Assembly: GCF_030816855.1 (NCBI RefSeq)
Contig: NZ_JAUSYK010000001.1
Coordinates: 62,001 to 126,000, forward strand
Length of the DNA stretch: 64,000 bases
DNA from: Arthrobacter sp. B3I4
GTDB taxonomy: Bacteria; Actinomycetota; Actinomycetes; Actinomycetales; Micrococcaceae
Direction of reading: 5' to 3'
Of the stretch, positions 1 through 64,000 are shown one piece after another. The notes beneath the pieces are model-generated. The model saw only the letters and a list, made by a program, of their open reading frames with translations. It had not been told where the DNA came from and searched no databases. The first letter of the stretch is position 1, and the number at the start of each line of letters is the position of its first letter. The translations under genes and the position numbers were made by a program.

Positions 1-1700
1 GCGTAGTCGGCCATCCGGTCGGCGATCAGGCCGAAAGATACGGCGCCCGGGTCCGGGTGGCCGATGCTCTTTTCGGCCAGCGGGCGGGCCCGGCCCTTCT
101 TGGGGCTCAGCGCCGCCGTGGCGTCCGCGGCTTTGGCGGCGGCGTCGGCAGCGGTCCGCAGGCTGCGGGCCAGGCCCTCGCCGCCGTCGATGGACCGGTT
201 GAAGACTTCGGCGAAGGGAAGCAGCGCGTCCACCATCGTCTTGTCTCCCGCTTCGGCTTTGCCGAGCGTGATGATGGCGTCGCGGAGCGCGTCGACCGCG
301 GCACCGGCGTCGGCGGCGGTGTACGAGTCCTTGCTGCCAAGGGCCCGGCCGACGGCGGTGACGGCCGCGCCCCAGAGCGCCCCGGAAGTGCCGCCGGCAC
401 GTTCGGCCCACTGCTCGCCGGCGGCGGCGAGGACTTCTTCCAGCCCGGCACCGGCGGCGTGGGACTGTTCCGCCGCGGCGACGGCTGCGTCCACGCCGCG
501 GCGCATGCCGATGCCGTGGTCGCCGTCGCCGGCAATGGCGTCGAGCTTGCCGAGGGCCTCCTCGTGTTCGACGACGACGGCCTGCGCCACCTTCAGCGCA
601 CCCACGGCCGTGGCGGCGAGCGCGGTGGACGCCGCGGTGACGGCCATCGCCGGCGTCGTTCCGGCCTCGGTCTGCTCGGACACGGTCCGGGCGCGGCGCG
701 GGGCCAGGTTTCCCTTGCGGAACGCGGGGGTGTCGGCGGGCGCGGACCAGAACTTCTCCAGTTCCTCGTCCAGCCAGAACAGCGTCAGGGACAGCCCGGA
801 CATGTCCAAGCTGGTGACGAGCTCACCGCATTCCGGTTCAACGGTCTCCAGTCCGGCGGCGGTCAGCAGTGCTTCGACCTTTCCGAACAGCAGGAAGAGC
901 TCGTCGTATTTAACCGTGCCCAGGCCATTGAGGATCGGCACGACGCGGCGGCCCGCGGTCTCCGGCTTGTCCTTGAGCAAGCCGTCCACCAGCAGCGCGG
1001 CCAGTTCGCTGGCGGTGGGAAGCGGCTGTTCCGAGATTCCCGGTTCGCCGTGGATGCCGAGGCCGACGGACATCATGCCCTCGGGCACGGTGAACAGCGG
1101 TTCCGCGGCGCCCGGAAGCGTGCAGCCGGCGAAGGCGACGCCCAGGGAACGGGTGTGGTGGTTGGCTTTGATCGCCAGCCGTTCCACCTCGTCCAGGTCC
1201 AGTCCCGCTTCCGCGGCGGCCCCGGCGACTTTGAAGACGGTGAGGTCCCCGGCAATGCCGCGGCGCTTCTCGATTTCCTCCAGCGGGGCACTGGCGATGT
1301 CGTCCGTGACCAGCACGGTTCGTGTGTCGATGCCCTCGGCGTTGAGCTTGTCCTGCGCCTGGCCGAAATGCAGCACGTCCCCGGCGTAATTGCCGTAGCT
1401 GAGCAGCACTCCGCCGCCTGTCTGCGCTGCCTTGGCGACGCGGTAGACCTGGCCTGCGGAAGGCGAGGCGAACATGTTGCCGCAGGCGCTGCCCGCGGCG
1501 AGTCCGGCGCCCACCAGCCCGGCGAACGCCGGATAATGCCCCGACCCGCCACCGATCACCAGCGCGACGTGGCCGTCCGGGGATTCGGTGGAGCGGACCA
1601 CCCCGCCGTCCACCCGCGCCACGTACTGGCGGTGGACGGCGGCGAAGCCGTCGAGGGCGTCATCCGCGAAGCGTGCGGGATCATCAAATATCTTGGTCAT
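1..1700 (-). CDS. DhaK-DhaL fusion kinase (dihydroxyacetone/tetrulose kinase), 3' end cut by window edge
   Basis: ATP-dependent kinase of the dihydroxyacetone kinase family that phosphorylates a short ketose (dihydroxyacetone or a tetrulose). The ATG is at 1700 and the frame stays open to base 1, giving 566 codons, so only a few C-terminal residues should be missing. The DhaK half carries GGGSGHYP near residues 50-57 and GIHGEPG near 215-221, whose His is the family's covalent substrate-binding residue. The DhaL half carries the ATP/metal motif GDGDHG near 391-396 and a GGTSG loop. It is the last visible gene of the sugar-acid operon, about 100 bp after the TIM-barrel gene. D- or L-erythrulose kinases of mycobacteria belong to this family, so the substrate cannot be fixed from sequence. 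Confidence 0.88.
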   Translation of the reverse strand, partial: MTKIFDDPARFADDALDGFAAVHRQYVARVDGGVVRSTESPDGHVALVIGGGSGHYPAFAGLVGAGLAAGSACGNMFASPSAGQVYRVAKAAQTGGGVLLSYGNYAGDVLHFGQAQDKLNAEGIDTRTVLVTDDIASAPLEEIEKRRGIAGDLTVFKVAGAAAEAGLDLDEVERLAIKANHHTRSLGVAFAGCTLPGAAEPLFTVPEGMMSVGLGIHGEPGISEQPLPTASELAALLVDGLLKDKPETAGRRVVPILNGLGTVKYDELFLLFGKVEALLTAAGLETVEPECGELVTSLDMSGLSLTLFWLDEELEKFWSAPADTPAFRKGNLAPRRARTVSEQTEAGTTPAMAVTAASTALAATAVGALKVAQAVVVEHEEALGKLDAIAGDGDHGIGMRRGVDAAVAAAEQSHAAGAGLEEVLAAAGEQWAERAGGTSGALWGAAVTAVGRALGSKDSYTAADAGAAVDALRDAIITLGKAEAGDKTMVDALLPFAEVFNRSIDGGEGLARSLRTAADAAAKAADATAALSPKKGRARPLAEKSIGHPDPGAVSFGLIADRMADY

Positions 1701-1797
1701 GATTCCTCGTTGAACCGGTTGGGGCGGGTGGAGGGGGCAGCGGGCCGGGCGCCGGACTGTTCTTGCCGGTATGGCGCCGCGGTCGCTGCGGGTTGGC

Positions 1798-2796
1798 CTA
1801 GCGTGCCGCGACGGCGGCGGGCTGCTGCCGGCCCTGGGCCACCTTGGACGTGCCGAGGGCGTAGCCGTCCCGCCTGGGCAGGATCTGGCGGCGCAGGTAG
1901 TCCTGGTTTGAGGCGGTGACGCTGAGGCCGTCGCCGCCGTAGTGCTCGGTGCAGATGATGCCCTGGAAGCCGGCCGAGATTGCGACCTGGAAGGCCTCGC
2001 GGTAGCTGATCAGACCGGATTCCATCGGCGCGGGCATGGCGACGTACTGGTTCTTGGCGCGGTTTTCGTCCCGGATGTAGTTCTTGACGTGCCAGTAGTT
2101 GGAGTAGGGCAGCGCCTTCTGCACGACTTCACGCCAGTCCTCGATGGGCCGGTGCAGGCGGATGAGGTTGCCGATGTCCGGGTTGATCCCGACGTTGGGC
2201 AGGTCGATGTCCTGGACCAGCTGTACGGAGGAGTCGGCGGTGCCGAGGTAGGTGTCCTCGTACATTTCGAGGGAAACCAGGAGTCCGAGTTCCGCGGCAT
2301 GCCGGCCCACTTCCCGGATCCGGGTGACGGCCTTGTTCCAGGTTTCCTTGTCCCCCACCGGGTCCTTGTGTCCTTCGACGGTCCAGAACCAGAGCTGTTC
2401 GCGCTGTTCCGGGGTGAGGGCCTGGTGCAGGCCGATCGAGACGACTTCGCAGCCGAGCTGCGCGGCAGCGTCGATGGTGCGGTGGGTGTAGGCCAGGTTG
2501 TCTTCCCAGTTGGCGGCGTCGATGACGCTGCGGCGGATGGCTGAGATGGCCGGCAGGCCGATCCCGGCGCCGTTGGCGGCGGCGGTCAGCTCGTCGAGCC
2601 GTGCCGGGCTGAGGTCTCCGGGCCGCACCCAGCTGTCGGTGAGGTCGGCGTTGGCGAAGCCTGCGTCGGCCACTTCCTGGAAGACCCGCTGCCATTCGGC
2701 GATGGGGGCGTCCTGAACGGACGTGCCATCGGCCATGGTGCCCGGGAACTGCAGCAGGGCCGCGGTGATGGGCCAGTTTTCGGCGGTGTACGACAT
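1798..2796 (-). CDS. Sugar isomerase/decarboxylase-like TIM-barrel protein
   Basis: A 332-residue xylose-isomerase-like TIM-barrel (AP endonuclease family 2 fold). Acidic and His residues that could bind metal lie in LVSLEMYEDTYLG, VGINPDIGN, WHVKNY and ICTEHYGGDG. Enzymes of this fold include hydroxypyruvate/2-oxo-tetronate isomerases and 3-oxo-isoapionate decarboxylase; next to a DUF1537 kinase and a ketose kinase either role is possible. An open frame extends to 2859, but the ATG at 2796 is preceded by GGGAG at good spacing, and the extra region holds the putative operator. It lies 81 bp downstream of the GntR gene and probably has its own regulated promoter. The family is clear; the reaction is inferred. 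Confidence 0.8.
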   Translation of the reverse strand: MSYTAENWPITAALLQFPGTMADGTSVQDAPIAEWQRVFQEVADAGFANADLTDSWVRPGDLSPARLDELTAAANGAGIGLPAISAIRRSVIDAANWEDNLAYTHRTIDAAAQLGCEVVSIGLHQALTPEQREQLWFWTVEGHKDPVGDKETWNKAVTRIREVGRHAAELGLLVSLEMYEDTYLGTADSSVQLVQDIDLPNVGINPDIGNLIRLHRPIEDWREVVQKALPYSNYWHVKNYIRDENRAKNQYVAMPAPMESGLISYREAFQVAISAGFQGIICTEHYGGDGLSVTASNQDYLRRQILPRRDGYALGTSKVAQGRQQPAAVAAR

Positions 2797-2823
2797 TGTC
2801 ACTCCCAAATCTTGAATCACATT

Positions 2824-2833
2824 TCCTATAGGA
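2824..2833. promoter_or_regulatory. Candidate operator of the 2878-3567 GntR regulator
   Basis: Perfect 10-bp palindrome TCCTATAGGA in the 81-bp gap between the GntR gene and the TIM-barrel gene. A TTGACA -35-like hexamer (minus strand) lies at 2854-2859. The same core recurs just upstream of the GntR gene. Confidence 0.5.
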
Positions 2834-2877
2834 TTCACCGTGATGCCGACCCTTGTCAAGGGGTCTGGGGTCTTTGC

Positions 2878-3567
2878 CTAGCTGCGAATTTCGCTGTCGT
2901 GCTGGGCGCGCTGCTTGACGCCCTCGATGTGGGCGATCATCTTCTGCCGCGCCAATTCCGCGTCACCGGCCTCGAACGCGCGCAAAATTTCGGTATGTTC
3001 CGCGATCGCGAAATCAGCGTCGGTGACGCCGAGTCCACCGAAGAAGCGGAAGCGCTGCACCTGACCGCCCAGCGCGTTGTACGCGGAGAGCAGGAACTGG
3101 TTGTCCGCGTACTCGGCGATAAGCCGGTGGAAGCGTTCGTCTGCCTCCCAGTAGGAGCGGAACTCCGCGAAGGAGGGTCCCCGGGGCGCGGCCTTCAGGT
3201 CGGCGATGGCCTGGGCCAGCTGGGCGGTCAATTCCTTGTCGGCGCGCCGGCAGGCCATCAGGGCGTTGGCGGGTTCGATCACCAGGCGCGCGTCCATCAG
3301 GTCGGCGAGCTCGTCCCGGGTGAAAAGCGGCGCCACGCGGTAACCGCGCAGGGCGGCGCGGCGCACCATGCCGGTCGCCTCCAGCCGGGCGAGCGCCTCC
3401 CGGACCGGCGTCGGCGAGACGTCCAGTTCCCGGGCCATGCCGTCGATGCTGACCGGTGTCCCGGCCTGCAGCCGGCCGTCCATCAGCGCGATGAGCAAAG
3501 CCTCGTACACGTGGTCGGCGAGGACCTGCCTGCTGACCCCCCGGGGGGCCTGATCCTTGATAGCCAT
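2878..3567 (-). CDS. GntR-family transcriptional regulator (FCD subfamily)
   Basis: A 229-residue GntR regulator. Residues about 10-75 form the winged helix (recognition region SPTPVREALARLEATGMV), followed by an all-helical FCD effector domain with His and Asp residues suited to metal binding (FHRLIAEY, AEHTEILRAFE). It sits inside the operon, 28 bp after the dehydrogenase gene and before the TIM-barrel gene. A TCCTATAG core lies 8 bp upstream of its ATG and the full palindrome lies just downstream of the gene, so it may repress itself and the distal genes in response to a pathway intermediate. The effector is unknown. It is one of two GntR genes in this locus. Confidence 0.88.
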   Translation of the reverse strand: MAIKDQAPRGVSRQVLADHVYEALLIALMDGRLQAGTPVSIDGMARELDVSPTPVREALARLEATGMVRRAALRGYRVAPLFTRDELADLMDARLVIEPANALMACRRADKELTAQLAQAIADLKAAPRGPSFAEFRSYWEADERFHRLIAEYADNQFLLSAYNALGGQVQRFRFFGGLGVTDADFAIAEHTEILRAFEAGDAELARQKMIAHIEGVKQRAQHDSEIRS

Positions 3568-3574
3568 ACAGAAA

Positions 3575-3582
3575 TCCTATAG
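3575..3582. promoter_or_regulatory. Second copy of the TCCTATAG operator core
   Basis: TCCTATAG begins 8 bp upstream of the GntR ATG at 3567 and matches eight of ten bases of the palindrome at 2824-2833. The position suits autoregulation. Confidence 0.35.
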
Positions 3583-3595
3583 CCGTAATCGCAGC

Positions 3596-4471
3596 CTACT
3601 GGCGCCCGCGCAGGACCTCGATCACGGTGGAGTCGTCCTGCCGGCCAAGGCCTGCGCGCCGCCCGCTGAGGTAGAGCTGTTCCGCCGCGGAGGCGAGCGG
3701 CGCCGGGTAGGTGCTCTCCCGTGCCGCGTCCACTACCAGGCCCATGTCCTTGACGAAGATGTCCAGGGCGCTGCGGACCTCGGTGTTGTCCGGGTCCACC
3801 ATGCGGGAGCCCCGGTCGTCGAACATGAACGACGCCGCGGCGCCGGAGCGCAGCACCTCCCAGGTCTGTTTGGGATCCAGGCCGAGCGCCTCGGCGAAGG
3901 CCAGGGCCTCCCCCGCCGCGGCGATGTGCACACCGCAGAGCAGTTGGTTGACGAGCTTGACCTTCTGTCCGTCGCCGACCTCCGTTCCCACGACCGGGGC
4001 GGAGCTCGCCATCGCATCCAGCAGCGGCCGCACCACGGCCAGGGCACGCTCGGAGCCGCTGACCATCATCAGCAGGTCGCCAGTGGCGGCCCGCTTGGTA
4101 CCGCCGGAGACCGGCGCGTCGACGAGTTCGACGTCGAACGCTGCCAGCCGCTGTGCGAGCGACACCACGGCGGCCGGGCCGACGGTGGCCATCAGCAGGA
4201 CAACGGTCCCCGGGCGCAGCGCGGCGGCGAGCTGGTCGGAGCCGAACAGCACCGCGTCGGCCTGGGCCGGCGTGGCAACCATCAGGGCGACGACGTCGGC
4301 CTCCGCGACCGCTTCCTTGGCCGTGGCAGCGGGGGTAAGGCCCGGGACGGCCAGGGACTCCGCCCGTCCTTCCGCCACGTCGAAGGCCGCGACCTCGTGT
4401 CCGGCCGCGGCGAGGACGACCGCCATCGGTCCGCCCATCGCCCCCAGTCCGATCCATCCGACCTTGCTCAT
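3596..4471 (-). CDS. NAD(P)-dependent beta-hydroxyacid dehydrogenase, L-threonate dehydrogenase (LtnD)-like
   Basis: A 291-residue member of the 3-hydroxyisobutyrate/6-phosphogluconate dehydrogenase family. The N-terminal Rossmann motif is GLGAMGGPM at residues 8-16, the substrate-binding loop is DAPVSGGTKRAATGD near 120, and the catalytic Lys lies in GDGQKVKLVNQLLCG near 170. Family members next to DUF1537 kinases oxidise sugar acids such as L-threonate or D-erythronate to 2-oxo acids. Its ATG overlaps the upstream kinase stop (ATGA at 4468-4471), so the two are translationally coupled. The substrate is inferred from context; another four- or five-carbon sugar acid is equally possible. Confidence 0.85.
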   Translation of the reverse strand: MSKVGWIGLGAMGGPMAVVLAAAGHEVAAFDVAEGRAESLAVPGLTPAATAKEAVAEADVVALMVATPAQADAVLFGSDQLAAALRPGTVVLLMATVGPAAVVSLAQRLAAFDVELVDAPVSGGTKRAATGDLLMMVSGSERALAVVRPLLDAMASSAPVVGTEVGDGQKVKLVNQLLCGVHIAAAGEALAFAEALGLDPKQTWEVLRSGAAASFMFDDRGSRMVDPDNTEVRSALDIFVKDMGLVVDAARESTYPAPLASAAEQLYLSGRRAGLGRQDDSTVIEVLRGRQ

Positions 4472-5949
4472 GGGGTTACTTCCTCTCGTGGGGCTGCGGA
4501 CGCCGGGGCGCCGCGGAACAGTTCGATGGTGTCGGCGAGCGCGTTTTCGTTCCCGACGTTGCCGGCGAAGACGACGTACGGCATGCCCTGCACGCCGGGG
4601 GCGGCTTCATCCGGCCGGAGGACCGAGACCATGCCGGGGAACAGTTGACCCAGCACGGTGGCCCGGCGGATGCCGAGCCCGCGGACGGCCACGTCGTGGG
4701 AGGTGATGCCGCCCTTGGCGATGACCCAGGCGGGTTTGGCCGCCAGGGCGGCCTGCACCACTTCGATCAGCGCGCCGGAAACACTGCGGGCGATCTCCAG
4801 GCTGGCGGCGGCGTCGGACCCCTTGAGCAGCGACCGGGAGGTGTAGAGCAGGACGTCGGCGCCGGCGAGGGCGTCGACCACCTTGGCCGCCGTGTCGGTA
4901 ATGTGGGCGCCGCGGGTGGCCGGGTTGACCAGGGCGGGAACGGACAGTTCGATCTCGGTGACGCCGCCGCGAGCCTGGGCCGCGGCGACCTGGCGGGCCG
5001 TCTGGCCGACATGGGAACCGACGACGGCGAGGCCGTGCCCAGCGGGGCGGCCGGCGGGCCAGATGTCCTTCGCCTGCAGGGTCGGTTTGGGATCGAGCCC
5101 GGCGAGCGCACGGACAAAGGACGGCCCGGTGCGGTGCAGGAACAGCTTGCCTTCACGCTGGACCTGCTGCAGGCCGAGCACCACGATTTCCAGGTCCGCG
5201 AACTCGGTGGCGTTGACGACGACGAGCTGCAGGTCATGGGCCGAGCGCAGGATGTCCGCGACCCGGTCCTCGCCGCCGGTACGGATGTCGTCGAGGCCGA
5301 TGCTGAGCACCTGCTCCCGGGTGACGGTGCCGCCGCTTTTCTCCGCGACGAAGTCCTTGAGGTCCGAGGACCGGTAGCCGAAAGTGGCATCCTTGGCGAA
5401 CTCGGTGTCGCCGGCCGGTACGGCTTCGCCCCCCACCATTGCCCAGTGCACGTCCCCGGCAGTGAAGCGTCCGGCTTCGAAGTAGGACGGGACGAACAGT
5501 ACGCCGTCGAAGCCGCGGCCGGTGACCTCGCGCCGGACGGCGTCGAGCGTGCGGATTTCGGCCATCACATGGCCGCGGAGCGTCGAGTCGCTGCGGCTGA
5601 CCAGGTCCAGGGGCGCGTCGAGCCTCTGCTCGAGTTCGAACAGCGCGCGGCCTGCTGCCTGGTTGAGGACAACGGCGTCGGCCTCATCGAGGCTGCGGGT
5701 GTTGGTGAGAATGAAGGAGGTGGACGCCGGCTCAGCGAGGGCTGCAGCGTATTCGGCGGCGTCGAGCACCGTGACCACCGAGACACCGTACACGGACTGC
5801 GAGCCGGTCGGATCGTCGTCGAGCACGGCGGTCCGGCGGCCGGTCGCCAGCCGGTGGTCGCGGATTCGCTGACGGGCGTCAGGGAGCCGGACCGGCTCCG
5901 GCGCGGCGGGCACACCGGGATGTGCGGCGGGGCGGGTTTCGTGGGTCAT
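4468..5949 (-). CDS. Four-carbon acid sugar kinase family protein (DUF1537)
   Basis: A 493-residue DUF1537 kinase. The N-terminal domain has the family signature DDDPTGSQ near residue 44 and SRSDSTLRGH near 117; the C-terminal nucleotide-binding domain has AKGGITSHDVAVRGLG and VFAGNVGNENAL. Characterised members phosphorylate 3-oxo-tetronates, D-threonate, D-erythronate or 3-oxo-isoapionate. This one is longer than typical tetronate kinases of about 420 residues, with a long N-terminus and extra segments. It overlaps the dehydrogenase by four bases and follows the SDR gene by 59 bp. No OtnC-type aldolase/decarboxylase gene is visible nearby, so the route after phosphorylation is unclear. Confidence 0.85.
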   Translation of the reverse strand: MTHETRPAAHPGVPAAPEPVRLPDARQRIRDHRLATGRRTAVLDDDPTGSQSVYGVSVVTVLDAAEYAAALAEPASTSFILTNTRSLDEADAVVLNQAAGRALFELEQRLDAPLDLVSRSDSTLRGHVMAEIRTLDAVRREVTGRGFDGVLFVPSYFEAGRFTAGDVHWAMVGGEAVPAGDTEFAKDATFGYRSSDLKDFVAEKSGGTVTREQVLSIGLDDIRTGGEDRVADILRSAHDLQLVVVNATEFADLEIVVLGLQQVQREGKLFLHRTGPSFVRALAGLDPKPTLQAKDIWPAGRPAGHGLAVVGSHVGQTARQVAAAQARGGVTEIELSVPALVNPATRGAHITDTAAKVVDALAGADVLLYTSRSLLKGSDAAASLEIARSVSGALIEVVQAALAAKPAWVIAKGGITSHDVAVRGLGIRRATVLGQLFPGMVSVLRPDEAAPGVQGMPYVVFAGNVGNENALADTIELFRGAPASAAPREEVTP

Positions 5950-6008
5950 GCTGGATCCTTCCGGGTGCCGTGCGGCCGGAGCCGCACGGCACTGCCAGAG
6001 CGCTGAGG

Positions 6009-6785
6009 TCAGGAAACCTGCAGGCCGCCGTTGATGTCATAGGTGGCCGCCGTGATGTAGCCGGCGTCCTCGCCCAGGAGGAAGGCCATCAGCGCAGCGA
6101 CTTCTTCGCGGCTGCCGACCCGGCCCATCATGATGCCCTCGGACATGGCAGCCTTGCGCTCTTCGCTCAGGGTGCCGCCCATGATGTCGGTGTCGATCGG
6201 GCCCGGCGCCACGGCGTTCACCGTGATGCCGAACTCCCCGACTTCGCGTGCCAGCGCGCGGGTGAAGCCGAGAATTCCGGCCTTCGAGGCGCTGTACGCG
6301 ACCTTGGAGAAGGTGCCGCCGCCGCGCTGCGCCGAGATCGAGGACACGCTGACGATCCGGCCCAGCCGGCGTTCGATCATGCCCTTGAGGACGCGCTGGG
6401 AAACGATGAAGGTGCCGCGCATGTTGATGGCGAAGACCTTGTCCCATTCGGCGACGGTGGTTTCCATGAACGGCGTCGGGGAGCTGATCCCGGCCAGGTT
6501 GGCCAGGCCCACGATCGGCGGCATCGACGCTTCGACTTCACTGATGGCCCGGTCCACCGACGCTTCGTCCGATACGTCGGCCCCGACGCCGATCGCCTTG
6601 ACCGCGCGGTTCGATCCGATCTCAGCTGCGGCGGCCCGGGCGTCCTCGGCGTTGATGTCCAGGATCGCGATCGACCAGCCGTCCCGGGCCATCCGGTCCG
6701 CTGTGGCCCGGCCGATGCCGCGGGCCGAGGCGGCGCCGGTCAGGACGACGGTCCGTTCGGCGGGGAAAGTGTTGTTCTCTGTCAT
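6009..6785 (-). CDS. SDR-family NAD(P)-dependent oxidoreductase
   Basis: A 258-residue classical short-chain dehydrogenase. It shows the cofactor motif TGAASARGIG near residue 16, NLAG near 97, a catalytic Ser in VSSISAQRG near 147 and YSASK near 160, with the usual C-terminal DINGGLQV. It is the second gene of the sugar-acid operon, 9 bp after the MFS gene. It probably oxidises a polyol, ketose or sugar-acid hydroxyl before the kinase steps. SDR substrate specificity cannot be read from sequence. Confidence 0.85.
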   Translation of the reverse strand: MTENNTFPAERTVVLTGAASARGIGRATADRMARDGWSIAILDINAEDARAAAAEIGSNRAVKAIGVGADVSDEASVDRAISEVEASMPPIVGLANLAGISSPTPFMETTVAEWDKVFAINMRGTFIVSQRVLKGMIERRLGRIVSVSSISAQRGGGTFSKVAYSASKAGILGFTRALAREVGEFGITVNAVAPGPIDTDIMGGTLSEERKAAMSEGIMMGRVGSREEVAALMAFLLGEDAGYITAATYDINGGLQVS

Positions 6786-6794
6786 GGGGATTTC

Positions 6795-8144
6795 CTAGCG
6801 GTTGTTCTTGGCGGGGGCCGCAGCTGCGGGGGCGGTGACGCCCTCCGGCCGGTTGCGGGCGTAGAGGTAGGTGGCGACGGCGGTGATGGCGAGGCAGGCG
6901 GCCAGGAAGACGAGGCCGCTCTGGCTGTTGCCGGTCGCGTCCTTGAGGATGCCGACGATGTACGGGGCTACGAAGCCGCCCAGGTTGCCGAGCGAGTTCA
7001 CCATCGCGAGCCCGGCCGCGGCGGCGGCGCCGGTCAGTGCCGCGGACGGCATGGCCAGGAACGGGGCGATGGCGGAGTAGATGCCCATGGCGGCGAGGGT
7101 CAGGAAGACCATGGCCAGCACGGCGTTGACCGGGAGCAGGAACCCGGCGCCGAGCAGGCCGATGGCGGCCAGCACCATGCTGGCGCTGGCGTGCCAGACC
7201 CGGTTGCCGGTGCGGTCCGAGCGCTTGCTCCAGAAGTAGACGAACACCGCGGCGATGGCGTACGGGATGAAGACAATGAAGCCGACCTGCACGGAGTCGA
7301 ACTTGCCGAGTGCCTTGACGATGGTCGGCAGCCAGAGGCCCAGACCGTAAATGCCGCAGACGAGGCCAAAGTACAGCGCGGAGTAGGCCAGGGTGCGCGG
7401 GTCCTTCAAGCCGGCGAGGAAGTTGTGCTTCCCGTCCTTCTGCTTGTCGGCCAGTTCCTTGCTCATGGTGGTGGAAAGCCACTCGCGCTCTTCCGGCTTG
7501 AGCCACTTGGCGTGTTCCGGCCGGTCGGTCATGACGAAGGGCGTGATAATGCCGAGCACGATCGCCGGGATGCCTTCGAGGATGTAGAGCCACTGCCAGC
7601 CGTGCAGGCCCGCGACGCCTTCCAGGCCCAGCAGCATGCCGGAAACCGGTGCGCCCAGGGCGTTGGAAATCGGCTGCGCGAGGATGAAAATGCCCAGGAC
7701 GGTCACGCGCTGCGCGGCCGGGAACCAGAGCGTCAGGTAGAAGAGGATGGCCGGGAAGAAGCCGGCTTCAGCGGCGCCGAGCAGGAAGCGGATGATGTAG
7801 AAGGTGGTCTCGCCGTTGACCAGGAACATGGCCGTGGCGAAGATGCCCCAGCTGATCAGGATGCGGGCGATCCATTTGCGCGCACCGAAGCGGTACATAC
7901 CGCCGTTGCTGGGGATTTCCAGCAGCGCGTAGCCAAGGAAGAAGATCCCGGCGCCCAGGCCGTAGGCGGCTTCGGTCAGACCGATATCACCCTGCATGCC
8001 GAGCTTGGCGAAGCCGACGTTGTTGCGGTCGAGGTAGGCGACGAAGTACAGCAGGACGATCAGCGGCATGAGCCGCCGTCGGACTTTCCGGAGCGTGGTC
8101 TGGCCCAGTTCGCTCAAGGCGGGGGCCGCAGTCAGGGAGGTCAT
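6795..8144 (-). CDS. MFS transporter, anion:cation symporter (ACS) family
   Basis: A 449-residue twelve-helix MFS permease. Helix 1 carries the ACS-type sequence LYFVAYLDRNNVGFAKLGM; organic-acid importers for hexuronates, tartrate and phthalate share it. The open frame continues to 8288, but the ATG at 8144 has GGAGG eight bases upstream, and the longer version would read through the operator and promoter. It is the first gene of the operon, so it is presumably the uptake system for the sugar acid handled downstream. The untranslated leader is about 109 nt and begins at the GntR-type operator. Confidence 0.87.
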   Translation of the reverse strand: MTSLTAAPALSELGQTTLRKVRRRLMPLIVLLYFVAYLDRNNVGFAKLGMQGDIGLTEAAYGLGAGIFFLGYALLEIPSNGGMYRFGARKWIARILISWGIFATAMFLVNGETTFYIIRFLLGAAEAGFFPAILFYLTLWFPAAQRVTVLGIFILAQPISNALGAPVSGMLLGLEGVAGLHGWQWLYILEGIPAIVLGIITPFVMTDRPEHAKWLKPEEREWLSTTMSKELADKQKDGKHNFLAGLKDPRTLAYSALYFGLVCGIYGLGLWLPTIVKALGKFDSVQVGFIVFIPYAIAAVFVYFWSKRSDRTGNRVWHASASMVLAAIGLLGAGFLLPVNAVLAMVFLTLAAMGIYSAIAPFLAMPSAALTGAAAAAGLAMVNSLGNLGGFVAPYIVGILKDATGNSQSGLVFLAACLAITAVATYLYARNRPEGVTAPAAAAPAKNNR

Positions 8145-8230
8145 CGCGGGCCTCCACCGGTGGTCAGGGTGCCCTGGGAAGGGACGTGCGCGCGCATGAA
8201 GACTCCTTTGGCTTGCGGCTTTTTGGGGGT

Positions 8231-8252
8231 AGACATCAGATGTCTGATGTCT
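8231..8252. promoter_or_regulatory. GntR-type operator at the operon start point
   Basis: AGACATCAGA - TG - TCTGATGTCT: two perfect 10-bp inverted arms with a 2-bp centre. It lies just after the -10 box of the promoter at 8260-8288, covering about +1 to +22, where a bound repressor would block initiation. The likely ligand is the GntR protein encoded at 8326-9054. Confidence 0.7.
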
Positions 8253-8259
8253 TCCTGAG

Positions 8260-8288
8260 ATTCTAGTCACACCGAGCCGAGGCGTCAA
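8260..8288 (-). promoter_or_regulatory. Sigma70-type promoter of the sugar-acid operon
   Basis: On the minus strand TTGACG (8283-8288), a 17-bp spacer and TAGAAT (8260-8265). Both hexamers are five of six to consensus. It lies in the 181-bp gap between the upstream GntR gene and the MFS start. Confidence 0.65.
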
Positions 8289-8325
8289 CAGGAATGGGGT
8301 GCAGGCGAGCGGTGGCTGCGAGGCG

Positions 8326-9054
8326 TTAACTTGCGGCTACGTCGCGGCTGTCCGCCGCCAGGTACCGCTCGTAATCCTCAAAGGTCTGGGTGATGTGCGT
8401 GTCCATCGCGGTGCGCGCGGCGGAGGGTTCGCCGGTGGCGATGGCCGCGAGCACCAGCTTGTGATGATGGATAGCGTGCCGCTGCACGTCCGGAAACGCC
8501 GAGGTCTCCCGACGCATGGCGTAGAGCAGGGTCGACAGCTGGCCGAGCAGGGCCGGCACGAAGGGGTTCCCGGAGGCCCGCAGCACCGTGTCATGGAAGG
8601 CGATATCGGCCACGGTCAGGGCATCGACGTCGCCGGCGTGGTGCGCAGCCTCCATCCGCTCGATGCTCTCCTGCATCGCGGCGATGTCCGCGGCGCTGTG
8701 CCGGGACGCGGCGAGCTCCGCGGCGCCGGTCTCGACCATCCGGCGGACTTCGAGCAGCCGCAGCGCCACCTGGTCCGAGGCCACGCCCCGCGAGGCCGCC
8801 CGCATGATGGCATCCAGCCCGGTCCAGCGCTCGGGCGGATTGACGAAGGTGCCCAGCCCGCGCTTCACGTAGACGACGTTCTGCGCCTTGAGGGCCTTCA
8901 TGGCTTCGCGCGCAGTCAGCCGGCTGACCCCTGATTCCTTGGCAATGTCAGCCTCGGGCGGGAGGGCGTCGTGGGCCTTGATCTGGCCGCTGAGGATGTA
9001 TTCGAGGACTCTGTCCACGACGACGTCGACCAGCGTGCGTCGCGTTTCTGCCAT
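8326..9054 (-). CDS. GntR-family transcriptional regulator (FadR/FCD type)
   Basis: A 242-residue regulator. The winged helix spans residues about 5-72 (LPPEADIAKESGVSRLTAREAMKAL, then the wing KRGLGTFV). An FCD domain follows with metal-ligand candidates D and H in ADIAFHDTVLRAS and HHHKLVLAAI. An AGGGGA ribosome-binding site precedes the ATG. The gene lies directly upstream of the operon in the same direction, and the strong inverted repeat at 8231-8252 lies 74 bp past its stop, which makes it the likely main repressor of the transporter-led operon. The inducer is unknown. Confidence 0.88.
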   Translation of the reverse strand: MAETRRTLVDVVVDRVLEYILSGQIKAHDALPPEADIAKESGVSRLTAREAMKALKAQNVVYVKRGLGTFVNPPERWTGLDAIMRAASRGVASDQVALRLLEVRRMVETGAAELAASRHSAADIAAMQESIERMEAAHHAGDVDALTVADIAFHDTVLRASGNPFVPALLGQLSTLLYAMRRETSAFPDVQRHAIHHHKLVLAAIATGEPSAARTAMDTHITQTFEDYERYLAADSRDVAAS

Positions 9055-9156
9055 GGTGATCCCCTGCCTGTGCGCGGTGAGGCGCGCGTTTTGCCTTTCC
9101 TAAACCCTACTAGACCGGCGGGCTCGACCGATCTCGGCCGCCGCTTAAACAAGGAC

Positions 9157-9205
9157 GGGTCACCTCCGGCCAATCCCACCGGGTGGGACCGGACGGAGGT
9201 GACCC
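9157..9205. terminator. Long hairpin downstream of sucD
   Basis: A perfect 12-bp stem, GGGTCACCTCCG (9157-9168) with its complement (9194-9205), encloses a second 7-bp hairpin. No U tract follows. It lies between the sucCD transcript end and the upstream region of the GntR gene, on the same strand. Confidence 0.55.
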
Positions 9206-9254
9206 CGCGTTGGTGCTCCGGTTCCGCAGTGCTGCGGTGTCGGGGCGGTGAAGC

Positions 9255-10157
9255 TTAGAGGCCAGCGAAAACTTCGCGCAGCAGCTTGGCGGTCTCGGAC
9301 GGCGTCTTGCCGACCTTGACGCCGGCAGCCTCGAGGGCTTCCTTCTTGGCCTGGGCGGTGCCCGCGGAGCCGGAGACGATGGCGCCGGCGTGGCCCATGG
9401 TCTTGCCTTCCGGGGCGGTGAAGCCGGCCACGTAGCCGACGACCGGCTTGGTGACGTGGGCCTTGATGTAGTCTGCGGCGCGTTCTTCGGCGTCGCCGCC
9501 GATTTCACCGATCATGACGATCGCCTTGGTCTCGGGGTCAGCTTCGAAGGCTTCGAGGGCGTCGATGTGGGTGGTGCCGATGACCGGGTCGCCGCCGATG
9601 CCGATGGCGGTGGAGAAGCCCAGGTCACGCAGTTCGTACATCATCTGGTAGGTCAGGGTGCCCGACTTGGAGACCAGGCCGATGGGGCCCTTGCCGGTGA
9701 TGTTTGCGGGGGTGATGCCTACGAGGGCCTCGCCCGGGGTGATGATGCCGGGGCAGTTCGGTCCGATGATGCGGGTGACCTGCTTGCCGTCGGCGTCGAC
9801 CTTGGACTGGGCCAGGGCCCAGAACTCGGCGGAGTCCTGCACCGGCACGCCTTCGGTGATGACGACGACCAGGCCGATGCCGGCCTCGATGGCTTCAACG
9901 ACGGCGTCCTTGGTGAAGGCCGGCGGGACGAAGACGATGGAGACGTCGGCGCCGGTTTCTGCCATGGCTTCCTTGACGGTGCCGAAGACGGTGATTTCGT
10001 TCTCGCCGTGGACCACGGTGGTGCCGGCCTTGCGGGCGTTCACGCCGCCGACGATGTTGGTGCCGGCCTTGAGCATCAGGGCGGTGTGCTTGGTGCCTTC
10101 GCCGCCGGTGATGCCCTGGACGATGACCTTGGAGTCCTTGTTCAGATAAATAGACAT
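9255..10157 (-). CDS. sucD: Succinate-CoA ligase [ADP-forming] subunit alpha
   Basis: TCA-cycle enzyme; with SucC it interconverts succinyl-CoA and succinate with ATP formation. The 300-residue protein has the N-terminal CoA-binding Rossmann part ([11 protein letters not shown]), the central [10 protein letters not shown] and [10 protein letters not shown] motifs, and the active-site His in [18 protein letters not shown]. The start is the ATG at 10157. A much longer open frame runs on to 10967, but it is only a frame shadow inside sucC. It follows sucC by 13 bp, in the usual two-gene operon. Confidence 0.97.
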
Positions 10158-10170
10158 AGTCGGGGTCCCT

Positions 10171-11340
10171 TTACTTAGCTGCGTTGGCGAGCTCGGCAGC
10201 CTTGTCGGCGCCCTCGTCCATGGTGGCGGCCAGGGTAACCAGCGGGTGGTTGGCCTCGGCCAGGATGCGGCGGCCTTCCTCGACGTTGTTGCCGTCGAGG
10301 CGGACGACCAGCGGCTTGTTCGCGGAGGAGCCCAGCTCGGCCAGTGCGCCGACGATGCCCTTGGCAACAGCGTCACAGGCGGTGATGCCGCCGAAGACGT
10401 TGACGAAGACGGACTTGACCTGTTCGTCACCGAGGATGACGTCGAGGCCTGCCGCCATGACCTCGGCGGAAGCTCCGCCGCCGATGTCGAGGAAGTTGGC
10501 GGGCTTGACGTTGCCGTGGTTTTCGCCGGCGTAGGCGACGACGTCGAGGGTGGACATGACCAGGCCGGCACCGTTACCGATGATGCCAACTTCGCCGTCG
10601 AGCTTGACGTAGTTGAGGTCCTGCGCCTTGGCCTTGGCCTCGAGCGGGTCCGCGGCGTCCTTGTCTTCAAGGGCGGAGTGCTTGGGGTGGCGGAAGTCGG
10701 CGTTCTCGTCGAGGGAGACCTTGCCGTCCAGGGCGACGATGTCGCCGGCGCCGGTCTTGACCAGCGGGTTAACCTCCACGAGGGTGGCGTCTTCCTTCTT
10801 GAACACGTCCCAGAGCTTGAGGATGACGGCGGCGACCTTGCCGCGCAGTTCCTCGGCGAACCCTGCGGCAGCGACGATTTCGTCGGCCTTGGCCTGGTCG
10901 ATGCCGACGGCCGGGTCGATCGCAATCTTGGCCAGGGCTTCCGGGCGTTCGACGGCGAGCTGTTCAATTTCCATGCCGCCTTCTACCGAGCACATGGCCA
11001 GGTAGTTGCGGTTGGCTCGGTCCAGCAGGACGGAAAAGTAGTATTCTTCGGCGATGTCGGCACCCTGGGCGATCATCACCTTGTTGACGGTGTGGCCCTT
11101 GATGTCCATGCCGAGGATGTTGGTGGCGTATTCGAGAGCCTCATCGGCGGTCTTGGCGACCTTAACGCCGCCGGCCTTGCCTCGGCCACCGGCCTTAACC
11201 TGTGCCTTGACGACGGTTACGCCGCCAATCTTCTCGGCAGCTGCCTTTGCTTCTTCAGGGGTGTGCGCCACGATGCCAGCAAGCACGGGTACACCGTGCG
11301 CCTCGAACATATCGCGCGCCTGATATTCAAACAGGTCCAC
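10171..11340 (-). CDS. sucC: Succinate-CoA ligase [ADP-forming] subunit beta
   Basis: A 389-residue beta subunit of succinyl-CoA synthetase with an N-terminal ATP-grasp domain ([18 protein letters not shown] near residues 43-60) and a C-terminal ligase domain ([24 protein letters not shown]). The start is a GTG at 11340, preceded by AAGGA eight bases upstream. It forms an operon with sucD. About 210 bp separate the start from the bidirectional-looking terminator shared with pcrA, which leaves room for its own promoter. Confidence 0.97.
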
Positions 11341-11551
11341 GGTTGGGTGTCCTTCTACGTCGAAGTAGTTTCTGTACAGCCGGACCCCACGTACTCGCGG
11401 TTACCGGGCTGCGGAATAAACGCACCCTGCGACAAGCTTGGAAACGAGCCACACGGCGCAATGCTCCTTTGGGAACTCTAGCCCTTTCAACGGACCAGCC
11501 CGACCTACAGTACCTCTTATGTGAGTAAGGACACTATTCTATTGAGCGTAG

Positions 11552-11577
11552 AAAAACCGCGGAATTCCGGGGTTTTT
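11552..11577. terminator. Terminator at the 3' end of pcrA
   Basis: AAAAACC (11552-11558) and GGTTTTT (11571-11577) enclose CGG-AATT-CCG. The A-rich and T-rich flanks allow termination in either direction. It begins 18 bp past the pcrA stop. Confidence 0.7.
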
Positions 11578-11594
11578 CCGGCCATCCCCCGACG

Positions 11595-14177
11595 TCAGGC
11601 GCCGATTTTGGTGAGCGGGGCGTACCGCAGCAGGAGCCGTTTCTCCCCCACACCGAACTGCACCTTTGCCACTGTCTTATCCCCTGCGCCTTCGAGTGCC
11701 AGCACCGTGCCGTTGCCGAAGCTGGTGTGGTTGACCTTGTCGCCCACGCTGACGGCAACGATCTCCTTTTGCGGCTGGACCCGGTTCTTGGCGATCGCGG
11801 CCGGGACATCGGCGTTGAAACCCGCAGACGAGTCGGCGCCGGCGCCGCGGGCGGCGCCGGCGCCCCAAAATGATCCGCTGTAGCGGCTGGACCCGATGGA
11901 TCCGCTCCCCCAGCTGCTGGCCTGGCGGGCGGAGCCTTCGCGCTTCCACTCCACCAGTTCCGCCGGGATTTCCTCGATGAACTGGCTTGCGGGGTTGTAC
12001 TGGCTTTGGCCCCACATGCTGCGGACCTCGGAGCGGGTCAGGTACAGCCGCTTCCGGGCACGGGTCAGGCCCACGTAGGCGAGCCGGCGTTCCTCCGCGA
12101 GTTCCTTGGGGTCGGTGGCGGAGCGCTGGTGCGGGAACAGCCCGTGTTCCATGCCGGTCAGGAACACGACCGGGAACTCCAGTCCCTTGGCGGTGTGCAG
12201 CGTCATGAGCGTGACAACGCCAAGCCGCTTGGCTTCGGCCACCGCCGCGTCGATATCAGCGCCGGGCGCGTCCGGGATCTGGTCAGCGTCAGCCACCAGC
12301 GACACTTGCTCCAGGAACGCACCGAGTGATCCTTCCGGGTTCTCCTGCTCGTACTCGCGCACGACGGCGACGAGTTCGGCAAGGTTCTCCACCCGGGATT
12401 CATCCTGCGGGTCGGTGCTGGAACGCAGGGTGGCGAGGTAGCCGGTCTGCTCCAGGACCGCTTCCAGGGCGGCGGCCGCCCCGGAGCCGGCGGCCACGAC
12501 GCCCAGGTCGTCGAGGAGCTTCACAAAGCCCAGCACGGCGTTGACTGAGCGGGTTGCCATGCCCGGTGCTTCCTCGGCGCGGCGCGCGGCTGCCATGAAG
12601 GAGATCCGCTCGCGCTGGGCCAGGGAGGCGACGGCGCCCTCGGCCCGGTCACCGATGCCGCGCTTGGGTTCGTTGAGGATCCGGCGCAGGTTGACGTCGT
12701 CGTCGGGGTTGACCAGAACCCGCAGGTAGGCGAGGGCGTCCTTGATTTCCTTGCGCTCGTAAAAACGGGTTCCGCCGACCACCTTGTAGGGCAGCCCGAC
12801 GCGTACCAGGACGTCCTCGATGGACCGGGACTGCGCGTTGGTGCGGTAGAAAATCGCGACGTCGCCCGGGCGGAGGTTGCCCTCGTCCTGCAGCCGGTCA
12901 ATCTCCTTCGCGATGAACTGCGCCTCGTCGTGTTCGTTCTCGCCGACGTAGCCAACGATCTTCTCGCCGTCGCCTTCCGCTGTCCACAGCCGTTTCTCGG
13001 GCCGGTTGGGGTTGCGGGAGATGACCGAGTTGGCCGCGCTGAGAATGGTCTGCGTGGAGCGGTAGTTTTGTTCGAGTTTGATGGTCCGGGCGTCCGGATA
13101 GTCCTTTTCGAACTCCACGATGTTGCGGATGTCCGCGCCGCGGAAGGCGTAGATGGACTGGTCGGAGTCGCCAACGACGGTCAGTTCGGCAGCGCCCGGA
13201 CCCTCGCCGACGATCTCGCGCACCAGGGCGTACTGGGCGTGGTTGGTGTCCTGGTATTCGTCCACCAGCACGTGGCGGAAACGGCGCCGGTAGGAGTCGG
13301 CGAGCGCCGGGAAGGCCCGGAACATGTAGACGGTTTCCGCGATCAGGTCATCAAAGTCCATCGCGTTCGCCTGGCGCAGGCGCTGCGTGTAGCCCTTGTA
13401 AACCTCGGCAACGGCCTGCTCGAAAGGGTCGCTGTGGTTGGCGCTGGAGGTGTAGCTGTCCGCGTCGATCAGTTCGTTCTTGAGGGCCGAGATCTTGTGC
13501 TGGATGGCCTTCGGCGGGAAGCGCTTGGGGTCCAGGTCCAGGTTTTTGGCCACCAGCGTGATCAGCCGGAGCGAATCGGCGGAGTCATAAATGGAGAAGT
13601 TCGAGTTCAAACCGACGTTGGCTGCCTCGCGCCGCAGGATGCGGACGCAGGAGGAGTGGAAGGTCGAAATCCACATGGTCTTGGCCCGGCCGCCGACCAG
13701 GACTTCGATCCGCTCGCGCATTTCCGCAGCGGCCTTGTTGGTGAACGTGATGGCCAGGATTTCGCCGTGGTGGGCCCGACGGGTCGCGATCAGATAGGCG
13801 ATCCGGTGGCTGAGCACCCGGGTCTTGCCGGATCCTGCCCCGGCCACGATCAGCAGGGCACCGCCGGCGTGCTTGACCGCTTCTTCCTGCTGCGGGTTCA
13901 GTCCCTGCAGCAATTCCTCCGCGTTTGGAAGCCGGGGCCGGTCCCAGTCTTCGTGGTGTCCGGCGCGGCTTCCGCCGTGGTGAGCCCCGTCGTTTCTCTG
14001 GGAGTTTTCACCGCCGGTCGCACCGCCGTTCCCGCCGCGGGGACCGAAACCTGGGGCGGACATCAGGTCCGGCATACCGCTGCCAGCCCCCGGGTTTGCG
14101 GATGCTTTGGCGGGTGCGGCCAGCTTTGAGGCAGCTTGGAAGGGTCCGTCGGCATAGGGGTCAAACAACATATCCAT
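11595..14177 (-). CDS. pcrA: ATP-dependent DNA helicase PcrA/UvrD
   Basis: An 860-residue superfamily 1A 3'-5' helicase for nucleotide excision and replication repair. Motifs in order: LNPQQEEAV (Q motif), AGAGSGKT (Walker A), VDEYQDTN (Walker B), VGDSDQSIYAFRGA (III), LEQNYRST (IV), TLHTAKGLEF (V) and YVGLTRARKRLYL (VI). A Gly/Ala-rich linker leads to the C-terminal Tudor-like domain (VGDKVNHTSFGNGTV) that in PcrA contacts RNA polymerase. I chose the ATG at 14177 (MDMLFDPYADGPF). A GTG at 14204 is possible, but a TAGACT -10 hexamer at 14188-14193 sits only 10 nt before the ATG, which points to a leaderless or nearly leaderless message. Confidence 0.95.
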   Translation of the reverse strand: MDMLFDPYADGPFQAASKLAAPAKASANPGAGSGMPDLMSAPGFGPRGGNGGATGGENSQRNDGAHHGGSRAGHHEDWDRPRLPNAEELLQGLNPQQEEAVKHAGGALLIVAGAGSGKTRVLSHRIAYLIATRRAHHGEILAITFTNKAAAEMRERIEVLVGGRAKTMWISTFHSSCVRILRREAANVGLNSNFSIYDSADSLRLITLVAKNLDLDPKRFPPKAIQHKISALKNELIDADSYTSSANHSDPFEQAVAEVYKGYTQRLRQANAMDFDDLIAETVYMFRAFPALADSYRRRFRHVLVDEYQDTNHAQYALVREIVGEGPGAAELTVVGDSDQSIYAFRGADIRNIVEFEKDYPDARTIKLEQNYRSTQTILSAANSVISRNPNRPEKRLWTAEGDGEKIVGYVGENEHDEAQFIAKEIDRLQDEGNLRPGDVAIFYRTNAQSRSIEDVLVRVGLPYKVVGGTRFYERKEIKDALAYLRVLVNPDDDVNLRRILNEPKRGIGDRAEGAVASLAQRERISFMAAARRAEEAPGMATRSVNAVLGFVKLLDDLGVVAAGSGAAAALEAVLEQTGYLATLRSSTDPQDESRVENLAELVAVVREYEQENPEGSLGAFLEQVSLVADADQIPDAPGADIDAAVAEAKRLGVVTLMTLHTAKGLEFPVVFLTGMEHGLFPHQRSATDPKELAEERRLAYVGLTRARKRLYLTRSEVRSMWGQSQYNPASQFIEEIPAELVEWKREGSARQASSWGSGSIGSSRYSGSFWGAGAARGAGADSSAGFNADVPAAIAKNRVQPQKEIVAVSVGDKVNHTSFGNGTVLALEGAGDKTVAKVQFGVGEKRLLLRYAPLTKIGA

Positions 14178-14243
14178 GGTGTTAACAAGTCTAGGCCGTG
14201 CCACTGACAGCCCGATCCGCTGCCCGATCCCGGTCCCGGCTGA

Positions 14244-15116
14244 CTACCCTGCGGAGCCGGACTCCAGCGCGGCGCGCAGCTGCCGCACCGCCGTCGTGCC
14301 TCCCGCCAGGAACCACTCCAGGCCGTTGACGCGGACGACGTCGGTGCTGCCGCCGGCGGCGCGCACGATTGCCTGGCCGGGGAGCCAGTCCCATTCCGGG
14401 CAGCTGTGTTGAAACCAGCAGTCAAGCTCGCCGTCGGCGACCCGGCCCAGGTCGCAGGAGCCGGAGCCGAACATGCGCAGCGCAGCGGCCGAGGTGGCCG
14501 CGGCGTGCCAGGGCATCGCGCACATCGGGTCTGCGAGCCAGGTGGGATGGATGTACGTCGCGGCGCCCAGCTCGGCCAGCGGCGCCTCCGCCCGGCCGCG
14601 GCCGCCTGCTTCCCGGGGGCGGAAACTGCTCAGCGGTTCACCGTTGAGCGTGGCCGCCCGCGTGGTGCCGCCGAGCCAGAGCTTGTCCTCCTCGGGCTGG
14701 AAAATGGCACCCAGCAACACCCCCGATGAGTCCTTAAGCGCCAGCGCTGAGCACCAGTAGCTGGAGCCGTGCAGGAAATTGTAGGTCCCGTCGACGGGGT
14801 CAATCACCCAGGTCCGCCCGCTGTTGCCTCGCTCCGAGGCTCCTTCTTCGCCAAGGATGCCGTCCTGGGGCCGGCAGCGTTGCAACTGTTCGAGCACGTA
14901 GGCCTCGGCGGCGTGGTCGGCGGCGGTGACGACGTCGGACACGGACGTTTTCTGCTGGCCTTCCAGGCCGGCCTGCCGCATCAGCAGCGCCAGGTTGCCC
15001 GCTTCCCGGACCAGGGCTTCAGCAAGCTGGTAGTCGTCCAGCTCCGGGCTGAGTTCCGCGGTGCTGTGCCTGCCGAGCCGGTGCCTGCCAAGTTCGTTGC
15101 TGCCTGTTTCGCTCAC
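14244..15116 (-). CDS. Inositol monophosphatase family protein
   Basis: A 290-residue metal-dependent sugar phosphatase. Motif A is GEEGASE and WVIDPVDGTYNF near residues 96-120; motif B is EWDWLPGQAIVRAAGG near 235-250. Family members hydrolyse inositol-1-phosphate, histidinol phosphate (HisN), fructose-1,6-bisphosphate or PAP; the LALLMRQAG and ILGEEG regions leave HisN- or SuhB-like roles open. A GTG start at 15116 is preceded by a GGGTGGG purine run. The gene stands alone, upstream of pcrA on the same strand. Confidence 0.85.
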   Translation of the reverse strand: MSETGSNELGRHRLGRHSTAELSPELDDYQLAEALVREAGNLALLMRQAGLEGQQKTSVSDVVTAADHAAEAYVLEQLQRCRPQDGILGEEGASERGNSGRTWVIDPVDGTYNFLHGSSYWCSALALKDSSGVLLGAIFQPEEDKLWLGGTTRAATLNGEPLSSFRPREAGGRGRAEAPLAELGAATYIHPTWLADPMCAMPWHAAATSAAALRMFGSGSCDLGRVADGELDCWFQHSCPEWDWLPGQAIVRAAGGSTDVVRVNGLEWFLAGGTTAVRQLRAALESGSAG

Positions 15117-15209
15117 CCGCCCACCCTATCGGGCGGTGCGCGGCACTGAACAGCACGCCGAGATCGTCCGCGGTGTCCGCCCTGGCACGGGGCGGGCGAT
15201 AATGGAGCC

Positions 15210-15872
15210 ATGGCCAAGACCCCCGCCCAGCGGATCAAAAAGCACGGCGCCAGCGCGGCCGTTCCCCAACACCACCTGCCGTCGGTAATCAATCCAAGCA
15301 CCACCCGGAGCCCGCAGAAGGCGCAAAGCAACAGCAACCTGATTCTGATCGCCGGCGTGGTGGCGAGCCTTTTCCTGTTCTGGTATCTCCACCTGCTGAC
15401 TTTGAACCAGCTCACCCAATTAAGCGGCGGCCTGCCGATGCCGGATTCGCTGGTCGGCGGTTTCGACCGCGGCTTTGCGGAGCAGTTGCGCTCCGCCATG
15501 GACGGCGACGCCCGCGGACAGCTCAATTACGTGCACAAAACGGCCGGAACCTTGTTCCCGTTGATCTTCGGTTTCACCTGGCTGCTGCTGATCGGTACGA
15601 ACGTGACCCGGAAGTACCTCCGCTGGGCTTTGTGGGCACTTCCGCTGCTGTTCGCCGGCGTGCGCCTCTGGGGTAACTCGGTCATCGACGCCATGATGTC
15701 TGCGGACGCGCTCGACGGCGGCCAGGTCGCACTCGCCTCAGGACTTACCGTGGCGGGCTGGGTGCTGCTCGTCCTTAGCCTCGTCGCCGGTGTCGCGGCG
15801 GTGTTCTTGGGCGGGAAGACCTCCCGGGCCCGCGCCGGCACCGGCACCGGCACCGGCACCGCCGGACACTAG
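15210..15872 (+). CDS. Membrane protein of unknown function
   Basis: A 220-residue protein I do not recognise. The N-terminus is basic and cytoplasmic (residues 1-42). TM1 spans about 43-65 (ILIAGVVASLFLFWYLHLLTL), then a polar external loop with NYVHKTAG, then three more hydrophobic helices near 112-130, 137-155 and 175-203. The C-terminus is an Arg/Lys tail and a Gly-Thr run (AGTGTGTGTAGH) made by a short repeat in the DNA. The start ATG follows ATAATGGAGCC, a reasonable ribosome-binding region. It is flanked by unrelated genes on the other strand. Confidence 0.75.
   Translation: MAKTPAQRIKKHGASAAVPQHHLPSVINPSTTRSPQKAQSNSNLILIAGVVASLFLFWYLHLLTLNQLTQLSGGLPMPDSLVGGFDRGFAEQLRSAMDGDARGQLNYVHKTAGTLFPLIFGFTWLLLIGTNVTRKYLRWALWALPLLFAGVRLWGNSVIDAMMSADALDGGQVALASGLTVAGWVLLVLSLVAGVAAVFLGGKTSRARAGTGTGTGTAGH
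15836..15860 (+). repeat. Hexanucleotide repeat (GGCACC)n in the end of the membrane-protein gene
   Basis: About four tandem copies of GGCACC encode the alternating Gly-Thr tail of the 15210-15872 protein. Slippage would change the tail length by two residues per unit without a frameshift. Confidence 0.6.
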
Positions 15873-15914
15873 CAAGCGAAGGCCGGTCCAGGGAAGCTGC
15901 CAAACCGGAAGGGA

Positions 15915-17072
15915 TCAGTGGCGGCCGAAACTCGTGAGCTTGCGTCCAATGCGAGACCAAACAGTGGTCCTGCCCAGCTCGGCTAGGAGAACCTCTTTGG
16001 CCTGTTGAGCCCGATGCGGGGCACCGGCGGTCCGGAAATGCACCTCTGCCTCTCTCAACGATTGACGAGCAGCAACCTTGTCCCCGACGGCAAGATAGGA
16101 CCTCCCCAAAAGAAGGCAAACGTCTCCAAGGATTTGCGGCGTCAGGCTTCTTACTGTTGCCCGGATCTCCTCCAGGAGCGTAACGGCAGACCCGGCGTCA
16201 CCTGCAAGATAGCTCCAGTGCGCCCTGTTGCGCTTGAGAAGCAAGACGTCGGTCTCACTGCCTCCAATGACATCGGTGGCCAGCTCAGCTCGCTCGATGC
16301 ATCGAAGGGTATCGGCGTCCGCTACATTAGCCGCCAGGCGCATGGCAGCGGAGGCTTTATTGAATTTAGCCCACACGTCCAGGTTTTTGGCCGGCGAAAA
16401 AGTTGCTGCCGCAAGTTCGTGGTAGCGGAGCCCCTCCTCTACTCGGTCACAGAGAAACGCGACGTTTCCGATGACCCAATAGGCCTTACCTGCCAACTGA
16501 TCTTCGATATCGTCAGATACGACACCAGCGAGGTTCATACTTTCCCGCCAAGCGTCGCTGAGCTTCCCACCGTCAGCAAGTGCAGCAATCAGCGCCTGCC
16601 TAGCCTTGATGTTGAGTTCCACTTCCGACTCGCCAGCTGTCAGATCCGTAGCGGCCCGGGCGGACGCAGCAGCTTGCTCGAGCAAACCGGCACCTTGGCG
16701 CGCCTTTGCCAGCAGAATATGGACGCGAGCTTGGTCATGTAAATTTGCCTGCTCGAGACTGGTGATCAAGCTGGCGGCCAGTGTCTCGCAGTCTCCGAAG
16801 CGCTGAGCGTCCAGAAGATTTTCGGCCTGGAGAAAGGTCATATTCCACCAAGACGCGAAGTTCCCGTCCTGCAAAGCGATTTCCGCCGCCCGCTCTGCAC
16901 TGTTTGCAGCGTCGGCAAAGGCGTGGTTACTACGTTGCTCATGCGCCTTGAGCTCAGCGGCTGCATAGGACGGCGAAACAGAGTGCATGAATTGATTATC
17001 GGGGTCGCGGTTAGGGAATGCGACCAAGGCGCGCACAAGTCGAACCAGCGGGGCTCGGTCTCTCGCGCTCAT
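15915..17072 (-). CDS. TPR-like helical repeat protein, possible peptide sensor
   Basis: A 385-residue cytoplasmic protein made almost wholly of helix-turn-helix pairs of TPR type: AERAAEIALQDGNFASWWN, ARVHILLAKARQGAGLLEQA, KAYWVIGNVAFLCDRVEEGL and DVCLLLGRSYLAVGDKVAAR. I see no DNA-binding domain, signal peptide or enzyme motif. The length and make-up resemble Rap-type RRNPP proteins, which bind secreted peptides. The frame is open to 17255, but that version would run antisense through the peptide gene, so I chose the ATG at 17072. Its GC content is visibly lower than its neighbours. The divergent gene 117 bp away encodes a small secreted peptide. Function inferred, not shown. Confidence 0.75.
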   Translation of the reverse strand: MSARDRAPLVRLVRALVAFPNRDPDNQFMHSVSPSYAAAELKAHEQRSNHAFADAANSAERAAEIALQDGNFASWWNMTFLQAENLLDAQRFGDCETLAASLITSLEQANLHDQARVHILLAKARQGAGLLEQAAASARAATDLTAGESEVELNIKARQALIAALADGGKLSDAWRESMNLAGVVSDDIEDQLAGKAYWVIGNVAFLCDRVEEGLRYHELAAATFSPAKNLDVWAKFNKASAAMRLAANVADADTLRCIERAELATDVIGGSETDVLLLKRNRAHWSYLAGDAGSAVTLLEEIRATVRSLTPQILGDVCLLLGRSYLAVGDKVAARQSLREAEVHFRTAGAPHRAQQAKEVLLAELGRTTVWSRIGRKLTSFGRH

Positions 17073-17129
17073 AACATAGGGCGATTCACTCTGGGGCAAA
17101 TCGTTACAACGCGGCGTGTCGATCACCCT

Positions 17130-17135
17130 TATACT
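17130..17135 (+). promoter_or_regulatory. Probable -10 box of the small secreted peptide gene
   Basis: TATACT, five of six to consensus, 53 bp before the ATG at 17189. A clear -35 box at standard spacing is not evident. Confidence 0.45.
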
Positions 17136-17188
17136 GAACCTGCAATCACATGAGTCACATACGCCTCTCAGACAACAGGAGCCATAAA

Positions 17189-17341
17189 ATGAAGAAAACC
17201 CTCGCAACACTTCTTGTAGCTGGCGCCTTGGCTGCTGCGGGCCTCTCGGCCGCATCAGCAGTGTCCGCCAACGGCGGCGAAGCCGGTCAAGGTTCAGTTA
17301 TGGCCGTTGACTACTGGCCGAACTCGACCCCGAAGAACTAA
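17189..17341 (+). CDS. Small secreted peptide, candidate signal precursor
   Basis: A 50-residue precursor. Residues 1-27 form a classic Sec signal peptide: MKK, a hydrophobic core LATLLVAGALAAAGLSA, and a cleavage site after AVSA. The predicted mature peptide has 23 residues, beginning NGGEAGQGS and ending VDYWPNSTPKN, with no Cys. AGGAG eight bases before the ATG at 17189 supports this start over an in-frame ATG at 17150. A strong terminator follows 15 bp after the stop, so it is a single-gene transcript. It diverges from the TPR-like protein, an arrangement like signal peptide/receptor pairs. An alternative is a small cell-surface peptide with no signalling role. Confidence 0.75.
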   Translation: MKKTLATLLVAGALAAAGLSAASAVSANGGEAGQGSVMAVDYWPNSTPKN

Positions 17342-17356
17342 CACCCAAACCGCGAG

Positions 17357-17390
17357 GGGCGGGGACCGGATTCAACTCCGGTCCCCGCCC
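17357..17390 (+). terminator. Intrinsic terminator after the secreted peptide gene
   Basis: A perfect 14-bp GC-rich stem (17357-17370 with 17377-17390) and a 6-base loop TTCAAC, followed by TTTGTCGT. Confidence 0.88.
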
Positions 17391-17447
17391 TTTGTCGTAA
17401 CTCGGAGGCATGCCGTTACAGCCGTCGTACGACGCCCGCACTAACAG

Positions 17448-18983
17448 CTACTGCGAAACGTGCCAATGCTCGCTGACCAGGGCCTCAATCGCCTCCGCGG
17501 CCGCCGGGCGCCCGAAGTAATACCCCTGGCCGCTGGCGCATCCCAGCCGGACAAGTTCCTCGGCCTGCTCGGCCGTCTCGATACCTTCGGCCACCGCTGT
17601 GAGTCCGCAGGCGTGGATCAGGTGCAGCACGGCCTCGACGAACCGGCCCTGTTCCTCATCTGTTCCCAGTCCGTCAATCAGGCTCCGGTCGATCTTGACG
17701 ACGTTCACCGGGAGCCGCCGCAGGTAGCTGATGGACGAGTAGCCGGTCCCGAAGTCGTCGATCTCGAGCTGCACGCCAAGCTGGCGCAATCCGCTGAGTG
17801 AGTACTTGTCGACGTCGCCGCCCGTAACGGCCATGGACTCCGTCAGTTCGATGATGAGGTTTGACGCGTCCACACCGGTCTCGCGGAGGATGTCCTGGAC
17901 GTGCTCGATCAGTTCAAGGTTCTGCAACTCGGTAGTGGAGATGTTGACCCTGACCGTGAATTCACTCTCCAGCGGCAGCCGGTCCTGCCAGTCGCGCAGC
18001 TGGCGGACCGCATTGCGCAGCACCCAGTGGCCCAGCTCCACGATCATTCCGGTCTCTTCGGCCAGCGGAATGAACTCATCCGGCATCAGGAGCCCGCGTT
18101 CGGGGTGGTTCCAGCGCACCAGCGCCTCAACGCCCTCGATCCGTCCGCTGGCCAGCTCCACCACGGGCTGATAATGCAGCGTCAGCTGGTCTTCGTTGAT
18201 GGCTCTGCGCATCTCGGTGACCATCAGGCTCTGCAATCTGCGGGCGTACAGCAGCGCCGGCTCGAAAATCTTGATCCCGCTGTGCGGCTGGGCCTTGGCG
18301 GCATACATGGCCGTGTCCGCTTCCATCACCAGGTCGTCAACGGACTGTCCCGGCTCGGCGACGCGCACTCCGATGCTGCTGCCGCAGGTGATCCGGAGGT
18401 CACCGATCTCCAGGCTCTCGCTCAGCGCCCGGAGGATCCGGTTGGCGACCCGCCGGGCACGCACAAGGTTCGATTTGGGCAGCATGACGGCGAACTCGTC
18501 GCCGCCCAGCCGCGCCACGGTGTCGGTGACCCGGACGGCTTCCTGGAGCCGGCGGGCAATGACGCGCAGCACGTCGTCGCCCGCGCTGTGTCCCAGCGTG
18601 TCGTTGATGCCCTTGAACGAATCGAGGTCGAGAATCAGCAGCGCGGGCGGCAGCTCGCCGCGCAGGGTCTCATCGAGTGCGTGGCTGAGCACCGCGTTCA
18701 GCGCGGTCCGGTTCGCCAGCTGGGTCAGCGGATCGGTCAGTGCCATCCGTTCCAGCTCGACCTGCGCCTCGCGGAGCATGGCGGTCCGGCTCTCGACCCG
18801 CTCCTCGAGCTCCTGGTAAATGGTCTGCAGGTCATCGGCCATCAGATTGATGCCTGCGATGACGGCGGCGACGTCGTCGCGTGCCCCGGAGTGCGGGATC
18901 CTGGTGCTCAGATCGCCGCTGGCAATCCGGACGATGCCCTCCACCAGGTTGTGCAGGCGCGGGTCTGGAACATCACTTTTCAC
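17448..18983 (-). CDS. GGDEF-EAL bifunctional cyclic-di-GMP protein
   Basis: A 511-residue c-di-GMP turnover protein. Residues 1-80 resemble a HAMP-like segment and coiled coil without membrane helices. The GGDEF domain has an intact RLGGDEF at 159-164 and an RxxD inhibitory site exactly five residues before it (R151-D154). The EAL domain has EALVRW at 286-291, DDFGTGYSS and a late AVAEGIE motif. Both halves keep catalytic residues, so it may make and break c-di-GMP. It starts at a GTG (18983) inside the end of the upstream STAS-like gene (11-bp overlap), so translation is coupled. It lacks a membrane anchor, so the STAS-like partner may carry the signal. Confidence 0.92.
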   Translation of the reverse strand: MKSDVPDPRLHNLVEGIVRIASGDLSTRIPHSGARDDVAAVIAGINLMADDLQTIYQELEERVESRTAMLREAQVELERMALTDPLTQLANRTALNAVLSHALDETLRGELPPALLILDLDSFKGINDTLGHSAGDDVLRVIARRLQEAVRVTDTVARLGGDEFAVMLPKSNLVRARRVANRILRALSESLEIGDLRITCGSSIGVRVAEPGQSVDDLVMEADTAMYAAKAQPHSGIKIFEPALLYARRLQSLMVTEMRRAINEDQLTLHYQPVVELASGRIEGVEALVRWNHPERGLLMPDEFIPLAEETGMIVELGHWVLRNAVRQLRDWQDRLPLESEFTVRVNISTTELQNLELIEHVQDILRETGVDASNLIIELTESMAVTGGDVDKYSLSGLRQLGVQLEIDDFGTGYSSISYLRRLPVNVVKIDRSLIDGLGTDEEQGRFVEAVLHLIHACGLTAVAEGIETAEQAEELVRLGCASGQGYYFGRPAAAEAIEALVSEHWHVSQ

Positions 18984-19563
18984 TCGTGTAAGGCCTTAAC
19001 CATTCAAGGGCTGCTGTCCGTGAGCTGAAGAACTCGGCCGGAATCGATTCGGTCCGCGAGCGCAGCAGATAGTGCGCGATCACGCGGTCCACCGGGCTCT
19101 CCCCCACCAGGGCGAAGGCTGCCGCGGCAATGGAACCGGCGTAGACCTGGCGGGCTTCCACGCTGACGCCGACCACACCGGAAATGACCAACAGGACCGC
19201 CATCCGCTTGCCGTTGGCGAGCGCCCGGACGGCCGCGCCGGCCGCCCGGGCCTCCGGACCTTCAATCTCACGGTTCGGCGGCAGTGCGACTTCGATGACA
19301 CCGCACTGAAGTAGCCGGACGTCGATGACTGGGGCGCCGGTCAACTCAGCGCCGGCCACCTCCGCACCAGCCACCGCCACGTCGGCGGCGCTGGGTCCGG
19401 TCAGCCCAAGCTCGGCCTCCAGCCGCGCCAGGTCCGGCTTCGTCACGGTGAGCTCCAGTGCAGGCACGGACGACGGCGGCGCCTCTGCGTCAGGCGCTGC
19501 GGTGGGGGCTTGCACTTGTTCCGGGAGCCGGCCCTCCGGCGCGGCCGGCGCTTCGACCGTCAC
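18973..19563 (-). CDS. STAS/SpoIIAA-like protein coupled to the GGDEF-EAL gene
   Basis: A protein of about 196 residues. The first 75 residues are Pro/Ala-rich and look disordered. The rest resembles SpoIIAA-like STAS proteins: a beta strand DVRLLQCGVIEVALP, a helix EARAAGAAVRALANG, a hydrophobic strand RMAVLLVISGVVGVS, and the end PAEFFSSRTAALEWLRPY typical of the group. The only in-frame start I find is the GTG at 19563, which has no ribosome-binding site. It overlaps the stop of a 34-codon ORF (GTGA) that does have one. It may sense stress or energy state for the c-di-GMP enzyme encoded next. The fold assignment is moderate. Confidence 0.65.
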   Translation of the reverse strand: MTVEAPAAPEGRLPEQVQAPTAAPDAEAPPSSVPALELTVTKPDLARLEAELGLTGPSAADVAVAGAEVAGAELTGAPVIDVRLLQCGVIEVALPPNREIEGPEARAAGAAVRALANGKRMAVLLVISGVVGVSVEARQVYAGSIAAAAFALVGESPVDRVIAHYLLRSRTESIPAEFFSSRTAALEWLRPYTSEK

Positions 19564-19664
19564 CGGGAAGCCGTCCGACGTCGGGCCGTGCGGGGCGGAG
19601 GCCCGCTCTTGGAGTCGCGGAAGAAAGTCGCTGCCTGGTCCGGCACAACTAGTTGTTCAGACAT
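19560..19664 (-). CDS. Short upstream ORF before the STAS-like gene
   Basis: A 34-codon ORF starting MSEQLVVPDQAAT at the ATG 19664, with GGGGA five bases upstream, the best start signal in this region. Its TGA overlaps the GTG of the STAS-like gene. The next frame is also open across the same stretch. Either this is a coupled leader peptide, or the true gene begins here and a one-base frameshift separates it from the rest. Confidence 0.35.
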   Translation of the reverse strand: MSEQLVVPDQAATFFRDSKSGPPPRTARRRTASR

Positions 19665-19839
19665 TTGTCCCCAAGACTACAAAGTCGGCGATTCGGCGTG
19701 CGCTGTAGCAAATTCCTGCACGAGGCACCGGACCATTCCGGCGAATGCCCCCATAGTAGTCCAACCCGGCTTCTGAATGAGACATAAGACACCAGTGGTT
19801 TCTTCACGAAGTCTCCCCGGGTCGTTTAGCGCCCCCGGC

Positions 19840-20646
19840 TCACCTTGCCGGAGCGGAAGGTCCTGCCGAACGGGCGGAACTCGCCTGCAGGCGCATCGTC
19901 TTCTGCACCCCGCGCTCCTGCCGCACGCGTTGGGCGACGACGAGCCCCACCGCAGCGGTGCCGATGGTGATGGGGTAACCCATCAACCGCTCGAGGGTGC
20001 CCGGTTCCGGCACCTGCATTCCCGTCACCCCGCCGGTGGCGAGCGCAGCCAGGGAAACCACGCCGCAGGCCAAGATAAACCAGCCCAACGGCGTCTGGGC
20101 TCGCCACAACCAGCCGAGCAGCAACAGGGCCAGGCCGCCGGCGGCGAAAAACATCAGGGCGCCCACCACGTGCCAGCCGGAGCCGGCATCCTCCGGCACC
20201 AGCCCCACCACCACCGTCCCCGCTCCCGCCGTCACGGTCAGCGCGCGGGCAGCAAACGCCGAGGCCGACGCCGGGCGTTTCCCCGGTGCGAGGGCAAGCC
20301 GGACGCCGGCCCGGGCCGCGATCCCCACCACGGTGGAACTCAGCAGGAGCGCCCCGACCATCATGCCGATCCCCTGGACCACGAAGGAGGCGTTCATCAG
20401 CAGGTGCGCCGGCGAGCAGACATCGCGGCCGGAGAAAACCCCGCAGCCCACGGCGCCCAGATCGCTGATGTAGCCGGTGCGCCGGCTGTACGGCTCCGGG
20501 CCCGCCCACGCCCCGATCACCGCCGCCTCGGCAACGAAATACTGCAGCACACTCAGTTTCGCGAGCGCTCCGGCGTAGAACCGCGTGGAGGCCACGTCAG
20601 GGATGTAAATGAGCTCGCGGGGAACCGCCGGTGCAGAGGCTGTCAT
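19840..20646 (-). CDS. DUF998-like integral membrane protein
   Basis: About 268 residues from the ATG at 20646 (MTASAPAVPREL). Several hydrophobic helices are visible: ALAKLSVLQYFVAEAAVIGAW, ASFVVQGIGMMVGALLLSS, ALTVTAGAGTVVVGLVP, VVGALMFFAAGGLALLLLGW, GWFILACGVVSLAALATG and LMGYPITIGTAAVGLVVA. The loop after TM1 contains GYISDLGAVGCGVFSGRDVCSPAHLLMN, where similar DUF998 proteins have a conserved ISDLG-type segment. The function is unknown; the family is assigned by resemblance. A longer GTG-started frame to 20721 is possible but adds no conserved sequence. Confidence 0.7.
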   Translation of the reverse strand: MTASAPAVPRELIYIPDVASTRFYAGALAKLSVLQYFVAEAAVIGAWAGPEPYSRRTGYISDLGAVGCGVFSGRDVCSPAHLLMNASFVVQGIGMMVGALLLSSTVVGIAARAGVRLALAPGKRPASASAFAARALTVTAGAGTVVVGLVPEDAGSGWHVVGALMFFAAGGLALLLLGWLWRAQTPLGWFILACGVVSLAALATGGVTGMQVPEPGTLERLMGYPITIGTAAVGLVVAQRVRQERGVQKTMRLQASSARSAGPSAPAR

Positions 20647-20732
20647 GCCAAGAGCGTAGTACGGGCCCTCACCTTGTATGCTGGTATCCGTGTCCGGAGG
20701 GGCCGGCCGACGGCCGACCACCCAGCACGCCC

Positions 20733-20805
20733 GCCCTCGTAGCTCAGTGGATAGAGCACGGCTCTCCTAAAGCCGGTGTCGTTGGTTCGATTCCAATCGA
20801 GGGCA
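20733..20805 (+). tRNA. tRNA-Arg (anticodon CCU)
   Basis: A complete 73-nt cloverleaf. The acceptor stem is GCCCTCG with CGAGGGC, the D arm is GCTC...GAGC, and the anticodon stem is CGGCT/AGCCG with loop CTCCTAA (anticodon CCT, reading AGG). The variable loop has 5 nt, the T arm is GTTGG TTCGATT CCAAT, and the discriminator is A. The CCA end is not encoded. Confidence 0.97.
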
Positions 20806-20806
20806 C

Positions 20807-21808
20807 TTGGACACCCAAACGCCAGGCCCCGGCGATCACCGTGAACAGCCCCTCGGGTTGCGCGACTACCTGGCGGGGTCCTGGGACGTGGCCCGCACCA
20901 TGCTGGACCGGGCCACCGGAAGCCGCGGCAACTTCACCGGCGTCGTACGTTTCACCGAAACCGACGACGGCGGCCTCAGGTTCCGTGAAGAAGGCACCGT
21001 TTTGTGGAACCCCGCCGGTGGCACCCCCTTCACCGGGCCAGCGAATCGCGAATATCTGCTCCGGCCCTCGGCCGCGCCGGACACGATGGACATGTTCTTC
21101 GCCGACGGCCGCCCCTTCCACCGGATGGGTTTCGCCGACCAAACCAGCCAGGACAGCCACTGGTGCGACCCCGACACCTACGCCGTCAGCTACACCCGGT
21201 CCGGCCCGGACGAATTCCGCTACCGCTGGGACGTTCAAGGCCCGGCCAAAGATCTCCTGCTCGAATCCGTTCTGCGCCGGCTCCCGGCACCCGCCACCGC
21301 CCCGAGTGGCCGGACGGCTCCGCAAGCTCTAACGGCTCCGCAGGACCCCACCGCTGCGTCAAGAAACCCCCGCATTGTGGTCTCCGCCGTCTGCGTTTAT
21401 GACCCCGCCGGACGCCTGCTCACTGTCCGCAAGCGCGGCACGGACAAGTTCATGCACCCGGGCGGCAAGCCCGAGCCCGGGGAGACCGCTGCCCAGGCCG
21501 CTTCCCGGGAACTCCAGGAAGAAGTCGGCATCATCGTGCCGCCCGGGGACCTGCTGCCGTTCGGCAAGTGGCTGGCGGAGGCGGCCAACGAAGCCGAAAC
21601 CCAGATCGAGGCGACGGTGTTCACCGCGCCAGGCAGCTGGACCGCGCACCCCTCCGCCGAGATCGCCGAAATCCGCTGGCTGGATCTTGGTGCCGGCCTC
21701 CCGGACGACCTGGCGCCGCTGCTCACGGACCACGTGCTCCCGCTGCTGGGCGCGCCGCGGACGCCGCGGGAACCGCGGGAACCTCGGGACTCGCCGGACC
21801 GGGACTAG
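20807..21808 (+). CDS. DUF6314 domain-Nudix hydrolase fusion
   Basis: A two-domain protein of up to 333 residues. Residues about 18-165 match the DUF6314 type (LRDYLAGSWDVART, then WNPAGGTPFTGPANREYLL and FADGRPFHRMGF). Residues 185-320 form a Nudix hydrolase with a complete box, GGKPEPGETAAQAASRELQEEVGI, which binds Mg and cleaves nucleoside-diphosphate-linked substrates. The start is uncertain: a TTG at 20807 lies one base after the tRNA-Arg, and other in-frame choices are TTG 20858, GTG 20888 and ATG 20900, none with a good ribosome-binding site. The stop overlaps that of the convergent ABC exporter (CTAG). The substrate is unknown. Confidence 0.85.
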   Translation: MDTQTPGPGDHREQPLGLRDYLAGSWDVARTMLDRATGSRGNFTGVVRFTETDDGGLRFREEGTVLWNPAGGTPFTGPANREYLLRPSAAPDTMDMFFADGRPFHRMGFADQTSQDSHWCDPDTYAVSYTRSGPDEFRYRWDVQGPAKDLLLESVLRRLPAPATAPSGRTAPQALTAPQDPTAASRNPRIVVSAVCVYDPAGRLLTVRKRGTDKFMHPGGKPEPGETAAQAASRELQEEVGIIVPPGDLLPFGKWLAEAANEAETQIEATVFTAPGSWTAHPSAEIAEIRWLDLGAGLPDDLAPLLTDHVLPLLGAPRTPREPREPRDSPDRD

Positions 21809-23718
21809 AGCTCCGGCAGTGCCTCGGCCGCCACCGCTGTTGCCTCGGCGAACTGGGTGCGGTACAGCTCGGCATAGCGGCCGTCTGCGGCGAGCAGCTC
21901 GTTGTGCGTGCCGCGCTCCACGATCACGCCTCCCTCAACCACCAGGATCGCGTCGGCAGCGCGGACGGTGGAGAGACGGTGCGCGATCACGACGGCGGTA
22001 CGGCCTTCCAGCGCCGCGCCCAGCGCCTCCTGCACGGCGGCCTCATTGGTCGAATCAAGTGCGGCCGTGGCCTCGTCGAGGATCACGACGCGGGGCTGCG
22101 CAATGAGCAGGCGGGCGATGGTGAGCCGCTGGCGTTCCCCGCCCGAGAGCCGGTAGCCGCGCTCCCCCACCACGGTGTCCAGCCCGTCCGGCAAGGACCG
22201 GATCATGTCCTCAAGCCGTGCCTGCCGCAGCACGTCCCACATCAGCTCCTCGCTCGCGCCCGGGCGCGCCAGGCGCAGGTTGGAGGCGATGCTTTCGTGG
22301 AAGAGGTGGCCGTCCTGGGTGACCATGCCCAGGGTCTGCCGCATCGAATCGAAGGTGAGGTCCCGGACGTCCACGCCCGTGCCGGGCTCCAGGCCGCCGA
22401 AGCGGACGGCACCGGAATCGACGTCGTACAGCCGCGAAAGCAACTGGGCGATTGTCGACTTGCCCGCGCCGGAGGACCCGACGAGGGCCACCGTCTGGCC
22501 CGGTTCCACCCGGAAGCTGATGCCGTGCAGCACTTCCTCACCGCCGCGGGTGTCCAGGGTGGAGACGTCCTCGAGGGAGGCGAGGGAGACCTTGTCCGCC
22601 GCCGGGTAGGAGAACCGGACGTTGTCGAACTCCACCGAAAGCGGCCCGCGCGGCGACTCGACTGCGTCGGGTTTTTGCTGGATCAGCGGCGTGAGGTCCA
22701 GGATCTCGAAGACGCGCTCGAAGCTGACCAGGGCGCTCATGATTTCCACCCGCGCGTTGGAGAGCGCAGTGAGCGGGGCGTAGAGCCGGGTGAGCAGCAG
22801 GGCCAGCACGACGACGTCGCCCGCGGCGAGCTGTCCCGCCAGGGCCAGCCAGCCGCCCAGGCCGTAAACCAGTGCAAGGGCCAGCGCGGACACCAGAGTC
22901 AGAGCCGTGACGAAGGTGAACTGCAGCATGGCGGTGCGGACGCCGATGTCCCGCACCCGGCCGGCGCGCAGGGCAAACTCGCGGGACTCTTCGTCCGGGC
23001 GCCCGAAGAGTTTGACGAGGGTGGCGCCGGGGGCGGAGAACCGCTCGGTCATCTGGGTTCCCATGGTGGCGTTGTGCTCGGCGGCCTCGCGGCGCAGCTC
23101 TGCCAACCGGGATCCCATCCGGCGGGCAGGGATGAGAAAGATCGGCAGCAGGATCATGGCCAGCACGGTCACCAGCCAGGACTTGTTCAGCATGACCACG
23201 AGCGTGAGCACCAGTGCCACCACGTTGCTGACCACCCCGGAGAGGGTGCCGGCGAACGCGGACTGCGCCCCGATCACGTCGTTGTTCAGCCGGCTGACCA
23301 GGGCGCCCGTGCGGGTCCGGGTGAAGAATGCGATCGGCATTTTCTGCACATGGTCGAACACCTTGGTGCGCAGGTCCAGGATCACGTCTTCACCGATGGT
23401 GGAGGACAGCCAGCGCGTCACCAGTCCCAGCCCCGCTTCGGCCACTGCCACGATCGCGATCAGCACGGCGAGCCAGATGACGGTCCCGGCGTCGGCTTTC
23501 GCGATGATCGCGTCCACCACCTGGCCGGCGAGCACCGGCGTTGCGACCGCCAGGACGGCCATGACGATGGAGAGCAGCACGAAGGCGATCAGCCGGCTCC
23601 GGTGCGGCCGGGCGAAGCCGAACACGCGCTTGAGAAGCTCCTTGGAGAACGGCTTGGAGCCGTTGGAGGCGCGGGTGATGTTGTAGAGGGAGCTCCAGGC
23701 AACCCGGTCCATGCTCAT
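21805..23718 (-). CDS. ABC exporter, fused permease and ATPase
   Basis: A 637-residue half-transporter. Residues about 40-330 hold six transmembrane helices of the type I exporter fold. The C-terminal ATPase has Walker A GSSGAGKST, the Q loop VTQDGHLF, signature LSGGERQR, Walker B VVILDEATAALD and the switch His in VIAHRLSTV. It would act as a dimer exporting a lipid, peptide or drug; the substrate cannot be told. The ATG overlaps the stop of the upstream ABC-F gene (ATGA), so the two are co-translated, which hints at a shared drug-protection role. An alternative ATG is at 23712. Confidence 0.92.
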   Translation of the reverse strand: MSMDRVAWSSLYNITRASNGSKPFSKELLKRVFGFARPHRSRLIAFVLLSIVMAVLAVATPVLAGQVVDAIIAKADAGTVIWLAVLIAIVAVAEAGLGLVTRWLSSTIGEDVILDLRTKVFDHVQKMPIAFFTRTRTGALVSRLNNDVIGAQSAFAGTLSGVVSNVVALVLTLVVMLNKSWLVTVLAMILLPIFLIPARRMGSRLAELRREAAEHNATMGTQMTERFSAPGATLVKLFGRPDEESREFALRAGRVRDIGVRTAMLQFTFVTALTLVSALALALVYGLGGWLALAGQLAAGDVVVLALLLTRLYAPLTALSNARVEIMSALVSFERVFEILDLTPLIQQKPDAVESPRGPLSVEFDNVRFSYPAADKVSLASLEDVSTLDTRGGEEVLHGISFRVEPGQTVALVGSSGAGKSTIAQLLSRLYDVDSGAVRFGGLEPGTGVDVRDLTFDSMRQTLGMVTQDGHLFHESIASNLRLARPGASEELMWDVLRQARLEDMIRSLPDGLDTVVGERGYRLSGGERQRLTIARLLIAQPRVVILDEATAALDSTNEAAVQEALGAALEGRTAVVIAHRLSTVRAADAILVVEGGVIVERGTHNELLAADGRYAELYRTQFAEATAVAAEALPEL

Positions 23719-25388
23719 TTGTTGGTGCCTTTCGGGGCGTTATTGGCGCCCAGCAGTTCGGTGACGACGCCGTCGACGACGTTCCAGCGCACGTCGAGAC
23801 GCACGTTCTCCAGCAAACGGCGGTCGTGGGTGACCAGCAGCAGGGCGCCCTCGTAGCTGTCCAGGGCCTCCTCGAGCTGCTCGATGGCCGGCAGGTCCAG
23901 GTGGTTGGTGGGCTCGTCGAGGACCAGCAGGTTCACGCCCCGGGCCTGCAGCAGCGCCAGCGCCACCCGGGTCCGTTCGCCGGGTGAGAGTGAATCGACC
24001 GGCCGGCCGGTGTGGTCGGCTTTGAGACCGAATTTGGCCAGCAGGGTGCGGACTTCCGCCGGAGTCAGGTCGGTTAGGACGGCTTCGACGCCGTCGGCGA
24101 GTTTCAGGTGCCCTGCCAGCAGGCCACGTGCCTGATCGATCTCCCCGACCGCCACCGAGGCGCCCCTTGAGGCGTTCCCGGAATCCGGCTGCTGGACCCC
24201 CAGCAGCAGGCGCAGCAGGGTCGACTTGCCCGCCCCGTTGGGTCCGGTGATACCGATCCGCTCGCCGGCATTGAGCTGCAGGTTCACCGGCCCGAGCGTG
24301 AAGTCCCCCTGGTGCACGACGGCGTCCCGCAACGTCGCGACAACAGCGCTGGAGCGGGGCGCCGCACCGATGCTGAACTGCAGCTGCCACTCCTTGCGCG
24401 GTTCCTCGACTTCCTCGAGCCGCGCGATCCGCGATTCCATCTGCCGGACCTTCTGGCCCTGCTTCTCAGAGGATTCGGTGTTGGCGGCGCGGCGGATCTT
24501 GTCATTGTCCGGGCTTTTCTTCATGGCGTTACGGACGCCCTGGGAGCTCCATTCGCGCTGCGTGCGCGCCCGGGAAACCAGATCCGCCTTGGTGTTGGCG
24601 AACTCCTCATAGCGTTCACGGGCGTGCCGGCGGGCCACCGCGCGTTCTTCCAGATAGGCCTCGTAGCCGCCGTCGTAAACCGCGACGGCGTTCTGGGCGA
24701 GGTCCAGCTCCACGACGGTCGTGACGCAGCGCGCCAGGAACTCGCGGTCGTGCGAGACCAGCACGGCGCCGCCGCGCAAGCCGTGCACGAAGGCCTCCAG
24801 CTTGGCCAGCCCGTTGAGGTCGAGGTCGTTGGTCGGTTCGTCCAGCAAGACGAGGTCAAAACGGCTCAGCAGCAGAGCCGCGAGCGCCACGCGGGCGGCC
24901 TGGCCGCCGGAGAGTCCGGTCATCGCCGCGTCCGGGCCGACCTCGAGGCCAAGGTCCGCCAGCACCGGCGGAATCCGCTCTTCCAGATCCGCGGCGCCGG
25001 AGGCCATCCAGCGGTCAAAGGCAAGGGAGTACGCGTCGTCAGAGCCGGGGGCGCCGGTTCCTAGGGCCTCTGCGGTGGACTCCATGTCCGCCGTCGCCTG
25101 GGCACAGCCGGTGCGCCGAGCGATATAGCCGGCCACCGTCTCGCCGTCAATCCTTTCGTGCTCCTGGGGCAGCCAGCCGACGAAGGCATCCGCGGGGGTC
25201 AGGCTTACGGTGCCCTCCTGCGGCCGGTCGACGCCGGCGAGCAGCCGCAGCAGCGTGGACTTGCCGGCGCCGTTGGCGCCGACGACGCCGACGACATCGC
25301 CGGGTGCGACGGTGAGGGACAGTCCGGAGAAGAGGGTGCGGTGGTCGTGACCACCGGAAAGGTCCTTGGCAACAAGGGTTGCAGTCAT
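23715..25388 (-). CDS. ABC-F family ATPase (ribosome-protection type)
   Basis: A 557-residue soluble protein with two ABC domains and no membrane segments. Domain 1 has GANGAGKST, LSGGQAAR and LVLLDEPTNDLD. A charged linker helix region (about residues 235-325, SSQGVRNAMKKSPDNDK) is the P-site tRNA interaction motif of this family. Domain 2 has GPNGAGKST, LSPGERTR and LLVLDEPTNHLD. ABC-F proteins act on the ribosome to dislodge antibiotics or rescue stalled complexes. It is co-transcribed with the ABC exporter that follows. The intergenic region of about 226 bp upstream could hold an inducible leader, but I see no clear attenuator. Confidence 0.9.
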   Translation of the reverse strand: MTATLVAKDLSGGHDHRTLFSGLSLTVAPGDVVGVVGANGAGKSTLLRLLAGVDRPQEGTVSLTPADAFVGWLPQEHERIDGETVAGYIARRTGCAQATADMESTAEALGTGAPGSDDAYSLAFDRWMASGAADLEERIPPVLADLGLEVGPDAAMTGLSGGQAARVALAALLLSRFDLVLLDEPTNDLDLNGLAKLEAFVHGLRGGAVLVSHDREFLARCVTTVVELDLAQNAVAVYDGGYEAYLEERAVARRHARERYEEFANTKADLVSRARTQREWSSQGVRNAMKKSPDNDKIRRAANTESSEKQGQKVRQMESRIARLEEVEEPRKEWQLQFSIGAAPRSSAVVATLRDAVVHQGDFTLGPVNLQLNAGERIGITGPNGAGKSTLLRLLLGVQQPDSGNASRGASVAVGEIDQARGLLAGHLKLADGVEAVLTDLTPAEVRTLLAKFGLKADHTGRPVDSLSPGERTRVALALLQARGVNLLVLDEPTNHLDLPAIEQLEEALDSYEGALLLVTHDRRLLENVRLDVRWNVVDGVVTELLGANNAPKGTNK

Positions 25389-25614
25389 TAGTCCATTCTC
25401 TCACCGGGGCCACAACAGGCTGTGGCAGGGCAATCTGGCCGGGCAAGATGCGCCGGAAACGGCCCGAATACGGCCGGGCATGAAAGAACCCGCCGGTCCG
25501 GACTTGGGGGGTGTACGGACCAACGGGTTCGACCAACTAGCATAGTTGAAGAAGACGAGAAGGTACAACCGAAGCCAGCCCGCTCTTTGGCTCAATGACG
25601 CAGGAAGCCCCTAG

Positions 25615-26361
25615 ATGCCCTTACCCGCTAAGGCGTTCCAACACTGGCTTCACAGTGTCGCGCCCGCGATGAGCACCGCTGACATCTGCCGCATTTCCGG
25701 CGTCAAGCGCACCACCTTGGCGCAGCAGCTGGTGCGCGGCAAGGTTGCAGAGTCGTCCGTCGTGAGCATCAGCCGCGCGCTGGGGCTGAACCCGGTGGAT
25801 ATGCTCTCCACGTTTGACAGCTATGCCGACTTGGCGGGCCAGTCCTGCCCTCCCACGGCGGCGGAACTGGTCAGCCAGATCTCAACGATGGACTTGCTCC
25901 GCGCCGTAATATCCCGTTCGGCGCCCGCGTACGGGGGGTACGGGGACCAGGGCAGTGCGTTGACGCCGGCTTTGGGCCCTGCCCCGCACGCCACGTCAGT
26001 GCGGAACTGGGTGGACGCGGTCGACGACGGCGAGCTGCGGCACCGGGTGTCGATGGCGACCGGGATCGCCCCGCAGAACTACTCGGCGCAGTTGACCGCC
26101 AACCGGCTCTCCCCGGAGCTAGCGGTGGCGACCGCGAGGGCGGCGGGCGTGGGATTCACCGGGGGGTTGGTCGCCACGGGGCTGGTAACGGAATCCGAAG
26201 CCGGGTGGGCACCTGAGGCAAAGCAGGCCGCCCTGGACGCCCTGTCGGACGGTGAACTGACCGCGTTGGCCGGCGACCGGCTGCAGGCCCTCGGCAGGAC
26301 ACTGCGCCGGCAGGAACAGGAACAAGCACAAACCGAAATGATCTGGGAGAACCTGGGATGA
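25615..26361 (+). CDS. HTH (XRE-like) protein heading a membrane-protein module
   Basis: A 248-residue protein. Residues about 15-65 resemble a lambda-repressor-type HTH (STADICRISGVKRTTLAQQLVRGKVAESSVVSISRALGLNPVDML). The rest (residues 80-248) is mostly helical with a Gln/Glu-rich end and no motif I know; a second HTH-like part (DDGELRHRVSMATGIAPQNYSAQLTANRLSPELAVATARAAG) repeats the same design. AGGA precedes the ATG at 25615. Its TGA overlaps the next gene's ATG, so it is coupled to the membrane protein. Possibly it senses a signal passed by the membrane partners. Function unknown. Confidence 0.75.
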   Translation: MPLPAKAFQHWLHSVAPAMSTADICRISGVKRTTLAQQLVRGKVAESSVVSISRALGLNPVDMLSTFDSYADLAGQSCPPTAAELVSQISTMDLLRAVISRSAPAYGGYGDQGSALTPALGPAPHATSVRNWVDAVDDGELRHRVSMATGIAPQNYSAQLTANRLSPELAVATARAAGVGFTGGLVATGLVTESEAGWAPEAKQAALDALSDGELTALAGDRLQALGRTLRRQEQEQAQTEMIWENLG

Positions 26362-27107
26362 TTGCGATCCTGCAATGGACCACGCTTGCGGTTTGCGGTG
26401 TACTCGCCGCGGCCCGGATTCCGAGCGCTCTCCGCGGTGAGAGCAGGCTGATGTTTGGCATCCTGTTGCTGATGACCCTGGCGATCCTGCTCAGCATCCA
26501 AGGCCCCTACCTCGCTATTGACCAGGCGCTGGGGGGCATCAACCTCGCGAACCTTGCACTCCGCTTCATCATCTTCGGCGCCATTTTGATGGTGGGAGTC
26601 CGGGTGGCGAGGGGCTTTGGTGCTCAAGAGGCCTTGAGGCTCATCACGGGTAGGCCCGGCTTGGTGGCGCTGGCCGTTACCGGCGCCGCCGTGGTGCTGA
26701 CCTTCCTGATGATGGACACGGCGGGTTCTTCTGCCGGGCTGGAGGGCGTCTTCGCGAAGGACGCCCGCAACGCCTCCCTGGTGGAGTATTACGGCGCCGC
26801 GGGACGGCTTTACCCGGCTTACGTCTCGCTGGTCCTGCTCCCCACCATGATTCGTGTTGTCCGGGGCAGTCTGCCCGCCCTTATCCGTGCGGCGGCGGCC
26901 TTGCTGTCCGTAGGAGCGGTGGCCATCGCATTGAGCCTGCTGTCTCCGGTGGTTCCTCCCGGGATGGGTTTCCTGCGCTTCATCGTCAACTACACCGCCG
27001 TCCTCTGCTACGTACTGGGACTGGCCCTGATCTGGGTTGCCAAACTGCGGGCGCACGCACTGCCGCGCCGGTGGAAATCAAATGCCGCGGGCGCAACCCC
27101 GGACTAG
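26358..27107 (+). CDS. Seven-helix membrane protein, first of two tandem paralogues
   Basis: A 249-residue protein with seven predicted helices: residues about 2-20, 30-50, 62-82, 95-115, 140-160, 172-192 and 205-228. It is similar along its whole length to the next gene: LSIQGPYLAIDQALGG versus LSIPGPYAALDAALGG, NLALRFIIFG versus NLVLRFIVFG, and SAGLEGVFAKDARNASLV versus SAGLEALADGDARNAALV. The topology recalls the membrane part of MAB_1171c-type actinobacterial proteins, often found beside XRE genes. The ATG overlaps the HTH gene's stop (ATGA). No enzyme motif is visible, and the function is unknown. Confidence 0.75.
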   Translation: MIAILQWTTLAVCGVLAAARIPSALRGESRLMFGILLLMTLAILLSIQGPYLAIDQALGGINLANLALRFIIFGAILMVGVRVARGFGAQEALRLITGRPGLVALAVTGAAVVLTFLMMDTAGSSAGLEGVFAKDARNASLVEYYGAAGRLYPAYVSLVLLPTMIRVVRGSLPALIRAAAALLSVGAVAIALSLLSPVVPPGMGFLRFIVNYTAVLCYVLGLALIWVAKLRAHALPRRWKSNAAGATPD

Positions 27108-27119
27108 GAAGGCAGCATC

Positions 27120-27854
27120 ATGCCAGTCCTCGAGTGGGGCACGCTCGCCGTTTGCTGCATCGCCTTGCTCGTCCGCGCCCCGGATGTCCTGCGGGGACGC
27201 AACCGGATAGTTTTTTGGATTCTGTTTCTCGCCACGCTGTGCAGTTTGTTGAGCATCCCGGGACCATATGCTGCACTCGATGCCGCCTTGGGCGGATGGA
27301 ACCTGACAAACCTTGTCCTACGCTTCATTGTTTTCGGCATGATCTTTCTGGTGGCGCTGCGGCTCACCAAAGGACTCGGCGCCGTGCGGGTCCGGCAACT
27401 GATTACGGGCACCGGCGGCCGCTGGGCAGCGGCCGCCGGCTCTCTGGCGGTGACGGCGGTGTTCTTGCTGATGGACACGCGGGGTCCCTCTGCGGGGCTG
27501 GAGGCTCTGGCGGACGGTGACGCCAGGAACGCCGCCCTCGTTCCGCTCTACGCAGCGGCCGGCCGCAGCTATCCGGCCTTCATTTCCTTGGTCCTGCTCC
27601 CTCCCTTGCTGGCAACAATATTGGCGCCGCTGCCGCGCCTCGTCCGGGCCGGCGCGGCGCTCACCCTCGCCGGAGCCGTCGCGGCCATCGCCGGGGTGCC
27701 GGCGTCGTTTCTCCCGGGTGCGTGGGACGCGGGCCGGCAAATAATCAACTTCTCGGCAGTGCTCGGCTACGTCCTGGGGCTGCTTCTCTTCTGGCTCTCC
27801 GGCTACGTCGCCCGCCGGACGCATAACGCTCCGACAACGTTACGCAAAAAATAA
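27120..27854 (+). CDS. Seven-helix membrane protein, second tandem paralogue
   Basis: A 244-residue paralogue of the preceding protein with the same seven-helix layout and a Lys/Arg-rich C-terminus. Conserved between the two are LEWG/LQWTTLAVC at the N-terminus, GPYxAxDxALGG after TM2, LRFIxFG in TM3, MDTxGxSAGLE after TM4, YPAxxSLVLLP in TM5 and YVLGL in TM7. The gene starts 12 bp after the first, with GGAAGGCAGC before the ATG. The duplication suggests a heterodimer or a two-part channel/receptor. A hairpin at 27982-28015 ends the transcript. Confidence 0.75.
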   Translation: MPVLEWGTLAVCCIALLVRAPDVLRGRNRIVFWILFLATLCSLLSIPGPYAALDAALGGWNLTNLVLRFIVFGMIFLVALRLTKGLGAVRVRQLITGTGGRWAAAAGSLAVTAVFLLMDTRGPSAGLEALADGDARNAALVPLYAAAGRSYPAFISLVLLPPLLATILAPLPRLVRAGAALTLAGAVAAIAGVPASFLPGAWDAGRQIINFSAVLGYVLGLLLFWLSGYVARRTHNAPTTLRKK

Positions 27855-27981
27855 GACAATCCGTTCACAAAATCATTAGAGCGTGAGAGAATCATGATTG
27901 TGTGAAGGCGCTGGCCGGTTCCGTGAATGGGGATTCAGTCTTAGGGAGTCCGGAGACGCGTTTGAACGCCATTGGGGGGAT

Positions 27982-28015
27982 GAGTGGTAGCGGTCCGGAA
28001 GGACCGCTCCCACTC
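27982..28015 (+). terminator. Hairpin after the HTH/7-TM module
   Basis: A 15-bp stem with one mismatch (27982-27996 with 28001-28015) closed by a GGAA tetraloop. There is no long U run. It lies in the 256-bp gap before the convergent alpha-mannosidase gene, which otherwise holds only an AATCATGATT palindrome (27890-27899) and a doubtful short ORF. Confidence 0.55.
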
Positions 28016-28110
28016 AGCCTGTTTAAGCGCCGTTCCGCTCAATCCCCGTTTTCAGGGTGTTCCCCGCTGTGTGGCTGCGCCGGCTCCGTTGGCCCCGGTC
28101 CGCACCAACG

Positions 28111-31100
28111 TTAGCGGGAAAACCTCAGGGTCAGCAGCTGGAACGGCCGCAGCGTCAAAGCCGGCGACACCCCGGTGTACCGCACACCGGGCGCTTCAAC
28201 CGGCCGCTCCAGCAGGTCGACGCTCCACACGTCCGCCGCCTCGAAATTAACGGACACCACCCCGGCCGAGCGTTCTCCGAGGGACTCGTAGAGCCGGACG
28301 ACCACGTCGCCGGAGCCGTCTTCCGCGAGTTTGACAGCCTCAATTACCAGGGCCGGGTTGGAAACGCTGAACAGCGGTTCCACTCCGTGGTTTCCCTTGA
28401 CCGCACGCGGGGCGAGGTTTGTGCGGTAGCCCTCCTCAACGGCGTCGGCGATACTCGCACCGGGCCGGACCGTAACTGTCAGCTCGTGCTGCCCGCGGTC
28501 GGTGTTCGGGTCGGGAAACTGCGGCGCGCGCAGGAGTGAAACCCGCACTGTGGTGGTCGTGCCGCCGTCGAGGTCGCGGACATTGCGGGTGACGTCGTGG
28601 CCGTAGCTGGCGGCGTTGGAGACCGCGACGCCGTAGCCCGGCTCTGCCACGTGGATCCAGCGGTGCGCGCAGATCTCGAACTTGGCCGCCTCCCAGGAGG
28701 TATTGACGTGGGTTGGCCGGAATACGTGGCCGAACTGCGTCTCCGCTGCGGAACGATCCGCCCGCACGTCGAAGGCGAATCCGAGCTTGAGCAGCTTCTG
28801 GCGTTCCTGCCAGTCCACGGCGGTGGAAATCTCCAGGGAGGGCGCTCCCGGGGCCAGCCGGATCCGTTGGGTGACAGGCGAGCCGCCGGCGAACCGTTCC
28901 ACCACGACGACGGCGGCGTCGCCGTCGCGTTCCAGTGTCACCGAGCGGGCCTGGACCAGCGCCGAAACGTTGCGCCGGTAAAACGCGTCAAGGTCCCAGG
29001 CGTCCCACTCGTTCGGTGTGTCCCGGTGCAGTTCGAGAAGGTTGCCAAACCCGCCCGGAGCGATCGCTTCCCGGCCGCTGCGGTGGTCTTGGAGCGAGAC
29101 CAGGAGCCCGTCGGCGTTTAGCGTGGCGCGGATCAGGCCGTTGTCCAGGACGAAGCCGCCACCCTGGACCGCGCCCGAGTGCACCGGCACGGAGCTGTTG
29201 ACGGGCTCCGCGGCGGCGAGGGCAGGCACCCCAAATCGGGGATGCGGAGCGGCGTTCAGCAGGAATTGCCGGTCGCCCTCGCCCAGCAGCGCCGCGGCGG
29301 CTTCGGCGATGATCGCCTCCAGCTGGCGGGCGACGGCGGCGTAGTTCCGCTCGGCATCCCGGTGGACCCAGGCAATGGCGCTTCCGGGCAGGATGTCATG
29401 GAATTGCTGCAGCAACACCAGCCGCCAGAGCCGCTTAAGCTCCGCGGCCGGGTAGGGCGCGCCCACCCGGACAGCCGCGGTGGCGCACCACAGCTCCGCT
29501 TCCCGCAACAGGTGTTCGCTGCGCCGGTTGCCCCGCTTGGTGTTGGCCTGGCTGGTGTAGGTGCCGCGGTGGAGTTCGAGGTACATTTCGCCCACCCAGA
29601 CCGGAAGGTTGGGGTACTCCTCCTCGGCGCGGGTGAAGAAGTCCGCTGCGGAGCCGAGCCGGACCCGGGGGGAGCCTTCCAGGTCCGCGGTGCGGCGCGC
29701 GGCGGCCAGCATTTCCCGGGTGGGGCCGCCGCCGCCGTCGCCGTAGCCGAACGGCAGCAGCGACATGGTGCCGCGGCCGTGGTCGCGGTAGTTGCGTTCG
29801 GCGTGGGCGAGTTCCCGGCCGCTGATTTCTGAGCTGTAGGTGTCCACCGGGGGAAAGTGCGTGAAGAGCCGGGTGCCGTCAATTCCTTCCCAGTGGAACG
29901 TGTGGTGCGGCATCCGGTTCACCTGGTTCCAGGAAATCTTCTGGGTCAGGAACCAGCGGCTCCCGGCGGCCTTGACGATCTGCGGCAGCGCCGCCGAGTA
30001 GCCAAAGGTGTCCGGCAGCCAGGCCTCCCGGCATTCGACGCCGAATTCGGCCAGGAAGAAGCTCTTGCCCTCAAGGAACTGGCGCGCCATGGCTTCTCCG
30101 CCGGGCATGTTGCTGTCAGCTTCGACCCACATGCCGCCCACCGGGACGAACTGGCCGGTTTTCACCTTTTCCTTGATGCGCCCGAACAGCTCCGGGTAGT
30201 ACTCCTTCATCCAGGCAAGCTGCTGGGCCGAGGAGCAGGAGAAGACGAAGCCGGGGTCATCGTCCATGAGCGCGACGACGTTGGCGAAGGTCCGCGCGCA
30301 TTTGCGGATGGTCTCGCGGACCGGCCACAGCCACGCGGAGTCGATGTGCGCGTGGCCGGTCGCCACCAGCTGGTGTGCGGAGGCGTAGGCGGGCCGGGCC
30401 AGCACCTCCGCGAGCGCCGCCCGCCCCGCGGCGGCCGTGCCGGGTACGTCGTCGGGGTCCAGAACATCCAGCATCCTTTCCAGGGCGCGGAGGATTTCGT
30501 GCCGGCGGGGCAGCTCCATTGGCAGTTCGTGCATCAGCCCGCTCAGCGTCCAGATGTCCTGGTGCAGCTCCCAGACCGTCTGGTTGAGCTCGGCGATCAC
30601 GATGCTGCCGAGCCGGTATCTGGGTTCTTCGCCGGACGTCGCCTTGTCGCCGTCGGGCGTCGCCGCGAAGGTCCATCCCTGGGACAGGTCCGGGTTCGCG
30701 GCCGCCTCGACGTAGAAGTCCACGGACATACCGCTGCCTAAGAGTTTCAGCGGGACGTACTGGTTCCGGGGCGAGATGGCTTTGATCACCGTCCCGTCCG
30801 GGCGCCAGGCGATCCCTTCGCATTGGAAGCCGGGAAGGTCGCCGCCGAAGCCCAGGTCCACGAGAATCTCGACGGCGGTGTCCGCGGTGCTGCCCCAGGA
30901 ATCCGGTACCTCGCCCTGCAGCCGGAGCCATTTCGTGCTCCAGGGCTTCCCCCAGGGCGCCCCGTGCTCAAGAGGTGTGAACTGCTGGCGGAGCGCTTCC
31001 AGGACGGGCACCGGCTCATCCGGAGCATCCCAGCTGCTCAGCGCGAGGGGAATGCGGCGGGGGTACACCGCCGGAACGATGCGTTCGCGCAGAAAGCGGT

Positions 31101-31137
31101 CCAGCCGGACTTCCGTGAGACGGCGGTCGTCGTGCAA
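28111..31137 (-). CDS. Alpha-mannosidase, glycoside hydrolase family 38
   Basis: A 1008-residue GH38 enzyme hydrolysing alpha-mannosides in the cytoplasm (no signal peptide). An N-terminal beta domain (1-260) precedes the catalytic domain with ATGHAHIDSAWLWPVRET (zinc ligands His and Asp), EADSNMPGGEAM, and LPDTFGYSAALPQI with the nucleophile Asp. C-terminal beta-sandwich domains follow from about residue 640. The length is normal for the bacterial group. The start is a TTG at 31137, supported by AGAGGA five bases upstream. It stands alone, so its substrate (wall mannan or glycan fragments) is inferred only from family. Confidence 0.94.
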   Translation of the reverse strand: MHDDRRLTEVRLDRFLRERIVPAVYPRRIPLALSSWDAPDEPVPVLEALRQQFTPLEHGAPWGKPWSTKWLRLQGEVPDSWGSTADTAVEILVDLGFGGDLPGFQCEGIAWRPDGTVIKAISPRNQYVPLKLLGSGMSVDFYVEAAANPDLSQGWTFAATPDGDKATSGEEPRYRLGSIVIAELNQTVWELHQDIWTLSGLMHELPMELPRRHEILRALERMLDVLDPDDVPGTAAAGRAALAEVLARPAYASAHQLVATGHAHIDSAWLWPVRETIRKCARTFANVVALMDDDPGFVFSCSSAQQLAWMKEYYPELFGRIKEKVKTGQFVPVGGMWVEADSNMPGGEAMARQFLEGKSFFLAEFGVECREAWLPDTFGYSAALPQIVKAAGSRWFLTQKISWNQVNRMPHHTFHWEGIDGTRLFTHFPPVDTYSSEISGRELAHAERNYRDHGRGTMSLLPFGYGDGGGGPTREMLAAARRTADLEGSPRVRLGSAADFFTRAEEEYPNLPVWVGEMYLELHRGTYTSQANTKRGNRRSEHLLREAELWCATAAVRVGAPYPAAELKRLWRLVLLQQFHDILPGSAIAWVHRDAERNYAAVARQLEAIIAEAAAALLGEGDRQFLLNAAPHPRFGVPALAAAEPVNSSVPVHSGAVQGGGFVLDNGLIRATLNADGLLVSLQDHRSGREAIAPGGFGNLLELHRDTPNEWDAWDLDAFYRRNVSALVQARSVTLERDGDAAVVVVERFAGGSPVTQRIRLAPGAPSLEISTAVDWQERQKLLKLGFAFDVRADRSAAETQFGHVFRPTHVNTSWEAAKFEICAHRWIHVAEPGYGVAVSNAASYGHDVTRNVRDLDGGTTTTVRVSLLRAPQFPDPNTDRGQHELTVTVRPGASIADAVEEGYRTNLAPRAVKGNHGVEPLFSVSNPALVIEAVKLAEDGSGDVVVRLYESLGERSAGVVSVNFEAADVWSVDLLERPVEAPGVRYTGVSPALTLRPFQLLTLRFSR

Positions 31138-31240
31138 TGTGATCCTCTTAGCGCTGGTGCGGGCGGGCCGGAGGCGGGCCTTGGCTCCAGCCGTTGGGGA
31201 AGAATCTACGCGGACCGCACCGCTTTAGCCACCACCTGTC

Positions 31241-32110
31241 CTAGCTGATTGCTGCCGGCACGCCGATCCGTTCATGACCGGCGTAGACGTTCAAGGTAGT
31301 CCCACGGCTGAACCCGGCAAGCGTCATACCGCTGGCCTCAGCGAGTTCGACCGCCAGGCTGCTGGGAGCACTGACGGCAGCCAGGACGGGAATGCCGGCC
31401 AGCGATGCCTTCTGCACCAGTTCAAACGACGCCCGTCCGGAGACCTGGAGGACGGTGCATGTCAGCGGCAGCAGCCCCTCCCGGAGCGCCCACCCCACCA
31501 CCTTGTCCACCGCGTTATGCCGGCCGACGTCTTCACGCAGACACAGCAGTTCCGCGGCGCCGTCGTCGGAAATCCGGAACAAAGCTGCGGCGTGGACGCC
31601 GCCGGTAACGTCGAAGACCGCCTGGGCTTCGCGCAGCTTATCCGGCAGCGAGGCCAGCGTTTCCACCGGCACGGTCAGCCGGTCTTGGGCCGGGCTGAAG
31701 TGTGAGGATTTGCTCACGGCCTCGATGGAGTCTGTCCCGCAGATCCCGCACGAACTGGAGGTGAAGAAGTTACGCCCGGTCTCGGGCCGGACGACGTCGG
31801 GGCGCAGCTGCGCCTCCACGACGTTGAACGTCTGGACGCCGTCTTCATCCTCACCGGCGCAGAACCGCAGCGAGACGAGTTGGTCCGCCGACCAGATCAC
31901 ACCCTCCGAGACCAGGAACCCCGCGACGAGGTCGAAATCGTTGCCCGGGGTCCGCATGGTGACGGAGTAGGAGAGGTTGCCCAGCCTGATTTCGAGCGGT
32001 TCTTCAACCGCCAGCACGTCTTCCCGGTACCGGACCGGGAACTCCAGGGCCTGCGGCGAGCCGTCGAGGACAAATTTGTGCAGCTTGCGTCGCTGTGTCA
32101 AGCGGCCCAT
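31241..32110 (-). CDS. fdhD: Formate dehydrogenase accessory sulfurtransferase FdhD
   Basis: FdhD passes sulfur from a cysteine desulfurase to the molybdenum cofactor of formate dehydrogenase. The 289-residue protein has the conserved cysteine motif SSSCGICGTDSIEA near residue 118, CLREDVGRHNAVDKVVG near 190 and VQKASLAGIPVLAAVSAPSSLA near 225. Moco genes (moeA, mobA) lie just upstream on the same strand, 88 bp away. Formate dehydrogenase itself is not in the window, so the client enzyme must be encoded elsewhere. Confidence 0.95.
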   Translation of the reverse strand: MGRLTQRRKLHKFVLDGSPQALEFPVRYREDVLAVEEPLEIRLGNLSYSVTMRTPGNDFDLVAGFLVSEGVIWSADQLVSLRFCAGEDEDGVQTFNVVEAQLRPDVVRPETGRNFFTSSSCGICGTDSIEAVSKSSHFSPAQDRLTVPVETLASLPDKLREAQAVFDVTGGVHAAALFRISDDGAAELLCLREDVGRHNAVDKVVGWALREGLLPLTCTVLQVSGRASFELVQKASLAGIPVLAAVSAPSSLAVELAEASGMTLAGFSRGTTLNVYAGHERIGVPAAIS

Positions 32111-32198
32111 GGGAACTCCTTATTAGCATTGCGAGTGGGTCCGGCCGCCTGCCGGGGGCCGGGTGCCCCTCAATTCATTCTGAACCTCTGCCGGCGGG

Positions 32199-33563
32199 TC
32201 AGCCAAGCAGGCCGCTCCAGTCGACCGGGCCATCCGCGGCCGGTTTCCGCGAGGTACGCTTCGCGGCCGGTTTCGCCGGGGCTTTCGCGGCAGCCGGTTC
32301 CGGCAAGGCGGCGCCCCACGGCAGGGCGAAGGCCGGCACCGGCTCCCCCAGCTGCACACCGTGCGGTGGGACTACCAGGATGCCGTCGGCCGCGGCCAGT
32401 CCGCGCATCATGCCCGGGCCGGTGTGTTGCGCCGGCGACGCCATGCCGTAGAGCATACGGAACGGCATCAGCCGGGTCCTGCCCGGATCCGGATCGATCA
32501 GGGTTCCGCAGGGCACCTCGGTCACCGGAGGCAGGGTCCGGTGGTCCAGCGCGGCCAGCAGCGGGCCGCCGATCGTGGACAGCGCCATCATGGCCGCGAG
32601 CGGGTTTCCAGGCAGTCCGATGACGAAGCGCCCATCCGGCAGTTCGGCGAGCACCGCCGGGTGGCCCGGGCGCATAGCGATGCCGTCGATCAGCAGCCGG
32701 CCGCCAAGTTTCGTGACCGTGCGCCGGAGGTGGTCGGTGCCGGATTTTCCTGTGCCGCCGGTGGTGATGACGACGTCGGCAGGCAGCGTCTCGGGGGCGT
32801 CGGCGTCGATGTCCTCGAGGGCGGCGAGCCATTCCGCGTCGCTGTCCCCGATCTTGACCTCCCCGGCGCTGATCCCGCCGAGCATCTCTACGACGGCGGC
32901 CAGCTGCGGACCAAAAGTGTCCCGCACCTCGCCGGGAAGGGGCACACCGCTGCTGACGACCTCGGAGCCAGTGAGCACGAGGCGGACGACCGCCTTGCCG
33001 AGGACCGGCAGCGCGTCATGCCCGGCGAGCGCGGCCAATGCCAGGTGCGCGGGGTTAAGCACGGTGCCTGCCTTGATTAGTACGTCACCCTCGCCGGCTT
33101 CCTCCGCGGCTTTGCGGATGTGTTGACCGTTGCGCGGCTCCCCGGGCTTGGCCGCGCCGCCCAGTTTCAGCACCGGCAGTCCGTCCTCATCTTCCCCGAT
33201 AACGCCGCTTTCACTGCGGAGCACTGCTTTGGCGCCCGGGGGGATCAGTCCCCCGGTGACAATCGGGCTGGCCTGGCGCGGGGCCAACCGCTGACCCGGT
33301 TCAGCGAGGATCCAGGGCCCGCTGCCATTGACAGCCCACCCGTCCATAGCGGAGGAAGCGTAATGCGGCATGTCGTGCAGGGCCACGACGTCCTCCGCCA
33401 GCGTCCGTCCCAGCGCATGGCGGAGCGGAACCGGCGCTGGCAGGATGGGCGCGGCGCAGTCGAAGGAGAGCTGCCGGGCCTCCTGCCAGGTGTGGGCGAG
33501 ATGCCGGTGCGGCGCCTGTTCCGGGCCAGCGCCGATACTGCCGTCAGGTGACCCGGGCGTCAT
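32199..33563 (-). CDS. moeA: Molybdopterin molybdenumtransferase MoeA
   Basis: Inserts molybdate into adenylated molybdopterin. The 454-residue protein starts at the ATG 33563, within the end of the DUF6457 gene (ATGA overlap). Motifs: SSAMDGWAV near residue 68, PIVTGGLIPPGAKAVLRSE near 103, VITTGGTGKSGTDHLR near 265 and IGLPGNPLAAMM near 315. The last 45 residues are a Lys/Ala/Pro-rich tail beyond the usual end of MoeA. A longer open frame to 33818 overlaps two other genes and was not used. Part of a mobA-DUF6457-moeA operon. Confidence 0.94.
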   Translation of the reverse strand: MTPGSPDGSIGAGPEQAPHRHLAHTWQEARQLSFDCAAPILPAPVPLRHALGRTLAEDVVALHDMPHYASSAMDGWAVNGSGPWILAEPGQRLAPRQASPIVTGGLIPPGAKAVLRSESGVIGEDEDGLPVLKLGGAAKPGEPRNGQHIRKAAEEAGEGDVLIKAGTVLNPAHLALAALAGHDALPVLGKAVVRLVLTGSEVVSSGVPLPGEVRDTFGPQLAAVVEMLGGISAGEVKIGDSDAEWLAALEDIDADAPETLPADVVITTGGTGKSGTDHLRRTVTKLGGRLLIDGIAMRPGHPAVLAELPDGRFVIGLPGNPLAAMMALSTIGGPLLAALDHRTLPPVTEVPCGTLIDPDPGRTRLMPFRMLYGMASPAQHTGPGMMRGLAAADGILVVPPHGVQLGEPVPAFALPWGAALPEPAAAKAPAKPAAKRTSRKPAADGPVDWSGLLG

Positions 33564-33847
33564 GCCCCGGAGGCCTCGGAGGCGCCGTAGTCCTTGGCCA
33601 GTTTCCGGGCCACCGCCATGGCTGCCCTCATCGAAGCGTCGTCCGGTGCCTGGCCGGAACCAGAGGCCAGGCCGGCGGCGAAGCCAGCGATGAAGGTGGT
33701 CAGCGGCGCGGCCGGACGGACGATGGAGTGGGCGGCCACGCCGGCCAGCCCCAGCACTTCGTTGATGTCGACGTCGACGTCTTCCAGCTCCAGGGCCTGG
33801 AGCAGCGCGCGGCACCAATCTTCGAGCGTTTCATCCTGGCTCTTCAC
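33560..33847 (-). CDS. DUF6457 small protein in the Moco cluster
   Basis: A 95-residue, largely helical protein: ETLEDWCRALLQALELEDVDVDINEVLGLAGVAAHSIVRPAAPLTTFIAGFAAG, ending AMAVARKLAKDYGAS. This DUF6457 type is found beside mobA/moeA in actinobacteria; its role is unknown. It starts at a GTG (33847) overlapping the mobA stop (GTGA), and its own stop overlaps the moeA ATG, so all three are translated together. That tight coupling suggests it helps MobA or MoeA rather than acting elsewhere. Confidence 0.85.
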   Translation of the reverse strand: MKSQDETLEDWCRALLQALELEDVDVDINEVLGLAGVAAHSIVRPAAPLTTFIAGFAAGLASGSGQAPDDASMRAAMAVARKLAKDYGASEASGA

Positions 33848-34578
33848 GGCATGCCTCCCAAGTCGTTTACGGCCCCTGGCCCACCGGACCGGCGTGAGCC
33901 GGTCGTCGATACCCCCAAGGCGGAGGCGTCATCCCATGTGTCCACGTCATCGGTGGAGCCGGGCGGAACCGGGACCGTCCGCAGGTCAAGACTAGCAAGC
34001 AGGGCGAAGACAGATCCGCCCTGAAGCTCGCCGCGTCGTGCCGCCCCGTCGACGGCCCGTTGTAGCGCGGCTGTGCTATAAAGTCCCACCAGGGGCTGGG
34101 TGCGGCCGTCCGCCGAGACCGCCACTGCCCCCTCGAGCGGCGTCGGCGGCCCAGCGTCTGCCAGGGGCGGGCCGTCCAGCGGCGCGGGCGGGCCGGCATC
34201 TGCCCTACTACCGACGTCGTTTGCCATGGTTTCGAGCAGGGAAGGAATGGCGTCCGCGACCATCGGCATGTCGCAAGCGATCACGAGCGTCCGGGGCGCC
34301 GGACCGTCAGCGGCACTTTGCGCTGCTCCGGCTAAGGCAGCAAGCCCGGCCGCAATGGCAGCAGCGGGGCCGCCAAAAGGAGGGTCTTCACGGCATCGGA
34401 GCACGGCCGGGGGCAGCGTGACGGTGCCGGGTCCCACAACAACGCTCCGGCGGGCACCGCTGGCTGCCTGCAGGGAGCGTTCGAGCAGGGTCTGCCCGTG
34501 CAGGACCAGTTGGGCTTTGGGCACACCGCCGAGCCGGGAGGACCTGCCTCCGGCGAGGATTACGGCATCAAACGGCAC
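33844..34578 (-). CDS. mobA: Molybdenum cofactor guanylyltransferase MobA-like
   Basis: A 244-residue nucleotidyltransferase. The N-terminus has VILAGGRSSRLGGVPKAQLVL (nucleotide-binding loop, residues 6-26), and VIACDMPMVAD near 100 supplies the metal-binding Asp. Together these indicate NTP transfer to molybdopterin (GMP or CMP). Residues about 123-148 contain an imperfect internal repeat, DAGPPAPLDGPP and DAGPPTPLEGA, that is not part of the family fold and probably forms a loop. The C-terminus is Gly/Ser-rich. First gene of the operon with DUF6457 and moeA. Confidence 0.88.
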   Translation of the reverse strand: MPFDAVILAGGRSSRLGGVPKAQLVLHGQTLLERSLQAASGARRSVVVGPGTVTLPPAVLRCREDPPFGGPAAAIAAGLAALAGAAQSAADGPAPRTLVIACDMPMVADAIPSLLETMANDVGSRADAGPPAPLDGPPLADAGPPTPLEGAVAVSADGRTQPLVGLYSTAALQRAVDGAARRGELQGGSVFALLASLDLRTVPVPPGSTDDVDTWDDASALGVSTTGSRRSGGPGAVNDLGGMP

Positions 34579-34645
34579 CTACCCAGCCTAGCCGTACCGG
34601 CACCTCGCTGTTCGCAGGGCCGGCCGTACTGACGGGCACAGCGGG

Positions 34646-35146
34646 CTAGTGCGCCGACTCGGGGAGCAGGAAGGGGTCCCAAGCCGGCGTCGGCTTCTCC
34701 AGTTCCTTGATCTGCCAGATCGTGCCTTTGGGCGGGCCGGGAACAAAGCCGAGCCGCCACCCCATCTCCGCGGGGGTATGGTCCCCCTTGGCGTTGTTGC
34801 AGTGCAAGCAGGCTGCGACCAGGTTTTCCCAGGAGTCAGCGCCGCCCCGGGACTTGGGCTGGACATGGTCGATAGTGTGGGCTGCTTTGCCGCAGTAGGC
34901 GCAGCGGTGGTTGTCGCGGCGCAGCACTCCCCTGCGGCTGACGGCCGTGAGGATGTTGTAGCGCGGCCGGATGTACCGGTTGAGCAGGATCACACTCGGG
35001 CGGCCCAGGATCTCCTGGGGCCCGACGACCGGGTCGTCGCCTTCGGCCAGCACGCTGGCCTTTCCGGTCAGGACAAGGACCAGCGCCCGGCGGAAGGTCA
35101 CCACCGCTAGCGGTTCATATCCAGCATTCAGAACAAGAGTGCGCAT
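34646..35146 (-). CDS. HNH endonuclease
   Basis: A 166-residue HNH nuclease of the small actinobacterial type. The N-terminus is LVLNAGYEPLAVVTFRRALVLVL. The zinc-bound HNH fold has CAYCGKAAHTIDHVQPKSRGG, then ENLVAACLHCNNAKGDHTP: two Cys pairs, the catalytic DH, and the N and H of the motif. I used the ATG at 35146 (MRTLVLNAG), which has AAGAGG seven bases upstream; an ATG at 35152 lies almost on top of that site. Such proteins are widespread housekeeping nucleases of uncertain purpose, not restriction enzymes with a visible methylase. Confidence 0.88.
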   Translation of the reverse strand: MRTLVLNAGYEPLAVVTFRRALVLVLTGKASVLAEGDDPVVGPQEILGRPSVILLNRYIRPRYNILTAVSRRGVLRRDNHRCAYCGKAAHTIDHVQPKSRGGADSWENLVAACLHCNNAKGDHTPAEMGWRLGFVPGPPKGTIWQIKELEKPTPAWDPFLLPESAH

Positions 35147-35298
35147 CCGCATACCTCTTCACGGCCGCACCCGCCAGGGGCACGAGGGCCGGCTGCCCTC
35201 TGCATGGTCGGGCTATGATCGACACCACAAGAGTAAACACCGGAAGCCCGGATTGCCGAATTTTTCTTCCGGGCCCTGCGGCGGCCGGGAGGCCCGCG

Positions 35299-35340
35299 AA
35301 CGCGAAAGACCCCCACCGGAAGGCAGGGGTCTTTCGCGTT
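35299..35340. terminator. Strong terminator after the NlpC/P60 gene
   Basis: A perfect 15-bp stem, AACGCGAAAGACCCC (35299-35313) with its complement (35326-35340), and a 12-base loop. It lies 26 bp beyond the NlpC/P60 stop on the minus strand. Confidence 0.85.
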
Positions 35341-35365
35341 ATCACGGCAGTTGCCGCGGGGAGTC

Positions 35366-36163
35366 CTAGCCGCCGACGCGGATGAAGACCGGGCCGGAAC
35401 CAACGTTGACGCTGTACAGCGCGGTGGTGCCGCCGTTCCAGCCACCGTGGACGGCCATGCCGTTGCCGACATAGACAGCGATGTGGGCCATGCCCATGCC
35501 GCCGTTCTGGTAGTAGGCAAGGTCGCCCGGCTGCGCTTCGGCGGCGCTCACGGTGCGGCCCAGGGACAGGTAACCTGCCGGCCAGCCGTGGTAGTTGACG
35601 CCGACGGCGGCCAGCGCGTTGGTGGCCAGCATGGTGCAGTCCTGCGAGACACCGATCTGGGCGTAGGCGGCGGCGGCGATGGAGGCGCCCATGCCGCTGA
35701 CAGCAGCCGGAGCCTTGGTTGCCAGGGAGGCGGTCGTTGCGGTGCCGGTGGAAGCGGCAGTTCCAGCTGCAGTTGCAGCGGCGGCGGGTGCAGCGGCCTC
35801 AGTTGCGGCGGGTGCTTCCTTGACCTCGACGACGGGCTTGGGTGCCTCGACGACGGGGGCCGGCGCGGTGGTCACGGCAGGCTTCTCGTAGGAGATAGCG
35901 ATGGTGGAAGCCGCGGAAATCGTGGCCGGCGCGGTGGACTGAACTTCCATGGCGGAAGCGGAGGTCGATTCACGCTGAACGTTGGTCTCGGCAGCGTTGG
36001 CCGCGATACCGCTGGTCAGGACCAGGCCCGAGGCTGCAGCGATAACCGCAGCCTGGCGACCCATACCACCGGCGTTGTCGCCGACGGCCTTAGCAATGAC
36101 AGCCAGCGAGTTGGTCTTCGTGACCTCGGCGCGGTGGCGTGCAATGGTTGCACGAGTAGTCAT
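35366..36163 (-). CDS. Secreted NlpC/P60 (C40) peptidoglycan hydrolase
   Basis: A 265-residue exported endopeptidase that cuts wall peptide stems. Residues about 36-57 form a hydrophobic signal sequence (RQAAVIAAASGLVLTSGIAANAAET). A low-complexity Ala/Pro/Val linker follows to residue 155, then the catalytic domain with the nucleophile Cys in VSQDCTMLATNALAAVG and the His in MGMAHIAVYVGNG. A c-di-AMP riboswitch about 280 nt upstream controls it. The M23 hydrolase gene upstream shares the same control and N-terminal design, so they are probably used together in wall remodelling. Confidence 0.92.
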   Translation of the reverse strand: MTTRATIARHRAEVTKTNSLAVIAKAVGDNAGGMGRQAAVIAAASGLVLTSGIAANAAETNVQRESTSASAMEVQSTAPATISAASTIAISYEKPAVTTAPAPVVEAPKPVVEVKEAPAATEAAAPAAAATAAGTAASTGTATTASLATKAPAAVSGMGASIAAAAYAQIGVSQDCTMLATNALAAVGVNYHGWPAGYLSLGRTVSAAEAQPGDLAYYQNGGMGMAHIAVYVGNGMAVHGGWNGGTTALYSVNVGSGPVFIRVGG

Positions 36164-36434
36164 TCAGTTCTCTCTTTCGTGATCCTTGTGTCCGCGCTGA
36201 TTGCAGGCGGGACTGAGGACGCTCCGGCATCTTGGGGGTACGCCGGATCGCCCCGAAACGGGTTTCTTTAGCGAAGGGTGTACTGCGAAGACGCGCCAAA
36301 AGCAGGAACTGCAGTGCATAGTCCAGTCCGGGCGCCGGAAAGGGCAGCGCGGAGCATGGAGTTCAGCGGGCTCGACTGAGCCTCGCCGGCGCGAAAACGC
36401 GCAGCATTGTGGCGTGAAGACACGAAAGTAGCCT
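36164..36434 (-). other. Long untranslated leader between riboswitch and NlpC/P60 gene
   Basis: About 270 nt on the minus strand with no supported ORF. It joins the aptamer to the ATG at 36163 and would contain the expression platform. It is A/G-rich near 36290-36430, and I could not assign a clear terminator hairpin. Confidence 0.4.
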
Positions 36435-36575
36435 CTCCCAATGCCTACGAGGTGAGCTGTCGGATTCGGATGGGAGTCACCCGGCCGCGCTGCTTCCTGG
36501 GAAGCTTTGCGACTTAACCCCTAGGTCTTCTTGCGAAGACCAAAATTGGTTCCCCCGCCCCTGCCAGACGATGTC
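36435..36575 (-). ncRNA. Cyclic di-AMP riboswitch (ydaO/yuaA type)
   Basis: On the minus strand the region has the conserved ydaO-type segments in order: GGGGGAACCAATTTTGG, a variable hairpin, GGGGTTAAG, a second variable arm, and CCGAATCCGACAGCTCACC then TCGTAGGC. Actinobacterial copies of this OFF switch sit before wall hydrolases and resuscitation factors, and this one precedes NlpC/P60. Boundaries are estimated to within about 10 nt. Confidence 0.9.
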
Positions 36576-36733
36576 ATGCGAACGGACCTTGAGCGGTGGC
36601 AGAGTTAGGCAATCCACTCAAGAGCGCCAACTTCGGTGAAGTTGGCGTGCTTCCTACGGTACAGCAGTTGGGACCAAATGTCACATTCAGATCACGGCGT
36701 GTCACATAAATGCGAGCAGTCCCTCGGCTCCTT

Positions 36734-37555
36734 TCAGAGCCAGCCCAGCGGATCCACGACGTCCCCGTTTACCATCACCTCGAAGTGGAGGTGGCAGCCG
36801 GTGGAAGCGCCGGTGGTCCCGCTCATCGCCACCACGTCGCCGCGGGAGACCTGCTGGCCCACGCGGACGTTGGAGGACGACAAGTGGTTGTACGTGGTCT
36901 CCAGGCCATTGCCATGGTCGATCACGACCCGGTTACCGCCCCCGTAGGGGTGCCAACCGGAAAAAGTTACGGTGCCGCTCGCGGCGGCGTGCACAGCGGT
37001 GCCGCACTGCGCGGCGTAGTCCTGGCCTCGGTGGAACTCCCCGACCGCGCCGGTGATGGGACTGACCCGGTAGCCGAACGGCGAGGCAGTGACCATGGAG
37101 TCAAGCGGCATGCCCAGGCTGCCGGCAGAGGCGGCCCGGGTGATGGTTCCGGCGGACTGTGCGCTCAGCAGCTGCTTGAGTTTGCCGTCCGGGTCACCCT
37201 TGGTGGTCACCGCGGTGCGGTTGAAGTCGATCTTGGCGTCTGCGGCTTTGACCTCGGGCTGCGCCGCGGCTGAAACGGACGTCGTCGTCGTCGCAGCGTC
37301 GGTGGCAACCGCCGGACCGGTAGCCGGAACGGCCACTGTGAGGACCAGACCGGTGGCCGCCAGGGCGATGCCGGCTTTCTGCCCCACACCGCTGACGGCG
37401 GCGAAGTCCGTCACCTGGCGGAAGGGGCTGCGCCGGCCGCGGCGCTCATCCCGGTGCGCATCCCGCGGGCGCTCGGCAAAGATGTCGGCGGCCGGGCGCG
37501 GCTCCGGAGCGGGACCGGTCGCACGACGGCGGCCCCGGACGGTCTGGGTGGTCAA
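36734..37555 (-). CDS. Secreted M23 family metallopeptidase (LytM-type)
   Basis: A 273-residue wall endopeptidase. A basic N-terminus of about 55 residues precedes the hydrophobic export segment QKAGIALAATGLVLTVAVPATGPAVA. A linker follows, then the peptidase domain with HRGQDYA (H-x3-D) near residue 183 and GCHLHFEVMVNG (H-x-H) near 255, the four zinc-site residues. The start is a TTG at 37555 with GAGGA eight bases upstream. A c-di-AMP riboswitch lies directly upstream. It shares regulation, though probably not a transcript, with the NlpC/P60 gene 570 bp further on. Confidence 0.92.
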   Translation of the reverse strand: MTTQTVRGRRRATGPAPEPRPAADIFAERPRDAHRDERRGRRSPFRQVTDFAAVSGVGQKAGIALAATGLVLTVAVPATGPAVATDAATTTTSVSAAAQPEVKAADAKIDFNRTAVTTKGDPDGKLKQLLSAQSAGTITRAASAGSLGMPLDSMVTASPFGYRVSPITGAVGEFHRGQDYAAQCGTAVHAAASGTVTFSGWHPYGGGNRVVIDHGNGLETTYNHLSSSNVRVGQQVSRGDVVAMSGTTGASTGCHLHFEVMVNGDVVDPLGWL

Positions 37556-37569
37556 CTACGGTTCCTCTC

Positions 37570-37775
37570 TGGATAGCCTGCGAAGTTAGCTGTCGGATTC
37601 GGGTCAGAGAGCTCAAAGACCCGGTCCGCCGGTGCAAGCATCCAGGCGCAGGGGTATCCAGGCGCAGGGGTATCCAGGGGACGCCTCGTGCAGGTTGCTT
37701 GCCGCTAGCGGACTTCACCCCAAGGCTGTTGCATCAACAGCCGTTAGTGGTTCCCCCGCCTCTGCCAGAAGGTGA
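37570..37775 (-). ncRNA. Second cyclic di-AMP riboswitch (ydaO/yuaA type)
   Basis: The minus strand shows the same conserved blocks as the copy at 36435-36575: GGCGGGGGAACCACTAACGG, GGGGTGAAGTCCGC, a long variable arm, and CCCGAATCCGACAGCTAAC with TTCGCAGGC. It ends about 15 nt before the M23 TTG start, so ligand binding could act on translation as well as transcription. The variable arm is enlarged by a tandem repeat. The remaining 160 bases up to the DtxR stop are AT-rich and probably hold the promoter. Confidence 0.9.
37641..37680. repeat. Tandem repeat inside the riboswitch variable arm
   Basis: Two exact copies of the 16-mer TCCAGGCGCAGGGGTA (37641-37656 and 37657-37672) plus a partial third, TCCAGGGG (37673-37680). 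It sits in the non-conserved peripheral arm of the second c-di-AMP aptamer. Confidence 0.85.
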
Positions 37776-37938
37776 CGCGCCCGGCTGATCCGCTGGCAGA
37801 GCTCGGCTTCGGATCAGATAACGCTTGTGTATCGGTACTAGTCGTCAACTATAGGGGATTAAGGCCTATAGTAATAATTTCGTTATCTCCTAGACGGGCT
37901 AGTAAACAGCACCCTTACGGTATGCTTTCTAGCTTCGT

Positions 37939-38634
37939 CTACCCGCGGGTAACAAAGACGTGGGCCGCGACCTCCGGCGGCAACTCCAGGGCGCCTTCAA
38001 TGTCCGGAACCCGGACCGAGATGTACTCGCCGACGCGCTCGAGTGAAACGGTGGCCCCGGGCCGGATGCCGCCCTCGTCGAGTTGGACCAACAGCTCGGG
38101 CTCGACCTGGATGGGCTCGGCCAGTCGGCTGACCGTGATGCGTGAATCGGCGCCGTAGCCCGCCATCGCGTCCAGCAGATTGACGACGCCCTGAGGCGCT
38201 TCGCCCGGCGGCAGTCCGCCGAGTTCGGCAAGGCCCGGAATCGGGTTTCCATACGGGGACACCGTGGGGTGGTCCAGCATGTCGAAGATGCGCTGCTCGA
38301 CCCGCTCGCTCATCACGTGTTCCCAGCGGCAGGCTTCCTCGTGGACGTAGGCCCAGTCGAGTCCGATGACATCCGCGAGCAACCGCTCCGCCAGACGGTG
38401 CTTGCGCATCACTTCGATGGCGCGCCTGCGGCCCGTCTGGGTCAGTTCGAGGTGCCGGTCGCCGGAGACAACCACGAGCCCGTCGCGCTCCATCCGGCCG
38501 ACGGTCTGGGAAACGGTGGGGCCGGAGTGACGGAGCCGTTCGGCGATGCGAGCGCGGAGGGCGACGATGTTTTCTTCTTCAAGTTCCAGGATGGTCCGCA
38601 GATACATCTCGGTGGTATCGATCAGATCCGTCAT
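37939..38634 (-). CDS. Iron-dependent DtxR/IdeR-family transcriptional regulator
   Basis: A 231-residue metal-dependent repressor that binds DNA when loaded with Fe(II). The N-terminal winged helix (recognition region GPTVSQTVGRMERDGLV) is followed by the dimer domain and a C-terminal SH3-like domain. Metal ligands fall at exactly the DtxR/IdeR positions: Met10, His79, Glu83, His98, Cys102, Glu105 and His106. GAGGAG precedes the ATG. It probably controls siderophore and iron-uptake genes; a siderophore-interacting protein with an iron-box-like promoter lies at 58 kb. Mn-specific MntR is less likely given Cys102 and the SH3 domain. Confidence 0.93.
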   Translation of the reverse strand: MTDLIDTTEMYLRTILELEEENIVALRARIAERLRHSGPTVSQTVGRMERDGLVVVSGDRHLELTQTGRRRAIEVMRKHRLAERLLADVIGLDWAYVHEEACRWEHVMSERVEQRIFDMLDHPTVSPYGNPIPGLAELGGLPPGEAPQGVVNLLDAMAGYGADSRITVSRLAEPIQVEPELLVQLDEGGIRPGATVSLERVGEYISVRVPDIEGALELPPEVAAHVFVTRG

Positions 38635-40066
<1,432 letters not shown>

Positions 40067-40089
40067 CCTAAGGGTCCGAGCCGGACCCG

Positions 40090-41442
40090 TCAGCGGTCGA
40101 CGGCGTCGCCCGGGTCTTTCTCCCGGACGGCGCCTTCGCTGTTTTCCGGCGGGACGGCGCCGGCTGGGCCGTTCGCCGGGGCCGCCGGGACAACGCGGAA
40201 GTACCGGAGCCCCCGCGCGCGGCGGTTGAAGGTGATCCGGAGCTGCTTGGCCCGGACGATCCACACCATGCCGATCAGGGCTGTGCTCAGTCCGGCGGCG
40301 GCGGCCACCCCCAGGGACCAGCGGGCACCGGCAACGTTCGCGACCCAGCCTACAAATGGGGCGCCGATGGGGGTGCCGCCCATGAAGATGGCCATGTACA
40401 GCGCCATCACGCGGCCGCGCATTACGGGGTCCGTCGTGGTCTGGACGTAGCCGTTGGCGCTGGTCATCATGGTGATGGCGAACAGGCCGACCGGCACCAG
40501 CGCGACGCCGAACCAGAAGTAGCTGGGTGCCAGCGCCGCGAGGCCCGAGGTGACGCCGAAGGCGCCGGCTGCCCCGAAAATCACGCGCAGCCTCGGGCGG
40601 CCCCGCCCGGCTGACAGCAGCGCTCCGGCGACAGAGCCGATGGCCATAATGGAGTTCATCAGGCCGAAGGCGCCGGCGTCGAGGCCGAACTCGGTCCCGA
40701 CCATGGCCGCGATAAAGAGGACGAAGTTCAGGCCGAGGGTACCGACGATAAACACCGCCACCAGCACCACGACGATGTCGGGCCGGAACCGCACGTAGCG
40801 CAGGCCTTCGCGGATCCTGCCCTTGCCGGCCGGGGCCTTGGGCAGCTGCCGCAGCGAGGCCGCCGGGATTCTCGCCAGGCTGACAAGCAGGGCCACAAAC
40901 GTAACCGTATTGACCAGGAACACCCAGCCTGGCCCGACGGCGACCGTCAGCACGCCCGCGACAGCCGGACCGATCATCCGCGCGACATTGAAGGAGGCGC
41001 TGTTGAGGGCGACGGCGTTGGGCAGGTAGTCGTCGCGCACGAGTTCGGAGACGAAGGTCTGCCGGACAGGGGCGTCCAGTGCGGAGACGACTCCGAGCAG
41101 GAGGGCGAAAATGTAGACGTGCCATAGCTGCGCGGCCCCGGAGAGCACCAGCAGCCCGAGCCCGGCGCTTAGCAGGGCCATCGCCGACTGGGTCAGGACC
41201 AGCAGCGTCTTGCGGTTGAAGCGGTCCGCGACCAGCCCGGCCACCGGGGCGAGGAAGAGTTGCGGGCCCAGCTGGAGGGCCATGGTGATGCCCATGGCTC
41301 CGGCGTCCTGCGCGCTGAGGTGGTCAAAGACCAGCCAGTCCTGCGCGGTGCGCTGCATCCAGGTCCCGATGTTGGAAACCAGGGCGCCGATAAACCAGAT
41401 CCGGTAGTTCAGGATATGCAGCGATTTGAAGGTGGACCTCAT
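40090..41442 (-). CDS. MFS transporter, EntS-like (MFS_3)
   Basis: A 450-residue permease with twelve helices: FIGALVSNIGTWMQRTAQDWLVF in the first pair, VADRFNRKT as the loop 2-3 motif, LDAPVRQTFVSELV after TM4, and a charged cytoplasmic tail from residue 410. The family contains enterobactin exporter EntS and many drug exporters. Its ATG overlaps the DUF3027 stop (ATGA), so the pair is coupled. The substrate is unknown; siderophore export is one possibility given the iron genes in the window, but position does not link them. Confidence 0.88.
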   Translation of the reverse strand: MRSTFKSLHILNYRIWFIGALVSNIGTWMQRTAQDWLVFDHLSAQDAGAMGITMALQLGPQLFLAPVAGLVADRFNRKTLLVLTQSAMALLSAGLGLLVLSGAAQLWHVYIFALLLGVVSALDAPVRQTFVSELVRDDYLPNAVALNSASFNVARMIGPAVAGVLTVAVGPGWVFLVNTVTFVALLVSLARIPAASLRQLPKAPAGKGRIREGLRYVRFRPDIVVVLVAVFIVGTLGLNFVLFIAAMVGTEFGLDAGAFGLMNSIMAIGSVAGALLSAGRGRPRLRVIFGAAGAFGVTSGLAALAPSYFWFGVALVPVGLFAITMMTSANGYVQTTTDPVMRGRVMALYMAIFMGGTPIGAPFVGWVANVAGARWSLGVAAAAGLSTALIGMVWIVRAKQLRITFNRRARGLRYFRVVPAAPANGPAGAVPPENSEGAVREKDPGDAVDR

Positions 41443-42173
41443 GTCCCGGCCTCCCGCTGTCGTCCCCCGAACCGTGCCAAACCGCTAGTTGGCCTCGACG
41501 GCGCGGGCGAGTCCTGCCCGGTACCGAAATCGGCGTCCGTTGCGCCGCCGTCGCCTTCTTCCGCGCTGGATTCCTCCGCGCCGGTTTGCTCCGCGCCGGT
41601 TGCCTCCGTGCCTGGTTCCTCCGTGACGGGTTCCCCCGCGCCGGTTAGCTCGGCACCGGTTTCCTCAGCTGCATCCTCTTCCGGCCCGGTTTCCGGGCCC
41701 GCATCTTCTGCCGACTGGGCGTCAGCGTCTGCCGGCGTCCGCTCGGCTGCCGGCTGCTCTGCGGCTTCGTCCTGCTGGGCGTCCTCGGGCCGGACGCGTT
41801 CCGCCCACGGCACCCACTCCGGGGCCAGGATGGAGTCCTCGGAGGGCAGCAGACCGAGTTCGTCCACGGTGACCACCTTGGACCGTGAGTTGCGCGTGAG
41901 TACCGCGTACCACTGCCAGCCGCCGTACCCGGGCAGCTTGGACTCGAAGAGGTGCGTAACCAGACGGTCGCCTTCGCTCTTGACCGCCAGGTGGCGGCCC
42001 ACCTGGCCGGCGGGGGCGATGCCCTCCACGGCGGCGCGGGCCACGTCGACCGAGGCGGCCAGGAAGGCGTCCGGCTTGCCGACGCGCCAGACCGGCACGC
42101 CGTAGCGCGGCTTGGATCCTGCCTTGGGACCGGCGGCGCCGGTGGCCGCGGGCTGTTCAGCTTCCGAAGTCAT
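41439..42173 (-). CDS. DUF3027 family protein
   Basis: A 244-residue actinobacterial protein. Residues 20-140 form the conserved DUF3027 part: KPDAFLAASVDVARAAVEGIA, GRHLAVKSEGDRLVTHLFESKLPGYGGWQWYAVLTR and ILAPEWVPWAERVRPEDA. The last 100 residues are acidic low-complexity repeats of EEP-GTEATGAE type and are probably disordered. The start is the ATG at 42173; the longer frame to 42422 lies in the cold-shock gene. It sits 10 bp after the cold-shock-domain gene and overlaps the MFS gene. The function is unknown, but the neighbourhood suggests a nucleic-acid or stress role. Confidence 0.85.
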   Translation of the reverse strand: MTSEAEQPAATGAAGPKAGSKPRYGVPVWRVGKPDAFLAASVDVARAAVEGIAPAGQVGRHLAVKSEGDRLVTHLFESKLPGYGGWQWYAVLTRNSRSKVVTVDELGLLPSEDSILAPEWVPWAERVRPEDAQQDEAAEQPAAERTPADADAQSAEDAGPETGPEEDAAEETGAELTGAGEPVTEEPGTEATGAEQTGAEESSAEEGDGGATDADFGTGQDSPAPSRPTSGLARFGGRQREAGT

Positions 42174-42183
42174 CGCCTTAGCC

Positions 42184-42567
42184 TTACGCGTCCAGCTCGT
42201 CGGCGACCTTACGAAGCGCGACGGCGATGGCCTTGGCCTTGTTGCCTTCCGGGTACTTACCCGCAGACAGCGTTCCGGAGAGGTTGTCCAGCACGCTGAC
42301 CAGGTCCTGGACCAGCGGTGCGAGGTCCTTCGCGCTGGGCCGCTTGGCCTTGGCGATGGACGGAGTCTTGTCCAGCACTCGCAGCCCCAGGGCCTGGGCG
42401 CCCTTGCGGCCGTCGGCCACACCGAACTCCACCCGGGTTCCGGCCTTAAGCTCCGTTATGCCTTCGGGCAGCGCCGACTTGGGCAGGAAGACTTCCTGGC
42501 CGTCCTCGCCCGCGAGGAATCCGAAGCCCTTTTCCTTGTCATACCACTTGACCTTGCCGGTAGGCAC
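42184..42567 (-). CDS. Cold-shock-domain protein with C-terminal extension
   Basis: A 127-residue protein. Residues 1-65 form a cold-shock domain with the RNA-binding motifs KGFGFLAG and EVFLPKSAL. Unlike ordinary 67-residue Csp proteins it has about 60 extra residues, basic then helical (AKAKRPSAKDLAPLVQDLVSVLDNLSG and KAIAVALRKVADELDA). The start is the GTG at 42567 (MPTGKVKWYD) with AAGG eight bases upstream. A canonical short CspA is encoded at 55.8 kb. The extension may bind a partner, possibly the DUF3027 protein encoded next. Confidence 0.9.
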   Translation of the reverse strand: MPTGKVKWYDKEKGFGFLAGEDGQEVFLPKSALPEGITELKAGTRVEFGVADGRKGAQALGLRVLDKTPSIAKAKRPSAKDLAPLVQDLVSVLDNLSGTLSAGKYPEGNKAKAIAVALRKVADELDA

Positions 42568-42744
42568 GTAATCAACCTTCTTCGTTCTGCTTGGGACGCG
42601 GCCGGCGGCCACCGCATCCGCATTGATATGCGGGTTCAGGGTGTGGCTGCCTGGACCGTGTTGGTCTGTTCCTCCAAGGTTATCGTGCCTCGTCCACTTT
42701 GCGGTTTGAGGCGCGGACGCAGCCGGACTGTTAGCGTTGCCCCC

Positions 42745-42978
42745 ATGACACCACAGCGCTTCCGGCGGCCCCTGTTAATTCTTGCCGCCGCCGTCGCCGC
42801 GCTCTCTTTAATCGCCGTCGGGGCCGTCATGGCTATGGCCTTTAACAACACGGTGGCCCCGGTATGGCTGACGTCCACCGCCCTGTACGGGCTGCCCGTG
42901 GCTTTCCTGCTGATGGCGGCTCTCGTGGTCGACGCCGTCGCAGCCCGCCGCCGCCCGCGGGACCAAAGCGAAAGGTAA
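42745..42978 (+). CDS. Small two-helix membrane protein
   Basis: A 77-residue protein with TM1 at residues about 9-32 (LLILAAAVAALSLIAVGAVMAMAF), a short loop NNTVAPVW, TM2 at about 45-65 (LYGLPVAFLLMAALVVDAV) and a basic tail RRRPRDQSER. The ATG at 42745 is 10 bp before the helicase-associated gene counted from its stop, so it is the first gene of that operon. I do not recognise a family. Confidence 0.7.
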   Translation: MTPQRFRRPLLILAAAVAALSLIAVGAVMAMAFNNTVAPVWLTSTALYGLPVAFLLMAALVVDAVAARRRPRDQSER

Positions 42979-42988
42979 CGTTGGATTA

Positions 42989-45514
42989 ATGTCCCGGATC
43001 CGCGCGCTCAGCAAGGAACTAGAGGCACGCAGCGACGACTCGTTGCGGGCCCTGTTCTCCGCGCGGCCGGACCTAATCTCCCCTCCGGTGCCGGACTTCT
43101 CCGCCCTCGCCGCGCGGGCCAGCAGCCGCGTGAGCGTTCAGCGGGTGCTGGAACGCCTGAACCGCCCCCAGATGCAGGTCCTTGAAACCCTCCACCTCTG
43201 CACCAACACCGACACCGGGCACAGCGCGTCCGCCGCGACGCTCAAGCGGCTGATCAACGGCTCCACCGTCGCCGCCCTGGAGCGGCTGCTCCATTCCTTG
43301 CAGGAACTGGCCCTCGTCCACCGCGCCGAAGCGCCGCACGGTGTGGCCGCAGCGGTGGCCCGGCAGCACCATTTCCTCCCAGTCGGCAGCCTCAAGGACG
43401 TCATCGGTATCTATCCGGCCGGGCTGGGGCGCAGCTACACGGAGCTGGTGCGACTGCAGCCGGCCTTCGCGCAGCGCGTCGTGCAGCTGGTCGGCGAACT
43501 GCACCGCACCGGCGCCGACATCGCCCCGGCCGCCACCCCGATGGAGGCTGCGCTGTCCCTGCAGCGCTGGACCGCCTCCCCCGAGTCGCTGCAAAGGCTG
43601 CTCGCCGGCGCGCCGGACCGGACGGCCGCCTTGCTTGCCCGCTTCGGGAACTGGGCCATGGGGGCCGTCCCGCAGGCCCAGCGGCGGGCGTCGGTGCTCC
43701 ACGAGGGCAACGACGTCGGCCCCGTCGACTGGCTCCTGGCACGCGGGCTGCTGGTACCGCTGGACGCCGCCCACGTGGAGCTCCCACACAGCGTGGGCGT
43801 ATCGCTGCGCGGCGGTTTCGTCATCGAGCACTTCGCCCTTAGTCCCCCGGTGCCGCAGCTGGGACTGACCAGCGCCGCCCTCCGCCGCAACGCCGCCCTC
43901 GGTGCCATCGCCGAAACCCTGAGGCTCGCCGGTGAACTGCTCTACGCGGTGCGGGAGCAGCCGCTCACCACCCTGCGCAGCGGCGGCGTCGGCGTCCGGG
44001 AGATGAAGCGCCTCGCCGACTCGTTGCGGATCGGCCAGCACGAAGCCGGCGTCCTTGTAGAGCTGTGCGCCCTCGCCGGCCTGCTGCGCCTGGACGTCGA
44101 CAGCTCCGCGTGGATCCAGGCGCCGCAGCTGGAATGGTTGGCGCTGCCCCGGCAGGAACAGTGGCTCTGGCTGGTCAACGCCTGGCTGGCGAGCGAGCGG
44201 GTCCCCTCCCTGGTGGGCCAGCCGGTCAGCGGCGTCGCCACCGCGCCTGGGCACCGGAGTGCCGCCGGCAGCACCATCAACGCGCTCTCCGCGGAGGCGC
44301 AGCGCCCGGACGCCCCGGTGGTCCGGAAAAGGATCCTGGAAATTCTGCACGAACTCACGCTGGAAGCCGCCGCAGCGGACGGGCAGGCTCCGGTGCTGGA
44401 TTCAGCCGCCGTCCTGGAGCGAGCCGACTGGTCCCAGCCGAGGATGGCGCGGCGCTTCAGTTCGCTTATCCGCGGCGTCCTGGCCGAAGCCGAGATGCTG
44501 GGCCTGGTCGGCTCCGGCGCGCTGAGCCAGATCGGCGCGGCCATCGCCGTCGAGCAACCGGACGAGGCCTTGGCGATCCTGGGCGAGCACCTGCCCGCAG
44601 CACTGAACCATGTGCTGCTGCAGGCGGACCTGACCGCCGTCGCGCCCGGGTACCTGGATCCGGGACTGAGCGAGAAGCTGCTGACCATGTCCGACGCCGA
44701 AGGCCAGGGCCCGGCCACCATCTACCGTTTTTCGGTCTCCTCGGTGCGGCGGGCGCTCGACGCCGGGCAGGATGCCCTGGCGCTGTTGGACTTCCTGCGC
44801 GAGCACTCGGCCACCCCGGTACCGCAGCCGCTGCAATACCTGATCGAGGACACCGCCGCACGCCACGCCCGGCTCCGCGTAGGTCCGGCTGCGAGCTTCA
44901 TCCAAAGCGAGGACGAAACTGCCCTGCTGGAACTCCTGAACACCTCCGCGGCCTCGGGCCTGGCCCTGGTCCGGATCGCCCCGACCGTCCTGGTTTCGCC
45001 AGCCGCTCCCCGGGAGGCTGCCCAGGTGCTGCGAAGTATGGGCCTCTCCCCTGCGCTGGATGATTCCGGTGCCGCCGTCGTGCGGCTGCGCCGGAGCGCC
45101 GCCGTGCCGGGCAGCGCTCGGCCGGTCTACACCGCGCCGCGCACGGCCCCCGCTGACGCCGACGTCGACGCCCAGCTCGCCGTGCTGCGCGACGGCCGCG
45201 CTCCGGCCGATTCGAGCCATGCCGGCACCGGAGCCGCGCCGGGTAGGCACGGGACTCCGGGGGCTCCCGGGGCTCCCGGAGGCGAGGCCGCCACGCAGCT
45301 GGGACTGGAAACTTTGCAGAAGGCCATCCGGCTCAAGCAGCGGGTGGTGATGAACGTCGTAGACAGCATGGGGAATGCCACCCGCGAAACCGTTGTTCCG
45401 GTAGCAGTGAGTGGCGGGCGGGTGCGGGTTTTTGACCCTGCCAAGGACACCGAACGGGTGCTGTCCCTCCACCGGATCATCGATGTCGAGGCTACCGAGG
45501 AACTGCTCCAGTGA
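42989..45514 (+). CDS. Helicase-associated protein, partner of XPB
   Basis: An 841-residue protein of the actinobacterial helicase-associated (Helicase_C_3) group. It lacks a Walker A motif. The N-terminal half has winged-helix-like segments (VLERLNRPQMQVLETLHLC and RKRILEILHELTLEAA). Residues about 500-720 include QADLTAVAPGYLDPGLSEKLL, typical of the group, and the C-terminus ends in a small WYL-like beta domain (KQRVVMNVVDSMGNATRETVVPVAVSGGRVRVFD). Its stop overlaps the XPB GTG (GTGA), implying a complex. It could load or regulate XPB, much as nuclease Bax1 partners archaeal XPB, though this protein is not a Bax1 relative by motif. Confidence 0.85.
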   Translation: MSRIRALSKELEARSDDSLRALFSARPDLISPPVPDFSALAARASSRVSVQRVLERLNRPQMQVLETLHLCTNTDTGHSASAATLKRLINGSTVAALERLLHSLQELALVHRAEAPHGVAAAVARQHHFLPVGSLKDVIGIYPAGLGRSYTELVRLQPAFAQRVVQLVGELHRTGADIAPAATPMEAALSLQRWTASPESLQRLLAGAPDRTAALLARFGNWAMGAVPQAQRRASVLHEGNDVGPVDWLLARGLLVPLDAAHVELPHSVGVSLRGGFVIEHFALSPPVPQLGLTSAALRRNAALGAIAETLRLAGELLYAVREQPLTTLRSGGVGVREMKRLADSLRIGQHEAGVLVELCALAGLLRLDVDSSAWIQAPQLEWLALPRQEQWLWLVNAWLASERVPSLVGQPVSGVATAPGHRSAAGSTINALSAEAQRPDAPVVRKRILEILHELTLEAAAADGQAPVLDSAAVLERADWSQPRMARRFSSLIRGVLAEAEMLGLVGSGALSQIGAAIAVEQPDEALAILGEHLPAALNHVLLQADLTAVAPGYLDPGLSEKLLTMSDAEGQGPATIYRFSVSSVRRALDAGQDALALLDFLREHSATPVPQPLQYLIEDTAARHARLRVGPAASFIQSEDETALLELLNTSAASGLALVRIAPTVLVSPAAPREAAQVLRSMGLSPALDDSGAAVVRLRRSAAVPGSARPVYTAPRTAPADADVDAQLAVLRDGRAPADSSHAGTGAAPGRHGTPGAPGAPGGEAATQLGLETLQKAIRLKQRVVMNVVDSMGNATRETVVPVAVSGGRVRVFDPAKDTERVLSLHRIIDVEATEELLQ

Positions 45515-47157
45515 ATGACGGACCGCTGATCGTCCAGAGCGACAAAACCATCCTGCTGGAAGTGGACCACGAGCAGGCCACAGAGGCGCGCCACGCGATC
45601 GCGGCGTTCGCCGAGCTGGAACGGGCGCCGGAACACGTCCACAGCTACCGCCTCACGCCGCTGGGCCTCTGGAATGCGCGCGCGGCCGGGCTGGACGCGG
45701 AGCAGGTGCTGGACACCCTGCTCAAGTATTCGCGGTTCCCGGTGCCGCATTCGCTGCTGATCGACATCGAGGAAACCATGTCCCGCTACGGCCGGCTGCG
45801 GCTGGAGAAGGACCCGCAGCACGGCCTGGTCATGCGCACCTCCGACTACCCGGTCCTTGAAGAGGTCAGCCGCGCCAAGAAGATCGCCCCGCTGCTGGGA
45901 CCCCGTATCGACGGCGAGACCGTGGTCGTGCACTCTTCCCAGCGCGGCCAGCTCAAGCAGCTGCTGCTTAAGATCGGCTGGCCTGCCGAAGACTTCGCCG
46001 GCTACGTCGACGGCACCCCGCACCCCATCATGCTCAACGAATCCGGCTGGAAGCTCCGGCCGTACCAGCAGCTGGCCACGGAAAACTTCTGGGCCGGCGG
46101 CAGCGGCGTCGTCGTACTCCCCTGCGGTGCCGGCAAAACCCTGGTGGGCGCCGCGGCGATGGCCACCAGTTCCACCACCACGCTGATCCTGGTGACGAAC
46201 ACGGTCTCCGCCCGGCAGTGGAAGGACGAGCTGCTGAAGCGGACCTCCCTGACCGAGGAGGAGATCGGCGAATACTCCGGATCCGTCAAGGAAGTCCGTC
46301 CCGTCACGATCGCGACCTACCAGGTCCTCACCACCAAGCGCGGCGGCATCTATCCGCACCTGGAACTGGTGGACGGCAACGACTGGGGTTTGATCATCTA
46401 CGACGAGGTCCACCTGCTGCCGGCGCCGATCTTCCGGATGACCGCGGACCTGCAGGCCCGCCGCCGCCTCGGCCTGACCGCCACCCTGGTCCGGGAGGAC
46501 GGCCGCGAGGGCGAGGTCTTCAGCCTGATCGGGCCCAAACGCTACGACGCCCCGTGGAAGGACATCGAGGCGCAGGGCTACATTGCGCCGGCGGACTGCG
46601 TGGAGGTCCGGGTGGACCTGCCCCGGGACGAGCGGGTTGCGTACGCCATGGCGGAGGACGCGGACAAGTACCGGCTCTGCGCCACCTCCGAAACCAAGAC
46701 CGGGATTGTGGAGCGGCTGGTAGCCGAGCACGCCGGGGAGCAGCTCCTGGTGATCGGGCAGTACATCGACCAGCTCGACGAGATCGGTGAACGGCTGCAG
46801 GCGCCCGTGATCAAGGGTGACACCTCGGTGAAGGAACGGCAGCGGCTCTTCGACGCGTTCCGCGCCGGTCAGGTCCAGACGCTGGTGGTGTCCAAGGTCG
46901 CCAACTTCTCCATCGACCTGCCGGAGGCCTCGGTGGCGATCCAGGTTTCCGGGTCCTTCGGCTCCCGCCAGGAAGAAGCGCAGCGGCTGGGCCGGCTGCT
47001 GCGGCCCAAGCAGGACGGCCGGGCCGCACGCTTTTATTCACTCGTGGCGCGGGACACCCTGGACCAGGACTTCGCCGCCAAACGGCAGCGCTTCCTCGCC
47101 GAGCAGGGCTACGCATACCGGATCATGGACGCCAAGGACGTCGGCGCCGAGAGCTGA
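45511..47157 (+). CDS. XPB/Ssl2-like DNA repair helicase
   Basis: A 548-residue superfamily 2 3'-5' helicase of the XPB type. An N-terminal damage-recognition-like domain (1-165) precedes the motor: LRPYQQLATENFW, VVLPCGAGKT (Walker A), IIYDEVH (Walker B), GLTATLVREDG containing the XPB RED triad, then motifs V and VI (VVSKVANFSIDLPEASVAIQVSGSFGSRQEEAQRLGRLLRP). It unwinds DNA for excision repair or transcription-linked repair. The GTG start overlaps the upstream partner's stop. Both are transcribed after the small membrane gene at 42745. Confidence 0.93.
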   Translation: MNDGPLIVQSDKTILLEVDHEQATEARHAIAAFAELERAPEHVHSYRLTPLGLWNARAAGLDAEQVLDTLLKYSRFPVPHSLLIDIEETMSRYGRLRLEKDPQHGLVMRTSDYPVLEEVSRAKKIAPLLGPRIDGETVVVHSSQRGQLKQLLLKIGWPAEDFAGYVDGTPHPIMLNESGWKLRPYQQLATENFWAGGSGVVVLPCGAGKTLVGAAAMATSSTTTLILVTNTVSARQWKDELLKRTSLTEEEIGEYSGSVKEVRPVTIATYQVLTTKRGGIYPHLELVDGNDWGLIIYDEVHLLPAPIFRMTADLQARRRLGLTATLVREDGREGEVFSLIGPKRYDAPWKDIEAQGYIAPADCVEVRVDLPRDERVAYAMAEDADKYRLCATSETKTGIVERLVAEHAGEQLLVIGQYIDQLDEIGERLQAPVIKGDTSVKERQRLFDAFRAGQVQTLVVSKVANFSIDLPEASVAIQVSGSFGSRQEEAQRLGRLLRPKQDGRAARFYSLVARDTLDQDFAAKRQRFLAEQGYAYRIMDAKDVGAES

Positions 47158-47182
47158 CCGCCATCCACGCAACACACATCAG

Positions 47183-47211
47183 ACTCCCAGAAAACTCTCA
47201 GTGACTGGGAG
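47183..47211 (+). promoter_or_regulatory. Direct repeats and RBS-masking hairpin before the response regulator
   Basis: ACTCCCAG (47183-47190) and ACTCTCAG (47194-47201) repeat with 11-bp spacing, as expected for OmpR-type sites. CTCCCAG (47184-47190) also pairs perfectly with CTGGGAG (47205-47211), which contains most of the ribosome-binding site. Confidence 0.5.
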
Positions 47212-47215
47212 GATT

Positions 47216-47935
47216 ATGGGAACTATGAAAAAGAACGGACCCGAAGCAAAGCTGCTCGTTGTCGATGACGAACCCAACATCCGCGAGCTGCTGTCCACCT
47301 CTTTGCGCTTCGCCGGGTTCGAGGTCGTCTCCGCCGGCACCGGGCGCGATGCCCTCGCGGCGGCGGAAACTCACGCGCCCGATCTCGCCGTACTGGACGT
47401 GATGCTGCCGGATATGGACGGGTTCACCGTCACCCGCCGGTTGCGCGCCTCCGGCAAGCACTTCCCCGTGCTGTTCCTCACCGCGAAGGATGACACCGAG
47501 GACAAGGTCACCGGGCTGACCGTCGGCGGCGACGACTACGTCACCAAGCCCTTCAGCCTGGACGAAGTGGTGGCCCGCATCCGTGCCGTGCTGCGCCGCA
47601 CCCAGCCGATCCAGGACGACGACGCCGTCATCCGCGTTGATGACCTCGAGCTCGACGACGACGCCCACGAGGTGCGCCGTGGCGGCACAGTGATCGAGCT
47701 GTCGCCGACCGAGTTCAAGCTGCTCCGCTACCTGATGCTCAACCCCAACCGGGTGCTCTCCAAGGCCCAGATCCTGGACCACGTCTGGGAATACGACTTC
47801 AACGGGGACGCCTCGATCGTGGAGTCCTACATCTCCTACCTCCGGCGCAAGGTCGACATCGACCCCTCGGCTCCGGCCCTGATCCAGACCAAGCGGGGCG
47901 TCGGCTACGTGCTGCGGACGGCTGAAAAGCGCTGA
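47216..47935 (+). CDS. OmpR/PhoB-family response regulator
   Basis: A 239-residue regulator. The receiver domain has the acidic pair in LLVVDDEPNIREL, the phospho-acceptor Asp in LAVLDVMLPDMDG (residue 61 from this start), Thr in FLTAKDD and Lys in YVTKPFS. The C-terminal winged helix has VIELSPTEFKLLRYLMLNP and VESYISYLRRKVD. Start choices are GTG 47201, ATG 47216 and ATG 47225; GGGAGG at 47207-47212 is close to the second and far from the third. The kinase gene follows 2 bp after the stop. Direct repeats upstream suggest autoregulation. Confidence 0.93.
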   Translation: MGTMKKNGPEAKLLVVDDEPNIRELLSTSLRFAGFEVVSAGTGRDALAAAETHAPDLAVLDVMLPDMDGFTVTRRLRASGKHFPVLFLTAKDDTEDKVTGLTVGGDDYVTKPFSLDEVVARIRAVLRRTQPIQDDDAVIRVDDLELDDDAHEVRRGGTVIELSPTEFKLLRYLMLNPNRVLSKAQILDHVWEYDFNGDASIVESYISYLRRKVDIDPSAPALIQTKRGVGYVLRTAEKR

Positions 47936-47937
47936 CC

Positions 47938-49524
47938 TTGCTGCAGCGTTGGAAGGCAGCCTCGCTGCGGTCGCAGCTGGTCGCGATCATGATGGCGCTG
48001 ATGCTGGTGGCACTCACAGCCACCGGCGCCGGCACCCTCGCCCTGTTGCACAGTTATCTGCAGGGCCAGGTCGATGACAAGCTCAAGGCCGCCGTCGGGA
48101 CCGCCCGCCAGCAGCAGTCCTTCAGCCAGCTGCAGGACCAGAACCCCAACGTTCCCACCGATTACTCGCTGATGCTCTTCAGCCCCGGCCAGCCGGCCTA
48201 TCCCTTCGGCGGCAGCAGGGATTCCCATCCGGCGATCAGCAGCATCAGCCCGGACGAGGCCCATGACCGCGGCGAGGTTCCGTTCCAGGTGCGCGGCACC
48301 GACGGGCGCAACTGGCGGGCAGTGGCGGTGAACGTGCTGGACGGCAACCAGCGCCCGGCCGTCGTGGTGATCGGGCTGCCGCTGTACCCGGTGGATTCGG
48401 TGATGGAGCACGCCGCGCTGGTCGTCGCCGGGGTGGGGCTGCTGACCCTGGTCCTGGCCTTCTTCATTGCGACGTGGACTGTTAGCCGGTCCTTCCGCCC
48501 GCTGGCCCGGGTGGAGAAGACCGCTGCTGCGATCGCCGCAGGTGACCTCTCCCGCCGCGTGGAGGTGGAAAACCCTGACACCGAGGTCGGCCGCCTGAGC
48601 CGGTCCCTGAACGCCATGCTGGCGCACATCGAATCCGCCTTCGCCGCGAAAATGGCCTCCGAGGCAAAGATGCGCCGCTTCGCTGCCGACGCCTCACATG
48701 AACTGCGCACTCCGCTGGTGACGATCCGCGGCTTCTCCGAGCTCTACCGGCAGGGCGCCCTCACCACCCCCGAGGATGTCGCCACCGCGATGGGCCGGAT
48801 CGAGAGCGAGGCCAAACGGATGGGCGCCATGGTCGAGGACCTGCTGCTGCTCGCTCGGATCGACGAGCAGCGCCCCCTGCAGCAGAAGCCGGTGGACCTG
48901 CTGCTGCTCGCCCACGACGCTGTGGTGGACACCCAGGCGAGCGACCGGAGCCGGGTGATCGCGCTACGCGGGCTCGACGGCGGCCCCGGCTCGACGGCCC
49001 CCGTGCTGGGCGATGAAGCCAAGCTGCGCCAGGTGATCGGGAACCTGGTGAGCAACGCGCTGCGTTACACGCCCGATGGCAGCCCGATTGAACTGGCAGT
49101 CGGGGTCCGCGCCGATGCCGACGGAGCGCGCCGTTCGGTGATTGAGGTTATCGACCACGGGCCGGGCGTTTCCGAGGAGGAAGCCGCCCGGATCTTCGAG
49201 CGGTTCTACCGCGCCGACACCTCTCGGACCCGGGAAACCGGCGGCAGCGGCCTTGGGCTGGCGATCGTGGCCGCCATCGTCGGCGCGTTCTCGGGCACCG
49301 TCCGTGTGCAGCCGACCGACGGCGGCGGCGCGAGCCTGGTGGTCAGCCTGCCGTTCCTGGCCGATTCAGGGCACCCGGAGCACCCGGAGGCCCACGAGGC
49401 CCCGGATTCGTCCGTCGCTTTCGAGGCGGGGGCTTCCGGGCCGTCCGTTCAAGCAGCCGCGGAGGCGCCTGCAGGAGGCCTTCCGGACTCACCTGCGGGT
49501 AGCCGCCCGGACTTGTCCACATAG
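47938..49524 (+). CDS. Sensor histidine kinase
   Basis: A 528-residue membrane kinase partnered with the preceding regulator. TM1 is near residues 15-37 (LVAIMMALMLVALTATGAGTLAL), an extracytoplasmic sensor domain spans about 38-155, and TM2 is near 160-182. A HAMP domain follows, then the H-box DASHELRTPLVTIRG with the phospho-His, the N-box QVIGNLVSNALRYTPDG, and G boxes IDHGPGVSEE and GSGLGLAIV. A Pro/Glu/Ala-rich tail of about 65 residues follows the ATPase. The start is a TTG at 47938. The layout resembles mycobacterial TcrY/PrrB-type kinases; the signal is unknown. Confidence 0.93.
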   Translation: MLQRWKAASLRSQLVAIMMALMLVALTATGAGTLALLHSYLQGQVDDKLKAAVGTARQQQSFSQLQDQNPNVPTDYSLMLFSPGQPAYPFGGSRDSHPAISSISPDEAHDRGEVPFQVRGTDGRNWRAVAVNVLDGNQRPAVVVIGLPLYPVDSVMEHAALVVAGVGLLTLVLAFFIATWTVSRSFRPLARVEKTAAAIAAGDLSRRVEVENPDTEVGRLSRSLNAMLAHIESAFAAKMASEAKMRRFAADASHELRTPLVTIRGFSELYRQGALTTPEDVATAMGRIESEAKRMGAMVEDLLLLARIDEQRPLQQKPVDLLLLAHDAVVDTQASDRSRVIALRGLDGGPGSTAPVLGDEAKLRQVIGNLVSNALRYTPDGSPIELAVGVRADADGARRSVIEVIDHGPGVSEEEAARIFERFYRADTSRTRETGGSGLGLAIVAAIVGAFSGTVRVQPTDGGGASLVVSLPFLADSGHPEHPEAHEAPDSSVAFEAGASGPSVQAAAEAPAGGLPDSPAGSRPDLST

Positions 49525-49538
49525 CGGGTTTTCCCGCT
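49523..49538 (+). terminator. Short hairpin at the kinase stop
   Basis: AGCGGG-TTTT-CCCGCT: a 6-bp stem with a T4 loop beginning at the histidine kinase stop codon. Weak, as there is no U tract. Confidence 0.35.
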
Positions 49539-49702
49539 GCGGCCGGTGCGCGCCGTTGCCTACGCTCGAAGAGTCCGGAAAGTCCGGATACCTCCACCAC
49601 AGGCAGCCGGGATCTCGTTCCGCCTGACAAAGCGGCCTTCGACAACGCGGCGTCAGTCATCGCGGGATACCCGGCTGCCTGCCCGTTCGAAAGGCCACCT
49701 TC

Positions 49703-49990
49703 ATGAGTATCATTTCCGTCGATACCGAACTGCTCCAGCTCAAGTCCGCCAACGTCCAGGCGACGGTCGAAAGAATCAGCGCCGACGTGCAAGCGATGAA
49801 ACGCGGGCTGGACGAACTGCAGACAAGCTGGCGCGGCGCGGCCGCCACCAACTTCCAGGCCTTGCTGGCGGAGTGGGCCCTAACCCAGGGAAAGGTCGAG
49901 GCTTCGCTGGCCTCGATCAATCTGGCACTCAATTCCGCTGCCGCGAACTACGCCCAGGCCGAACTGAACAACGCCCAGCGGTTCGGGTAG
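49703..49990 (+). CDS. WXG100-family protein
   Basis: A 95-residue helical hairpin protein of the Esx type. The motif WRG lies at about residues 43-45 (DELQTSWRGAAATNFQALLAEW), flanked by helices VQATVERISADVQAMKRG and KVEASLASINLALNSAAANYAQAEL. Family members are exported by type VII secretion as dimers. No EccC, partner Esx or LXG toxin gene is nearby, so it is an orphan here. It has no C-terminal YxxxD/E signal that I can see. GAAAGG precedes the ATG. Confidence 0.9.
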   Translation: MSIISVDTELLQLKSANVQATVERISADVQAMKRGLDELQTSWRGAAATNFQALLAEWALTQGKVEASLASINLALNSAAANYAQAELNNAQRFG

Positions 49991-49993
49991 TGC

Positions 49994-50974
49994 CTACGCC
50001 TCTGCGGTGCCCTGGTGGAAGCGGAGCCGCCACTGGGTCCCGTCCAGGACCCACAGGGAGCTGCGCAGAACCGTGCCGGAGCGGGCATGGCTGCGGTAGG
50101 TGAGCAGCACGGTATCCGCGCCTAGGCGCTCCGCAGCCAGCAGCTCGAGCGCCGCCGGTGCCCCGGGGTCTTCCTCAAGCGCCATCATGACCTCGTCGCG
50201 GGTCCAGAGACGTCCGGAGCTGCCGATTTCGGTGAAGTTAGGGTGAAGCAGCACTCCGGTGCGGCCCAGGTCTGACCGGGTCTCCGGCAACAGCAGTTCC
50301 CGCTCCAGCGCCTCGACGATCGTCTCCGGAGCCTGGTCCGCGGAAGCGTCCCCGGCACGGGCTTGTTCCTCCAGCTCGCTGAAGAGGTCAGGTTCATCGA
50401 ACAGCCCCGACTCGCCGAACAGGGCGGGTTCCCCGACGAACGCAGACGTCATCTTCGCGGCCGGAGCGGCGGCGGGCGCCTGCTGCGGGACGGGTGCGGC
50501 CTCCCCGGCGCGGACGAAGCCGGGCCCCTGCCGGGCGGCGACGCCCTGCTGGTAGGCGAGGGCAACGGCGCGTGCCCGCTCATCGGCGGCCTCGTTAAGC
50601 TCGTGGCCGGCGTGTCCGCGGACCCATTCGAAGGTGTATTTGCGTCCGGCCAGCGCCTGGTCGATTTCCTTGAGCAGCTCGACGTTGAGCACCGGCTTGC
50701 CGTCGGACTTCCGCCAGCCCTTCCGCTTCCAGCCCGGCATCCATTTGGTCACCGAGTTGATCACGTACTGGCTGTCGCACAAGATGTGCAGGTCTTCACC
50801 CGCGAGGTGCGCCGTGGCCCGGAACAGGTCCAGTACGGCCATCAACTCGCCCTGGTTGTTGGTCCCGTGGGGCCAGCCGCCGGCGTGCCAGCACTCGTCG
50901 TTCACGTACCAGGCCCAGCCGGCCGGACCGGGATTTCCTAGGGCCGAACCGTCGGCCGCTGCTGTAATCGTCAC
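49994..50974 (-). CDS. Ribonuclease HI fused to a DUF4440 domain
   Basis: A 326-residue protein. Residues 1-145 form RNase HI with all four acidic active-site residues: D in AADGSALGNPGPAGW, E in NNQGELMAVLDL, D in ILCDSQYVINSV and D in HELNEAADERA. It degrades RNA in RNA-DNA hybrids. A Pro/Ala/Glu-rich linker (about 160-230) leads to a C-terminal SnoaL/DUF4440-like domain (ALERELLLPETRSDLGRTGVLLHPNFTEIGSSGRLWTRDEV), ending LDGTQWRLRFHQGT. The start is the GTG at 50974 with AGGA upstream; the ORF extends to 51076 without support. The role of the added domain is unknown. Confidence 0.92.
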   Translation of the reverse strand: MTITAAADGSALGNPGPAGWAWYVNDECWHAGGWPHGTNNQGELMAVLDLFRATAHLAGEDLHILCDSQYVINSVTKWMPGWKRKGWRKSDGKPVLNVELLKEIDQALAGRKYTFEWVRGHAGHELNEAADERARAVALAYQQGVAARQGPGFVRAGEAAPVPQQAPAAAPAAKMTSAFVGEPALFGESGLFDEPDLFSELEEQARAGDASADQAPETIVEALERELLLPETRSDLGRTGVLLHPNFTEIGSSGRLWTRDEVMMALEEDPGAPAALELLAAERLGADTVLLTYRSHARSGTVLRSSLWVLDGTQWRLRFHQGTAEA

Positions 50975-51105
50975 TGCACTATCCTGCCAGACTGCAACGC
51001 ACCATCCGGCTTCCGCACGGGTGTGGGTCCGGCCGTTGTCCCCGGTCCGGCCCTCCCCCGGGACGCAGAACGGCACGCAGACCGGCCGGTGGGCGGCGTT
51101 ACGAT

Positions 51106-52299
51106 ATGCCAGTGATCAGGGTTTCCAAGGACGACGTCGTGGCGTTCCGGCTGGGCGCCCATTACCTCAACGAACGGCTGGGCGAGGGCGGGCTGCTGGA
51201 CGCGGCTGGCCGGTGCGGGATTCAGAACAGCCCGCCCGGATCGGCGTTGCTTGCCTTGCACGCCAGGGTGCGAAGCGTCACGCAAGAGCGGGTGGCCCAG
51301 GCAGTGGCCGGAGAGAAAAGCCTGCTGCAGACCTGGTGCATGCGCGGCTCGCCGTTCTACTTTCCGGCCTCGGACGCACCGGTGTTCACCACCGGGATGC
51401 TTCCGCCGACCGAGGAGGCGATGCGCCATCTCGTTCCCGGCGTGGAACCTGCGCTCAAGCTACTCGGCATGAACCTGATCGAGACGGTGGAGCTGGCCGG
51501 CGCCGAGATCGGTGCCGTGCTGGCCGGACGCAGGCTTGCCATCGACGAATTGGGCGCGGAGATCGCTGGGCGGATTGCCCACAGGCTGCCGAAACGGCAA
51601 CGCGGCATCTGGGAACAGGAAGGCCCCTACGCCCCGGGGCTACCGCTCGGCGAAGGTGTCGTTCATTTCTGTGTCCGCATCCTCGCGCTGCAGGGGGTGG
51701 TCTGCTTCGCGCCGCGCGCCGGGAACAAGGCACCGTTCGTCCTCGTCGAGGAGTGGCTTGGCCGTTCCATCCCGGACGTCGACCCGAACCTCGCACGCGC
51801 CGAACTGCTTCGCCGCTTCCTGCGCTGCTACGGACCGTCCACGCGCGGGGACTTCGCCGTGTGGGCGGGTTTCCACGCCAGCGACACCGACCCCTGGTGG
51901 AACCTTTTGGGCGACGAGCTGACGCCGGTCGAGTTCGGCCGCACGTCGTGGATCCTCACCGAGGATCTGGACGCACTACGGTCGGCACCGATGCCGGCCG
52001 GGGCGCGCCTCCTTCCGCCTCACGATCCTTTCACCCAGATGCCCGACCGCCGGACGATCGTCGACCGTCAGTACCACCGAGAGGTATGGAAGAGGGTCGG
52101 CCAGCCGGGCGCGGTCCTCGTGAATGGTGAAATCACCGGCACATGGAGTCCGCGTAAGAGCGGTCGGAGACTGGCGGTCACTGTCAAAACGTTCGGCTTA
52201 CTGACGGATCGGGCCAAGAAGTCACTTCAGGCCGAGGCCGAGCAGCTCGCGCCGTTGCGCGGGGCGTCGGCCGTTGAGGTCCAGTTCCGTACCTACTGA
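51106..52299 (+). CDS. Winged-helix DNA-binding protein (AlkZ-like/HTH_42 family)
   Basis: A 397-residue member of the winged-helix AlkZ-like superfamily (tandem winged helices plus a beta barrel). Visible landmarks are VAFRLGAHYLNERL at the N-terminus, LLQTWCMRGSPFYFPASDAPVFTTGM (the typical WxxRxTxH-like segment, here RGSPFYF), RRFLRCYGPSTRGDFAVWAG, and LLPPHDPFTQMPDR near residue 305. Some members are DNA glycosylases that unhook crosslinks or protect against natural genotoxins. The catalytic QxQ/QxD motif is not clear here, so activity is uncertain. The gene stands alone. Confidence 0.8.
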   Translation: MPVIRVSKDDVVAFRLGAHYLNERLGEGGLLDAAGRCGIQNSPPGSALLALHARVRSVTQERVAQAVAGEKSLLQTWCMRGSPFYFPASDAPVFTTGMLPPTEEAMRHLVPGVEPALKLLGMNLIETVELAGAEIGAVLAGRRLAIDELGAEIAGRIAHRLPKRQRGIWEQEGPYAPGLPLGEGVVHFCVRILALQGVVCFAPRAGNKAPFVLVEEWLGRSIPDVDPNLARAELLRRFLRCYGPSTRGDFAVWAGFHASDTDPWWNLLGDELTPVEFGRTSWILTEDLDALRSAPMPAGARLLPPHDPFTQMPDRRTIVDRQYHREVWKRVGQPGAVLVNGEITGTWSPRKSGRRLAVTVKTFGLLTDRAKKSLQAEAEQLAPLRGASAVEVQFRTY

Positions 52300-52396
52300 A
52301 CGGCACATCCCGGGCGCGGAGCCGAGCCCGAGGTTGCTCAGATACTTTCGGACCGATGCCGCGACGCCTCACCACGGAGCGAGCGGGGTTAAATGC

Positions 52397-52430
52397 CGAC
52401 GGCGGCCCCACCGAGGTGGGACCGCCGTCG
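52397..52430. terminator. Bidirectional terminator between the winged-helix gene and groEL
   Basis: CGACGGCGG (52397-52405) pairs with CCGCCGTCG (52422-52430) around an inner CCAC-CGAG-GTGG. It serves two convergent genes. Confidence 0.65.
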
Positions 52431-52491
52431 CACCGGCCATCACCGCTTGTCAGCGGCAAGGACCGTTCAAGCCGGGCTTGGTGGCCGGGGG

Positions 52492-54338
<1,847 letters not shown>

Positions 54339-54343
54339 CTCCA

Positions 54344-54372
54344 TAATTAGCACTCCCCCGGGGAGAGTGCAA
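54344..54372 (-). promoter_or_regulatory. groEL promoter
   Basis: On the minus strand TTGCAC (54367-54372), 17 bp, and TAATTA (54344-54349). Both hexamers overlap the second CIRCE element. Confidence 0.65.
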
Positions 54373-54373
54373 G
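54347..54373. promoter_or_regulatory. CIRCE element 2 (HrcA operator)
   Basis: TTAGCACTC - 9 bp - GAGTGCAAG; the first arm is perfect and the second has two mismatches. It begins 8 bp after CIRCE element 1. Confidence 0.88.
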
Positions 54374-54423
54374 CAGTGTTCCCTTGGGCCCCGGCGCTGC
54401 GGCGCCCGCTTCGCTAGGAGCGA

Positions 54424-55716
54424 TCAGGTGCCCGCACTGCGCGCCATTTCGCTGCCCGTCATTTTTGCAGTGTTGTCCGGCCCATAGCTGTAAACCATGT
54501 AGGCGGCGGCAGTGACATCGCCGTTGCTGTCGAAGTTGATGGGGCCCGACTGGCCCTCGTAATCCGCGCGCTTGCCCGCGGTAAGCGCGGCCACGCACTC
54601 CTGGTAAGACTTGCAGGCGGCGGCCTCACCGGCGGCGCCGTCCGTGGGGCCGCCGGTGCCGCCGGAGACAGCGATCAGCCGAGACGCGATTGAGGCGCCG
54701 GCATCGTCTTGCGCCGCGGCGGCGGCGATCCCCGCGAGGTTGACGGCGTCGTAGGTCTCTGCGGCGAAAGCCATGTCCTTTAGGGCGGGGTCCACGGCAA
54801 CCAGTTCGGCCTGAAAGTGGGCGGACGGGAAGACGCCCGGCAGCACTCCCCGCGTCCCGTCCAGCGCTTTGGACGCCAGGCCCTGCCCGTACTGGTTGAC
54901 GGCCCCGTCGCTGAGCAGGAGTTTTTTTCCGGCCAGTCCCGCATTGTTTAGTTCAGCGATCGCGCCCTGGGCGCCGTCCCGTGCCACCAGGACGACGGCG
55001 TCGGGGGCGGCGCTCTTGGCGGCCGCCGCCGCCTGCTGCGCCTGTCCGGGCTGGAACTCGGCGTCCACGGCGGTGCCCAGGCCTGCCGCTTTCGCGGCCG
55101 CGGACACGGCCACGGCGACCTCCTTGCCGTAGCTCCCCTCCTCGTGCAGCACCGCTAGGGTCTTGGCGCCGCCGTCCTTGGCGAGCTTGACGAGGACCGA
55201 TGCCTGCGCAACGTCGGCGGCGGCCGTCCGGAAGTAGTATCCGCCGCTCTTGTATTTACTGAGTCCGGGTGCCGTGTTCGCCGGGGAAATGATGGCGACC
55301 TTGGCGCGCGCGAGGACGTCGATGGCGTCAGCGGCGCGGCTGGAATCGGTCGGTCCGATGACGACATCAGCCTTCGCGGCCACCAGGTTCTTCGCCTGGG
55401 CGGCGGTGTCGGTGCCGACGGCTGCCGGCAGCAGTTCCACCGGCCTGCCCTTGTGACCGCCGGCGGCATTAATCTCCTTGACCGCCAGCTTGGCGGCCGC
55501 GAGCTGGGATGCGTTGAGGAAGCTTTGCTGTCCCGTATTGTCCAGGAGCACTCCGATCCGCAACGTGCCGTCCCCGCTTGCATCTGCGGCGTCCGTTCGC
55601 GCGTTCCCGGTGGGGCCGGCACACCCGGCCAGGGCCAGTACAGTGGCGATCCCGGCCGCCGCGGCCCGACTGAGCCGCCCGCCGAGCCGCCGGCCGGGCG
55701 TTGATGGGCCGGCCAT
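54424..55716 (-). CDS. Solute-binding lipoprotein, branched-chain amino acid type (Peripla_BP_6)
   Basis: A 430-residue extracytoplasmic binding protein. The N-terminal lipoprotein signal is RRLGGRLSRAAAAGIATVLALAGC, with Cys as the lipid-anchored residue. The mature part has the LivJ-type fold: LRIGVLLDNTGQQSFL, VIGPTDSSRAADAIDVL, IISPANTAPGLSK, EEGSYGKEVA and FAAETYDAVNLA. No permease or ATPase gene is beside it, so its transporter is elsewhere or it acts as a sensor. I used the ATG at 55716 (MAGPSTPGRR); a GTG at 55770 overlapping the cspA stop would add 18 residues. Confidence 0.85.
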   Translation of the reverse strand: MAGPSTPGRRLGGRLSRAAAAGIATVLALAGCAGPTGNARTDAADASGDGTLRIGVLLDNTGQQSFLNASQLAAAKLAVKEINAAGGHKGRPVELLPAAVGTDTAAQAKNLVAAKADVVIGPTDSSRAADAIDVLARAKVAIISPANTAPGLSKYKSGGYYFRTAAADVAQASVLVKLAKDGGAKTLAVLHEEGSYGKEVAVAVSAAAKAAGLGTAVDAEFQPGQAQQAAAAAKSAAPDAVVLVARDGAQGAIAELNNAGLAGKKLLLSDGAVNQYGQGLASKALDGTRGVLPGVFPSAHFQAELVAVDPALKDMAFAAETYDAVNLAGIAAAAAQDDAGASIASRLIAVSGGTGGPTDGAAGEAAACKSYQECVAALTAGKRADYEGQSGPINFDSNGDVTAAAYMVYSYGPDNTAKMTGSEMARSAGT

Positions 55717-55769
55717 TGGTCGTCGGTGGACGCCGCTCTGCGGTGAGACGGTTGCAGCGGAAAGTGACA

Positions 55770-55973
55770 CTAGGCGGGCCGAACACTTTCAGCCTGCGGG
55801 CCCTTTTCGCCTTCGCCGACTTCCAACTCCACACGCTGGCCTTCGCTCAGGGCCCGGTAACCGTCCCCGGCAATCGCTGACCAGTGCACGAAGACATCGG
55901 CTCCGGAACTCTCGACGGTGATGAAGCCGTACCCTTTTTCTGCGTTAAACCATTTGACGGTCCCCAGTGCCAT
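55770..55973 (-). CDS. cspA: Cold-shock protein CspA
   Basis: A 67-residue RNA chaperone with RNP1 [11 protein letters not shown]2 VFVHWSAI and the start [14 protein letters not shown]. This is the standard short type. A leader of about 100 nt to the LytR_C gene upstream could hold cold-responsive structure; I did not find a known cold box. Confidence 0.96.
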
Positions 55974-56042
55974 CTTGTCTCCAATTTCAGCTTGGTTGCT
56001 AACGGCGCACCTCGTTGTGGGCCGTGGTTGGTGAAGCGCGTT

Positions 56043-56675
56043 TTACCTAAAACCTGGGCCCAGGACGACGACCAGCGGCATCTTGAAGTCTGCCGAAGCC
56101 ACCAGCGTCGGGATGCCGAGCAGTGAACCAAGCTCTTCAGCGTTCGCCTTCTGCTCCGGACCGTTGTAGAAGACCACCGAGGTCTGCTGCCGGGGGCCGC
56201 CCCAGTTGCCGAGCGGGCCCAGGACCCAGCCGGCCGAAGTGACGGTTGTCCCGACCCGCCCGGCCAGGCCCGCCGTCGTCGTTCCGTTGTAGATCGCCAC
56301 CGGCTGGGACCTGTCCACAGCAGCTGTGGTGGGCAGGGGCGTGGCGGACGGCGCGGAAGCAGCGGGGGCGATGCTGCCGGTAGGTTCGCTGCCGGCCGAA
56401 GGGGTGGGGCTGGGAGTGGCCGTCGGTGCAGGCAGCGCAGCGGCGCTGCTGCTGGTGCTGGTCCGGTCCTGTGCCTCCGCGGTGTCGGCGGCGGGTCCGA
56501 AGCCGAGCCTCGGAAGCAGAAGGAACGCGACGAGGCCCACCGCGAGGGCCAGGGCTCCGAAGGAGAGGACGGGACCCAGACGGCGGGACGGGGGCGCCGA
56601 GACGGTCCGGTGGACGCCCTGGCGCGTGGAGATTTCCGGGACCCGATCGAATTCGTCCCGAGCGTACTTGGTCAT
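56043..56675 (-). CDS. LytR C-terminal domain membrane protein
   Basis: A 210-residue protein. The cytoplasmic N-terminus is about 33 residues, with a single membrane helix near 36-56 (VLSFGALALAVGLVAFLLLPRLGF). A Ser/Thr/Pro/Ala-rich external linker to residue 122 follows, then a LytR_C domain: VAIYNGTTTAGLAGRVGTTVTSAGW, SVVFYNGPEQKANAEELGSLLG and LVVVLGPGFR. LytR_C domains accompany wall-polymer ligases or act alone at the wall. The gene follows the DUF3263 gene by 90 bp on the same strand, a pairing commonly seen in actinobacteria. Confidence 0.9.
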   Translation of the reverse strand: MTKYARDEFDRVPEISTRQGVHRTVSAPPSRRLGPVLSFGALALAVGLVAFLLLPRLGFGPAADTAEAQDRTSTSSSAAALPAPTATPSPTPSAGSEPTGSIAPAASAPSATPLPTTAAVDRSQPVAIYNGTTTAGLAGRVGTTVTSAGWVLGPLGNWGGPRQQTSVVFYNGPEQKANAEELGSLLGIPTLVASADFKMPLVVVLGPGFR

Positions 56676-56765
56676 GGTAAAGCGACGTCCTTGCTGATTC
56701 TGGCTGGTGGCCCGGGGTCGGAAAATCCGCGGATTTCCGCGTTTCCCGGCCGGCTTCCCGTGGTC

Positions 56766-57089
56766 TTAGGCCTCTGATCCCAAGCGCCGTGCGGTGCGGG
56801 CACGTTGTCGTGACGTACGTAGTCTACGCAGTCGCTTCACCAGCATGGGGTCGTGGGCCAGCGCCGCCTCAGTGTCGATCAAGGCATTCAGGATCTGGTA
56901 GTAGTGCGTGGCGGAGAGGTCGAAGAGTTCCCGGATTGCCTGTTCCTTGGCCCCGGCATACTTCCACCACTGCCGCTCCAGAGCGAGCATCTGCTGCTCC
57001 CGGCTGCTCAGCGGCGAGTCGTCAGCGCCGGGGGTCTGCGCGGAGCCGGACCCCTCCTCCTGGCGGTACTCGGGTGCTGCTTCAGCCAC
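56766..57089 (-). CDS. DUF3263 family protein
   Basis: A 107-residue protein. The conserved DUF3263 core is [50 protein letters not shown], which looks like an HTH suited to DNA binding, with a basic end [17 protein letters not shown]. The start is the GTG at 57089 with GGAG six bases upstream; the frame to 57584 lies inside ung. A promoter fits at 57131-57159. Function unknown; it probably regulates or accompanies the LytR_C gene. Confidence 0.88.
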
Positions 57090-57130
57090 GACACTCTCCC
57101 TGGCTCGTTTTCCGATAGGTTTCCCCCACA

Positions 57131-57159
57131 TGCTACGGCCGAATAACAGGGTTGTCATT
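57131..57159 (-). promoter_or_regulatory. Promoter of the DUF3263-LytR_C pair
   Basis: On the minus strand ATGACA (57154-57159), a 17-bp spacer and TAGCAT (57131-57136), 42 bp before the GTG at 57089. Confidence 0.45.
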
Positions 57160-57204
57160 TGGCCGGGCCGCTCGGGGCGCTCGCGGTCCTGCGAGAATGG
57201 GACC

Positions 57205-57999
57205 GTGTTTGATTCATCTGGTTCCGATGCGCACGGTTCCGAAGCGCTCTTCCAACTCGAACCCGGAACCGCCGGCGCGGCCGGGTTCGCGGAGTTGGCG
57301 CGCCTCCCGCTCGAGGAGCTCGTCGCGCCCGACTGGGCAGCGGCGCTGGCACCGGTCGAGCCGGAGCTGCGCCGGGCCCTGGAGTTCGTCGCCGCCGAGG
57401 CGGCTGCGGGCCATGAGGTGTTGCCTGCCCCATTGAACCTGCTGCGGGCCTTCCGCCAGCCCCTCGCCGGGGTGCGGGTATTGATCGTGGGGCAGGACCC
57501 GTACCCGACGCCGGGCCACGCCGTCGGGCTGTCCTTCGCGGTGGACGGCAGCACCCGGCCGATCCCGCGAAGCCTCGCCAACATTTACAAAGAGCTCGAC
57601 GCCGACCTCGGGCTGCCGCCGCGGGTTCACGGGGACCTCAGCCGCTGGACGGAACAGGGCGTCCTGCTGCTCAACCGGGTGCTTAGTGTCCGGGCCGGCG
57701 CGGCCGGGTCGCACCGCAACAAGGGGTGGGAGGCCGTGACGGCTGCCGGGATCCGGGCCGTCGCGAACCGCACCGCTGGCGCCGGTGCCGCCGCACCGCT
57801 GGTGGCGATCCTCTGGGGCAGGGACGCCGAGGGAGCGAGGCCGTTGCTGGGCTCCACCCCGGTGCTGGCAAGCGCCCATCCGAGCCCGCTTTCCGCGTCC
57901 CGGGGGTTCTTCGGTTCCCGTCCCTTCAGCCGGGCCAACGCGCTGCTGAGGGCCCAGGGCGACGGCGCGGTGGACTGGGAACTGCCGCCGCTGCCCTGA
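57205..57999 (+). CDS. ung: Uracil-DNA glycosylase (family 1)
   Basis: Removes uracil from DNA. The 264-residue protein has the family 1 signatures [17 protein letters not shown] (catalytic Asp in DPYPT), [14 protein letters not shown], and [23 protein letters not shown] with the catalytic His in HPSPLS. The N-terminus is about 20 residues longer than in E. coli Ung. I used the GTG at 57205; the longer frame from 56908 crosses the DUF3263 gene on the other strand. No strong ribosome-binding site is seen. Confidence 0.95.
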
Positions 58000-58010
58000 C
58001 CTGGTTCTTG

Positions 58011-58022
58011 GCTAGGCTTAGC
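58011..58022 (+). promoter_or_regulatory. Possible DtxR/IdeR iron box over a leaderless promoter
   Basis: GCTAGGCTTAGC matches nine of twelve central bases of the DtxR/IdeR consensus and has GCTA/TAGC dyad ends. It contains a -10 hexamer TAGGCT (58013-58018) placed 7 nt before the ATG at 58026. Confidence 0.45.
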
Positions 58023-58025
58023 TGC

Positions 58026-58865
58026 ATGACTTCTGTCCCCGCCGCCACCTCCGCCAACCGGAAATCCCGTCCCCAGACGAATCTGACGGTGCTGCGGCGG
58101 GAGCAGCTCTCGCCGCACATGGTTCGGATCATCGCCGGCGGACCAGGCTTTGCCGGCTACATCAACAATGACTACGTGGACCGGTACGTCAAGATCGCCT
58201 TCCCGCAGCCCGGGGTCGACTATCCGCGCCCGCTGGACCTGTGGGCGATCCGTGACTCCCACCCCCGCGAGCAATGGCCGCATACCCGGACCTACACTGT
58301 CCGCTGGGTGGACGAGGCGGCGGAGGAGCTGGCAATCGACTTCGTCGTCCACGGCGACGAAGGCTTGGCCGGCCCCTGGGCCGCGGCCGCACAACCCGGA
58401 GACCCGCTCGTGTTCACCGGCCCGGGAGGCGGCTACAACCCTGACCCGGAGTCCGACTGGTACCTCTTCGCCGGCGACGAGTCCGCCCTGCCGGCGATCA
58501 GCGCCGCCATCGAGTCACTCCCCCGCGATGCCCGCGGACTGGCCTTCTTGGAGGTGGACAGCGAGGCCGACATCCTCTCCCTCGACGCGCCGGCAGGGCT
58601 CCGCCTGCACTGGCTGCTGCGCGGCGGGGTTGCGGCCGGCAGCAGCCCGCTCCTGGTAGAGGCGGTGCGGGACGCGGTCTGGCCCGAGGGTCGGGTCCAG
58701 GTCTTCGCGCACGGGGAGCGCGGCTACATGAAGAGCCTGCGGGCAGTGTTCTACACCCAGCGGGGCCTGGAACGCAGCCAGGTCTCGCTGTCCGGTTACT
58801 GGGCCAAGGGCCGGGTGGAAGACGACTTCCAGGCCGAGAAGAAGCTGCCGATCGGCAAGATCTAG
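58026..58865 (+). CDS. Siderophore-interacting protein (FAD-dependent ferric reductase family)
   Basis: A 279-residue flavoprotein of the ViuB/YqjH family that reduces ferric siderophores in the cytoplasm. An N-terminal FAD-binding barrel (residues 20-135) carries HTRTYTVRWVDE, the RxYTxR-type flavin motif, and FVVHGDEGLAGPWAAAAQPGD. The C-terminal NAD(P)H domain has YLFAGDESALPAI, HGERGYMKSLR and LSGYWAKGRVEDDF, characteristic of this family. The promoter appears leaderless and overlaps an iron-box-like dyad, which fits control by the DtxR/IdeR protein at 38 kb. Confidence 0.93.
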   Translation: MTSVPAATSANRKSRPQTNLTVLRREQLSPHMVRIIAGGPGFAGYINNDYVDRYVKIAFPQPGVDYPRPLDLWAIRDSHPREQWPHTRTYTVRWVDEAAEELAIDFVVHGDEGLAGPWAAAAQPGDPLVFTGPGGGYNPDPESDWYLFAGDESALPAISAAIESLPRDARGLAFLEVDSEADILSLDAPAGLRLHWLLRGGVAAGSSPLLVEAVRDAVWPEGRVQVFAHGERGYMKSLRAVFYTQRGLERSQVSLSGYWAKGRVEDDFQAEKKLPIGKI

Positions 58866-58879
58866 CGCCGGAGCAGGAC

Positions 58880-60376
58880 CTAGCGGCGCCGGGCCCGGCG
58901 CCGCTCGTTGCTGGCCAGGCTCTTGGTCAGCGGCCGGGCCAGCGTATCGCCGAGCACAATGCCGGCCGCGACGCCCAGCACAATTGCCCCGGCATTCAGC
59001 ATGCCGCCGGCGCCCATCAGGATTTCCGACTCCTCGATAGTCAACACATACATGGAGCGGAATATGGTCAGGCCGGGCAGCAGGATCAGGGCGGCGGGCA
59101 CGGCCACCACCAGCTGCGGGGCGCCCATCCGGAGCGCCACCACCCGTGCGAGCAGGCCGATGACGACGGCGGCGAGGGCGGGCGCGAACCGGGGTCCGAT
59201 GCCGACGGCTGTCCCGCCGATCAGGACCAGATGACCGACGACGCCGACCGCGGCCGTCGGCAGCAGGAGCTTCAGCGATGTCTGTTCGGTCACGCCGATC
59301 GCGACGACGGCTATTGCCACCAGCGGGACCAGCACCCACAAGGGATACCTGGCCGGGAATGTTTCAGTGACATCGATTGATTCCATGCCGGTCATGGCAC
59401 CGACGAGGAACCCGACCGCGATGCCGGCCACAAGGGCACCGAAGGTCAGCATGGTGGACAGGAACCGGCCGGCCGCTGTGACCGGAAAGCCGTTGATCGC
59501 GTCCTGCACGGATGAGACCAGCCGGCCCGTGGGCAGCAGCAGCAGGATTCCGCCGACCACCACGATGGCCGGTGCGATCCTGATTCCGACCGGGCTGCCG
59601 AAGCGCCACAGCAGCAGCGCGATCAGAGTCACCACAAAAGAACACGACGCCGTGATGAAGAAGTCCGGGGTCCGCCAGCGGCCCAGCTGCCGCGCCAGCA
59701 AGCTGATCAGCAGGTTCGACAGGAACGCGATGCCCGAAGCTGCCAGACCGCCGCCCAGCACCGCCACGAAGACCGCGGAGAAGACGCCGAACGCCACGGT
59801 GACCATCCAGCGCGGAAAGGGTTTGGGGCTGTGCGTGATGTCCTCGAGCCGGCGCGTGGCTTCCTCGCGTCCCACGCCGCCGGCCACGATGTCGGTGACC
59901 AGCTGGTGGACCTCGGCGAGGCCGGCGTAGTTGTTGGTCCAGGACCGCACCACGCGCAGCAGCGTGAGGGGCGTCTGATCCTTCGGGGCGTAGTTGATGG
60001 CCACCGACTGGTTGGTGATGTCGACCTCGATGTTTTTCAGCCCCAGGGCGGCCGTGACCGCGATGATGCTGGTCTCAACCTCAAGCGCACCAGCGCCGTA
60101 CCGGAACATTGATTCGGCCAGTTTCAGGGCGAAATCGATGGTCTTGCGGGCCGAGGCGTCCACCCCGCCGACCTGGATCATCGGGTTGGCGTACGGGCTC
60201 CCGGCCAGCCGGTCGACGATACTCAGGGGCGCCGTCGGCGGATTTTCACCCTGGACCAGCCGGCGAAGCATCCGCTTGGCGGCGGCGTTCTGCCGGACCT
60301 GCACGGTAGACATCGGCTCCGTCCGGGGCAGGCCGTCCGTCTGCGGCCCGCGGCGGCCGTCCGGTGCATTGTTCAT
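58880..60376 (-). CDS. Threonine/serine exporter family protein (ThrE)
   Basis: A 498-residue membrane exporter. A cytoplasmic N-terminal region (1-190) carries the conserved KTIDFALKLAESMFRYGAGALEVETSI. About ten helices follow: five in the ThrE part (from WMVTVAFGVFSAVFVAVLGG) and five in the ThrE_2 part ending GGMLNAGAIVLGVAAGIVLGDTLA. ThrE of Corynebacterium exports threonine and serine with proton drive. The gene converges with the siderophore-interacting protein gene, with stops 14 bp apart. A serine deaminase gene lies 2 kb away, though with no shared operon. Confidence 0.93.
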   Translation of the reverse strand: MNNAPDGRRGPQTDGLPRTEPMSTVQVRQNAAAKRMLRRLVQGENPPTAPLSIVDRLAGSPYANPMIQVGGVDASARKTIDFALKLAESMFRYGAGALEVETSIIAVTAALGLKNIEVDITNQSVAINYAPKDQTPLTLLRVVRSWTNNYAGLAEVHQLVTDIVAGGVGREEATRRLEDITHSPKPFPRWMVTVAFGVFSAVFVAVLGGGLAASGIAFLSNLLISLLARQLGRWRTPDFFITASCSFVVTLIALLLWRFGSPVGIRIAPAIVVVGGILLLLPTGRLVSSVQDAINGFPVTAAGRFLSTMLTFGALVAGIAVGFLVGAMTGMESIDVTETFPARYPLWVLVPLVAIAVVAIGVTEQTSLKLLLPTAAVGVVGHLVLIGGTAVGIGPRFAPALAAVVIGLLARVVALRMGAPQLVVAVPAALILLPGLTIFRSMYVLTIEESEILMGAGGMLNAGAIVLGVAAGIVLGDTLARPLTKSLASNERRRARRR

Positions 60377-60407
60377 TGCGGCGCTCTCACTTCAACTTGC
60401 AGGCGAT

Positions 60408-61532
60408 CTAGTAAAACTGCTGGCCCGTGCGCCGGGTGTACAGCTGGCGCGCCACCCGCTCGCCAGCCGTCATCCAGACCTTGTACTTCAGCGGGTTCAG
60501 GACCTGGTCGTAGCAGCCGACAAAGTCCGTGACGGTCTTACTGAAGCTGGTCTTGAACAGGCCCAGACCGTGGAACGGGTTGGACGTGTCCTTGAGCTTG
60601 TCACTGGGCGGCGTGCCGCAGAAGTCGTACTCGGTGCAGCCCAACTCCTTGAGTTGGTTGATCGCGGTCCACTGGACCAGATGCGAGTCGCCGTACTGGC
60701 TACGCTTCTGCAGCGAACCACCGTCCTTGTAGGTTCCCTTTCGCCCGTAGTTGATCACGAATGCTCCGACGGACGGGACACCGTTTTCGTAGACGAAGAG
60801 CAACCGGCCCTGGCCGCGGGACAGAAAGTTCGTCCAGAACTGGCGGTAATAGTCGAATTCGCGGACCCGGACCTGGGACTTCGCCTCCACCGTGGTGGTC
60901 ATCAGGGCGTACATCGCCCGGAAGTTCTCCTCCGTGGCTTCGACGTTCCGAACTTCGACGCCCTCACGGATGGCCCTCCGGACGGCGTTGCGGCCGCGGG
61001 AGTGCAGGTTGCGCAGCAGCTGGTTTTCCTGCGGCGCGATATCCAGCAGCGCCGTGGAGTCGTTCGGTTGCAGGTTGGGGGTCTTGACCAGCCCCGCACT
61101 TTCGATGACCTTCCGCGCCTCGTCGGAAAGAATGATGTCCGGTTCGATCTTGATCGCGAAGACCCCCAGCCGTGCCCGCTTGACGAACTCGGCGTTGGCT
61201 GCCGCGATGCCCGGGATGTCCTCCACGGACGCGACGTCGGGACCCTTGATGAGATACCAGAACTTACCGAGGACGGGGAAGGACTTTTCCAGGACGAGGT
61301 TGTAGCTGGTGTAGTCGGCCGTCTCGTAAACCAGGTGCAGCGGCTTCCACCCGAAATGCTGCTTGACCTCGGCGAAGGCCTCGGATTGCAGCAGGTTCCC
61401 GCCGTTGGGATTTGAGGTGACGTGGCCATCCCAGTTGGCGACCTCTTCGGCGGAGGCAAAGCGGGCGGTGAATTCTCGCAAGGGTGCGGTATCCAATCTT
61501 TGCGGGACGAGCTTCGGCTGCATGCCTGGCAT
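60408..61532 (-). CDS. FemABX-type peptidyltransferase (interpeptide-bridge enzyme)
   Basis: A 374-residue lipid II peptidyltransferase of the FemX/GNAT-like group that adds amino acids from aminoacyl-tRNA to the wall peptide. Landmarks are NLLQSEAFAEVKQHFGWKPLHLVYE, FWYLIKGPDV, RNLHSRGRNAVRRAIREGVEV, and the C-terminal YDFCGTPPSDKLKDTSNPFHGLGLFKTSFSK. Arthrobacter walls carry Ala/Ser/Thr-type bridges, which suits such an enzyme. A TAGACT -10 at 61542-61547 lies 9 nt before the ATG at 61532, so the message is nearly leaderless; an ATG at 61523 is the alternative. Confidence 0.92.
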   Translation of the reverse strand: MPGMQPKLVPQRLDTAPLREFTARFASAEEVANWDGHVTSNPNGGNLLQSEAFAEVKQHFGWKPLHLVYETADYTSYNLVLEKSFPVLGKFWYLIKGPDVASVEDIPGIAAANAEFVKRARLGVFAIKIEPDIILSDEARKVIESAGLVKTPNLQPNDSTALLDIAPQENQLLRNLHSRGRNAVRRAIREGVEVRNVEATEENFRAMYALMTTTVEAKSQVRVREFDYYRQFWTNFLSRGQGRLLFVYENGVPSVGAFVINYGRKGTYKDGGSLQKRSQYGDSHLVQWTAINQLKELGCTEYDFCGTPPSDKLKDTSNPFHGLGLFKTSFSKTVTDFVGCYDQVLNPLKYKVWMTAGERVARQLYTRRTGQQFY

Positions 61533-61633
61533 GCAGCATCAAGTCTATCGGGAGGCACGGGCGCCCCTGCGCCGGGTTCGGGACGTTGCAGCGCGCGGGC
61601 GTCGGCCGTCACCGCGGGCCTTAAACTGGGGGT

Positions 61634-62188
61634 ATGCAAGCACACCCGGAACCGACCGCCGCCCGCAGCCTGACCCGTCCGGGCCGGGAGGGGCGCCGCG
61701 GTGCCGGCCGCCAGGTGCTGGCCCTGCTCGTGCTGCTGGGCGCGTCGGCTCTGGTGGCGGGGCTGGGCGGGCTGGCCACCGCCAACAATGTTCAGGGCTG
61801 GTATGCGGACGCGGATAAAGCTCCGTGGTCCCCGCCCAACTGGCTCTTCGGGCCGGTATGGACTTTCCTTTATGTTGCGATGGCGGTCGCCGCGTGGCTG
61901 GTCTGGCGCAGCCGGGCCGAAGGTACCCGGGCCGCCCTCACCACCTACGCGGTGCAGCTGGTGCTGAACCTGCTGTGGACGCCGGTGTTCTTCGGGCTGT
62001 ACCCGTCATTGGGCACCCCCGCGCTGTGGATCAGCTTCGCCATCATCGCGGCCCTGGCCGTCGCCGTGGCGGCTACGGTGCTGCGCTTCGGGCCGATCAA
62101 CCGCATTGCCGGTTTACTGATGCTCCCCTACCTGACCTGGGTGGTGTTCGCCTCGTCGCTGAACCTGTGGGCCGCGCTGCACAACTGA
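61634..62188 (+). CDS. tspO: TspO/MBR family protein
   Basis: A 184-residue five-helix membrane protein that binds porphyrins and cholesterol-like ligands. A basic N-terminus of about 25 residues, longer than usual, precedes TM1 (VLALLVLLGASALVAGLGGLA). WYADADKAPWSPPNWLFGPVWTFLYVAMAVAAWLVW is the TspO hallmark, followed by NLLWTPVFFGL and LLMLPYLTWVVFASSLN. TAAACT at 61622-61627 is 6 nt before the ATG, with no ribosome-binding site, so it should be leaderless. Confidence 0.93.
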   Translation: MQAHPEPTAARSLTRPGREGRRGAGRQVLALLVLLGASALVAGLGGLATANNVQGWYADADKAPWSPPNWLFGPVWTFLYVAMAVAAWLVWRSRAEGTRAALTTYAVQLVLNLLWTPVFFGLYPSLGTPALWISFAIIAALAVAVAATVLRFGPINRIAGLLMLPYLTWVVFASSLNLWAALHN

Positions 62189-62203
62189 GGTACCTGACGC
62201 TCA

Positions 62204-62237
62204 AGCTCTCAGGTTCTCAGGCTCTCAGGCTCTCAGC
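62204..62237. repeat. Short tandem repeat at the 3' ends of tspO and sdaA
   Basis: About four copies of an 8-bp unit (CTCTCAGG with one variant) lie between the convergent stops and run into the last codons of sdaA. Confidence 0.6.
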
Positions 62238-63645
62238 ACTCGACGACGTTGACGGCGAGGCCGCCCATCGCGGTTTCCTTGTATTTGGAGGACATGTCCT
62301 TGCCGGTCTCGCGCATGGTCACAATAACTTCGTCGAGCGATACCCGGTGCGTGCCGTCGCCCCAGAGGGCCATTTTGGCGGCGTTGATGGCTTTGGCGGC
62401 GGCGATGGCATTGCGCTCGATGCAGGGGACCTGGACCAGGCCGCCGATCGGGTCGCAGGTGAGACCCAAGTTGTGTTCCATCGCGATTTCCGCGGCGTTC
62501 TCGACCTGCTGCGGGGTGCCGCCCATCACTTCGGCCAGGCCTGCGGCCGCCATTGACGACGCCGACCCGACCTCCCCCTGGCAGCCGACTTCGGCCCCGG
62601 AGATCGAGGCCTGTTCCTTGTAGAGCACGCCAACGGCGCCGGCGGCCAGCAGGAACTTGACGATTGTGTCGTCGCGGTCGGCCTGGGTGGCCTTGTCCAT
62701 GCCCGGGGCGAAGTGCAGCGCGTAGTAGAGCACCGCGGGAATGATCCCGGCGGCACCGTTGGTGGGCGCGGTGACAACGCGGCCGCCGGAGGCATTCTCC
62801 TCGTTCACGGCCAGCGCGATGAGGTTCACCCACTCCTGCCAGTACTTGGGGTCCCGGTAGTCGGGATCCTGGCCGCGGGTTTCCTTCAGCAGGCGCTCGT
62901 GCCAGTCCGGCGCCCGACGTCGGACCTTGAGGCCGCCGGGGAGCAGTCCCTCGCGTTTGAGCGAGGTCTCAACGCAATCGGCCATGACCGAGTAGATGTG
63001 CAGCAGCCCCTCGCGGATCTGTTCGTCAGTCCGGGCCGCGCGTTCGTTGACCTCCATCACTTCGCCGATGGAGAGACCCCTGGCCTGGCAGTGTTCGAGC
63101 AGTTCGGCGGCGGTGCGGAACGGCAGCGGAAGTTCCTTCTTGGACTCGGCGAGTTCCTGCAGCGCGCTGTCCTCCTCGCCCTCCCGGACGATGAAACCGC
63201 CACCGACGGAGAAGAACGTGGCGCTGTGCAGGACGGTGCCGTCGGCGTCGGAGACGGTGAAGGTCATGCCGTTGGTGTGCCGCGGCAGGACGGTCAGCGG
63301 CCGCAGTACCATGTCCTTCACGCCGTACGGCAAGGCGACGGATCCGGCCAGCTGGAGAGTTCCGGTCTCGGCGATCGCGGCGAGCCGGTCCTCCACTTCG
63401 GCCGGCAGGATCTTTTCCGGGTGGAAACCCTCCAAACCGAGCAGGATCGCCGTCATGGTTCCGTGCCCGTGCCCGGTCGCGGCGAGCGACCCGTACAGAT
63501 CAACCCGCAGCGAGGCAACGCCGTCCAAGTCACCGGAGGCCTTGAGCTCCTCGGCAAACACGGCGGCAGCCCGCATCGGACCCACGGTATGGGAACTGGA
63601 TGGACCTATTCCTATCGAGAAGAGGTCAAAGACGCCTACAGCCAT
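62233..63645 (-). CDS. sdaA: L-serine ammonia-lyase (iron-sulfur, single chain)
   Basis: Converts L-serine to pyruvate and ammonia. The 470-residue protein has the N-terminal beta domain ([16 protein letters not shown], then [20 protein letters not shown]) and the C-terminal alpha domain with the 4Fe-4S ligand cysteines in [34 protein letters not shown] and the terminal region. Its Cys-terminated end (VVEC) matches the family. TAGGAT at 63652-63657 lies 6 nt before the ATG, so the message is probably leaderless. Confidence 0.96.
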
Positions 63646-64000
63646 TACTGAATCCTAACTAAAACACTTCTTGGTGAGCGTTGGGTGGCGGCCGGGCGAG
63701 CTCCTCCGCGTGCTCGGTCGGCGCCGCCCGCTGAGCGGACGTCGCACTCCCTTAGACGCACGCTTCCGGACCCCACCCGACCGCCGTTCGCAAGTCACCG
63801 AGTTGGGGTGAGCAAGACGTTGAGGCGGGCGCGCCGCGCTTTCAACGTCACCAACGCGGAGACGGGGAGTTGCGGTCGTCAACAGGCGGCGCCCCCGTCA
63901 GCGCACCGAAGGCGCGCTGTCCGCCGAGGGGCCGGCGGAGCCGGGCTTTTCGAAAGCGTGCGTCTAAGCGAGGAACGAGCGAGCACGCGTGAAAAGTCCG
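63646..64000. repeat. Gene-free right end with nested inverted repeats
   Basis: The region beyond the sdaA promoter holds two nested exact inverted pairs: CGCGTGCTCG (63707-63716) with CGAGCACGCG (63980-63989), and CTTAGACGCACGCTT (63751-63765) with AAGCGTGCGTCTAAG (63954-63968). An 8-bp pair GACGTTGA/TCAACGTC lies between them. I see no convincing ORF, tRNA or known RNA; a 75-codon frame (63655-63882, minus) has an atypical Arg-rich composition. Confidence 0.6.

Follow-up and report, generated by a model that had tools for sequence, protein, structure and literature searches.

A candidate RRNPP-like peptide-receptor pair with a Trp-Pro core, beside a c-di-GMP enzyme of Arthrobacter sp. B3I4

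A gene for a helical repeat protein and a divergent gene for a very small, apparently exported peptide stand side by side in Arthrobacter sp. B3I4, which raises the question of whether the two form a peptide signalling pair. The stretch of DNA analysed, 64,000 nt in length, is referred to as the window. Extracts of three papers (PMC10075063, PMC9765709, PMC12700828) treat peptide quorum sensing by cytoplasmic TPR receptors as a matter of the Bacillota (Firmicutes); the signals of Actinobacteria are typically described as small molecules (extract of PMC10075063), and gamma-butyrolactones are listed for Streptomyces (extract of PMC13220807). A literature search, covering few subscription papers and no bioRxiv preprints, returned no report of the system described here. 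The analysis makes it likely that the locus encodes an RRNPP-like signalling pair of Actinomycetota, made up of a secreted peptide and a cytoplasmic receptor and likely linked to c-di-GMP. The argument draws on what can be read from the sequences, namely the two genes, their co-conservation, a conserved core with tandem amplification, an HTH-type paralogue with its own precursor, and the neighbourhood. By these features the pair is best read as an HTH-less, Rap-like branch of RRNPP-like Trp-Pro peptide signalling. The features of the locus are collected in Table 1.

Table 1. Features of the peptide-receptor locus and of the HTH-type paralogue.
Feature	Position	Strand	Basis
Receptor gene (P0001), HTH-less TPR superhelix protein, 357 aa	15915..16988	-	Stop codons of relatives, database entry, AF2
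GATAAT, -10-like box, 6 nt ahead of receptor ATG	16995..17000	-	Similar box in intergenic regions of relatives
CGGCGTGTC box, 9 nt before the precursor -10; may be an activator or sigma site	17112..17120	+	Clade-A intergenic regions
TATACT, -10-like box of precursor gene	17130..17135	+	Sequence, parsed intergenic regions
AGGAG, precursor ribosome-binding site	17177..17181	+	Sequence
Precursor gene, predicted exported propeptide of 50 aa, MKKTLATLLVAGALAAAGLSAASAVSANGGEAGQGSVMAVDYWPNSTPKN, ending VDYWPNSTPKN	17189..17341	+	Trp-Pro homologues in 80/80 loci
Trp-Pro core VDYWPN, single copy, taken as the signalling core	17306..17323	+	Trp-Pro core in all 84 precursors collected
Hairpin, 19 bp, 3' of precursor, terminator-like without long T-run	17352..17395	+	Folding energy
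HAMP-GGDEF-EAL c-di-GMP enzyme, candidate output	17448..18983	-	Profile match and neighbourhood
DUF7793 protein, second candidate output partner	18973..19563	-	Profile match, E 9.8e-16
Paralogue P0123, XRE-HTH + TPR, 420 aa	G000:C1:1258686-1259681		HTH_31, 1.3e-11

The repeat protein, hereafter the receptor, had been given 385 residues (start at 17,072) and a distance of 117 bp from the peptide gene in a preliminary description of the locus. Both figures needed correction. The start is most likely at 16,988, because L001 and L002, the two nearest relatives, each carry a stop codon two codons ahead of that ATG and the identical database entry is 357 aa long, as are most of the next-best entries; the gap between the receptor and precursor genes is therefore 200 bp. 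A GATAAT or similar box was found 5–8 nt ahead of the receptor ATG in all 64 intergenic regions tested, and since this -10-like box lies right before the start codon, the mRNA of the HTH-less receptors is probably leaderless. The three HTH-type relatives examined all have a normal Shine-Dalgarno site. That the protein is an all-helical repeat protein without a DNA-binding motif was borne out: the AF2 model is a confident TPR superhelix (pLDDT 94.6) that begins with the first repeat helix, and no HTH was detected by profile search or in the model. Among the PDB matches of the model, beside many other TPR proteins, are the RRNPP structures NprR, RapH, RapI and pLS20 Rap, and a viral fold library returned generic TPR proteins only. 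A known family by profile was rejected for the receptor: neither it nor the precursor reached a cut-off of Pfam or NCBIfam (the Pfam TPR match of the receptor stayed below), and PHROGs and PADLOC gave no match at E 0.01. Four residues (W171, N175, W206 and R217, window numbering) are invariant across 12 diverse receptors from two families; when kin from the Jiangellaceae are added, W171 is still invariant and the other three are conserved at 90% or more.

The divergent gene is present as described and ends in the expected VDYWPNSTPKN, five residues following the VDYWPN core. Its leader looks Sec-like over about residues 1–24 or 1–27, with a KK start, a hydrophobic core and AxA sites (judged by eye and with a crude script). 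Relatives of the window receptor were collected by a profile scan of genome contigs with one genome per GTDB species, and 80 of the 91 found were kept. An exported-like ORF with a Trp-Pro core lies upstream of the receptor in 75 of these 80, as found by a motif-free search for signal-peptide-like ORFs, and a second look at the remaining loci brought the number with a Trp-Pro precursor to 80; Trp-Pro was a search rule in the second look and in the later search for precursors of HTH-type receptors in the genus, and was absent from the rule behind the count of 75. A Trp-Pro precursor also accompanies 28 of 29 further receptor loci, so the receptor and the peptide are conserved together, as expected of the proposed pair. 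In the 692,024 bp examined, the motif occurs in 75 of the 82 small, secreted-like ORFs found beside the start of a receptor and in 6 of 172 elsewhere, five of the six being precursors of the system itself. Chance or artefact was rejected on the strength of the motif-free count, the complete count after the second look and the rarity of the motif elsewhere.

The precursor is nearly always divergent from and adjacent to the receptor in the 80 loci. In L035 (Arthrobacter sp. MA-N2) it lies about 1.6 kb from the receptor (2082–2378), perhaps owing to an insertion, and in L074 and L077 it sits between two tandem receptors, no precursor having been found for the first of them. Receptors also stand in tandem in L072 and L078, where both members of the tandem have a separate precursor and the two precursors differ (IDDWPH versus VGNWPDGTTTT or SGNWPD). 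These paired precursors (L072:2066–2239 and 3535–3735; L078:2139–2321 and 3645–3812) offer a natural test case for signal specificity.

Intergenic regions were parsed for 70 loci, of which 64 were used for box counts. If no more than one mismatch is allowed, the box at 17,112–17,120 occurs as CGGCGTGTC in 29 of 32 clade-A intergenic regions (shuffled expectation 0.6); written as GGCGTGTC and placed 8–9 nt before the precursor -10, it is found with the same tolerance in 31 of 32 (shuffled expectation 2.2). Neither form was found among the 32 regions of clade B. Direct repeats like TCACATGAGTCACAT are present in the precursor mRNA leader (window 17,146–17,160), with similar ones, seen by eye, in many clade-A loci. 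The gene had been credited with its own promoter-like -10, ribosome-binding site and strong terminator, which stands in part: TATACT and AGGAG are present and the 3' hairpin is very stable (-41.2 kcal/mol, z -7.7), but the hairpin lacks a long T-run and a strict consensus scan detected neither a sigma-70 promoter nor a terminator.

The 84 precursors compared comprise those of the 80 loci, the second precursors of L072 and L078 and two from the Arthrobacter sp. B3I4 genome itself; one spurious ORF of L080 was dropped. Their core reads x-[GNDEYQ]-[WYNDS]-W-P, followed by N, D, H, K or the end of the protein. Copy number varies from one (39 precursors) through two (22), three (9), four (10) and five (3) to six (1), so that 45 of the 84 have tandem cores, for example six TGWWPN in L007 and five PGWWPD in L028. 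Precursors exceed 100 aa in three relatives (L007, L015 and L025). Much of clade B, like the HTH-type pair, has precursors that end with a core; part of clade B ends in IGWWPN, and the core is therefore bounded on its C-terminal side. Multi-copy propeptides with up to six copies occur in RRNPPA systems of Firmicutes (extract of PMC9765709), and by this comparison the copy number is a trait common to RRNPPA and no novelty in itself.

Covariation of the peptide with the receptor had been proposed as a check. Alignment A2 covered 52 of the 80 loci, and L011, L033, L036, L043 and L076, to which no start was assigned, were left out of the tree. On the receptor tree, peptide position P-2, which precedes the core glycine, changes 14–15 times, 9–10 of these on branches where receptor position 64 also changed (Fisher 5.8e-10, the best of 1,064 tests, the next best being 8e-5), in a test that ignores long branches changing everywhere. 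With weighting by branch length the p-value is 1e-4, and with weighting by branch activity none of 50,000 draws gave as many as nine shared changes (p 2e-5), L074 and L077 being left out of both. A plain example is L008 (I at P-2, I64) versus L016 (V at P-2, F64). The two positions thus change on shared branches in 9 of 14 cases, with a significance that is marginal after 1,064 tests. Because position 64 lies at the turn between helices A and B, it is no more than a candidate.

The Arthrobacter sp. B3I4 genome also carries an HTH-type paralogue of the receptor, P0123, about 1.18 Mb away and 42% identical. Its TPR_6 match (26.5 bits) is just above the cut-off of 26.3, and its profile matches amount to the HTH, a weakly scoring TPR and, in PADLOC, a single weak match of non-HTH type. 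The divergent precursor next to it (L082) contains three copies of VGNWPDPM. In a survey of the genus all 61 genomes gave a match, and 33 also have an HTH-less receptor (hand tally). All 39 HTH-type loci sampled from the 60 other genomes have a Trp-Pro precursor, that of L143 being degenerate, and 37 of the 39 have a recognisable HTH sequence motif. In one genome the HTH-type paralogue is split into two frames and is 79% complete (G052:C1:3486083-3487074), reflecting either a pseudogene or a sequencing error, and a Micrococcaceae-like HTH receptor pair on a contig labelled as Acidobacteria bacterium (MAG; L079) is likely a binning mistake.

An inverted repeat of 40 bp, TTGACA-N28-TGTCAA, is present in the HTH-type promoter region of all 43 loci parsed (the 39 genus loci plus L079, L082, L158 and L160; 44 were given, L080 remaining unparsed). 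Its second arm lies downstream of the -10, beyond what the promoter needs, and its exact match occurs once in the Arthrobacter sp. B3I4 genome. Such a layout would be expected of an RRNPP transcription factor under autoregulation, P0123 being a putative DNA-binding protein. In a Foldseek search with the P0123 model, the PlcR-PapR7-DNA complex (3u3w) was the highest-ranking natural structure, at rank 3 behind two designed TPR proteins (E 5.6e-7) and with low TM-scores (0.41/0.58). The HTH-less receptors may form one clade: the tree agrees with a single loss of the HTH, but at a support of only 61 and with long branches flagged.

The GGDEF-EAL gene reported next to the pair was found, and a HAMP-GGDEF-EAL gene adjoins the receptor in 74 of the 80 loci, on its upstream side in 38 of them and on its downstream side in 36, an association that has therefore been kept through rearrangement. 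In L074 and L077 it stands behind the second receptor, and the ORF calls of L066 and L069 overlap; no such gene adjoins the receptor in L004, whose contig is short, in L051, L072 or L078, or in the HTH-type L079 and L080. Of 75 enzyme copies (74 loci and the window), 73 retain the GGDEF motif and 74 the EAL motif. Within the genus, all 33 genomes with an HTH-less receptor encode the enzyme within about 3 kb of it on one contig (a partial match in G052). An obligate partnership is not supported, as 25 of the 28 genomes without an HTH-less receptor also have a full-length enzyme, 57–60% identical. The receptor looks, on this distribution, like an add-on to an older enzyme. Since the gene flanks the receptor in so many loci and in two arrangements, c-di-GMP is the likely output, as had been suggested, although the basis is the neighbourhood and the enzyme also occurs without the receptor.

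Relatives of the DUF7793 protein are encoded in 55 of 81 loci (the 80 and the window; BLASTP), in part of clade B between the receptor and the GGDEF-EAL gene (one was checked against Pfam). Upstream of the precursor, 34 loci have a sensor kinase family, one member of which was checked and found to be GAF-HisKA-HATPase; the clade-B kinase adjoins the precursor (e.g., L038:2008–3651) and is possibly a further partner. Six SBP_bac_5 (Opp-type binding) proteins exceed the cut-off in the Arthrobacter sp. B3I4 genome, and an unsystematic look at the window neighbours recognised no export or maturation gene.

The lower GC content of the region was confirmed (receptor 0.586, window 0.675), but recent transfer, for which it had been taken as a hint, is not supported. 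Receptor GC is below that of the flanks in 59 of the 80 loci (mean 0.627 versus 0.648), the gene neighbours are shared with the window in close relatives (L002 and L003, for example), and no relative of P0001 was detected in plasmids and phages (tblastn, E 1e-5) or in viral contigs (pattern and tblastn). For P0123, the plasmid and phage matches were HTH stretches only, in eight Streptomyces plasmids and one phage record.

An extract of PMC10075063 describes RRNPP/RRNPPA systems by a receptor of 250–500 aa with tetratricopeptide repeats, an adjacent gene for a Sec propeptide of 10–100 aa, a C-terminal mature peptide that binds in the TPR groove, and re-import by an oligopeptide permease. The window receptor and its paralogue lie within this size range and both have the repeats (by AF2 and by TPR_6, respectively), and the 50 aa window precursor, with its leader judged by eye, is directly adjacent. 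Profile A4 matched PlcR (3.4e-8) and ComR over the HTH only, and among the 60 of its 121 matches listed there was no RRNPP protein over the TPR part.

The nearest likeness is to Rap/Phr of Bacillus, in which a cytoplasmic HTH-less TPR receptor of similar size likewise lies beside a Sec-type propeptide gene and for which a protein target rather than DNA is a shared possibility; Rap proteins also figure among the structural matches. The rap and phr genes are usually in line, whereas the window pair is divergent, belongs to the Actinomycetota, has a Trp-Pro core and neighbours a c-di-GMP enzyme. RapH and RapF bind Spo0F and ComA according to structure titles. The likeness is one of fold and layout, sequence homology not being among the likenesses observed. 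It had been drawn in the preliminary description and is strengthened by the HTH-TPR paralogue with a multi-copy precursor in the same genome. That paralogue has the layout of PlcR/PapR and NprR/NprX (XRE-HTH and TPR with an adjacent propeptide) and the fold match to 3u3w, but its pair is divergent, actinomycetotal and of the GNWPDPM peptide type, and the sequence match to PlcR is confined to the HTH. AloR/AloP of Paenibacillus polymyxa, also TPR receptor-propeptide pairs with short C-terminal peptides, have HTH receptors like the paralogue (extract of PMC7425212) and differ in belonging to the Bacillota and in their peptides. The comparison with Rgg/SHP of streptococci, also drawn earlier, is weaker: a receptor-peptide gene pair is common to both, but Rgg has an N-terminal HTH that the window receptor lacks, and SHPs are smaller and exit via PptAB (extract of PMC9765709), the window precursor having a Sec-type leader.

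We infer export, maturation, re-import, binding and output as follows. The precursor would be exported by Sec, and signal peptidase and further proteases would release a short peptide around the Trp-Pro core, here VDYWPN or VDYWPNSTPKN. An oligopeptide permease would take the peptide back into the cell, where the receptor would bind it in the concave groove of its TPR superhelix. Because the window receptor lacks the N-terminal HTH of its paralogue, a Rap-like action through protein-protein contact is proposed, most likely on the HAMP-GGDEF-EAL enzyme and/or the DUF7793 protein, and the pair would couple population density (or export status) to c-di-GMP.

The same anatomy would serve a cell that senses only its own peptide, as a timer or secretion-stress sensor that reports on export and proteolysis; binding would still occur and no message would pass between cells. 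Pump-probe circuits with RRNPP receptors have been discussed for Bacillus (extract of PMC7055314), and the conserved box of the clade-A precursor promoter would allow expression to follow an internal cue. The tandem cores in over half of the precursors, and core changes between close species, look rather like selection on an extracellular signal and the code it carries, and we regard sensing by the producer alone as unlikely. Quite improbable is a secreted antimicrobial or surface-active peptide with the TPR protein as its regulator or immunity factor. The peptide is indeed small, exported by prediction, Trp-rich and variable, and repeats occur in some bacteriocin precursors, but the neighbours of the window pair, looked through unsystematically, include no recognised export or maturation gene, and a related HTH receptor with an inverted-repeat promoter fits a signal better. 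Least probable of all is that the TPR protein serves the precursor as a cytoplasmic chaperone or adaptor (e.g., as an escort to Sec), the peptide having no signalling role. An adaptor function is common among TPR solenoids, and LGN-type adaptor complexes are the best structural matches of the receptor model; against this, conservation is found in the secreted core and not in the leader alone, and the paralogue of the receptor is an HTH protein with an operator-like repeat. An RRNPP-like signalling pair is thus the preferred reading.

The reach of such pairs was followed through the order and class. Other genera of the family also have strong relatives accompanied by Trp-Pro precursors (L160–L162, L164–L166), and in one further family L167 has three GGSWPT beside an HTH receptor and L168 ends in SDTWPA. 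A search for precursors found none in L163/L187 (G330), L151/L169/L193 (G092) and L090, nor any beside further HTH-type copies in five genomes (L182–L186). The order search matched 26 of 297 genomes, several via weak partial matches, and the class search 298 of 394 at 1e-5, with many of the matches confined to the HTH. Among 24 class-level loci inspected by eye (L195–L218), nine have a plausible Trp-Pro precursor (L195, L197, L198, L200, L207, L208, L209, L217 and L218), with no ribosome-binding site found for those of L195, L209 and L217; one has a related precursor without Trp (L215) and 14 have none. Of 40 further upstream stretches, seven of which re-examine earlier receptors, Trp-Pro was seen by eye in four (L219, L223, L256 and L257, the ORF of L256 being without a clear leader), a leader with a PG..CC-like end and no Trp in ten, a WNGPW end in one, and no precursor in 25, six of these with Trp-Pro ORFs taken as spurious.

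Repeats of DIEWP, DIGWP and DISWP characterise L197, L200 and L208, whose precursors are divergent from weak full-length XRE-TPR relatives, and PDWP..CC ends occur in L207, L209, L217 and L218. Loci from one bacterial family (L207, whose kin are Jiangellaceae, L209, L217–L219, L221, L224, L225, L227, L232, L237, L238, L241, L243 and L244) have divergent exported peptides with a conserved Cys pair at the end, a subset with Trp-Pro ahead of the Cys pair. The L208 receptor matches 41 plasmid records, 39 of them from Streptomyces. Of eight Streptomyces plasmid loci examined, one has a clear precursor, two have a DDDIGWP ORF without a clear leader and five have none. The clear case (L264, Streptomyces sp. 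NBC_01006, plasmid record NZ_CP108701.1) is WP_331742133.1, of 74 aa with three DIGWP, divergent from the HTH protein WP_331742130.1. Genes for NRPS, ketosynthase, ATP-grasp, acyl-carrier or MFS proteins adjoin these plasmid XRE-TPR regulators (L264; L259–L263, L265 and L266). The regulators may place secondary metabolism under the control of a peptide, the clear precursor being that of L264.

The wider reach is a lead, the peptide calls having been made by eye without controls and more than half of the class-level loci having no precursor. There is about an even chance of a class-wide Trp-Pro pheromone superfamily in Actinomycetes, in which an XRE-TPR receptor is paired with a divergent exported Trp-Pro precursor and one branch, in Micrococcaceae, has become HTH-less and Rap-like through loss of the HTH and lies beside a c-di-GMP enzyme. 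Its members would be found in Micrococcaceae (GNWPDPM, GWWPN), Streptomyces and kin (tandem DIGWP, DISWP, DIEWP) and Jiangellaceae (PDWPGMCC), and RRNPP-type communication would then exist outside the Bacillota, by parallel evolution or from a common root. If the pairs work as their anatomy suggests, a large soil phylum, perhaps including the antibiotic-producing Streptomyces, would have a genetically encoded peptide language that is readable from genomes and testable with cheap synthetic peptides. The window branch would tie peptide signalling to c-di-GMP, and the HTH-less and HTH forms in one genome would give a chance to test how Rap-like receptors arise.
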